34,353 nucleotides of DNA from Methanospirillaceae archaeon. GTDB taxonomy: Archaea > Halobacteriota > Methanomicrobia > Methanomicrobiales > Methanospirillaceae. The notes under the pieces are model-generated. The model did no database searches. It worked only from the letters and a program-made list of their open reading frames with translations, and was not told where the DNA came from. Position 1 is the first letter of the stretch. Every line of letters starts with the position of its first letter. Below, piece after piece: positions 1 to 34,353 of the stretch. The DNA lies in contig JAFGOM010000010.1 of NCBI GenBank assembly GCA_016926505.1, positions 1-34,353 of the forward strand, read 5' to 3'. Position numbers and translations under genes: made by a program.

Positions 1-514
1 CCAGCAGTACGAGTACGTCATCACGAACGCAGCAGGAGAGACCTTTGATGTCATGTTCTCTAAAACTGCCCTTATGAAGGCTGACGGGACCGTAGGAGGG
101 ATCGTCGGCGTTATCTTTGATATCAGTGACAGAAAACTGGCAGAACAGGAGGTCTCGGAAAAACTCAACTACGTAAAGGCGCTCATGGACAGTATGGCAT
201 CTCCGGTCTTTCTCAGGGATAGAAACGGAGTGTACGAGGACTGCAACAAGGCTTTTGAAGAACTTGTCGGGATGTCAAAGAATGAGATCATCGGAAAAAC
301 CATCCATGATTTCTTCCCGAAAGAACTTGCTGACCATTACCGGCACAAAGACGACCTCATTATCGAAAAACCGCATGTCCAGCAGTACGAGTATGTCATC
401 ACAAACGCAGCCGGAGAGACCCAGGAGGTTTTATTCTCAAAAACTGCCCTTCTTAAAGCTGACGGGACCGTAGGAGGGATTGTCGGTGTTATCTTTGATA
501 TCAGTGACAGAAAG
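1..514 (+). repeat. Intragenic tandem PAS duplication, 378-bp period
   Basis: Bases 1-136 match bases 379-514 at about 120 of 136 positions by hand count, an offset of 378 bp or exactly 126 codons. Both copies encode QQYEYVITNAAGET followed by SKTAL and a GGIVGVIFDISDRK end. The duplication preserves the frame and adds one whole PAS unit to the kinase. More copies may lie upstream of the window. Confidence 0.9.
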
Positions 515-1567
515 AAACTGGAGCGGGCTCTTGAAGAGAGTGCCGAGAAGTTCAGAACCCTTGCCGAGTTCACCTATGACTGGGAGTCATGGATCGGACC
601 GGATGGATCATATATTTACGTTTCTCCTTCCTGTCACCGGATATCAGGGTATATGGTCAAAGATTTCATGCAGGACCCGGATCTCCTCATCACGATCACA
701 CATCCTGACGACCAGGAGATGATTGAACACCATTATCACTCAGTCGGCGCCGTTACTGATACTATCCAGCATATTGACTTCAGGATCATCACCAAATCAG
801 GGGAAGAACGATGGATTAGTCATTATTGTCAGCCGGTATTCAGGGAAGACGGATCGTATCTGGGACGCAGGGAGAATAAACGGGATATTACCCAGAGAAA
901 ACAGGTAGAAGCGGCACTTCAGAGAGCAAATCAGAAATTAAACCTCATTTCCGGAGTTACCCGGCATGATGTTCTCAACCAGCTGACCGTCCTTGCCGGG
1001 TATGCAGATCTTGCCAGGGAGAGTGCCAGAGAGAAAGAAGCAATCGAATATATCGACAGGATTCGGGGAACCGTTGAGACAATCACGAACCAGATCTCAT
1101 TTACCAGGATTTACCAGGATATCGGCCTTCATATTGCAGGCTGGCAGGATGTATCTGCAGTAATCCAAAAATCTCTGGAATTTATCCACATAAAAGAGGT
1201 CTCTATCTCTGATCGCCTGAAAAAACTTGAGTTGTATGCAGATCCACTGCTCGAAAAAGTCCTGTACAGCTTTCTTGACAATTCTCAGCGTCATGGGAAA
1301 CATGTAACCCGGGTCTCTTTTGATATGGAGTTTTGCGATGACGGCATCCTGTTTATCTATGAAGACAATGGTATCGGAATTCCCGATGCTGACAAAGAAA
1401 AAATTTTTGAGAGTGGGTATGGGCAGAATACCGGGTATGGACTCTTTCTCTCACGTGAGATCCTCGGGATATCAGATTATACCCTGACAGAAGCCGGTAC
1501 GTATGGAAAAGGGGTGAAATTTATTATTACCATTCCCCAGGGTATGTTCCGGTTCAAGAACGATTAA
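2..1567 (+). CDS. Multi-PAS sensor histidine kinase, 5' end outside the window
   Basis: This is the C-terminal 521 residues of a cytoplasmic-looking sensor kinase; the frame is open from base 2, so the true start lies upstream. In order it has the end of one PAS domain, a complete PAS domain (about 150-510 nt) and a third, divergent PAS/PAC domain (about 540-895 nt). Next come a kinase phospho-acceptor helix with TRHDVLNQL (histidine codon at 965-967) and an HATPase domain with N-box LDNSQRHG, G1-box EDNGIGIP and a GYGLFLS G2-box. No transmembrane segment is visible. The short RHDxxNQL H-box and compact ATPase are typical of methanogen PAS kinases. The signal sensed and the partner are unknown; the two response regulators near 17 kb and 21 kb are possible but unlinked partners. 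The two upstream PAS domains are near duplicates (see the repeat entry). Confidence 0.93.
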   Translation, partial: QQYEYVITNAAGETFDVMFSKTALMKADGTVGGIVGVIFDISDRKLAEQEVSEKLNYVKALMDSMASPVFLRDRNGVYEDCNKAFEELVGMSKNEIIGKTIHDFFPKELADHYRHKDDLIIEKPHVQQYEYVITNAAGETQEVLFSKTALLKADGTVGGIVGVIFDISDRKKLERALEESAEKFRTLAEFTYDWESWIGPDGSYIYVSPSCHRISGYMVKDFMQDPDLLITITHPDDQEMIEHHYHSVGAVTDTIQHIDFRIITKSGEERWISHYCQPVFREDGSYLGRRENKRDITQRKQVEAALQRANQKLNLISGVTRHDVLNQLTVLAGYADLARESAREKEAIEYIDRIRGTVETITNQISFTRIYQDIGLHIAGWQDVSAVIQKSLEFIHIKEVSISDRLKKLELYADPLLEKVLYSFLDNSQRHGKHVTRVSFDMEFCDDGILFIYEDNGIGIPDADKEKIFESGYGQNTGYGLFLSREILGISDYTLTEAGTYGKGVKFIITIPQGMFRFKND

Positions 1568-1617
1568 TGGTTTTTTAGGAGCTTGGATTATCTCCTTTTA
1601 ACACCGAAACTGGTACC

Positions 1618-1770
1618 ATGAAATGTATGAAATGCATGATATGCGGTCATTTGTATGACCCGGCACAGGGAGATAAAGGAGTAGAACCGGGTACTGACTG
1701 GGCAGATCTTCCTGATGACTGGTGCTGTCCCATCTGTCTTGCACCAAAGGAACAGTTTATCACGGCCTGA
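1618..1770 (+). CDS. Rubredoxin
   Basis: A 50-residue iron-sulfur electron carrier, too short for a usual ORF cutoff. It has both knuckles of the rubredoxin Fe(SCys)4 site: [10 protein letters not shown] near the N-terminus (Cys6 and Cys9) and CCPICLAPK near the C-terminus. Between them is the family signature of Gly-rich acidic loop, GTDW and LPDDW. Length fits rubredoxins (about 50-55 residues). The N-terminus MKCMKC carries an extra cysteine at position 3, and there is another next to the second knuckle, which is unusual. In methanogens rubredoxins typically donate electrons to oxygen- or peroxide-detoxifying enzymes; no such partner is in this window. It starts 50 bases after the kinase stop with no strong Shine-Dalgarno site, so it may have its own promoter. 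Confidence 0.9.
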
Positions 1771-2043
1771 GGATTCCTTTTCCCCTTCACAATTCCTGCA
1801 CAACTCCTGCAGAGATGAATCAGGTTTTCATACAGAGATCGGAAGCAGGATCTCCTGTTCCGAATCCACACTCGTTTTTTTCGCTCCGTGATCCTTTTGG
1901 AATTCATATCTGAAAACACACGCATGCAGGAAAAAAGAATTGAACTGACCTGCATGTCGTACTCTGATCTAAGAGAGAGATCGGGTTTTTCGGATGAAAA
2001 CGAAATCCAGCAGACCTAAAGCGCAGAAAAGCTACATACCAGT

Positions 2044-2319
2044 ATGACAACCTCGCTTCTCATCAGGGCGTACGGGCGGGTACAGGGGGTAGGATACCGG
2101 TTCTCTGTTCTGCGTGCCGCACAAGAGAACAACATCACCGGATGGGTCAGGAATGAGACCGATGGAACGGTCTGTATCAGTGCAACCGGTACCCGTGATG
2201 ATCTGTCAGTTTTTATCGAGCGTATCCATGTCCGTGCAGATTCCCATATCCGGGTAAATAACCTTGATATTATGGAGATTCAGCCGATACTGTCTGCAGA
2301 TTTTCGTATACGATACTGA
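2044..2319 (+). CDS. acyP: Acylphosphatase
   Basis: A 91-residue protein of normal acylphosphatase length (about 90-100). The hallmark GRVQGVGYR is at residues 11-19, giving the phosphate-binding loop and catalytic Arg19. The second hallmark GWVRNETDG puts the catalytic Asn at residue 37. The family hydrolyses the carboxyl-phosphate bond of acyl phosphates such as carbamoyl phosphate or 1,3-bisphosphoglycerate in the cytoplasm. The gene stands alone: 273 bases without a gene precede it and an independent secreted-protein gene follows after 43 bases. I see no feature in the upstream gap beyond AT-rich patches. Confidence 0.93.
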   Translation: MTTSLLIRAYGRVQGVGYRFSVLRAAQENNITGWVRNETDGTVCISATGTRDDLSVFIERIHVRADSHIRVNNLDIMEIQPILSADFRIRY

Positions 2320-2332
2320 TAGTGTCATAAAG

Positions 2333-2346
2333 TTCATATAAATTCG
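2333..2346 (+). promoter_or_regulatory. TATA box for the secreted protein gene
   Basis: A TTCATATAAATT element lies about 20-30 bases before the ATG at 2363. If transcription starts about 25 bases downstream, the mRNA would be leaderless or nearly so, consistent with the lack of a Shine-Dalgarno site. Inference from position only. Confidence 0.45.
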
Positions 2347-2362
2347 ATCTGTATATATACCC

Positions 2363-2875
2363 ATGAACAGGCTACTTATTGTTTTCTTATTCCTTCTCAT
2401 TACCGCTCTTTTCATTGCCATACCGGCAGGTGCTGAATGGACGTGGAATGATCCGACGGGTCAGATGGCAGGGAACTGGAATTTCCCGTACGATGACGAG
2501 GATCCCTTCACAATCGGGTTATACTGCTGCTGGTTTGACCTCATCCAGCGGATGATCGATAACATGTCCGGGGGATACTCCTCTTTAGGGATGTCTACAG
2601 ATCCCTATGAAGGATACGGGAACAATACAGTGGAGGCATTAGCATGGACCGGAGAGGTAGATGGAAAACCTGATGAGACCACGAGTTACTGTCCTTCCTG
2701 TCACCCGGAGAAGAATATAAAGAAACCCAATGCCCAGAAAAACCAGGTTTCAGCCGAGATAGCCTATATCAGAAGCCTGATTGAGAAGGATGAGACGCTC
2801 CAGAAGAGGGCAAACAAGACCTATATATCCTCTCTCAGTAAATCAGAACTGTTACGCGAGTTTGGAACTACGTAA
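2363..2875 (+). CDS. Small exported protein with a CxxCH motif
   Basis: A 170-residue protein I do not recognise. The first about 24 residues are a hydrophobic signal peptide ending in a typical AGA cleavage region. The mature part begins Trp/Asp/Pro-rich (EWTWNDP), has a CCW pair near residue 53, and contains one YCPSCHPE segment with the spacing of a c-type haem site or half a zinc site. The C-terminal about 45 residues are charged and predicted helical. There is no second membrane segment, so the protein should be outside the cell or tethered by its uncleaved signal. It has its own TATA box and is followed by a T9 tract at 2898-2906, so it is probably a single-gene transcript. Confidence 0.75.
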   Translation: MNRLLIVFLFLLITALFIAIPAGAEWTWNDPTGQMAGNWNFPYDDEDPFTIGLYCCWFDLIQRMIDNMSGGYSSLGMSTDPYEGYGNNTVEALAWTGEVDGKPDETTSYCPSCHPEKNIKKPNAQKNQVSAEIAYIRSLIEKDETLQKRANKTYISSLSKSELLREFGTT

Positions 2876-3185
2876 AAACAATAATAGTAAATCATCCTTT
2901 TTTTTTAAGATTACAATCAGAGTTCGCTACCGGTCATATGATAGGGGTCTCTGATTCACACCATAAAAACAGATCAAACCCGGGTCTGATAGAAAAAAAA
3001 ATAAGAGCGTTTCGGGAAAAAGACAGATTATAATTTCATGGAGCGAATCATCCGGAAAACCGCTCCTGATACCCGTTCTGTCTTTTATCCTGACGCTATA
3101 AAGGAACGGGTTGTTTCCCGGTGCAACATAACAACCCTCCCCCGTATCGTACCCTGCATCCATCAGGGATAGAAAGAGAGAATTT
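2876..3185. other. 310-bp intergenic region between convergent genes
   Basis: It contains the T9 tract for the plus-strand gene, an A9 run at 2993-3001 that reads as T9 on the minus strand and could end the minus-strand gene at 3186, and an inverted repeat ATCAAACCC/GGGTCTGAT at 2973-2990. A 78-codon minus-strand frame at 2927-3163 looks non-coding in composition and has no family signature. No gene is called here. Confidence 0.6.
2898..2906 (+). terminator. T9 tract ending the secreted protein gene
   Basis: Nine consecutive T residues begin 22 bases after the stop codon. Archaeal termination mainly needs a U-rich 3' end, so this is a likely terminator. Confidence 0.6.
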
Positions 3186-3797
3186 TTATGTCACATCAAT
3201 GAGCTCTGCCTCGGTGATATCTATCGAGTCGCCGAGCGTGTCACGCGTTGCACTGGCCGTCATCTGTTCGGTAAGATCCCGATCTTCCATGACATCCCGT
3301 ATCCGTTCCAGGTACCGGTCCATATCCTCGTCAGACTGAGCTTCAAGAACATGCCGGTACTCACGCAGAGTAGACGGGCTTATTCCCAGCTCTTCACTGA
3401 TGTCCTTCATGGTCTTGTCAGACTGCAGGAGCTCAACCATCTTATCCTGATCAAAAGGCATCTTAAAGTCAAGATCACGAAACAGTTTCATCCTGACCCG
3501 TGCACGGGCAACCGTCTTTGAGAGCTTCTCGTCACCGAGATCGCGGGCTATCTCGGTGTCATTCTTTCCACTATGATATGCGCAAACGAGTTTAGCCATC
3601 TGGATCGGTTTTAATTTCGTTTTAAAAACACCCTGGTCCTGCATTTCACGCATAATCAGGGCGATTTCACGTTCCACAGCATCACTGTCACGAAGAGTAC
3701 CATGTATCTTCTTCATCGGCTCTACGATTTTGGTATTACCGGTTATATCAGTGAACAGTTGAAAGAGCTGTTTCTTCTTCTCTGTCTCATCAGGCAT
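3186..3797 (-). CDS. Helix-turn-helix protein, resembling haloarchaeal Cmi4
   Basis: A 203-residue soluble, highly charged protein. Two helix-turn-helix-like segments can be read: one around NDTEIARDLGDEKLSKTV (about residues 79-96) and a clearer one at MKDISEELGISPSTLREYR (about 131-149), the latter with the classic Gly-turn and Ser/Thr recognition-helix start. The acidic C-terminal tail lacks a domain. From memory the architecture resembles the 'conditioned medium-induced protein 4' family of halophiles and methanogens; that name is tentative and its function is unknown. It is probably a DNA-binding regulator. It is transcribed alone, away from glyS, with about 280 bases between the two starts. 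Confidence 0.75.
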   Translation of the reverse strand: MPDETEKKKQLFQLFTDITGNTKIVEPMKKIHGTLRDSDAVEREIALIMREMQDQGVFKTKLKPIQMAKLVCAYHSGKNDTEIARDLGDEKLSKTVARARVRMKLFRDLDFKMPFDQDKMVELLQSDKTMKDISEELGISPSTLREYRHVLEAQSDEDMDRYLERIRDVMEDRDLTEQMTASATRDTLGDSIDITEAELIDVT

Positions 3798-4076
3798 AAA
3801 TTATCACGCAACAGCCGAATACCGATATAGATGCTTGTAAGACTATTTATAACTGTTGATTTGATCCCGGATTTGAACGGGTCAAAGAGAACCAGGATGG
3901 AATTTCTGAGCTACGCAGTGATACATGAAAATCCGGACTTTATTCTTTTTCGCCTCAAAAATCATACCCTCCTGCTTTTCAACCTGCAGTCAATGAGCCT
4001 GAAAAATAAGTTCCCTGTGATAGGATTTATGGTATCATGACCCTAAACATAAGAGAATCCGGATATACGTGATCAT

Positions 4077-5795
4077 ATGAGTGATATTTATGAGAGTGTA
4101 ATGGATCTTGCACGTCGTCGTGGATTTGTCTGGCCTACTTCTGAGTGTTACGGCTCTGTTGCAGGTTTAATAGATTACGGCCCCCTCGGTACTATGCTGA
4201 AACGGCGGATAGAAGATACATGGCGTTCATTTTTCGTAATCCGGGAAGGATATTACGAGATTGAATGTCCAACGCTCGGGCAGGAGGCAATCTATGTTGC
4301 TTCCGGCCATGTAAAGGGATTTTCAGACAAGATGTGCCAGTGCCCGCACTGCCAGGAATATCTGCGTGCTGACCATATTGCTGAAGAGAATCATGTCCCT
4401 GAAGCTGCAACAAAAAAGGAAGACGAACTTGCTGCATGCATTGCTTCCTTTCCCTGCCCGGTGTGTAACGAGATCCTAGGCAAAACAGAAGTCTTCTCAT
4501 TTAACCTGATGTTTCAGACAACCATTGGTCCGGGATCTCAGCGACGGGGTTATCTCAGACCTGAGACCGCACAAGGGATCTTCACCGATTTTTCAAGGCT
4601 CCTGCGGTTTTACCGGGACAAATTACCCTTTGGTACGGTGCAGATCGGAAAGTCATACCGCAACGAGATCTCACCCCGGCAGGGGATGATCCGGTTACGG
4701 GAATTTTCCCAGGCTGAAGCCGAGATATTTGTTCATCCTGACAAGAAACAGCACCCGTCATTCTTTCGGTATGCTTCATATGCTTTCTCTCTTCTCTCTT
4801 CCCGCCAGCAGTTACACAAAGAAGAAGCAAAAATCTACACCATGGAGCAGGCAGTCTCTGAGTCGGTCATTGCAAATGAATATGTTGCCTATTACCTCGC
4901 CTTAACGCACGAGATCCTGACAACTATCGGCATCGACCCGGAAAAATTACGGTTCCGTCAGCACCTTCCCGATGAGCGGGCACATTATGCACTTGACTGC
5001 TGGGATGCTGAGATCTTTTCAGAACGTTTTGGCTGGGTTGAAACAGTAGGTATCGCAGACAGGACCGATTATGACTTACGGGCTCACGAGAAGCATAGCG
5101 GCGAACGGTTCAGTGTATTTATCCCGTTTGACACTCCGCAAAAAGAGAAGCAGAAACGGATAACAGCGAACATGGGAATACTGGGTCCCCGGTACCGCGA
5201 TAAAGCAAAATATATCGCAGAGGCACTTGCAGAGGCAGAACCGGGGCCGGATGGGGCATCGGTTACCATTGGCGGGGAAGAGATCTTCATTCCTGCCGAT
5301 CTCTATGAAGTCATCGAGGAAGAGGTTCTCATCCGGGGCATTGATGTGATGCCACATGTAATAGAGCCCAGTTTCGGGATAGACCGGATGCTCTATGCAG
5401 TTCTTGAGCATAGCTACAAAGAAGAGATGGTTGAAGGGGAGATACGAAGGATCTTACGACTTCCGCCCGTGATAGCCCCGATACAGGTCGCAGTCTTCCC
5501 CCTGATGCCTCGTGACGGACTTGATGAGATTGCAACCCGGCTCACCGGGAGACTGCATACATCCGGCATCATGGCAGAATATGATGATTCCGGGGCTATC
5601 GGCAGGAGATATCGACGCCAGGACGAGATCGGGACCGTTTTTGCCGTAACCATCGATTACGAAAGCAAAGAAAACAACACGGTTACACTCCGGGAGCGCG
5701 ACAGCATGAAGCAGGTTCGTATCGCTATCGAAAGTGTCCCGGATCTCATCAGGGACCTCATCAATGGTTCACGCAGGTTTGCAGATTTAATGTGA
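4077..5795 (+). CDS. glyS: Glycyl-tRNA synthetase, archaeal/eukaryotic dimer type
   Basis: A 572-residue class II aminoacyl-tRNA synthetase that charges tRNA-Gly. The N-terminal motif 1 region (YGPLGTMLKRRI) is followed by a cysteine-rich insert with CQCPHC at 88-92 and CPVC at 127-130, probably zinc-binding. Motif 2 includes RPETAQGIF at 161-169 and continues to YRNEISPRQG. Motif 3 is the SFGIDRM segment near residue 450. The C-terminal about 100 residues form the anticodon-binding domain. Length matches the archaeal alpha2 form. The ATG start follows GTGATC, close to but tightly spaced from the start. Its last codons overlap the start of hef by four bases, so the two are co-transcribed. Confidence 0.97.
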   Translation: MSDIYESVMDLARRRGFVWPTSECYGSVAGLIDYGPLGTMLKRRIEDTWRSFFVIREGYYEIECPTLGQEAIYVASGHVKGFSDKMCQCPHCQEYLRADHIAEENHVPEAATKKEDELAACIASFPCPVCNEILGKTEVFSFNLMFQTTIGPGSQRRGYLRPETAQGIFTDFSRLLRFYRDKLPFGTVQIGKSYRNEISPRQGMIRLREFSQAEAEIFVHPDKKQHPSFFRYASYAFSLLSSRQQLHKEEAKIYTMEQAVSESVIANEYVAYYLALTHEILTTIGIDPEKLRFRQHLPDERAHYALDCWDAEIFSERFGWVETVGIADRTDYDLRAHEKHSGERFSVFIPFDTPQKEKQKRITANMGILGPRYRDKAKYIAEALAEAEPGPDGASVTIGGEEIFIPADLYEVIEEEVLIRGIDVMPHVIEPSFGIDRMLYAVLEHSYKEEMVEGEIRRILRLPPVIAPIQVAVFPLMPRDGLDEIATRLTGRLHTSGIMAEYDDSGAIGRRYRRQDEIGTVFAVTIDYESKENNTVTLRERDSMKQVRIAIESVPDLIRDLINGSRRFADLM

Positions 5796-8107
5796 CAGAA
5801 TTTGTAACGCATCCCCTCATCAGAAAAAACAGCATACAAAGGCGTGCGTACCAGCTCGCGATAGCAATGCGGGCTCTTGATGGAAACACACTCGTGGTGA
5901 TCCCGACCGGTCTTGGAAAGACGGCAATCGCACTGCTTACCGCAGCGTCTCGCCTGTACAATAACGGGGGCAGGATTCTCATGCTTGCCCCGACAAAACC
6001 CTTAATCGAACAGCATATGCGATATTTCAGTGCTCATCTGGTGCCTGAAAAAAAGGAGGTGCAGAACGAAGATCCTACCAAAAACGATAGTATCACTTCA
6101 GAATCGTATCTCCTCTTTACCGGCGATACACATCCGCAGAGCAGGACAGATGCATGGAAACGGGCCACGGTCTGTTTTGCAACCCCGCAGGTCATTAAAA
6201 ATGACCTGATTGCAGGCAGGTACACCCTCTCTGACGTATCACTTCTCATCTTTGATGAAGGGCACCGTGCAATGGGAAATTACAGTTATGTCTTCCTGGC
6301 CGGCCGGTACATGGAGACGGCAAAAGATCCCCTCATCCTTGCGATGACTGCATCCCCGGGAGGTAACCGGGAAAAGATACAGGAAATCTGCGAAAATCTG
6401 CATATATCAAACGTCCAGACCCGGGTAGAGACCGATCCTGACGTACTTCCCTTTGTCCATGAGCGGGAGGTAACCTTTCTGTATGTACCCCTCCCCCGGG
6501 AGATACGGGATATCATCGATCTCCTCTCACGCATGCTTGATGACCGTCTTTTAGAACTGCAACGGATGGGGTACGATGCACCAAAACGACAGAATCTCTC
6601 GATGAAAGTGTTAAACCAGTTGCACGGGGCAATACAGAGCAGAATATCCTTAAAAGACCCGGATGGATTTATCGCTGCAAGTATTCATGCAGAGTGCTTA
6701 AAGATCCGGCATGCCATCAGTCTTGGTGAATCGCAGGGATGTCTTGTATTACAAGGATACCTGGAAAAACTGCATGCAGACGGTACATCTGCTGGAGGTA
6801 CCCGGGCTGCAGCACGGATAGCAAAAGATCCCTTATTTATTGAAGCGTTCGGGAAGAGTTTCCTCTTCTCTGAGGAATGTCATCCCAAGCTGCTTGCCCT
6901 CCCCAATCTTATCAGGGAGGAACTGGACAGGGATTCCGATTGCCGGATCATTATATTTGCCACGTACCGGGATACCGTGAGTCAGATTGTGGGAATCCTC
7001 GGGAAAGAAGGGATCGATGCCGGAAGATTTGTCGGACAGGCAACAAAGGAGCGCGAGAAGGGTCTCAGCCAGAAGAAACAAATTGAGACCCTCAGCCGGT
7101 TCCGTGAGGGACAATTCCGGGTTCTTGTTGCAACATCAGTCGGTGAGGAAGGACTTGATATTCCTTCAACAGACCTCGTTATCTTTTACGAACCGGTGCC
7201 GTCCGAGATCCGTTCCATCCAGAGGAAAGGAAGAACTGGCAGGCACGGAACCGGGAAAATCCTCGTACTGGTAACAAAGGACACATCAGATGAGACCTTC
7301 CGGTTCGTCTCGCAGAACAGGGAACGGGCAATGGTAAAAGAGATTAAAGAATTACAGAAACAACCAAAATCCCGGCAGGCACAAATTCCGGATATCGGGA
7401 CCGGGGAAGTTTATACCCGGCCATCTACCACCCGGGAACCGGATCCCGGGGGTACATCAGAAAAACCTCTTGTGATGGTTGATGACCGTGAAACCATGTC
7501 ACGGGTGGCAGAAGAACTCTCAAACCTGGGAACCGGAATTGAGCTGATGAGGCTGCCGTTTGGGGATTATCAGATCGGGGATCGGATAATCATTGAACGA
7601 AAGACTACCCGTGACTTTGTCGATTCACTCATCAACCGTGACCTGCTGGGACAGATTCATTCCATGAGTCAGCATGTAACCAAACCTGTTCTTATCATCG
7701 AGGGAGAGGATCTCTTTGGACAGCGGGATATTCATCCAAACGCTATCAGGGGTACTCTTGCTGCTATTGCAATCGATATGGGAGTGACCATCCTTTACAC
7801 AAAGGATGCAGAAGAGACGGCTGTTATGATCCATCTCATTGCGCGCAGGGAGAAGCGGGAAGCGAGGACCGGTGGTGCCATGTGGCTTCAGAAATCATAT
7901 CTCTCACAGAACGAGACAAAGGAACAGATAATCAGCTCTCTGCCTGAGATCGGATCCATCCATGCAAAGAGGCTCCTTTCGGAGTTTGGTTCAGTCCGGG
8001 GCGTTATCACGGCAGAGCGGGATGATCTCGTTCGAATTAAAGGCATTGGCCAGGGAAGAGCGGATCGGATCGTTGATCTTCTCAACTCACCCTACGAGGG
8101 ATCATAA
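5792..8107 (+). CDS. hef: Hef-type helicase/XPF nuclease
   Basis: A 771-residue archaeal Hef (FANCM/XPF relative) that remodels and cuts stalled or branched replication forks. The N-terminal SF2 helicase has Walker A TGLGKT at 39-44, DEGH at 155-158, TAS at 186-188, a helical insert, then GEEGLDIP and QRKGRTGR (477-484). The nuclease domain has DDRE at 564-567, GDY at 591-593 and the ERKTTRD active site at 602-608. A tandem helix-hairpin-helix domain fills about 718-765. All catalytic motifs are intact and length fits the family. The start is GTG inside the glyS stop region (4-base overlap GTGA), so translation is likely coupled. The 3' end overlaps the convergent UPF0148 gene by six bases. 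Confidence 0.96.
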   Translation: MTEFVTHPLIRKNSIQRRAYQLAIAMRALDGNTLVVIPTGLGKTAIALLTAASRLYNNGGRILMLAPTKPLIEQHMRYFSAHLVPEKKEVQNEDPTKNDSITSESYLLFTGDTHPQSRTDAWKRATVCFATPQVIKNDLIAGRYTLSDVSLLIFDEGHRAMGNYSYVFLAGRYMETAKDPLILAMTASPGGNREKIQEICENLHISNVQTRVETDPDVLPFVHEREVTFLYVPLPREIRDIIDLLSRMLDDRLLELQRMGYDAPKRQNLSMKVLNQLHGAIQSRISLKDPDGFIAASIHAECLKIRHAISLGESQGCLVLQGYLEKLHADGTSAGGTRAAARIAKDPLFIEAFGKSFLFSEECHPKLLALPNLIREELDRDSDCRIIIFATYRDTVSQIVGILGKEGIDAGRFVGQATKEREKGLSQKKQIETLSRFREGQFRVLVATSVGEEGLDIPSTDLVIFYEPVPSEIRSIQRKGRTGRHGTGKILVLVTKDTSDETFRFVSQNRERAMVKEIKELQKQPKSRQAQIPDIGTGEVYTRPSTTREPDPGGTSEKPLVMVDDRETMSRVAEELSNLGTGIELMRLPFGDYQIGDRIIIERKTTRDFVDSLINRDLLGQIHSMSQHVTKPVLIIEGEDLFGQRDIHPNAIRGTLAAIAIDMGVTILYTKDAEETAVMIHLIARREKREARTGGAMWLQKSYLSQNETKEQIISSLPEIGSIHAKRLLSEFGSVRGVITAERDDLVRIKGIGQGRADRIVDLLNSPYEGS

Positions 8108-8545
8108 GACCCGGTTCGATCCCAGACAGGAAAGAGCCTGTGCACCGTCCCGCACTGCCTGCATAAGATCCAAAACCCTCCGGGTATCCTGTTCGTGAGA
8201 TATCCGTTCCAGCAGATCGGATATCGTTGCTGAGATTGCAAAAGCCAGCTCAGATGGCAGAACCACTTCTTCTCCCGGTCTTTCGGTACTCCCTGGGGTT
8301 TTTGGGTCACTGGTACCAGAAGAGGAGGTTTTATGCACACCTGATTTTTGGGATTCCCTTATGAAACTTTTATTATTTTCTCTGGTAAGAGTATCTGACT
8401 CTGCATTCTTCTTCTCATCACAAACGACACAGAGAGTTTCCCCTTTGTATAAAAAAAGAGGGGAACCACATACAGAACAGGATGAAGCAAGCATTTTTCC
8501 TCCTTTTAAGAGGAATTCTGCCATTATTTCATCGGGTTTTTTCAT
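8102..8545 (-). CDS. UPF0148 / autoantigen p27 (SSSCA1) zinc-ribbon protein
   Basis: A 147-residue protein. After a helical start (EIMAEFLLKGGKML) comes a zinc ribbon with CSVCGSPL (Cys23, Cys26) and CVVC (Cys39, Cys42), the signature of the UPF0148 family. A Ser/Thr/Glu-rich low-complexity linker (about 45-90) leads to a conserved-looking helical C-terminus. The function of the archaeal family is unknown. A TTG two codons upstream (8551) is in frame, but the ATG at 8545 starts right at the family N-terminus and is preferred. Its 3' end overlaps hef by six bases on the other strand. It shares an upstream region with UPF0147, which reads the other way. Confidence 0.88.
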   Translation of the reverse strand: MKKPDEIMAEFLLKGGKMLASSCSVCGSPLFLYKGETLCVVCDEKKNAESDTLTRENNKSFIRESQKSGVHKTSSSGTSDPKTPGSTERPGEEVVLPSELAFAISATISDLLERISHEQDTRRVLDLMQAVRDGAQALSCLGSNRVL

Positions 8546-8568
8546 ACTCAACAGGTAGTCTGTGGCAA

Positions 8569-8577
8569 CTATTTAAG
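8569..8577 (+). promoter_or_regulatory. TATA box for the UPF0147 gene
   Basis: CTATTTAAG lies about 50 bases upstream of the ATG at 8622. The expected transcription start about 25 bases downstream falls inside the palindrome at 8586-8601. Positional inference. Confidence 0.5.
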
Positions 8578-8585
8578 TGTTCATA

Positions 8586-8601
8586 TCCTTACTAGTAAGG
8601 A
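8586..8601. promoter_or_regulatory. Perfect 16-bp palindrome, putative operator
   Basis: TCCTTACTAGTAAGGA is identical to its reverse complement over all 16 bases. It sits in the 76-bp region between the divergent UPF0148 and UPF0147 genes, just downstream of a TATA-like CTATTTAAG and before the GGTGAT ribosome site. A dimeric repressor bound here would block the UPF0147 transcription start. The element is seen; the regulatory role is inferred. Confidence 0.55.
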
Positions 8602-8621
8602 AGGATTATAAGGGTGATTGC

Positions 8622-8885
8622 ATGAGTACTCCCGAACAGACCATAGAGAATTGCATCCAGATGTTGTCTGCCATCATAGATGACGGTACGATACCACGTA
8701 ACATCAGACGTGTCGCAGATGAAACGAGAACTCTTCTTATGCACCCGGATAATGATCTCGGAATGCGTGCAGCAGAGGCTATATCAAAAATAGACGAGAT
8801 AAGCAGTGATCCAAATATGCCGGTCCATGCACGGACACGGATATGGGAACTGGTCTCCCAGCTTGAGACCGTTCCCCTTGATTAA
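8622..8885 (+). CDS. UPF0147 family protein
   Basis: An 87-residue soluble, all-helical acidic protein matching the archaeal UPF0147 family: it runs from STPEQTIENCIQML through IPRNIRRVADE to the AISKIDEISSDPNMP segment. The family has no established function but is widespread and conserved in Euryarchaeota. An in-frame GTG at 8577 would add 15 residues, but the ATG at 8622 is preceded by AGGGTGAT at ideal spacing and matches the family start. Downstream, 124 bases to the convergent yjbQ gene hold only AT- and T-rich sequence. Confidence 0.9.
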   Translation: MSTPEQTIENCIQMLSAIIDDGTIPRNIRRVADETRTLLMHPDNDLGMRAAEAISKIDEISSDPNMPVHARTRIWELVSQLETVPLD

Positions 8886-9009
8886 CAGCCTTCTCGTCCG
8901 GGAGATACCATACCAATACTTCTTCTCGTATCTTCCCGTTTTTCAGACAACCGGGTTTTTATCTGAATACATGAAACAGTATCTGTTCCTTAGGCGGCAC
9001 AATTTACGG

Positions 9010-9426
9010 TCAGGATCCCTGTACAGTAATGATAATATCACGTCTCCGTGATGAACGCGTATCCAGTTCTATCAATACCACCTGTTGCCATGTCCCGAGT
9101 GCCGGAGAACCAAATGAGACAGGGATCGTAAGATCCGGCCCGAGAATTGCGGCTTTCACATGGGAACGGCCGTTCCCATCGTTCCATCTGGCATCGTGCC
9201 GGTACGGAATGTTGTCCGGGGAAATGATTCTTAGAGAACGGTTCAGATCAGACAAAACCCCGTCTTCATACTCGATGGTCGTAACTGCAGCAGTAGATCC
9301 ACCCACAAAAACATGAACAAGACCGGTACTAATTCCTGATCTCTGCACAATATCTCTGATTTCCTGGGAAATATCAACGATATCGCCTTCTCCATGGGTA
9401 GTAACCGGGATGGTATCCTGGTACAT
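9010..9426 (-). CDS. yjbQ: YjbQ / UPF0047 family, secondary thiamine-phosphate synthase
   Basis: A 138-residue protein of the YjbQ (UPF0047) fold. Signatures are GGSTAAVTTIEYEDGV in the first half, WNDGNGRSHVKAAILG near residue 90, and the C-terminal GTWQQVVLIELD strand, with the conserved histidine and acidic residues in place. E. coli YjbQ has weak thiamine phosphate synthase activity and can replace thiE when overproduced, hence the usual name; its main role is not settled. Here it lies 136 bases downstream of thiC on the same strand, which supports a thiamine link. An A-rich stretch at about 9464-9481 (T-rich on the coding strand) may end or attenuate the thiC message before yjbQ. Confidence 0.9.
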   Translation of the reverse strand: MYQDTIPVTTHGEGDIVDISQEIRDIVQRSGISTGLVHVFVGGSTAAVTTIEYEDGVLSDLNRSLRIISPDNIPYRHDARWNDGNGRSHVKAAILGPDLTIPVSFGSPALGTWQQVVLIELDTRSSRRRDIIITVQGS

Positions 9427-9562
9427 ACGAAAAGATACTCAGGGATCGGTAAAATGGTTTATTGAAAAAGAGAGAAAAAAAGGACGTTACCGGTATCTTC
9501 CTGTCTCCCGGAAAAGGGGAAATGATAAAGGGAAGACAATCTGGTAAAACGTATTCTACCGG

Positions 9563-10843
9563 TCAGTTACGCGGTGTGAGGAATTTATTTACTATCTTTA
9601 AGGCACAGTAATCCCCGCACATGGTACAGGCATCTGCATCGGCAGGCATCCGTTCGGTACGAATTTTCCGTGCCTTTTCAGGGTTCATTGCAAGATTATA
9701 CTGGGCTTCCCAGTCAAGATCACGGCGGGCATGACCCATAGCAAGATCTGCATCCCTTTTTTTAAGTTTTATCATATCACCGACATGCGCAGCAATACGG
9801 CTGCTCATGACTCCCTCATACACTTCTTCAGGATTGGGCAGGGCAAGATGTTCTGCCGATGTTACATAGCAGATGAAATCCGCCCCTGCTGCAGATGAGA
9901 GTGCAGCACCGATAGCCGATACCCGGTCATCGTATCCGGGAGCGATATCAGTAACAATCGGTCCGAGCATGTAGAATGGTTTATTGCCTGACACCCGTTT
10001 CATAAGGGTAACATTGGTCTGTATCTCATCAACAGGGACATGTCCCGGTCCTTCGATGATGACCTGGATTCCCTTGTCATGCGCACGGTCGCCAAGCTCG
10101 GTATTGATGATAAGTTCCTGTATCTGGGCACGATCGGTGGCATCATGGACCGCTCCTGCCCGCATACCATTCCCGGTCGAGAGTGTTACCTCATGCTCTT
10201 TTAAGATCTCACAGAGGTAATCAAACTCGGTATAGAGAGGATTATCTCTGTCATTATGAAGCATCCAGGCAACCATGAAAGCACCACCGCGGGAACAAAG
10301 ACCCCCGTGACGTCCCTGTCTCTGCAGTCTCTTTAATGTCAGAAGGTTGATTCCTGTGTGGATGGCCATAAAATTGGTCCCGAGTTTTGCCTGTTCTGCA
10401 GTTATCCTGAAGAGATCATCCTCTTTCATATGAACAACTGCGCCATCCTTCCGGGCTGCTTCGATAAAAGCCTGGTACAGAGGAACACTACCCACCGAGA
10501 GCGATGTCGCTTCAATGACTCTTCTTCGGATCTCGGTAAAGTCACCACCGGTAGAGAGCTCCATTAAGGTATCCGCACCTGCGCGTTCTCCTGCCTTTGC
10601 TTTCTCAACTTCCATATCGATATCAACGATATCTGTTGAGGTACCGATAGAACAGTTTACTTTTGTGGTAAGACCGGATCCGATTCCACAGAGTTTTACG
10701 TCCCGGTAAGGAGAGATATTGATAACAATGTGGCCTGCTGCAATGCCGCGCCTGATAAAATCTTCAGTGACGCCTTCCTGCTTTGCAACAACCTTCATCT
10801 CGTCAGTGATGATGCCGGCTTTCGCATCTTCGACTATGGTCAT
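9563..10843 (-). CDS. thiC: Phosphomethylpyrimidine synthase ThiC
   Basis: A 426-residue radical SAM enzyme that rearranges aminoimidazole ribotide to the pyrimidine phosphate of thiamine. It has the family's central core with GGLCSRGGAF, STGNGMRAGAVHDA, EGPGHVPVDEI and GPIVTDIAPGYD. The C-terminal iron-sulfur site CTMCGDYC is intact, with the ThiC spacing CxxCxxxxC. Length fits the short archaeal/anaerobe form. It uses an ATG start. On its strand, a TATA-like GCGTATAAAG lies at about 10912-10921. The leader contains ACTAAT/ATTAGT arms at 10849-10870 but no recognisable TPP riboswitch. yjbQ follows in the same direction; a radical SAM activase is divergent. Confidence 0.97.
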   Translation of the reverse strand: MTIVEDAKAGIITDEMKVVAKQEGVTEDFIRRGIAAGHIVINISPYRDVKLCGIGSGLTTKVNCSIGTSTDIVDIDMEVEKAKAGERAGADTLMELSTGGDFTEIRRRVIEATSLSVGSVPLYQAFIEAARKDGAVVHMKEDDLFRITAEQAKLGTNFMAIHTGINLLTLKRLQRQGRHGGLCSRGGAFMVAWMLHNDRDNPLYTEFDYLCEILKEHEVTLSTGNGMRAGAVHDATDRAQIQELIINTELGDRAHDKGIQVIIEGPGHVPVDEIQTNVTLMKRVSGNKPFYMLGPIVTDIAPGYDDRVSAIGAALSSAAGADFICYVTSAEHLALPNPEEVYEGVMSSRIAAHVGDMIKLKKRDADLAMGHARRDLDWEAQYNLAMNPEKARKIRTERMPADADACTMCGDYCALKIVNKFLTPRN

Positions 10844-11020
10844 AGCCTACTAATTCGATGAATGATTAGTTAAAGGATTCTTTCCCGGAAATACTAGCCG
10901 GTTTGTTCTTTCTTTATACGCAATTAAAATTGAACTACGACAATTGATGCGCATGCAGATCCAATTCATTCTGCAACAGACCGATCTTATTAGAGAACAG
11001 ATCCAACTAAGAAGAGAGAC
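10844..11020. promoter_or_regulatory. Divergent promoter region, thiC / NrdG-type activase
   Basis: This 177-bp region is AT-rich. It carries a minus-strand TATA-like GCGTATAAAG (about 10912-10921), an inverted repeat CAATT-AA-AATTG at 10921-10932 that could serve as a TATA region in the other direction, a CAATTG at 10941-10946 and the palindrome ATGCGCAT at 10947-10954. The 6-bp inverted repeat ACTAAT/ATTAGT (10849-10854 and 10865-10870) lies just upstream of the thiC start. Confidence 0.4.
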
Positions 11021-11764
11021 GTGAAATCAGAAATTCTCATTAACTTTGGTGGATTTGTTCCGCTTTCAACCGTAGACTGGCGGGGAAGATCGGTCTGCAC
11101 CATATTTTTTCGGGGCTGCCCGGTCCGGTGCTGGTACTGCCAGAACAAGGATATCCAGACCGGCACAGATATGCGCAGCGTAGAGAGCATCATCGGAATG
11201 ATACAGGATGCACAACTGTTAATCAGCGGCGTTGTGTTTTCCGGAGGAGAAGCAACCATGCAGCAGGAACCCCTCCTGTATCTTGCAAAAAAATGTAATT
11301 CGATGGGCCTTCTGACAGGTTTGCACACAAACGGTGTTTTTCCCGACACCATCTCTCTCCTTATCAAAAACAGGTGTATTGATCATATTGCCCTTGATAT
11401 CAAAGCCCGGTGGGAGACGTATACCAACCGTCTGGGGGTTGATTGTGTCAATGAAGTGAAACGATCCCTTTCTATCTGCCAGAATGCCGCCAAAGAAGGC
11501 AATCTTCCTGAGTTTGAGGTGGTCATAACTCTTTTTGCAGGATACGATGATGAACTGCCATCCATTATCAGGGATATTGCTGATACCAGTACCCTTGTCC
11601 TTCAGCAGGGAGTGTACCCGGGCCTTACCGTGCTCTCAGAAGAAGACCTCATGGATATTGCAGACCGGTTAAAGAGACCGGTACATATCAGAACACGAAA
11701 AGGGGGTGAAATTGCATATGCAGGTAATCGGAATCGTCGGTCTTCCGGGAAGCGGGAAAGGTGA
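11021..11764 (+). CDS. Anaerobic ribonucleotide reductase activating protein, NrdG2 type (radical SAM)
   Basis: A 247-residue radical SAM protein. The [4Fe-4S]-binding CxxxCxxC is CPVRCWYC (Cys33, 37, 40), followed by SGGEATMQ for SAM binding and a barrel ending in a VRTR-like strand. The N-terminal GGFVPLSTVDW matches the NrdG2 subgroup, which makes glycyl radicals in anaerobic ribonucleotide reductase. The reductase itself is not in the window, so the substrate is inferred. Translation starts at GTG. The last 47 bases overlap the next gene in another frame, giving this protein a basic C-terminal tail (NRNRRSSGKRER) beyond the usual family end. It opens a coupled run of four genes. Confidence 0.88.
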   Translation: MKSEILINFGGFVPLSTVDWRGRSVCTIFFRGCPVRCWYCQNKDIQTGTDMRSVESIIGMIQDAQLLISGVVFSGGEATMQQEPLLYLAKKCNSMGLLTGLHTNGVFPDTISLLIKNRCIDHIALDIKARWETYTNRLGVDCVNEVKRSLSICQNAAKEGNLPEFEVVITLFAGYDDELPSIIRDIADTSTLVLQQGVYPGLTVLSEEDLMDIADRLKRPVHIRTRKGGEIAYAGNRNRRSSGKRER

Positions 11765-12272
11765 ATGTTCACGTATTGCAGGGGAGATCGGCATTCCTGT
11801 CGTGACCATGGGAGATGTCATCCGCAATGAGGTTAAAGCAGCAGGACTTCCCCCCCTTGACAGTCACATGGGGGAAACAGCAAGACAACTCAGGGAAAAA
11901 AACGGGGACGGTGCCATTGCAATGGCCTGCATTCCTGTCATTGTAAAGATGCAAAAACCGGCTGTCCTTATCGATGGTATCCGGGGAGACGCAGAAGTCA
12001 GGGTATTTGCAGATAACTTCCCTTCTTTTACGCTCATCGCGATTGTGGCAGATACTGCCACCCGTCTCTCCCGCCTGCAGAACAGGAAAAGATCAGATGA
12101 CTGCATGACTCTTTTTGATCTTTCACAGCGCGATGCCAGGGAAACCGGGTTTGGACTCCTCCGGGCACTGGAGATGGCAGATATTACCATAGAGAACTCA
12201 TGCTCATTACCGGTATTTCATGAGAGAATACGGGATTTATTAAGAAAACTGGTATCTGATAATGAGATTTAA
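11718..12272 (+). CDS. UPF0200 family nucleotide kinase-like P-loop protein
   Basis: A 184-residue P-loop protein with Walker A GLPGSGKGE at residues 7-15, then VTMGDVIRNE, an LREKNGDGAIA segment and a DGIRGDAEVRVF region. This is the archaeal UPF0200 pattern, related to dephospho-CoA and adenylate kinases but with unproven substrate. The ATG at 11718 is preceded by GGGGTGAA at good spacing; an in-frame GTG at 11706 is part of that ribosome site and is rejected as the start. It overlaps the upstream activase gene by 47 bases and the downstream gene by 11, so the genes are probably translated in a coupled way. Confidence 0.88.
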   Translation: MQVIGIVGLPGSGKGECSRIAGEIGIPVVTMGDVIRNEVKAAGLPPLDSHMGETARQLREKNGDGAIAMACIPVIVKMQKPAVLIDGIRGDAEVRVFADNFPSFTLIAIVADTATRLSRLQNRKRSDDCMTLFDLSQRDARETGFGLLRALEMADITIENSCSLPVFHERIRDLLRKLVSDNEI

Positions 12273-13038
12273 ACCGTTCTTTGCTTCATCCTCAAAGATA
12301 TGGGAAGATATAAACTGGGTATATGGCATCGAGGAGACAGGTTATTCCGGATGGGAAATTTCTGCAGATGGCAGGTATCGTCTCGATCAACCGGTATTTC
12401 GGGAAACAATTGTTGAAACCCTGGAGAGTACAAGACTAAAGGCTACGATCCATGCGCCATACAGTGATTTAAATATTGCCGCTCTCAATCCCCAGATCCG
12501 GGAGGTAAGTATCAGGCAGATATGTTCCTGCATCGCACATGCTCCCGGCATTGCCGATACGGTTACGTTCCATCCCGGCTACCTCGGACCAGCCGGGAAA
12601 CTTATCCCTGAAAAAGTATGGGAATTGCAGAAGAATGCCTTACAGGAGATAGACAAGGAAGCAGGAGAGCATGGAATCCATGCCTGCCTCGAGAACATGC
12701 CTGCCATCCCGGATCTTCTCTGTCAGAGTCCCTATGAACTGGAAGGACTAACTGAAGATCTAAATCATGTCGGGATGACCATTGATATCGGTCATGCACA
12801 CACAACACGCTGGGAAAAGAATTTTTATCCCTTAATCGGCAGTGCATTCCATATTCATATCCATGATAACCATAGAAAATCTGACGAGCATCTCCCTGTC
12901 GGATCAGGCACCGTCTCCTGGGAAACCGTTTCAGAACAGATAAAAGCATTGTATCAGAAAGAGATTATTGTCATTGAGGGACGGAGTATCCCTGATGCAG
13001 ATCTCTCACTACAGACGTTTATGAGGTGGTTTTCATGA
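12262..13038 (+). CDS. Xylose isomerase/endonuclease IV-like TIM-barrel protein
   Basis: A 258-residue AP-endonuclease-2-type TIM barrel. The metal-ligand pattern of the superfamily is visible: IHAPYSDLN, a TFHPGY strand, CLENMP with the conserved glutamate, TIDIGHAH, and FHIHIHDNHR followed by LPVGSGTVSW. Members include AP endonucleases, sugar isomerases and epimerases, so the exact reaction cannot be assigned. The ATG lies 11 bases inside the UPF0200 gene, and the stop overlaps the RNase Z start as ATGA. Its position between a nucleotide kinase-like gene and RNase Z mildly favours a nucleic acid or nucleotide role, but this is inference. Confidence 0.85.
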   Translation: MRFKPFFASSSKIWEDINWVYGIEETGYSGWEISADGRYRLDQPVFRETIVETLESTRLKATIHAPYSDLNIAALNPQIREVSIRQICSCIAHAPGIADTVTFHPGYLGPAGKLIPEKVWELQKNALQEIDKEAGEHGIHACLENMPAIPDLLCQSPYELEGLTEDLNHVGMTIDIGHAHTTRWEKNFYPLIGSAFHIHIHDNHRKSDEHLPVGSGTVSWETVSEQIKALYQKEIIVIEGRSIPDADLSLQTFMRWFS

Positions 13039-13973
13039 CCGGAGAGACCCTCTTTGTATACTTTCTCGGCACATCCGGAGCACTTCCATCAGTCTCACGT
13101 AACCTTCCTGCAATCCTTCTCAAGTGGGGATCCCATGATATCCTCTTTGACTGTGGAGAAGGGACACAGCAACAGATGATGCGTGCACGAACCGGTTTCG
13201 GGGTATCTGAGATATTTATCACGCACTGGCACGCGGATCATTACCTGGGGATAATCGGACTGCTTCAGACGTTGACGTTTAATGGAAGAATAGAACCGCT
13301 TACCATTTACGGACCTGACATCGTTTCAGAGATCGTTTCAGATATGGCCAGGATCTGCCGGACACGGCTCTCATTTTCCGTTACTGCCGTCCGGGTACAG
13401 CCCGGTGATGAGTACCGGTTTTCAGGGTTTACCGTACAGGTCTGCAGGGCTGATCATGGGATACCTGCGGTAGGATACTGTTTTACTGAAGATTCACGAC
13501 CGGGCAGGTTTAACCGGGAGAAAGCAATCGATCTGGGTATCAGACCCGGTCCCCTCTTCGGAAAACTACAACGTGGCGAGACAATATGTATCAGAACTGA
13601 GGAAGGAGAACGCACAATCAGACCGGATCAGGTTCTCGGACCAGAGAGATCCGGCAGAAAAATTATGTATACCGGAGATACACGATTAAATCAGAAGGAA
13701 CTAGAGAGATTCGGAACCAATGCAGATCTCCTGATTCATGATGCAACCTTTGATTCCCAGCAACAGGAGAGGGCACGTGAATTTTTCCATGCAACTGCAG
13801 GTGATGCCGGCATCTGTGCCCGGGAACTCTCAGTTCGAAAACTTGCACTCTTTCATATCAGTTCACGGTATACTCAGACTGCATTACATCGCCGTGATGC
13901 TGAAGAGGAGTTTTCCGGAGAAATTCTCGTTCCTGACGATCTTTTTCTTCTTGAGATCCCATTTCATGACTAA
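13035..13973 (+). CDS. rnz: Ribonuclease Z (tRNA 3' processing endonuclease)
   Basis: A 312-residue short-form tRNase Z of the metallo-beta-lactamase fold. It has LGTSGALPS at the N-terminus, the zinc motif HWHADH at 64-69, RADHG, the YTGDTR strand and the final HISSRY histidine, with an exosite-like insert in between. It removes 3' trailers from pre-tRNAs in the cytoplasm; the tRNA-Pro gene in this window lacks an encoded CCA and would need this cut. The ATG at 13035 follows GAGGTGG at good spacing; the in-frame GTG at 13026 lies in that site and is not used. It overlaps the preceding gene by four bases and ends the coupled run. Confidence 0.96.
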   Translation: MTGETLFVYFLGTSGALPSVSRNLPAILLKWGSHDILFDCGEGTQQQMMRARTGFGVSEIFITHWHADHYLGIIGLLQTLTFNGRIEPLTIYGPDIVSEIVSDMARICRTRLSFSVTAVRVQPGDEYRFSGFTVQVCRADHGIPAVGYCFTEDSRPGRFNREKAIDLGIRPGPLFGKLQRGETICIRTEEGERTIRPDQVLGPERSGRKIMYTGDTRLNQKELERFGTNADLLIHDATFDSQQQERAREFFHATAGDAGICARELSVRKLALFHISSRYTQTALHRRDAEEEFSGEILVPDDLFLLEIPFHD

Positions 13974-14017
13974 AAAAATACCTGGGATGAGATCACTTAT
14001 CCTTTCTGAGGTTGCAT

Positions 14018-14033
14018 ATATGAAAACTCATAT
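14018..14033 (+). repeat. Small hairpin ATATGA-AAAC-TCATAT
   Basis: Six-base perfect arms with a four-base loop in the 171-bp gap between RNase Z and the DHH gene. It may be part of a promoter or a 3' structure; nothing else is recognisable in the gap apart from AT-rich patches and a GGTG ribosome site at about 14133. Confidence 0.35.
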
Positions 14034-14144
14034 CTGCAGAAGGGATTACCTGCTTTATTTCAGAATCATTCTGCAAGCAGAGAGGTCCGGCTCCGGTACA
14101 AGGGAGAAAACGGACCAGAATAAAAAACGACAGGTGCCAACAAC

Positions 14145-15986
14145 ATGTCATCAGCAGATAATGCAACGATAATATATCGTCTGGGCAATGAATGTGAAAT
14201 ATCAGACATCAGTACTGGAAAGATATATTCAGGAGTAATAGAAGGATTCGCCAATTTTGGAAGTTTTGTGTATCTCAACGACTCAGTGAAAGGATTGGTT
14301 CATAAAAGTAATATCCTGACCACCCACAAAGCAGGTGAGACCATCATGGTCAGGGTCAATGCAATCCGGAATAATGGAAATATCGATCTTGAAGAGATAA
14401 TTATCACCTCATACACCATCGAGCAGGTATCATGTAAAAAACGTCAGACCCGGCTTTGTGATCTCAAAACAAGGGTTGGGAGAACCGTACATCTCACCTG
14501 CCAGGTCGCCCAGATTAAACAGACCTCCGGACCAACGATCTTTACCCTTGTCGACGAGAGCGGGACCGAGAATGCTGCAGGATTTATCGAAGCCGGGAAA
14601 CGCGCTTTTCCCGAAGTAGTTCAGGGAGACATGGTCTCTGTGTCAGGAGAGGTGATGCAGCGGGGCGGCCAGATTCAGATTGAATTAAATGATATGCGCC
14701 CGCTTTCCTGCGAAGAGGCCGCTTTGGTTGAACAAAGAATCGAGAATGCCTTACACGAACGGGCAGAGCCGGAAGATATCCCGCTCCTTATCCAGAGTGA
14801 TGTCCTCCAGCTCCTGCGACCAGAGATGCGAAAGATTGCAGCACAGATACGAAAAGCGGTGTTTACCGCCCAGCCGATACTGGTCCGTCATCATGCCGAT
14901 GCTGACGGTATCTGTTCTGCCGTGGCCATTGAACAAGCGGTCGTATCACTCATCAATGAATCAGGAAAGGATTATGACGCTGATTACTTCCTTTTTAAGA
15001 GGGCGCCATCCAAAGCTCCGTTCTACGAGATAGAGGATATAACACGGGATCTTGATTATGCAACACGGGACAGTATCAGGTTCGGACAAAAAATGCCCCT
15101 CATCGTCCTCACTGATAACGGCTCAACAGAAGAAGATCTCCCGTCCATGAAGATGGCAGAGGTTTATGGCATTCCCATGATCGTCTTTGACCATCACCAT
15201 CCTGATGAGATTGTGGATACATACCTGATATCCCATGCAAACCCCTACCACGTCGGGGGTGATTTCGGGATAACTGCAGGAATGCTTGGCGTCGAGATAG
15301 CACGTCTCATCTCACCTGCTGTAGAAGAGCGGATAAAACACCTTGCTGCGGTAGCTGCGGTCGGTGACCGGAGTGCTGCTCCTGAACGTCAGAGATACCT
15401 GGACCTTGTCGCCGGGAACTTCCCGGAACCACTCTGTAAGGAGATAGCATCAGCCCTTGATTACGAACAGTTTTATCTCCGATTCAATGACGGGAGAGAG
15501 ATAATAAAGGATATCCTCTTCCTAAACGAGAACGAAAAACGGAGCAGAGAACTCGTCCAATTGCTGGTCAAAGAGTCAGAAAACGCGATAGAAGAGCAGA
15601 TAAGAACCTGTATGCCCCATGTTGAGAGGCGTGAACTGGATAATGGTGCACATCTTTTCCTTCTCGATGTTGAGATCCATGCCCATAAATTTACCTTCCC
15701 GCCACCGGGAAAGACATCCGGAGAAGTGCATGACCGGCTCTGCCGGATGCATGCCGGTCAGCCGGTGGTTACGCTCGGATTCGGTCCTGATTTTGCAGTA
15801 CTCCGATCCCGGGGAATCCTCTTAAATATCCCTGAAATGGTCAGGAATTTACGGGAAGAGATGCCGGGTGCAGGAATTAACGGAGGGGGACATCTCGTTG
15901 TCGGAAGTATCAAATTTGTTGAAGGAATGAGGGAATCTGCTCTTGCAAGGCTTATCGAGATGATGGGAACATATCCGATAGAATAA
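14145..15986 (+). CDS. S1-OB-DHH phosphoesterase, archaeal RecJ-like
   Basis: A 613-residue nucleic acid enzyme. Order: an S1 RNA-binding domain (about 24-88, with GVIEGFANFGSFVYL), a second OB-fold of tRNA_anti type (about 113-186), then a DHH catalytic domain with HHADADG at 249-255, TDNGS at 323-327 and DHHHP at 349-353. A C-terminal DHHA1 domain has GGGHLVVGS near 575. All metal-binding motifs appear intact, so exonuclease or phosphodiesterase activity on single-stranded DNA or RNA is likely. The architecture resembles euryarchaeal RecJ-like proteins that join replication or RNA decay, but the exact role is not known. The ATG is preceded by AGGTG. Not overlapped by neighbours. Confidence 0.92.
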   Translation: MSSADNATIIYRLGNECEISDISTGKIYSGVIEGFANFGSFVYLNDSVKGLVHKSNILTTHKAGETIMVRVNAIRNNGNIDLEEIIITSYTIEQVSCKKRQTRLCDLKTRVGRTVHLTCQVAQIKQTSGPTIFTLVDESGTENAAGFIEAGKRAFPEVVQGDMVSVSGEVMQRGGQIQIELNDMRPLSCEEAALVEQRIENALHERAEPEDIPLLIQSDVLQLLRPEMRKIAAQIRKAVFTAQPILVRHHADADGICSAVAIEQAVVSLINESGKDYDADYFLFKRAPSKAPFYEIEDITRDLDYATRDSIRFGQKMPLIVLTDNGSTEEDLPSMKMAEVYGIPMIVFDHHHPDEIVDTYLISHANPYHVGGDFGITAGMLGVEIARLISPAVEERIKHLAAVAAVGDRSAAPERQRYLDLVAGNFPEPLCKEIASALDYEQFYLRFNDGREIIKDILFLNENEKRSRELVQLLVKESENAIEEQIRTCMPHVERRELDNGAHLFLLDVEIHAHKFTFPPPGKTSGEVHDRLCRMHAGQPVVTLGFGPDFAVLRSRGILLNIPEMVRNLREEMPGAGINGGGHLVVGSIKFVEGMRESALARLIEMMGTYPIE

Positions 15987-16169
15987 AGGTATTACCATGC
16001 AGGATTTGGATTGAACCACATGGTTCTGTCAGCATACCGGTGTATTCGTGAAGATCCATGATAGATCCATTAGTTATTTATGTTTCAAATGAAATGAATA
16101 ATTAGGCCTGATGGAGGCGATTATATACCATCTAAGGGAATATTACGAGATAAGTATAATGAAACGCAG

Positions 16170-16373
16170 GTGCGTCTTGTTACGTATCTCAAAGGTGGCT
16201 TGATCTCAGGGAAACACTATTTCAAGTCCAAGTATATTGCAAAAGACCTTGGATTATCATCCAAGGAAGTGGGTACCAACATGGCCATCCTTGCAGAAAT
16301 CTGTCAGGAATTGTCTATTGTCAGGTGGAGTTACTCAAACAGTACCACCTGGATGGTATCCCCGCGTTGCTGA
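16170..16373 (+). CDS. Small winged-helix-like protein, DUF7123-like, start uncertain
   Basis: At least 67 residues. The readable core GKHYFKSKYIAKDLGLSSKEVGTNM looks like a winged helix-turn-helix, and it ends with the WSYSNSTTWMV strand typical of the DUF7123-like small proteins of halophiles and methanogens (from memory). The only standard start in the frame is GTG at 16170, which has no Shine-Dalgarno site. The frame stays open upstream to 16098 and encodes a plausible continuation (DYIPSKGILRDKYNETQ) but holds no ATG, GTG or TTG there, only ATT and ATA. A TTATTTAT element at about 16073-16080 predicts transcription from about 16105. The N-terminus is therefore unresolved. Likely a small DNA-binding protein. 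Confidence 0.75.
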   Translation: MRLVTYLKGGLISGKHYFKSKYIAKDLGLSSKEVGTNMAILAEICQELSIVRWSYSNSTTWMVSPRC

Positions 16374-16418
16374 TACACAACCACCTTCTTTTTCTATCGT
16401 TATAACGAGTTTATTATC

Positions 16419-16607
16419 ATGAACACGAAAGTATCCTTTGAATCAGAAGTAGAATTTGTCGCGGTAATCAATGAAAAAAAAGACTGCCTGATGTCTCAGG
16501 ATAATACCCAGGATGATCCCGGCACATTGTGGTTCAATATTGATGTGCCCAAAGATCATGCATTTAAAGAAGGAGACCGTGTCAGGATTACGATTGAAAA
16601 GATATAA
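16419..16607 (+). CDS. Small acidic hypothetical protein
   Basis: A 62-residue soluble protein with a predicted beta-rich pattern: SFESEVEFVAVINEKKD, a Trp-containing LWFNIDVP strand and EGDRVRITIEKI at the C-terminus. The last segment resembles the final strand of small OB- or SH3-like barrels, but no family can be named. It begins 45 bases after the DUF7123-like gene on the same strand, without a clear ribosome site, and may be co-transcribed with it. Length, acidic composition and ordered hydrophobic spacing favour a real gene. Confidence 0.6.
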   Translation: MNTKVSFESEVEFVAVINEKKDCLMSQDNTQDDPGTLWFNIDVPKDHAFKEGDRVRITIEKI

Positions 16608-16662
16608 AAAAGATTACAAGATACCGTGAACAACTGCTTCGTCTCCTGTTCCTGCAGCTGAA

Positions 16663-17289
16663 TCACTGTTCTTTCTGAAACTCTGTCCGAATCTGTTCAA
16701 CCCGTTCTTCCTGGAACTTCAGGTTCATCGCCATGCTTTTAATGGCGTTGTTGATATCATCAGAAAGACGCATTGATGGATCACTCAGGTTATAGGTCGA
16801 TTCAAGCAGTTTTAAAAGCCTTTTTGTGATCTCTACACTCTTAACAAGCCGGCCATACTCAGATATGATGGTCTTGTCAAACCCGCCGGCAACAGCCCGT
16901 TCCATATCCTCTTCAATTCGACGCTTTCTCGTGAGGATTCCCTCAATTGCAGCATATAACTCTGCATGCGTCACCGGTTTTAAGATATAATCTTCAATAT
17001 ATATGCCGTATTCCTGTGCTTCCTGAGGGGTCAGCTGCTTTGCTGTAAGCATCATTACCGGGATGTCCTTGGTCTCGAAATTCTGTTTAATAGCAACCAG
17101 AGTTTCCCAACCATCCATGGGTTCCATCATGATATCGAGCAGGATCAGATCCGGGGTTACCGTCTTTAAAAGTTCTATTCCATCAGGACCGCTGTTTGCT
17201 GAATACGTGTCATATCCTCCCCGTTCAAGCATCGTTACAAAAATATCCACGATAAACGGGCTGTCATCTATCACCAGAATAGTTGCCAT
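16663..17289 (-). CDS. Response regulator with non-DNA-binding C-terminal extension
   Basis: A 208-residue protein. Residues 1-120 are a complete receiver domain: Asp8 and Asp9, phospho-acceptor Asp52 in LLDIMMEP, Thr82 and Lys104 in LKPV. Residues 121-208 form a charged helical extension without a DNA-binding signature, with ISEYGRLVKSVEITKRLL as its core, likely a coiled coil. The same extension motif is found in the regulator at 20735-21361, so the two are paralogues. Output is probably protein-protein. Its ATG overlaps the stop of the roadblock gene by one base (TAATG), so the pair is translated together. The 55 bases between its 3' end and the small acidic gene are plain sequence. Confidence 0.93.
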   Translation of the reverse strand: MATILVIDDSPFIVDIFVTMLERGGYDTYSANSGPDGIELLKTVTPDLILLDIMMEPMDGWETLVAIKQNFETKDIPVMMLTAKQLTPQEAQEYGIYIEDYILKPVTHAELYAAIEGILTRKRRIEEDMERAVAGGFDKTIISEYGRLVKSVEITKRLLKLLESTYNLSDPSMRLSDDINNAIKSMAMNLKFQEERVEQIRTEFQKEQ

Positions 17290-17648
17290 TAAAAGTAACC
17301 TCCAACCTCTTCTGCCAACTGCATCAGTTCTTCTATCACCTGCATAATATCAGACTGCGATGTAACCAGAGCAGTAATCAATAGTTTCTCCCCGGCCCCA
17401 AGAATTACAAGGGTGCCATCCGATGATCGGATCATCACGACATCCGGGGACTGAATTTTTATGATAACAGAGGCAGATTCGGCTGATGCAAGCAGGGTTG
17501 CGCTCATCGCTGCAAACCATGCCTCATTAAACTCTGTATCCGCATATTTACCAAGCAACACTCCATCCCTGGAGACCAGTGTGCAGGCAGTTACTCCATC
17601 TATCCCTTTGATCATCCCGATGATAGTAGCTATCTTCTCTTTGAGCAT
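17289..17648 (-). CDS. Roadblock/LC7 domain protein (MglB-like)
   Basis: A 119-residue roadblock/LC7 protein, of the size of one domain. It runs KIATIIGMIKGIDGVTACTLVSRDGVLL, then an alpha helix AAMSATLLASAESASVII, the strand DVVMIRSSDGTLVILGAG and a C-terminal helix. In bacteria such proteins (MglB) act on Ras-like GTPases that set polarity; in methanogens they are usually paired with two-component proteins. No GTPase gene is here. It directly precedes the response regulator and is coupled to it by a one-base overlap. Upstream on its strand there is a GGGGTG element and TATA-like ACCTATATTGG near 17693-17703. Confidence 0.92.
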   Translation of the reverse strand: MLKEKIATIIGMIKGIDGVTACTLVSRDGVLLGKYADTEFNEAWFAAMSATLLASAESASVIIKIQSPDVVMIRSSDGTLVILGAGEKLLITALVTSQSDIMQVIEELMQLAEEVGGYF

Positions 17649-18024
17649 GTAATACCTGCACCCCGATTAATTACAATATACTATCGTTATCCAATATAGG
17701 TTTGCCGAAAAAGAGTATTACCTGAATCCTTCCAATCCCTTTGTATAAAAGATACGTGAGGGGGAAAAGACCGGCTCTTATCCTGTTGTTTTTTATGCGC
17801 ATCCCATGAATCACACCGATACATCATAAAAGCGCAAGGGTTTTTCGTTTGATGCCCATAAACAGGAGGGAGATATACGTCGTGCTTTCCTGATATCTTT
17901 GAGATACTTCTGCCTTTGTCTCCGGTCACCTGGTTCTCATGCTGATCGTAAAGACCGGGGTTTTATGCAGACAAGGGACAGAAGATAAGTGATATATGGC
18001 AACCGGTTCAATATGTTTGACTAC
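17649..18024. other. Intergenic region with the roadblock and tRNA promoters
   Basis: About 375 bases between the divergent roadblock gene and tRNA-Pro. It contains TATA-like sequences for the minus-strand operon (17675-17703) and for the tRNA (about 17990-18000). One 80-codon minus-strand frame at 17687-17929 has no family features or good start and is not called. A CATAAAAGCG element near 17825 could be a further plus-strand promoter but no downstream gene is obvious. Confidence 0.45.
17990..18000 (+). promoter_or_regulatory. TATA box of tRNA-Pro
   Basis: TGATATATGGC lies about 25-35 bases before the mature tRNA 5' end, the usual distance for an archaeal tRNA TATA box. Confidence 0.6.
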
Positions 18025-18097
18025 GGGGCCATAGGGTAGCCTGGCATCCTAGGAGACTGGGGGTCTTCTGACTCGAGTTCGAATCTCGATGGCCCCA
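18025..18097 (+). tRNA. tRNA-Pro, anticodon GGG
   Basis: A 73-base cloverleaf: acceptor arms GGGGCCA and TGGCCCC pair fully; the anticodon stem GGAGA/TCTTC encloses loop CTGGGGG with GGG anticodon at 18059-18061; the T arm TCGAG-TTCGAAT-CTCGA is perfect; discriminator A73. No intron and no encoded CCA, so 3' processing by RNase Z and CCA addition are needed. A run of Ts follows at about 18103-18108. Confidence 0.96.
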
Positions 18098-18101
18098 TCC
18101 C

Positions 18102-18109
18102 CTTTTTTA
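18102..18109 (+). terminator. T-rich tract after tRNA-Pro
   Basis: CCTTTTTTAT immediately after the tRNA is a typical archaeal tRNA terminator, yet the next gene begins only eight bases later, so some read-through is expected. Confidence 0.45.
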
Positions 18110-18116
18110 TGATTGT

Positions 18117-18986
18117 ATGACTTCTGATAAACGTTGCAGTACGTGTCTTCTCTCCCGGGTTTCGTATGAGGGGAGATCTGCGGGAGCAGAACCCGGTATG
18201 ATAGCTGATGTCGAGGAGGAGGCTCAAAAAATAATCGCCAGCTTACTTGACCACCCGGCATGGTCTCATCCCATGATCGCCAGCTTTCTGCATCGCTCAG
18301 TATATGCTATGTTCTCGTGCCCGGATCCCTTTGTGCAGATAAAAGCAAGTTCAGATGCCGAATCTTTTGCTGTTGCAATGAAGGTTAAGGACCGGTTGCA
18401 TACATTTTCAGACTTTGTTCTTGCGAGTGTTATTGCTAATACCTTTGACTATGCAGTAGAGGGACATGATGTCACTACCGATTTTTATGCATTCTTTGAG
18501 GAAAACTTTGCCAAAGGACTCGATATCGACCATACCGATGAGATTCTGGCCTGTTCTGACCGGATTGTGTATTTCACTGATAACTGCGGAGAGATCGTCT
18601 TTGACTACCTGTTGCTACAATACCTCAAGAACCGGGGAGCACATCTGACAGTGGTCGTCCGTGATGCCCCCATCTTAAATGATGCAACATTACAGGAAGC
18701 AGAGGCACTGGGGATTGCGGATGTATGTGATCGGGTCATCGGATCAGGAGCAGGAACGGAACATGGCATCAGGTTTGATCTTCTTCCCCCTGTCGTTCTT
18801 GATGCCCTGGATAACTGCACTCTCGTTATTGCGAAAGGAATGGCAAATTATGAAAGCCTGCGTGAGTTTTCAGGACTTCCCCCGATTGCATATCTTTTAA
18901 GTGCAAAATGCCTGCCGATAGCTGAAGAACTGCATGTATCCCGCGGGGCAAAAATCGCACTTCTCAGAAAGAAAACCGGTTTCTGA
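18117..18986 (+). CDS. DUF89 / damage-control phosphatase family protein
   Basis: A 289-residue DUF89 (ARMT1-like) protein. Subfamily I features: an N-terminal CSTC pair (Cys7, Cys10), an ANTFDY segment near 107-112, and the metal-binding DNCGEIVFD at 155-163 followed by VVRDAPILNDAT and a KGMANYESL stretch near the C-terminus. The family is thought to hydrolyse damaged or unwanted phosphometabolites such as sugar or pantetheine phosphates with a divalent metal; the archaeal substrate is unknown. The start ATG lies 20 bases after tRNA-Pro with no room for a separate promoter and no Shine-Dalgarno site. NfeD and stomatin genes follow. Confidence 0.9.
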   Translation: MTSDKRCSTCLLSRVSYEGRSAGAEPGMIADVEEEAQKIIASLLDHPAWSHPMIASFLHRSVYAMFSCPDPFVQIKASSDAESFAVAMKVKDRLHTFSDFVLASVIANTFDYAVEGHDVTTDFYAFFEENFAKGLDIDHTDEILACSDRIVYFTDNCGEIVFDYLLLQYLKNRGAHLTVVVRDAPILNDATLQEAEALGIADVCDRVIGSGAGTEHGIRFDLLPPVVLDALDNCTLVIAKGMANYESLREFSGLPPIAYLLSAKCLPIAEELHVSRGAKIALLRKKTGF

Positions 18987-19025
18987 TATCCATACCTTTT
19001 TGTGGTGATACGTTGAATCTGGAAC

Positions 19026-19484
19026 ATGGCTTTGGCAGAGATCCTATCTAATGGCTGGATAATAATCCTGTTAGGTGCAGGATTTCTGATGCTTGAGGTC
19101 TTTTCACCTGGCTTTTTCCTGGCTGTCCCGGGAACCGTGCTGATTATTATCGGAATCCTTATCCTGCTTGGTTTTGATATTTTTGAGTCATCTGCAGGCA
19201 TTATTGTCGGAGTTGTCATCGCATTCATCGCATCCGGGTTAACCATCTGGATCTACAGCCGCCTGACACCTGATGAGGAAAAACCAAGGGCTACCAGCAT
19301 GGATTCGGTCATTGGAAAAAGCGGACTTGTCCTAAAAGCAGTGAATCCTGATACGATCTCAGGAAAGGTTGAACTCGACGGACAGGAGTGGAGTGCCAGG
19401 AGCACAGGGGCACATATCCCGGAAAATTCCCGGATTGTCGTAGTATCATCACAGGGGGTTCATGTGGTGGTACAAGAGGTATAA
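19026..19484 (+). CDS. NfeD-like membrane protein
   Basis: A 152-residue membrane protein. The N-terminal half has three or so hydrophobic segments (about 8-25, 27-48, 55-76), with the GFLMLEVFSPGFF motif typical of short NfeD proteins. After a charged linker (TPDEEKPRATSM) comes an OB-fold with GKSGLVLKAVNP, GKVELDGQEWSARS and VVVSSQGVHVVVQEV, facing the cytoplasm. Short NfeD proteins accompany stomatin-type SPFH proteins and probably support membrane-domain organisation or quality control. Here the stomatin gene starts only three bases after its stop, making a two-gene unit. The ATG lies about 20 bases after a GGTGAT element, which is distant; a different start cannot be excluded. Confidence 0.92.
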   Translation: MALAEILSNGWIIILLGAGFLMLEVFSPGFFLAVPGTVLIIIGILILLGFDIFESSAGIIVGVVIAFIASGLTIWIYSRLTPDEEKPRATSMDSVIGKSGLVLKAVNPDTISGKVELDGQEWSARSTGAHIPENSRIVVVSSQGVHVVVQEV

Positions 19485-19487
19485 AGT

Positions 19488-20552
19488 ATGGCATTTGCAG
19501 ACACATTCATTTTAATACTGTTGGTTATCATCATTCTGATCATCTTCGCACGGGGAGTTATCATCATTCAGCCGTACGAACAGGGTCTTCAGATTCGTCT
19601 TGGACGATATATCGGGAAATTAAACTCAGGTTTCCGCTGGGTTGTTCCTATCATAACCAAGGTCCATACCGTAGATTTACGGACGATGGTCATGGACGTT
19701 CCCAGCCAGGAGGTCATCACAAAGGATAACTCACCGACCAATGTGGATGCAATCGTCTACATCAGGGTTGTAGATCCGGAAAAATCGGTCTTTGAGGTTG
19801 CGAACTACCGGATGGCTACCGTTGCACTCGCCCAGACATCCCTTCGTGGTATCATCGGGGATATGGAACTCGATGAGATATTATACAATCGCGAGATGAT
19901 TAATACAAAATTACGAGACATCCTTGACCGTGAGACCGATCAGTGGGGTGTCAAGGTAGAACGGGTAGAGATAAAAGAAGTTGATCCGGTAGGGGCTGTA
20001 AAGAATGCCATGACCGAACAGACTGCTGCAGAACGTGAACGGAGAGCAGCAATCCTGCGGGCTGATGGTGAGAAACGTTCTGCAATCCTCAAAGCTGAGG
20101 GTTTCAAGAAGAGTATGATACTTTCAGCAGAGGGAGAACGGCAAAGTAAGATTTTAAAAGCTGATGGGGATCGTATGAGCCAGATCCTACAGTCCCAGGG
20201 TGAATCACAGGCGTTACGAGTGATATCACTGGGTGCACGGGCTCTTGATAAACGGGCTATCACAATCCTTTCCCTTGATGCCTTAAAGAAGATGGCTGAT
20301 GGTCAGGCAACAAAGATAATCTTCCCGTTCGAGGTTTCACAACTCATAAAACAGAGTGCCTCCTACCTGGGAGCCACCAGTGAACAGGATACCGGACAGG
20401 AGGTAACCGAAGATCTTGACTTAAGTTTACTTGGGAATATCCCCACCACTGAAGAGATCGCTCATGTCTTACGAACCATCGAAGAAGAAACGCAGGCAAT
20501 ATTAAAGGAAGAGAAGGGATTATCAGAGGAATTAAAGAACGACAGGATATAA
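19488..20552 (+). CDS. Stomatin/SPFH-domain membrane protein
   Basis: A 354-residue prohibitin-homologous (SPFH) protein. One hairpin-like or single membrane segment lies at about 7-28, then the SPFH domain from VIIIQPYEQGLQIRLGR to about residue 180, with VPSQEVITKDN and the conserved VKVERVEIKEV strand. Residues 187-241 form a coiled coil of five 11-residue repeats (separate entry), then an ALDKRAITILSLDALKKMA segment and an acidic tail. Such proteins form large rings that scaffold membrane regions and often partner with NfeD, as here (three bases between the genes). No protease or membrane-protease domain is fused. Confidence 0.95.
   Translation: MAFADTFILILLVIIILIIFARGVIIIQPYEQGLQIRLGRYIGKLNSGFRWVVPIITKVHTVDLRTMVMDVPSQEVITKDNSPTNVDAIVYIRVVDPEKSVFEVANYRMATVALAQTSLRGIIGDMELDEILYNREMINTKLRDILDRETDQWGVKVERVEIKEVDPVGAVKNAMTEQTAAERERRAAILRADGEKRSAILKAEGFKKSMILSAEGERQSKILKADGDRMSQILQSQGESQALRVISLGARALDKRAITILSLDALKKMADGQATKIIFPFEVSQLIKQSASYLGATSEQDTGQEVTEDLDLSLLGNIPTTEEIAHVLRTIEEETQAILKEEKGLSEELKNDRI
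20046..20210 (+). repeat. Five 11-residue coiled-coil repeats in stomatin
   Basis: Residues 187-241 of the stomatin are five consecutive 11-mers of pattern xxILxAxGxxx: AAILRADGEKR, SAILKAEGFKK, SMILSAEGERQ, SKILKADGDRM and SQILQSQGESQ. Ile-Leu are fixed at positions 3-4 and Gly at 8. An 11-residue period fits a right-handed or hendecad coiled coil. The tandem order is at protein level; the DNA is less similar. Confidence 0.8.
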
Positions 20553-20564
20553 AGATAAATAAAG

Positions 20565-20738
20565 ATGACCGGACAATCATCACTCAGGCAGTTATGTAAA
20601 AAACAGACTCTCAATATTCATGAGATTCAATCGTTCCTGCACACAATGGACAGTATTCAGGCTGATTTTTTTTCCTGTCAGGTACTGCAGGTTTGTCAGC
20701 CAGACGAATATCAATCATCTTTAACACCGGTATCATGA
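20565..20738 (+). CDS. Short ORF coupled to the response regulator gene
   Basis: A 57-residue open frame starting with ATG 13 bases after the stomatin stop. Its TGA overlaps the ATG of the next response regulator gene as ATGA, a four-base overlap of the kind that couples translation. The product is polar, has two cysteines, and reads as helical at the start (SSLRQLCKKQTLNIHEIQSF). I recognise no family. There is no clear Shine-Dalgarno site, which argues against it, while the exact overlap argues for it. It could be a micro-regulator or a leader peptide. Confidence 0.5.
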   Translation: MTGQSSLRQLCKKQTLNIHEIQSFLHTMDSIQADFFSCQVLQVCQPDEYQSSLTPVS

Positions 20739-21361
20739 CAAAACCATTACTCATCCTCTATGTTGATGATGAGCCCCTCCTCAACATGGCTTTTGTTGAG
20801 ACATTAAAGGCAGAAGGACATGCAGCACGGGGAGCACTCAGCGGGGAGGAGTGTCTGATACTAATGGGGGAAGAGAAACCTGATGTTATTATCCTTGATA
20901 TCATGATGAAACCAATGAGTGGCTGGGATACCCTTTTAAAGATAAAAGAAGGAGAGAACTCCAGGGATATTCCCATCATCATGCAGACCGGCAAGAGTCT
21001 GACACTCGGGGATGTTTTATTATATGGAGATCTCATCGACGACTACCTGATTAAACCGGTAAAACTGCCGGATATGCTGCAGGCCATTGAACGCATCATG
21101 AACCGCAACAGGGAGATCGAAGATGAGGCCTCACGGGCGAGAGGAACCGGTGTACCTGAAGAACGGATCAGTGAGTATGTATCAGTGAAACGGAGTGTTC
21201 TTGTTTACAAGAGACTCCTTTCAGTTCTCTCACGGATTTATCCGGTGGTTCACCTGCAGGATACCAGTACAGAACTGGACCTGCCTGAATTAAAGACAAT
21301 TTATGACAGGTATACAAAACTACAGGAAACCTGCAAGTCCCTTCATTCTCAGATACAGTAA
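20735..21361 (+). CDS. Response regulator, paralogue of the 16.7-kb regulator
   Basis: A 208-residue protein: receiver domain with Asp11 and Asp12, phospho-acceptor Asp55 in ILDIMMKP, Thr85 and Lys107 in IKPV. The C-terminal extension (about 120-208) has the ISEYVSVKRSVLVYKRLL core that is also in the regulator at 16663-17289, at the same distance from the receiver, and lacks a DNA-binding domain. The ATG at 20735 is chosen because the in-frame TTG at 20693 has no ribosome site, while the ATG overlaps the stop of the short ORF. It may act with the histidine kinase at 1 kb or with other kinases elsewhere. No kinase is adjacent. Confidence 0.92.
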   Translation: MTKPLLILYVDDEPLLNMAFVETLKAEGHAARGALSGEECLILMGEEKPDVIILDIMMKPMSGWDTLLKIKEGENSRDIPIIMQTGKSLTLGDVLLYGDLIDDYLIKPVKLPDMLQAIERIMNRNREIEDEASRARGTGVPEERISEYVSVKRSVLVYKRLLSVLSRIYPVVHLQDTSTELDLPELKTIYDRYTKLQETCKSLHSQIQ

Positions 21362-21485
21362 CATTTTTCTGAAGGACACGGTTACCATCTTTATCCTGCA
21401 TCCTGACATTTTTTTCCGGTTTTAAAACATACAAACCCTGATCTGATATTCATATTACGCTGCCACGATAGATTCGTAAGAGCGA

Positions 21486-21702
21486 TGCATCCTCTGATGC
21501 GGTGATTTCTGATGATAATGATACATCAGAGATTCATGGGATACATGAATTTTTCGCAATTTTTGTCAGAAAAAAGGATCCGTTTTATTTCGGTACACTG
21601 AGTTTTTCCGGTCTTTCATTATTGCATGCAACCGATGAACCTGCACAACGAAAAAAATCAGAGCATCGGTAACGATACCGGAGATATTTACACCGGTTTT
21701 TT
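21486..21702 (+). other. Hairpin-rich non-coding region, possible small RNA or 3' structure
   Basis: In the 368 bases after the response regulator there is a cluster of inverted repeats. They are GCATC-CTCT-GATGC (21487-21500), CTCTGATG/CATCAGAG (21492-21499 and 21524-21531) with an alternative partner TCTGATG at 21508-21514, ATTCATG-GGATA-CATGAAT (21532-21550) followed by TTTT, ACCGATG/CATCGGT (21631-21637 and 21664-21670) and ACCGG/CCGGT (21677-21697) followed by T6. A TTTTAAAACAT element at about 21418-21428 could be a TATA box. No credible ORF covers it. Function unknown. Confidence 0.45.
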
Positions 21703-21709
21703 AAAAAAA
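21677..21709. terminator. Shared hairpin and T/A tract
   Basis: ACCGG and CCGGT arms are followed by six Ts and then seven As. Read on the plus strand it is a hairpin plus T6; on the minus strand the T7 lies about 20 bases after the stop of the membrane protein gene at 21730. It could end transcription from both sides. Confidence 0.55.
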
Positions 21710-21729
21710 GAATTGCGGTTGGGGAACTA

Positions 21730-22908
21730 TCAGAAGAGTTCGTCGTACCTGTTCTTGCCGCTCTTTGCCTTTTTCTTTGGTTTCCCATATGGTCCCGGTG
21801 GTTTTCTCCCTTTTCCTCCTCCTCCACGATTCTGGTTCCAGATAAGAATACCAACTACTACCAGTACAATGATAATAACACCGACAACATAGGGAAGCAA
21901 AGAGAGAACACCTGAAAAGTCAACGCCGATACCCGCTGATTCTATCTCTTCCTGAAGGGTTATCGTCTCATTGAGGAGGATCTTTGACTTCTCATATGCT
22001 TCAGTTGATTTTATCTTTGCATCCGAAGACAAACCCTTATTGTACAGATCCATCGCATTCTGCGCATACTCGGCGGCAAACTCCCGGGTGGTTATGATGG
22101 GAGCAAGTCTTGGATCACTGGCCATCCTCTTCTCTGTTTTGAGAAAATCGATGATGGAATCTGCTTCTTCGATATTATTTTTTGCATCATTGATAAATTT
22201 ATCAGCGTAGCTGTAATCAAGATAAATCATCCCGTTATCAAAGAAGGTCTGGGCATTTGTCATGAGGATCTTGGCATTTGAATAACTTGCTGATTCAGCC
22301 TTCTTAATCGAATCCAATGCCTGGTTCAACTGTTCTTCCGCTTTGGAGGTATCAATCCCGAGTGTCTTGTATTCTGAAACTGCCCGGTTTAGTTCCTGGA
22401 CTTTTGTCTGGAGATCTGAAACCTCTCCTACTATCTCAGCAGCGTTTACGACAAATGCAGTTACTTCCTTTACCGTATCAAGAACCCGCCCGCTGGTGTT
22501 GACAACGTATATCCCCACCAGTGTTTTGTCCTCTGATTTCTTGACTGATGGTGCCTTTCCCGATAGTGAGACGACAACCTGGACTTCAGACTGGGGATAT
22601 TCCAGTAACCAGCCCGTGATCTTGTATGTCTCACCTGATGCTGATGGCTGGGGATTTTTAACCCCGTCAATAAGAATGTCTGCCTTCCAGACCGGATCCA
22701 CAAGATCGGTGGTCATTGATATCTCCTGGTCAATCGGGAAGGTATCATAAAAATTGATGGTAAAATCTGCAGTAACCGGTGTTCCTGCCTCAAGATCACC
22801 GGTTGGCTGGATCTTGATATATCCTGCATCGACCGATGCTGCGGAACCGGTTGCAACCATACCGCATAACAGGATAACAATACTGAGATAGTAAATACAG
22901 GTATTCAT
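21730..22908 (-). CDS. Single-pass exported membrane protein with coiled coil
   Basis: A 392-residue protein I cannot assign to a family. An N-terminal signal peptide (about 1-23, ending TGSAASV) is followed by a beta-rich ectodomain to about 150. Next is a long helical region (about 155-330) with heptad-like SDLQTKVQELNRAVSEYK and EEQLNQALDSIKKAES, then one transmembrane helix at about 337-357. A Gly-rich, Lys/Arg-rich cytoplasmic tail (35 residues) carries the end motif RYDELF. The ATG at 22908 is preceded on its strand by GGGGTG; an in-frame GTG at 22914 is rejected. It lies 156 bases downstream of cetZ on the same strand. Its short basic inner tail could bind a cytoplasmic partner. Confidence 0.85.
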   Translation of the reverse strand: MNTCIYYLSIVILLCGMVATGSAASVDAGYIKIQPTGDLEAGTPVTADFTINFYDTFPIDQEISMTTDLVDPVWKADILIDGVKNPQPSASGETYKITGWLLEYPQSEVQVVVSLSGKAPSVKKSEDKTLVGIYVVNTSGRVLDTVKEVTAFVVNAAEIVGEVSDLQTKVQELNRAVSEYKTLGIDTSKAEEQLNQALDSIKKAESASYSNAKILMTNAQTFFDNGMIYLDYSYADKFINDAKNNIEEADSIIDFLKTEKRMASDPRLAPIITTREFAAEYAQNAMDLYNKGLSSDAKIKSTEAYEKSKILLNETITLQEEIESAGIGVDFSGVLSLLPYVVGVIIIVLVVVGILIWNQNRGGGGKGRKPPGPYGKPKKKAKSGKNRYDELF

Positions 22909-23064
22909 TGACACCCCGCCAGATAATTGCTCTTTATTCTGCTGTCAGCAGATAACCGTATAAAAACCATTATTAACACCAAGAATGGTTACCATTCCTG
23001 AATAGAAAATCCTTTCGGAGATTTATGAGAAAATAAAGAGAAAAAGGACGAATAAGACAACCTT

Positions 23065-24240
23065 TCACTCAAAGAGCAGATCGATGCTCTCATCCATCTT
23101 CATACCTGACTGTTCATCCAGTTTCTCGTTTGCTTCCTTTATCTCCTTGGCAGTCTCGATTAATTTCGTGATTCTCGGAGTATTGGTGATCGTTGCCAGA
23201 AGTACGATCGCTGCAATGTAACGACTTTGTGCCGGGAAATCTCCACCCCGTACCTCAACTCCGGCGATGTTCTCTTCGACCCAGCTCTTTGCCTTCTCTA
23301 TCCCTTTTCGATCCAGTTCGTTGGGAGGACCCGCAACCAGTACCAGTGCCCGTGCAGCGGTCGTGTAATCACACGGCATCGTAAGTCTCCCAAGCATCGC
23401 CCTTCTCACGAGAGACAACGTACGGGAAGCCTTATCTTCTCCGATGAGTTTATCCTCAGGACGTTCTTCACGCCGTGTCTGGCGCCTGAATAATTTCCCG
23501 ATTCCCCTTTCAGACTCAAACTCCGGATCACTCAGTTCAGTGATAGCGTATCCGAGTGAACTGATTCCACCACCCCGGAGTGTATTGATGATCTCACTGG
23601 AATCGATGACCATCTCACCTATCCCTGCGGCTCCAATCTCTCCAGCCCTGAATAAAATCCCGAACCTTCTTACAATCTCATCATTTAAACGCTCAAAGGC
23701 TCCCTTGATACTCTCCCCTTCGTTCTTCCAGGCACTGTTATCAAATAAAAAGACATTATCTGCCTCATTAACAAGAGTAGCCAGGCTCCTGGCTGCATTG
23801 TATGAATAGAGTTTTCCTTCCTCGGGAGCAGGAAGCATACCAAGCACATACACCGGCTCATGATAAACCTTCTTGAGATATCTGGCAAGAACGGGCGCCC
23901 CTCCGGAACCGGTACCCCCTCCTAATCCTGCCACGATAATAAAAGCTTCAGTACCTCCGATTCCTTTCCGGTCAATTGCATTCATGATGATATCAATCTC
24001 ATCAAAGGTGATCCGTGCACCGGCATCGTTATCGGTTCCCACACCGTGACCCTTTACAACGGTCTGACCGATGAGGACACGATCCTCAAATGCAATATGC
24101 TGCAGACCCATGAGATCCGTGCGGGCGGTATTAATAGCAATTCCCCGGAAACTATCTGATCCTGTCCGGAGATTAGACTCGATGAACTTATCAACTATCT
24201 TCCCTCCTGCCTGACCATACCCGATAAAAAATACTTTCAT
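23065..24240 (-). CDS. cetZ: CetZ-like tubulin/FtsZ family GTPase
   Basis: A 391-residue tubulin-superfamily protein of the archaeal CetZ type. The T1 loop is GYGQAGGK at 7-14, T3 has a VGTDND-like segment, and the tubulin signature loop T4 is GGGTGSG at 107-113. A T7-like VIDSSEIINTL carries the Asp and Glu that would hydrolyse GTP in a filament, although the usual leading Asn is Val. CetZ proteins of halophiles control cell shape and motility, distinct from division FtsZ. The ATG is preceded on its strand by GGAG. It is followed by an exported membrane protein gene with no other gene between. It is divergent from the glycoconjugate operon. Confidence 0.93.
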   Translation of the reverse strand: MKVFFIGYGQAGGKIVDKFIESNLRTGSDSFRGIAINTARTDLMGLQHIAFEDRVLIGQTVVKGHGVGTDNDAGARITFDEIDIIMNAIDRKGIGGTEAFIIVAGLGGGTGSGGAPVLARYLKKVYHEPVYVLGMLPAPEEGKLYSYNAARSLATLVNEADNVFLFDNSAWKNEGESIKGAFERLNDEIVRRFGILFRAGEIGAAGIGEMVIDSSEIINTLRGGGISSLGYAITELSDPEFESERGIGKLFRRQTRREERPEDKLIGEDKASRTLSLVRRAMLGRLTMPCDYTTAARALVLVAGPPNELDRKGIEKAKSWVEENIAGVEVRGGDFPAQSRYIAAIVLLATITNTPRITKLIETAKEIKEANEKLDEQSGMKMDESIDLLFE

Positions 24241-24373
24241 GTTATTTCTCCAGTCATAATAATTGTAAGACTGCTATCTGGATTCTGTACACTCTTTATT
24301 TTGCAAATTCAAAAAGGTTCGTCCATCAGACAGATGCCAATATATGAGAACCCACCCATAATTATAGGAACGT
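24241..24373. promoter_or_regulatory. Divergent promoters, cetZ and oxidoreductase operon
   Basis: In 133 bases there are two oppositely oriented TATA-like elements: CCAATATATGAG at about 24335-24346 (plus strand, giving an almost leaderless start at 24374) and CAAAATAAAGAG on the minus strand at about 24293-24304 for cetZ. Positional inference. Confidence 0.45.
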
Positions 24374-25606
24374 ATGAAGGTATGTATCATTGGAGGAGGA
24401 CTTACCGGGCTGTCAGCCGGAATGAGACTCTCAGAGAAGGCAGACGTTACGATTCTTGAGAAAAACAACGATATCGGGGGTCTCCTCGCTTCATATACCA
24501 TCAATGATGCGTATTACCTTGAGAAATATTACCATCACTGCTTCACCTCTGATACGGCATTGTTACACCTTCTTTCAGAACTATCCCTCTCGGATCAGCT
24601 CGAATGGCGGCATACAACGACCGGGTACATGGTTGACGGGAAGATCTATCCGTTAACCACTCCGTTTGAGATACTCAGGTATCCATACCTCTCACTCATC
24701 GAAAAGGCAAAACTGGCGCACTTTACGATGAAGGCAAAAAAAATCGCTGCAGAGAGTCTTGACTCCATCACGGCACGTGATTATATCACCGATACGCTGG
24801 GTGAAGGGATCTACCGGTCATTCTTTGAACCGTTACTCCATGCAAAATTCGGAGAGATGGCAGACCGGATTGCAGCCTCCTGGGTTGTCAGCCGGGTCTC
24901 TATCAGATCAGACCGCAGTTTTGCCGGTGAACGTCTCGGGTATCTGAAAGGAGGATTTGTAACCCTTATAGAGGGACTTACCCGGGCCTGTCAGAAGAAC
25001 GGATGCCGTATCTATCCTGACTGTGCAGCAGAGAGTATCGAAAAAACTGACAGGGGATGGCTGATAAACGGGGTATTCTATCATTGTGTTCTCTCAACGA
25101 TCCCACCCCAGGCCCTTGTGGCCATCGGAGGACCGGAAATAATGCCGGTCCCATACCAGGGTGCTGCGTGCATGGCACTTGGTCTCTCCCGTGATGTAAC
25201 ACAGGGAATTTACTGGGTAAATATCAGAGACCCGGCACCTTACGGAGCAGTAATCGGACATACCAACTTTATTCCCAGGGAACGATACGGGGAAGATATC
25301 GTATATCTCGCTGCGTATCGCTCTGACAGTAATTTTTTGGGACTGGAAGAGATGATGATACATGACTTCTGCAACCGGTTTGCCATAAGCAGGAAGGATA
25401 TTTTCTGGCATCGCCTTACTACCGACCCGTATGCAGGACCCCTGTACCTGACAGGATATCACGAAAAAATGCAGGAATACCAGAAAGACTGCCTTTTTAT
25501 GGCAGGGATGTTCTCACCGGAAAACTATCCTGAACGAAGCATGGAGGGATCCATCAGGGCAGGAGAACGAATCGCCAGAACCATCCAAAACGAGGCCCGA
25601 ACGTGA
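24374..25606 (+). CDS. NAD(P)/FAD-dependent oxidoreductase, amine oxidase-like
   Basis: A 410-residue flavoprotein. The dinucleotide-binding fold is at the N-terminus: IIGGGLTGLSAGMRL (about 5-19) and the ribose-binding EKNNDIGG near 34-41. Later are GYLKGGF, the LSTIPPQALVAIGG strand, and the C-terminal FAD loop MFSPENYPERSMEGSIRAGERIA. The overall pattern resembles the protoporphyrinogen oxidase/amine oxidase or UDP-galactopyranose mutase-like group; substrate not assignable. It starts an operon and overlaps the glycosyltransferase gene by GTGA. Because its neighbours make or handle lipid-linked sugars, it may oxidise, reduce or isomerise a sugar nucleotide or a polyprenyl carrier; this is inference. 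Confidence 0.9.
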   Translation: MKVCIIGGGLTGLSAGMRLSEKADVTILEKNNDIGGLLASYTINDAYYLEKYYHHCFTSDTALLHLLSELSLSDQLEWRHTTTGYMVDGKIYPLTTPFEILRYPYLSLIEKAKLAHFTMKAKKIAAESLDSITARDYITDTLGEGIYRSFFEPLLHAKFGEMADRIAASWVVSRVSIRSDRSFAGERLGYLKGGFVTLIEGLTRACQKNGCRIYPDCAAESIEKTDRGWLINGVFYHCVLSTIPPQALVAIGGPEIMPVPYQGAACMALGLSRDVTQGIYWVNIRDPAPYGAVIGHTNFIPRERYGEDIVYLAAYRSDSNFLGLEEMMIHDFCNRFAISRKDIFWHRLTTDPYAGPLYLTGYHEKMQEYQKDCLFMAGMFSPENYPERSMEGSIRAGERIARTIQNEART

Positions 25607-26313
25607 AACCCCCTTTTGTTACGGTAATTATCCCGGTTTACAATGACGTTAGAGCATTAGAACAGGCTATTCCCTGTTCAATACGAGAGCTTGGAATGAT
25701 AACCGATCAGTTTGAACTCATCATCGCAGAGGATGCAAGTGTGGACGGATCCACCGGGCTGGTTATGGAATGGGCAGAAAAAGATCCACGGGTGATTCTG
25801 ATTCACCGGGAAGAACGGCTGGGCAGGGGATCTGCACTGACATCGGTAATCAGACAGGCGCGTGGTGAGATCATCTGTTACTATGACGTGGATCTTGCAA
25901 CAGACATGAGTCATTTAAAGGAACTGATTGCAGCCATACAGAACGGGTGTGATATCGCAACCGGTTCCCGTCTGCTCCCGGAGAGTAGTATTACCAGATC
26001 GGGAAATCGCGAGATAAAAAGCAGGGGATATAACTTCTTTGTCAGGCTTCTGCTTAAAAGCAGAATAAAAGACCATCAGTGTGGCTTTAAGGCTTTTAAC
26101 AAGGATAAGATCTCTCTCATTCTCGATACGATACAGGACAGGTACTGGTTCTGGGATACTGAGGTATTAGTGAGAGGACAAAAGGCAGGATACCGAATCT
26201 GCGAACTGCCGGTTACGTGGCGTGAAGGCCCGGGAACCACAGTCAGAACAGGAGATATCTGGAAGATGGGCCGGGCAATCATATCTTTGTGGTGGAACCT
26301 GCATGTCTCGTAA
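25603..26313 (+). CDS. Glycosyltransferase family 2, dolichyl-phosphate sugar transferase type
   Basis: A 236-residue GT-A glycosyltransferase. The N-terminal PFVTVIIPVYND is the family 2 signature, followed by EDASVDGST, a GRGSALTSVIRQARGE segment and the DVDLAT metal-binding DxD at about 94-97. Later are the acceptor-side RLLPESSITRS and KDHQCGFKAFNKD, which are typical of ALG5/DPM1-like dolichyl-phosphate glucosyl- or mannosyltransferases. No membrane helix is evident. It probably moves a sugar from a nucleotide to a polyprenyl phosphate at the inner face of the membrane. GTG start overlaps the oxidoreductase stop by four bases, and the gene overlaps the next by 11. Confidence 0.93.
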   Translation: MKPPFVTVIIPVYNDVRALEQAIPCSIRELGMITDQFELIIAEDASVDGSTGLVMEWAEKDPRVILIHREERLGRGSALTSVIRQARGEIICYYDVDLATDMSHLKELIAAIQNGCDIATGSRLLPESSITRSGNREIKSRGYNFFVRLLLKSRIKDHQCGFKAFNKDKISLILDTIQDRYWFWDTEVLVRGQKAGYRICELPVTWREGPGTTVRTGDIWKMGRAIISLWWNLHVS

Positions 26314-27265
26314 GATTTTCGGGATTATTCTCTCTGTGCTTCTTGCTGCTGCTCTTCTTTTTGTGATGCTTGCGCGGGTCTGGGATGACCTGCTCGTCAC
26401 CATCCAGTACCTGGATCCCTTTTACATCCTGCCAGCCATCGGAATCTGTCTGGTCGGCTGGATATTTCGGGGGTGGCGGTACCAGATAATCCTTGGAAAC
26501 CTGCAGGTTGCCGTCAGGTTCGTCTTTGCAACGGCATGCATCTTCTTTAGTCAGACGGTAAATCTCATTGTACCTGCACGACTGGGAGATTTTATCCGAA
26601 TCCTCATCATCAGGCATGATTACGAGGCAACGGTATCAGAGTGTCTCTCTTCTCTTGTCATCGAACGGTTTTTTGACATCCTCACAGTGGCGTTTCTCGG
26701 ACTCGTATCTCTCCTGTTTGTCCTGGATGTCCCCGACTGGTTTATCCCGGTTATACTCATCCCGCTTATCCTTTCTGTATTCTTTGCTATCTTTCTGCTG
26801 TTTGCCGGAACTTTTGCTGTCAAAAATCCCATATTCTCCTTTATCTTAAAGATGCTGGAAGAGGTAAAGACTGCATCGTTAACAAAAAGATCCCTCGCTT
26901 TTCTCTCGACGACATCCATCATCATTTGGGTGCTGGAAGCCTTTGTCTGTCTCTGCGTTACCCTCATGTTTTCTGAACAGATCCCGTTTGTTCTTATCAT
27001 GCTTGCAATCGTTATCGGAAACCTGGTAAAGGCGATCCCGCTTACACCGGGGGGTATCGGAACCTATGAACTCGCGGTTGCAATCACGTTGGAGATCGGC
27101 GGGATTGCACCTGCAGTTGCTACCCTCATCGCAGTAATTGATCACCTGATAAAGAACGTGATAACACTCGTCTGCGGTATTGCAACGATTCCCTACTTTG
27201 GACAATGGATCCTGCCTGCACTTGCTGATACCGTAAAAAAGAGAGTGTTTCGGAGTACTGACTGA
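26303..27265 (+). CDS. UPF0104/AglD-like polytopic membrane protein
   Basis: A 320-residue integral membrane protein with about seven or eight hydrophobic segments, belonging to the lysylphosphatidylglycerol synthase TM/UPF0104 group. Recognisable family stretches are SQTVNLIVPARLGDF, the GNLVKAIPLTPGGIGTYE motif and the closing VIDHLIKNVITLVCG. Related archaeal proteins are found beside glycosyltransferases and sometimes are called flippases or AglD partners; the actual activity is uncertain. The ATG at 26303 follows GTGGTGG at good spacing, so the longer frame beginning at 26222 is rejected. The stop overlaps the next start as TGATG. Confidence 0.88.
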   Translation: MSRKIFGIILSVLLAAALLFVMLARVWDDLLVTIQYLDPFYILPAIGICLVGWIFRGWRYQIILGNLQVAVRFVFATACIFFSQTVNLIVPARLGDFIRILIIRHDYEATVSECLSSLVIERFFDILTVAFLGLVSLLFVLDVPDWFIPVILIPLILSVFFAIFLLFAGTFAVKNPIFSFILKMLEEVKTASLTKRSLAFLSTTSIIIWVLEAFVCLCVTLMFSEQIPFVLIMLAIVIGNLVKAIPLTPGGIGTYELAVAITLEIGGIAPAVATLIAVIDHLIKNVITLVCGIATIPYFGQWILPALADTVKKRVFRSTD

Positions 27266-29322
27266 TGCTTCCGGCAGGAGTGCAGGTACTGGCAGTTATC
27301 TTCTGGCTCGGACTCCTTACCCTCCTGTACCTTGCGATCTATCCTTTCTTTAAAACATACCTTCCAAAAGTTGCCGTAACGGTCTCCTTCACCCTTTCTT
27401 TTCTCCTGTTCGGTATCGTCTCCTGGTATGCTGTCTATCTTGCTCTCCCGGTACAGACTGCAGTCATTCCTTTTCTCTGTCTCATCGGATGGAATCTATG
27501 GAAGACGAAAGGAGACTGCTACCGGCATGTATGGGATGAAAAGAACTGGTATCTCCTTTTTTATGGTACCTTTATCCTGTTCCTTCTCATCAGGGCCTTC
27601 TCTCCTGATATCAATGGAGCAGAGAAGTTCATGGATCATGCATTTCTTGCGTCGATGATGATAGACCCGGTTATCCCTCCTCATGATCCCTGGTTTGCAG
27701 GGGGAGATTTACGGGTATACTACTATGTCGGGTACTGGATTTTAGGTGCTGCAGGAGTTGTCACAAATACTCCCTCTGTTATCGTATTTATACTGGCAAT
27801 ACCAACCATCGTTGCCCTCTCGGCGGTAAACTGTTATGCAGTGGGACGTCTTCTGATAAAAGATCTGCACCTGATCACCCTGATTCCCCTCCTCATCGTT
27901 AACCCGGCATTTATCGCACTCTGGATCAGAGGAAACCATCCTTCCATGCTTTTCTGGGACAGCACCCGGATCATCACCGATACCATTACCGAGTATCCAC
28001 TCTTCTCCTTCACATTTGGAGACGTACATCCCCATGTCATCGGAATATGCAACCAGACGCTTATGATCCTGCTTTTGTGTACTGCTGTCTCCTGTTGGAA
28101 AAAGATAAACAAAAAAAGCCGTATCCTTCTTCTCGCTGCGATAACGGTAAGCCTTGGAAGCATGCCGGTGATAAACAGCTGGGATCTGTTTCTGTATGCT
28201 CCGGCCGTTATGCTGACCGGTCTGTGGATCGCCATAACAGGAGCAGGAGATCGAAAAGAAGGGGGGATCAGATCCCGATTCACAGGATTATCCTGTTCTT
28301 TTATCCTGCAAAACCCTATAGTTCCCTTTTGCATTCTCATTCCACTCGCCGCAGTTGCCCTGTACCTGCCCTTTTACCTGATGATGGATACCGGTGGACT
28401 GGATGGGATCGGTTTTGTTATCACGCCATCCGATCCGGTACAGTTCCTGCTCGTTCATGGTTTCTTCTTTCTGATATTCTTCTTTTCACTGCTTTCTGTC
28501 ATGAAAAAAAAGCCATATTTCCTCCTTATTCTCATACCTGCTGCGTACTTTGGGTACCTCTCTGCAGGGCTGGCAATTGTCTTTCTCATCTATCTTATCA
28601 TCAGGCATGATTCATCTCCTGATCTTCTTGCGATAGTGGGATTATCTGCCATTCTTTTCTGCGAGTTCTTCTACTTAAAAGACCACATGGGTGCAGAGTG
28701 GTATCGTATGAATACGGTCTTTAAGATGTATCTTCCCGCATGGCTTCTGACCGGCATTGCAGGCATGGTGATGGCAGGCTCTCTGATCGAGAGATCGTCT
28801 CTCTGGAGTGCCCATAAAACCAGAATAACCGGATCTCTCAGAGTTCTTGTATGTATTCTCTTCATCCTCCCGCTTCTCCCTGCCATAACAGACCATGCAC
28901 CGTACGCTCCGACCCTTGATGGATCTGCGTTCCTTGATACCAGGTATCCTGATGATGCTGCCGGAATCAGGTATCTTAAGACCCTTCCGGCTGATACCGT
29001 TATTGTTGAGGCAGAAGGGGGTGATTATTCCTACTACGGAAGGATGTCATCCTTTACCGGACTGGCAACCATCATCGGCTGGCCATTCCACGAGATCATG
29101 TGGAGAAACGATGATAGCAACTGGTATAACACCCGTCTTTGTGATCTCAGGATGATGTATGAAAATCCGGAAATGGCTGCATCACTGATGCAGAAATACC
29201 ATGCAACCGTTCTTATCATCGGTGAGGCGGAGCGCTCCCGGTATGCAGTAAAACCTCCTTTGAAGGATTTTATTCAGATATTCAAAGCAGGGTCTACCCG
29301 GATCTACCGCCTGTCTGCCTGA
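27265..29322 (+). CDS. DUF2298 'YYY' polytopic membrane protein
   Basis: A 685-residue membrane protein with more than ten hydrophobic segments in the first 540 residues and a soluble C-terminal domain. The DUF2298 signature DLRVYYYVGYW is at residues 148-158, preceded by NGAEKFMDHAF, with the acidic residues on the outer face. The C-terminal part has SSFTGLATIIGWPFHEIMWR and a small Rossmann-like end (TVLIIGEAERSRYAV), both usual in this family. The group resembles GT-C glycosyltransferases in fold and is found in methanogens and Chloroflexi with envelope glycosylation genes. It closes the four-gene operon and is followed by an A/T hairpin and T7. Confidence 0.92.
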   Translation: MLPAGVQVLAVIFWLGLLTLLYLAIYPFFKTYLPKVAVTVSFTLSFLLFGIVSWYAVYLALPVQTAVIPFLCLIGWNLWKTKGDCYRHVWDEKNWYLLFYGTFILFLLIRAFSPDINGAEKFMDHAFLASMMIDPVIPPHDPWFAGGDLRVYYYVGYWILGAAGVVTNTPSVIVFILAIPTIVALSAVNCYAVGRLLIKDLHLITLIPLLIVNPAFIALWIRGNHPSMLFWDSTRIITDTITEYPLFSFTFGDVHPHVIGICNQTLMILLLCTAVSCWKKINKKSRILLLAAITVSLGSMPVINSWDLFLYAPAVMLTGLWIAITGAGDRKEGGIRSRFTGLSCSFILQNPIVPFCILIPLAAVALYLPFYLMMDTGGLDGIGFVITPSDPVQFLLVHGFFFLIFFFSLLSVMKKKPYFLLILIPAAYFGYLSAGLAIVFLIYLIIRHDSSPDLLAIVGLSAILFCEFFYLKDHMGAEWYRMNTVFKMYLPAWLLTGIAGMVMAGSLIERSSLWSAHKTRITGSLRVLVCILFILPLLPAITDHAPYAPTLDGSAFLDTRYPDDAAGIRYLKTLPADTVIVEAEGGDYSYYGRMSSFTGLATIIGWPFHEIMWRNDDSNWYNTRLCDLRMMYENPEMAASLMQKYHATVLIIGEAERSRYAVKPPLKDFIQIFKAGSTRIYRLSA

Positions 29323-29330
29323 TTAAACCC

Positions 29331-29349
29331 AAAAATTCCGGATTTTTTT
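29331..29349 (+). terminator. Hairpin AAAAAT-TCCGG-ATTTTT with T7
   Basis: Six-base arms around TCCGG and ending in seven Ts, beginning nine bases after the DUF2298 stop. The simplest reading is an intrinsic-type terminator of the glycoconjugate operon. Confidence 0.65.
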
Positions 29350-29466
29350 CCCTGTAAAAGAATACCTGCTTTTCTCTTTTCTTTTGTCTTCCTGTTATCT
29401 GACACGGTATCCTCCTATCATTTTTTTCTGATAAAACCCAATGGTTCAATGGTCGAATCATTTATG

Positions 29467-29497
29467 CCCATTATGGGATGCCCTGGTAAATTTAAAC
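29467..29497 (+). promoter_or_regulatory. Promoter region of the MoxR operon with small palindrome
   Basis: A TAAATTTAAAC element at about 29487-29497 is a candidate TATA box. Immediately upstream is the inverted repeat CCCAT-T-ATGGG at 29467-29477. The leader to the GTG start would be about 65-70 bases. Confidence 0.4.
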
Positions 29498-29588
29498 AAG
29501 ATTTTATCTTTTCCTGCAGCAAATCAGGTATACTGACAGAAGGTACTGTTTCAGAGGAACCTATCTGAAAGCATTCAGGAGATATGCA

Positions 29589-30575
29589 GTGGATTTAGAA
29601 ATTGCAGCCCTTAATGCACGGGCAAAAGAATGTAACGATCTTCTCCGGCCGTTGGAGAATGAGATTTTACGGGTAATCGTCGGACAGCAGCAGATCATTG
29701 ACCGGCTCATCATGGCACTGATCGCAAATGGTCATGTCCTTCTTGAGGGGGTTCCGGGAATTGCGAAAACCCTCATGATCCGGACACTTTCAGAGTGTAT
29801 TGACGGAAAATTCGCACGGATTCAGTTCACCCCTGATCTCCTTCCCGCAGATATTACCGGAACCAAGATCTACAACCAGCGGGATGGAACCTTCTCAACG
29901 GTTAAAGGACCGGTATTCAGCCAGTTTTTACTCGCTGATGAGATAAACCGTGCGCCCCCGAAGGTCCAGTCAGCACTCCTTGAGGCGATGCAGGAATACC
30001 AGGTTACCATACAGGGAGAGACCCATCACCTCGATCGCCCGTTCTTTGTTCTGGCTACCCAGAACCCGATCGAGTCTGAAGGAACGTATCCCCTTCCTGA
30101 AGCCCAGGTTGACCGGTTCATGTTCAAGGTCATCATGGGGTATCCGAAAAAATCAGAAGAGATAACCATCCTTGACCGGTTTACCGAAGGAATAACACGA
30201 AAACCGAAAACTGTAATAACCTCTGCAGATATCCTCCGGATCCAGGAGTTCCTGCCAAAAGTCTATGCAGATCCTGCCATCAAGGAGTATGTGGCCTCAC
30301 TGGTAGATGCAACGAGGAATGCCTCAGGATACGGACTATCAATCCAGCATTACATCCTCTGTGGTGCTTCCCCCCGGGCAACGATATACCTCATCCTGGG
30401 AGCCAAAGCTCATGCGCTGTTACAGGGACGCGGATATGTGATACCCGAGGATGTCCGTGCCATCGCACCTGATGTTTTACGACACCGGATCCTGCTCAAT
30501 TACGATGCTGAAGCAGATTCGGTAACACCAGAGGATATCATCAGACAGATCCAGAAAACGGTTCCGGTTCCGTAG
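29589..30575 (+). CDS. moxR: MoxR-type AAA+ ATPase
   Basis: A 328-residue AAA+ ATPase of the MoxR group, chaperone-like in assembling or activating VWA-domain partners. Motifs: Walker A GVPGIAKT at 54-61, the FTPDLLPADITG segment, Walker B LLADEINRAP, sensor 1 ATQNPIESEGTYPLPEAQ, and arginine-rich sensor 2 near the C-terminus. The GTG start is chosen for its GGAG at 29578-29581. It leads an operon with DUF58, a VWA membrane protein and two exported or membrane proteins of unknown family. This order matches the MoxR-DUF58-VWA module well known in bacteria (Bat-type). Confidence 0.95.
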   Translation: MDLEIAALNARAKECNDLLRPLENEILRVIVGQQQIIDRLIMALIANGHVLLEGVPGIAKTLMIRTLSECIDGKFARIQFTPDLLPADITGTKIYNQRDGTFSTVKGPVFSQFLLADEINRAPPKVQSALLEAMQEYQVTIQGETHHLDRPFFVLATQNPIESEGTYPLPEAQVDRFMFKVIMGYPKKSEEITILDRFTEGITRKPKTVITSADILRIQEFLPKVYADPAIKEYVASLVDATRNASGYGLSIQHYILCGASPRATIYLILGAKAHALLQGRGYVIPEDVRAIAPDVLRHRILLNYDAEADSVTPEDIIRQIQKTVPVP

Positions 30576-30592
30576 CAGGACTGGTGATATCG

Positions 30593-31480
30593 ATGAATAA
30601 TGAGAAGCTCGATGAACTGATACGGCTGGTCCGGGTTATTGACATGCGAACCCGGTTCCCGGTACAGGGTCAGGTAGCAGGTATTCATCATTCTCTGTAC
30701 AAGGGACAGGGTATCGAGTTTTCAGATATCAGGGAGTATATTCCCGGAGATGATATCCGCTCAATTGACTGGAAGGTGACAGCCCGGTATGGAAAACCCT
30801 ATGTAAAGGAGTTTACCGAAGAGCGGGATCAGACGCACTACTTTGTTGTTGACCTCTCTGGTTCCGGTTTATTCGGGGATATGATATCAAAACAAAGGCT
30901 TATACTCGAGATAATCGCAACCCTCCTGTTCTCAGCCCTACGGGACAATGATCGGTGCGGTCTTGTAATCGTGACTGATTCTGTAGAGGTCAGTATTCCT
31001 GCCCGTCCGGGAAGGAAGCATATCACGCACCTCTTAACAACACTCTTATCCCACAAACCGGTCTCGAAAGGATCAGACATGCGCCCGGCACTCGTTTATC
31101 TTGCGCAGAAACTCCGTCGTTCATGCTCGGTCATTCTCCTTTCTGACTTTATAGTTCCTGATTTTACACGCGAACTCAGACAGGTCCGGAGGCATCATGA
31201 CGTTATCGCGATACGGGTTGCAGACAGCCATGAGATCCGGTTACCTGATGTCGGGCTTATCGAACTGGAAGACGCCGAGACAGGAGAGCAGATACTTGTT
31301 GATACCGGGGATCCGTCATTTCAGAAAAACTACACTGCAGCCGTACAAGAGGCAGAAGACGAGATACAATCCAGGTTCATGCGACACAATGTTCCATATT
31401 GTACCATCATGACCCATGAGACCTGCCATGTTTCCCTTGCACGGTTCTTTTTACACAAAAAAATTGCCGGGAGGATATAA
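30593..31480 (+). CDS. DUF58 domain protein
   Basis: A 295-residue soluble protein of the DUF58 family, whose C-terminal half has a VWA-like fold. The family signature IEFSDIREYIPGDDIRSIDWKV(T) is near residue 45-65, followed by the EFTEERDQTHYFVVDLSGSG segment that supplies a MIDAS-like DxSxS motif. Such proteins are regular partners of MoxR. The ATG at 30593 follows GGTGATATC at good spacing; the in-frame GTG at 30584 forms part of that site. The stop shares one base (TAATG) with the next start, so the two are coupled. No membrane helix. Confidence 0.93.
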   Translation: MNNEKLDELIRLVRVIDMRTRFPVQGQVAGIHHSLYKGQGIEFSDIREYIPGDDIRSIDWKVTARYGKPYVKEFTEERDQTHYFVVDLSGSGLFGDMISKQRLILEIIATLLFSALRDNDRCGLVIVTDSVEVSIPARPGRKHITHLLTTLLSHKPVSKGSDMRPALVYLAQKLRRSCSVILLSDFIVPDFTRELRQVRRHHDVIAIRVADSHEIRLPDVGLIELEDAETGEQILVDTGDPSFQKNYTAAVQEAEDEIQSRFMRHNVPYCTIMTHETCHVSLARFFLHKKIAGRI

Positions 31481-32430
31481 TGACTGGTTTCTATCACCCC
31501 GCTGTGCTTCTTCTGCTTCTCATCGTGCCGGCTGCGTATTATCTTTACGGAAAGGCGACAACACGCAGAAAACACGATGCAATGTGCTTCTCACATATTG
31601 GTCTTGTTAAAACCGCATTAGGAGGCAATAAAACTTCTAATCGTCCACGAAACCTCTTTATCCTTGTTCTTTTTGCAATGGCACTCATCATCACCGGCCT
31701 TGCCGGCCCGCACATACCTCTCGAGCAGGCAAAGGAGGGAGTGAGTGTTGTTCTTGCGATTGATACATCAGGCAGTATGCAGGCAACAGATTACCTGCCA
31801 AACCGACTTGAATCAGCGAAACAAGCTGCTGATATACTGCTTTCGCATCTTGATACCAGGGATTATGCAGGGGTTATTACTTTTGAATCAGGAGCAACAA
31901 GCGCTGCATACTTAAGTCCTGATAAAAACAGAGTCAGATCAAAACTTGCTGCAATCGCTCCGAAAGAAGGGAGTACTGCAATTGGTGACGGACTCGCTCT
32001 TGCCATCGATATGGCTCTGGCAATACCTAACCAGAAGAGGGTCATCATTCTGCTCTCTGACGGGGTGAATAATGCCGGAGTAATATCACCAGATACTGCT
32101 CTCTCATTTGCCCGGGATCAGGGAATCCAGGTATTTACCGTCGGCATGGGTTCAGAAAACCCGGTTATACTCGGATATGACTGGTTCGGACGGCCGCAGG
32201 TTGCAGAACTTGATGAAGAGATGCTCAAAGATATCGCAACAAAGACGGGGGGGAAATATTACCGTTCAGTGAATGATGCAACATTAAAAGAGATTTATAG
32301 CACACTCCATCAGGAGATCGTGCGGGAGACTGAAGATACCCCGGTATCAGAGTGGTTCTTTACAGCAGCTCTCATCGTGCTTTGTCTCGAATTATGGTTA
32401 CGATACGGAAGAAGGAGGATTATTCAATGA
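31480..32430 (+). CDS. VWA-domain membrane protein, BatA-like
   Basis: A 316-residue protein with two N-terminal membrane segments (about 6-23 and 58-77), a VWA domain and a C-terminal membrane segment (about 294-310). The MIDAS metal site is complete: DTSGSM at 95-100, Thr166 in STAIGDG and the Asp of LLSDGVNN at 194. Such BatA-type proteins bind partners through a metal ion outside the active enzyme. The second VWA protein (BatB) and a BatD protein that often follow in bacteria are replaced here by two unfamiliar genes. It overlaps its upstream neighbour by one base and the downstream one by four. Confidence 0.95.
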   Translation: MTGFYHPAVLLLLLIVPAAYYLYGKATTRRKHDAMCFSHIGLVKTALGGNKTSNRPRNLFILVLFAMALIITGLAGPHIPLEQAKEGVSVVLAIDTSGSMQATDYLPNRLESAKQAADILLSHLDTRDYAGVITFESGATSAAYLSPDKNRVRSKLAAIAPKEGSTAIGDGLALAIDMALAIPNQKRVIILLSDGVNNAGVISPDTALSFARDQGIQVFTVGMGSENPVILGYDWFGRPQVAELDEEMLKDIATKTGGKYYRSVNDATLKEIYSTLHQEIVRETEDTPVSEWFFTAALIVLCLELWLRYGRRRIIQ

Positions 32431-33386
32431 GATTAGAGAATGCTCTAATGTGGGTGTGTATGACAGCAGCATTACTTTTCGGATACCCGGTACTGGCAGA
32501 AGAGATCGTTTTCTCAACCGGCCAGAGTGACTACTATGTTCTGGTCGGGGAGGAGAGTGACATTCCGCTCTCAATACAGAGTGATTATCCTGATCCAGTC
32601 AGGGGTATGCTCCTGTACTCGATGACACAGGCAATCCAGGCACAGGGTCTCTCCAGTTCTTTTACCAACCAGCAGCAGCAGAGCTTTTCAATCAATCCGG
32701 GAAGTACCGGGACAGCACTCCGGGTTGGTGCACAGAATACTCCCGGAAGTATGAAACTGGATATCGCTTACGAATATACCGATGATAGCGGAGAGAAAAC
32801 GGTTATCCTTCCCACCATCACGATTCATGTTATCGAGAATCCTGACCAGGCGCAGAACCAGAACAACACCCGGCAGAGTTCAACAACAAAAGGACATGCA
32901 CAACAATCCGGTTCCGGGAGCACACAGGGGATAACAGCACAGGATCTTCTCTCCCAGATGCAGCAGGATATGATGCAGCAGATGATGACACGTCCCCAGG
33001 CAGGATCTGCAGGAAATCAGGAGAGACAACAATCTGCCCAGGAAGCACTCTACAACAACCAGATGAATGCTGATGCTACTGCACTTGCAGAACAACTGGC
33101 AACCGAGGCAGAGAAGAAGGAAGACGAGAAACAATCCCTGGAACAGGCATTAAAACAAGACCTCCTTTACCAGAAAGCGGTACGGTTGCTGCTTGATACC
33201 GGATATTCTGAATCATCTGCAACACTGATTCCCACGACAAACGATTCCGGTTCATTCTCGATGCAGTATACCAGTCAGGCAGGAGTTGGTATGCAGCTTA
33301 CCGGGACAATCAAAGAGGGAGAGGTATCCTCTCTCTCGATAGAAGGAACAGGGGGATTACAGGGGAGTGAAAATCCTGGTGAATGA
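32427..33386 (+). CDS. Exported Gln-rich protein of unknown family
   Basis: A 319-residue protein with a signal peptide (about 1-24, cleavage after PVLA), no other membrane segment. Residues 25-137 look like a beta sandwich; 138-245 are a Gln/Asn/Ser-rich linker with QMQQDMMQQMM and helical EALYNNQM; the C-terminal about 75 residues are a small ordered domain. I do not recognise a family. The ATG follows AAGGAGGAT at good spacing and overlaps the VWA stop as ATGA; a longer frame from 32352 is rejected. As an exported member of a MoxR-VWA operon it is a candidate client or adaptor. Confidence 0.85.
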   Translation: MRLENALMWVCMTAALLFGYPVLAEEIVFSTGQSDYYVLVGEESDIPLSIQSDYPDPVRGMLLYSMTQAIQAQGLSSSFTNQQQQSFSINPGSTGTALRVGAQNTPGSMKLDIAYEYTDDSGEKTVILPTITIHVIENPDQAQNQNNTRQSSTTKGHAQQSGSGSTQGITAQDLLSQMQQDMMQQMMTRPQAGSAGNQERQQSAQEALYNNQMNADATALAEQLATEAEKKEDEKQSLEQALKQDLLYQKAVRLLLDTGYSESSATLIPTTNDSGSFSMQYTSQAGVGMQLTGTIKEGEVSSLSIEGTGGLQGSENPGE

Positions 33387-33435
33387 TACTAAGGAGCCGG
33401 GATCTGTTACATATATCACTACTTGAGGAACAGAG

Positions 33436-34185
33436 ATGGAGAAAAAAACACGATACGACCTGATAATCCCTGCTGCAATCTTTCTCATTCTCACCGTGCT
33501 GGTACCGATAGCCGGAGCAGTTATTGAGAGTGACCTTCCGATACCAGAGATACTCGCGAAAAACGTTCAATTTACCGGATATACCTCGAAACTGTCTGAT
33601 GAAGGCTTTGGGTTAGATGAATTTATTTCTACCATGACCGCTCCAGACAAGACCAGTGTTACCATCACCTATGCCGGTCCGGGAGAGAGACAGGCAGTCA
33701 TTACTGCAGAGATGACCGGAGATGTAGTTACCAAAATCAGCATGAAAAAAGAAGAAGAGCCGGTCTGGCCCCTCCTCCTGGTACTGCTCATCATCATCAT
33801 CGGTCTTATTGCCGGATACTATCTGTATACCCGCTATCATCATCTCACCCCAGCTGTACCCATAGAAGTCCCGGACGTCCGGAAAAGCCCGGAAGAAGAA
33901 GCAGAAGAGATCCTGATCCTGGCTGAAAAAGCCAGGGAAGAGGGAGATTTAAAGACCGCATACGCTCTTGCAGGCAGGGCATTGCGGGTTTTTATCTCTC
34001 TGACATATGGTTGTGGAACTGAGGAGACAAATATGGAGATAATTCACCTTTACAAAAATACCGGAGAGAAGACAGATACCGTCTCAAATATTTTGCAGAC
34101 CTGTAGTCTTGTCGAATTCGCCAAAAAAGAAGGAGACACAGATGAATTCAGTGCTATCGTATCAGTCATTCGCGGACTAATCTGA
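33436..34185 (+). CDS. Two-pass membrane protein of the MoxR operon
   Basis: A 249-residue protein with an N-terminal membrane helix or signal anchor (about 8-28), an about 80-residue extracytoplasmic domain, a second helix at about 110-131 and a cytoplasmic C-terminal region of about 118 residues. The latter has charged helices (EEEAEEILILAEKAREEGDLKTAYALAGRALRVF(I) is split over the tetratricopeptide-like pattern) and ends in VSVIRGLI. It resembles the C-terminal part of DUF4129-type or Bat proteins only loosely. The start ATG follows GAGGAACAG. It is separated by 49 bases from the preceding gene. No family is named. Confidence 0.8.
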   Translation: MEKKTRYDLIIPAAIFLILTVLVPIAGAVIESDLPIPEILAKNVQFTGYTSKLSDEGFGLDEFISTMTAPDKTSVTITYAGPGERQAVITAEMTGDVVTKISMKKEEEPVWPLLLVLLIIIIGLIAGYYLYTRYHHLTPAVPIEVPDVRKSPEEEAEEILILAEKAREEGDLKTAYALAGRALRVFISLTYGCGTEETNMEIIHLYKNTGEKTDTVSNILQTCSLVEFAKKEGDTDEFSAIVSVIRGLI

Positions 34186-34242
34186 AAAAAACCTACAAAA
34201 ACCATTATAATCGGTGAGAGGATCACTCAAACCTTTTCCCGG

Positions 34243-34250
34243 TTTTTTTT
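34243..34250 (+). terminator. T8 tract after the MoxR operon
   Basis: Eight Ts about 57 bases after the stop of the last gene. A second short hairpin (GGATTT-AC-AAATCC at 34288-34301) and T6 at 34310-34315 follow. The rest of the end segment has no gene. Confidence 0.55.
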
Positions 34251-34353
34251 AGCGCTCTGAACAATCAACCGGCAACATCCATGATAAGGATTTACAAATC
34301 CACCCATCCTTTTTTCTGCATCCCCTCTTCTGCATGTACAGGTATCCTGCAGG

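Follow-up and report, generated by a model that had tools for sequence, protein, structure and literature searches.

The window analysed here is a stretch of 34,353 nt from a Methanospirillaceae archaeon (GCA_016926505.1, contig JAFGOM010000010.1, positions 1-34,353, forward strand), in which the following features were assigned:

21730-22914, minus strand, just downstream of cetZ: protein with a signal peptide, an envelope domain, one TM helix and a short cytoplasmic tail ending in YDELF
23065-24240, minus strand: CetZ tubulin-superfamily GTPase of the Halobacteria-like type, divergent neighbour of the operon (PF21011, PF00091)
24308-24324, no strand: conserved non-coding element in the divergent intergenic region between cetZ and the flavoprotein gene; the window copy has 5 mismatches to the consensus of the relatives
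24374-25606, plus strand: FAD flavoprotein of the PRK07233/NF005560 family (amine-oxidase / phytoene-desaturase fold; profile matches and model)
25603-26313, plus strand: GT2 glycosyltransferase of the polyprenyl-phosphate-hexose-synthase type without a membrane domain of its own (GTG start; PF00535)
26303-27265, plus strand: UPF0104 / LPG_synthase_TM membrane protein (TIGR00374 flippase-like; ATG start; PF03706)
27265-29322, plus strand: DUF2298 / Chlor_Arch_YYY membrane protein, predicted to be a GT-C glycosyltransferase whose C-terminal globular domain resembles that of AglB (profiles and model)

The flavoprotein, GT2, UPF0104 and DUF2298 genes lie head to tail on the plus strand and, as originally predicted, overlap by 4, 11 and 1 bases in the sequence; for UPF0104 the ATG at 26303 was used, the mechanical ORF list placing its start at the GTG at 26222. 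The arrangement had also been called tighter than most of the window. The overlaps are real, but 7 other adjacent same-strand pairs overlap too (e.g. at 5792, 12262, 13026, 17289 and 31480; counted in a greedy gene list from which the GT2 ORF was absent), and overlap by itself was therefore rejected as evidence. In the window and its relatives, overlaps were found at 94/105 flavoprotein-GT2, 108/108 GT2-UPF0104 and 74/109 UPF0104-DUF2298 junctions, with starts inferred by aligning to the window proteins and with partly redundant loci. Judged from these sequences, overlap conserved across relatives is, unlike bare overlap, not weak evidence.

All four families, previously named from motifs, were recovered by profile matches (PF01593/NF005560, PF00535, PF03706/TIGR00374 and PF10060/TIGR03662). 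The DUF2298 protein matched PF10060 with 306.9 bits (4e-91; cut-off 27.8) and TIGR03662 (Chlor_Arch_YYY) with 493.7 bits (curated cut-off 300.25). Its predicted model (pLDDT 92.2, pTM 0.93) was compared with GT-C enzymes as the original prediction had proposed: all 11 Foldseek matches at E<=1e-3 were GT-C proteins (AftA, DPY19, STT3, AglB, AftD) with AftA at the top, at modest TM-scores of 0.34-0.45 on the query. VIA matches were yeast STT3 (Z 16.1, 464 aa, 7.1 A), PMT (PMT1-PMT2, Z 15.8), ArnT (Z 15.6) and AftA (Z 15.2, 486 aa, 5.0 A), the first row outside GT-C having a Z of 7.2, and the C-terminal globular domain resembled AglB (3vu0, Z 9.1, 109 aa, 2.8 A). Thus, by its model, the DUF2298 protein is predicted to have a GT-C transmembrane fold. 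An active site of GT-C type, on which the prediction had depended, would be compatible with this fold and with invariant acidic and histidine residues: E120, D141, D253 and H255 are invariant across the 26-row and the 67-row alignment, and H257 is invariant in the former and at least 90% conserved in the latter. As placed from ranges rather than by residue-level overlay, the GT-C core begins near residue 81-93 with a helix at 84-112, followed by E120 and D141, a position that would suit the conserved acidic residue of the first external loop behind core TM1. The likeness to STT3/AglB, PMT, ArnT, DPY19 and AftA extends over residues of about 81-685, whereas DUF2298 differs by additional N-terminal helices (model residues 1-80) and by its own invariant motifs around E120, Y153-Y154 and D253-H255-H257. 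PF10060 was the sole match at E<=1e-3, and membership in AglB/STT3 was rejected since PF02516 did not match. Among the papers searched, some do name DUF2298, whereas the family's other names COG5427, YYY membrane protein and Chlor_Arch_YYY gave no match.

The GT2 protein (PF00535, 4e-25) has a DVD motif at residues 95-97, and among solved structures it matched dolichol monophosphate mannose synthase best (5mlz, 3.9e-13), with structures of the ArnC and GtrB type also related to it in sequence. With a DxD-bearing GT2 domain and this nearest solved enzyme it resembles polyprenyl-phosphate-hexose synthases, which supports the earlier assignment that it probably makes a polyprenyl-phosphate sugar. 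Its scores lay below the cut-offs both for AglJ (TIGR04182, 32.2 bits against 325) and for haloarchaeal dolichyl-phosphate hexose transferase (NF041391, 53 bits against 375). UPF0104 matched PF03706 (3e-49, 168.6 bits; cut-off 33.4) and TIGR00374, and no PDB sequence matched it at E<=1.

DUF2298 was present in 97 of 100 genomes of the methane-producing order Methanomicrobiales. In 34 genomes fetched from those of the order with DUF2298, all four genes occurred together without exception, contiguously in 33 and with one inserted gene in the remaining one, so that comparison of operon order, set beforehand as a refuting test, left the prediction standing. Eight additional DUF2298 genes in the fetched loci of the order were second copies without the four-gene set. 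In the named set, 71 of 81 DUF2298 genes were accompanied by all four; of the other ten, seven lay near contig ends, two were tandem second copies and one had UPF0104 on the opposite strand. When 12 other window genes were used as queries, none was retained near the cassette except for one match at a single locus; the downstream MoxR-DUF58-vWA genes, not found near the cassette in relatives, were rejected as members of the system. Beyond the order, the full set of four recurred in rearranged form at three loci (L115, L231, L237), and DUF2298 accompanied a GT2-UPF0104 fusion with no flavoprotein nearby at L118 and L113; the fusion was found in four loci (L113, L118, L231, L237). The flavoprotein gene and DUF2298 were not adjacent at most of the loci from outside the order, yet the two co-occur even where unlinked: among 123 genomes outside the order, 41 had both, 3 the flavoprotein only (G112, G132 and G201, without strong DUF2298), 1 DUF2298 only (G159) and 78 neither, as raw counts that ignore kinship, and presence of the two splits inside families f8, f16 and f23.

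The conserved set, its rearranged recurrence and the GT-C fold together support the single-pathway idea, and we regard the operon as one glycosyl-transfer module with a probability of about 0.72. The cytoplasmic GT2 enzyme would charge polyprenyl phosphate with one sugar taken from a nucleotide sugar, as its family and nearest solved enzyme suggest. From the GT2-UPF0104 fusions and the parallel with MprF/AglD, UPF0104 may anchor GT2 and help the polyprenyl-phosphate sugar across the membrane; lipid flipping is putative, and the passage concerned (PMC5744192) credits AglR with flipping mannose-charged dolichol phosphate in Haloferax. DUF2298 would pick up the sugar at the external side and pass it on to an acceptor at the cell surface, most probably a protein of the envelope or the glycan on such a protein.

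The original prediction knew of no pathway with all four components. The flavoprotein and DUF2298 do make the operon a variant, but the trio of GT2, UPF0104 and GT-C belongs to a known type of module and is less novel than claimed: GT2 and UPF0104 are fused in AglD, and neighbourhoods of this sort were described in 2015 (PMC5898192, as far as its passage goes). In the AglD/AglR/AglS branch of Haloferax volcanii N-glycosylation, as described in the passages used, GT2 likewise charges polyprenyl phosphate with one sugar, and the UPF0104 domain fused in AglD is combined with a separate transferase for the lipid-phosphate sugar. In contrast to the single AglD chain, the window operon has GT2 and UPF0104 as separate, overlapping genes, would use DUF2298 as the transferase, adds the flavoprotein and has cetZ as divergent neighbour. 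Bacterial ArnC/ArnT and GtrB-type undecaprenyl-phosphate-sugar systems have the same logic of GT2, membrane handling and GT-C, with ArnC and GtrB-type structures related to the window GT2; the window module differs in being archaeal and in having UPF0104 as membrane partner. The arCOG00899-arCOG00563-arCOG00897 neighbourhoods of Makarova et al. 2015 (PMC5898192) place UPF0104 beside an AglD-like GT and a distant PMT/STT3 relative, as in the window operon, whereas neither a flavoprotein nor DUF2298 is named in that passage. A redox partner is added to an AglD-like module, and DUF2298, a near-universal, uncharacterised membrane family of Methanomicrobiales, receives a testable function.

Two readings of the acceptor have to be weighed. 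It is possible, if doubtful, that the module caps the N-glycan of the AglB pathway with a terminal sugar, like AglD/AglS of Haloferax, instead of serving a new acceptor. In the passages used, AglD is a GT2-UPF0104 chain charging dolichol phosphate with mannose, which AglS transfers to the glycoprotein; GT2-UPF0104 fusions stand beside DUF2298 in relatives, and the two other genes with PF02516 (STT3 family) in the window genome make an N-glycan likely. However, both lie on other contigs (C95 and C109), AglS is likened to DUF2298 by role, not by established family identity, and the flavoprotein has no counterpart in the Haloferax pathway as described there. Equally tentative is the reading that DUF2298 is a PMT-like protein O-glycosyltransferase and the operon an O-glycosylation system for archaeal surface proteins. 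The passages used report six O- and two N-glycosylated residues in the M. hungatei archaellum (PMC5517150), and for the Haloferax S-layer glycoprotein an O-glycan, with pathways characterised for two of three N-glycans (PMC12186497). DUF2298 was found in the Haloferax and Methanosarcina controls but in neither of those from Methanocaldococcus and Sulfolobus, and PMT1-PMT2 is among its VIA matches (Z 15.8), but the fold fails to separate PMT from STT3, ArnT and AftA (Z within 1). A literature search for archaeal O-glycosyltransferases returned papers on other subjects only, as judged by listing; the operon is a candidate system for O-glycosylation in archaea, the literature passages used naming no enzymes for it.

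Within the glycosyl-transfer module, the flavoprotein most likely alters the isoprenoid carrier and, less likely, the sugar, as the curated families nearest to it have isoprenoids or porphyrins as substrates. It matched NF005560/PRK07233 with 411.1 bits (curated cut-off 252), and its model (pLDDT 93.4) was closest in VIA to phytoene desaturase (5mog, Z 35.5), although structure search separates the amine-oxidase-fold families poorly here (Z 29-35). Identity with HpnE was rejected (58.6 bits; cut-off 283), as was UDP-galactopyranose mutase (UGM; 27 bits; cut-off 303.75). By analogy to mycobacterial decaprenyl-phosphate-arabinose and AftA, a UGM-like or epimerase-like flavoprotein might supply an unusual sugar for a furanose-type glycan. 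UGM structures among its fold neighbours (4dsg, Z 29.3), a weak match to TIGR00031 (2e-6) and the leading place of AftA among the Foldseek matches of DUF2298 fit this idea, which we nevertheless consider unlikely given the low UGM score, the absence of UGM among the 25 families listed as matches and the finding that, for 51-56 of 56 members, the nearest curated families are HpnE, zeta-carotene desaturase and protoporphyrinogen oxidase. That the four genes stand side by side but share no pathway, in an arrangement merely inherited within the order, would agree with the common ancestry of all loci of the order and with cetZ and its partner being carried along in the same block, but is very improbable when the other queried window genes were not kept nearby, the set recurs rearranged and with the fusion elsewhere, and flavoprotein and DUF2298 co-occur unlinked.

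The original prediction made no mention of the CetZ context. CetZ matched PF21011 (CetZ_C; 1e-68, 230.8 bits) and PF00091 (7.5e-31, 108.3 bits); its neighbour at 21730-22914 had no Pfam match, and all 89 proteins of this set, the window included, end in [WY]DEL[GFA]. By synteny, cetZ and the tailed envelope protein are paired divergently upstream of the operon wherever Methanomicrobiales contigs extend far enough, one partner being unseen. Outside the order no CetZ-cassette linkage was seen in 17 fetched CetZ loci, one of which covered only 4 kb; the published CetZ synteny survey did not extend to this CetZ group in Methanomicrobiales. Any functional tie between the operon and cetZ or the CetZ-linked membrane protein is putative. 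In a more far-reaching version, which we think rather improbable, DUF2298 would be the missing archaeal protein O-glycosyltransferase and the Methanomicrobiales operon would form one functional unit with CetZ, whose filaments would hold the single-pass envelope protein via its invariant C-terminal WDELG tail, while the operon would add glycans to this protein, or to the envelope at the site where CetZ positions it, coordinating surface glycosylation with cell shape. The conserved pairing of cetZ with an invariant-tail membrane protein suggests how archaeal tubulin might connect to the envelope, a tie open to testing in Haloferax, Methanosarcina and other tractable archaea. Of 90 intergenic regions, 83 carried the non-coding element with <=4 mismatches at a distance of 64-91 nt from the start of cetZ; the figure for shuffles was about 1.6%.

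The window, on contig C88 of a 2.94-Mb genome, carries four plus-strand ORFs that overlap by 4, 11 and 1 bases, as originally noted, and the families assigned to all four were borne out by Pfam and NCBIfam. Gene overlap is common in the window: a greedy gene list shows seven further overlapping pairs of same-strand neighbours.

21730-22914, minus strand: cetZ partner, a secreted single-pass envelope protein with a C-terminal [WY]DEL[GFA] tail
23065-24240, minus strand: cetZ, divergently upstream of the four-gene cassette
24374-25606, plus strand: flavoprotein gene
25603-26313, plus strand: GT2 gene
26303-27265, plus strand: UPF0104 gene
27265-29322, plus strand: DUF2298 gene

DUF2298 was found in 97 of 100 sampled Methanomicrobiales genomes, and over the phylum sample in 172 of 294 genomes at E<=1e-3 (160 over cut-off). 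The loci fetched from the order (34 genomes, 41 loci, 42 DUF2298 genes) held the four genes contiguously at 33 DUF2298 genes and with one inserted gene at another, L099; the eight DUF2298 genes missing the cassette were second copies, and their genomes carry the set at the first DUF2298 gene. Thus, the genes predicted to act jointly stood together in all 34 fetched genomes. A second set of loci with named relatives (Methanoregula, Methanospirillum, Methanoculleus and other Methanomicrobiales), the best 80 of 416 from one scan, gave 81 DUF2298 genes in 79 loci; in the remaining locus, L167, the contig ends at the gene and no DUF2298 ORF was called. All four genes were present at 71 of these 81, seven were cut by contig ends (L123, L162, L173, L178, L182, L195, L199), two were tandem second copies (L157, L163) and in L135 UPF0104 lies on the opposite strand. 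The named and unnamed sets overlap in some genomes and so cannot be treated as independent. Twelve further window genes served as internal-control queries; in the order loci listed they did not remain within roughly 9 kb, except for a single match in L072. Downstream of the cassette, another tight plus-strand run (29589-34185), which we take from sequence to encode MoxR-like ATPase, DUF58-like and vWA-like proteins besides further genes, was not kept beside the cassette in the order loci. In genome G064 a second DUF2298 gene without cassette (L069:8586-11900) adjoins a same-strand CetZ-like gene, and G010 has an extra flavoprotein-GT2-UPF0104 set without DUF2298 on a small contig (L238:2138-5103) that either holds a second copy or is a contaminant.

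Outside the order the gene association survives rearrangement. All four genes occur in L115 (flavoprotein-GT2-DUF2298-DUF2298-UPF0104-GT2), in L231 (flavoprotein, an opposite-strand gene, DUF2298 and a GT2/UPF0104 fusion) and in L237 (flavoprotein-GT2/UPF0104 fusion, convergent with DUF2298). L118 (GT2/UPF0104 fusion-DUF2298-UPF0104) and L113 (DUF2298-GT2/UPF0104 fusion) have no flavoprotein nearby, and most remaining loci have DUF2298 alone or with only a GT2 beside it. Among 123 genomes outside the order (G100-G222), 41 had both flavoprotein (over cut-off) and DUF2298 (E<=1e-19), three only the flavoprotein, one only DUF2298 and 78 neither, in a profile without phylogenetic correction that scores weak DUF2298 matches (E 1e-3 to about 1e-10) as absent. 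Since families f8, f16 and f23 each mix genomes that have the pair with genomes that have neither gene, the data suggest that joint gain or loss of the pair occurred on more than one occasion.

The GT-C fold suggested for DUF2298 was recovered in an AlphaFold2 model from 67 sequences (pLDDT 92.2, pTM 0.93). Of 264 Foldseek matches at E<=10, the 11 at E<=1e-3 were all GT-C enzymes, including AftA (2.2e-7), DPY19, STT3, AglB (2.5e-5) and AftD (8.6e-4); their query TM-scores were modest, at 0.34-0.45. VIA structure alignment over 998 chains gave yeast STT3 (Z 16.1, 464 residues, 7.1 A), Pmt1-Pmt2 (15.8, 360, 4.9 A), ArnT (15.6, 450, 5.5 A), AftA (15.2, 486, 5.0 A) and AglB (14.8, 442, 6.0 A), and the first row that is not GT-C had Z 7.2; because rows within Z 1 count as tied, no single GT-C family stands out as the nearest. 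Residues 555-684 align with the globular domain of AglB (3vu0; Z 9.1, 109 residues, 2.8 A). Residues invariant in both the 26- and 67-sequence alignments include E120, D141, Y153, Y154, D253 and H255, and H257 is invariant in the 26 and at least 90% conserved in the 67. E120 comes after the helix with which the GT-C core starts, a position held by an acidic residue in GT-C enzymes. DUF2298 may already stand as a GT-C enzyme in public clan tables.

For GT2, the best solved relatives were dolichol monophosphate mannose synthase 5mlz (3.9e-13) and the GT2 of 6yv7, followed by ArnC- and GtrB-type enzymes among others. For UPF0104, no PDB sequence matched at E<=1. In an excerpt of Makarova et al. 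2015 (PMC5898192) it is a predicted flippase and the C-terminal domain of AglD-family proteins, and archaeal neighbourhoods combine it with an AglD-like GT and a distant relative of PMT/STT3. The operon is a variant of this AglD-type logic. In Haloferax, flipping of mannose-charged dolichol phosphate is attributed to AglR and the transfer to AglS (excerpt of a review, PMC5744192), and flipping should therefore be assigned to UPF0104 with caution.

The flavoprotein belongs to the PRK07233 family, which has no named function. All 56 members of its alignment set A3 match HpnE, a PRK07208 model, a protoporphyrinogen oxidase model and zeta-carotene desaturase; the window protein scores below cut-off for these models. 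Its predicted structure (pLDDT 93.4) was nearest to phytoene desaturase (Z 35.5, 404 residues, 3.2 A), followed by protoporphyrinogen oxidase (Z 33.5) and UDP-galactopyranose mutase (Z 29.3). As substrate we prefer an isoprenoid, here the polyprenyl carrier. Altogether, family assignments, fold, synteny and co-occurrence support the predicted joint pathway, whose enzymatic activities, carrier, sugar and acceptor remain putative.

Protein O-glycosylation is worth testing, because six O-glycosylated and two N-glycosylated residues are cited for the M. hungatei archaellum (excerpt of PMC5517150) and the Haloferax S-layer glycoprotein bears an O-glycan, pathways being called characterised for two of its N-glycans (excerpt of PMC12186497). 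O-mannosylation was not described in archaea as of 2016, according to an excerpt of PMC4973528. It is just as likely that the operon modifies an AglB-made N-glycan, and the genome has two STT3-family genes.

Of the 34 order genomes that have the cassette, 33 also encode CetZ, the remaining locus, L088, being cut. Among the 71 named loci, 57 include cetZ; in each of the 14 without it, the flavoprotein start lies at most 1,373 bases from a contig end. Because it scored 399-408 bits against the CetZs of L212-L214, whose loci are GC-rich and probably haloarchaeal, versus 121 bits against the second, divergent CetZ of its own genome (L217, contig C35), the window CetZ is taken as a putative Halobacteria-like type. 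A CetZ synteny survey (PMC9856176, excerpt) covers three Methanomicrobiales loci, none of them on the Halobacteria branch, with few similarities reported, and no report of the cassette-cetZ pairing was found in the CetZ literature searched, including that excerpt.

All unnamed loci with cetZ, and 56 of the 57 named ones, have the partner gene after it. All 89 partner proteins, including that of the window, end in [WY]DEL[GFA], and [WY]DEL occurs nowhere else in their 33,116 residues. Profile comparison linked the family (99.9%, 6e-32) to the product of the gene directly following cetZ in other lineages, probable Halobacteria included, at 12 loci that had been selected beforehand by match to the partner profile; five of these 12 proteins have a looser [WYF][DE]xL tail. 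The 21730-22914 product is a candidate CetZ membrane partner. The 133-base cetZ-flavoprotein intergenic region (24241-24373) contains a positionally fixed non-coding element with at most four mismatches in 83 of 90 regions (five in the window copy), whose significance is overstated by shuffles because the regions are related. A second element (at most four mismatches in 52 of 90 regions) is absent from the window. The 12 CetZ C-termini examined, including that of the window, share a conserved IEPLFE-like ending.
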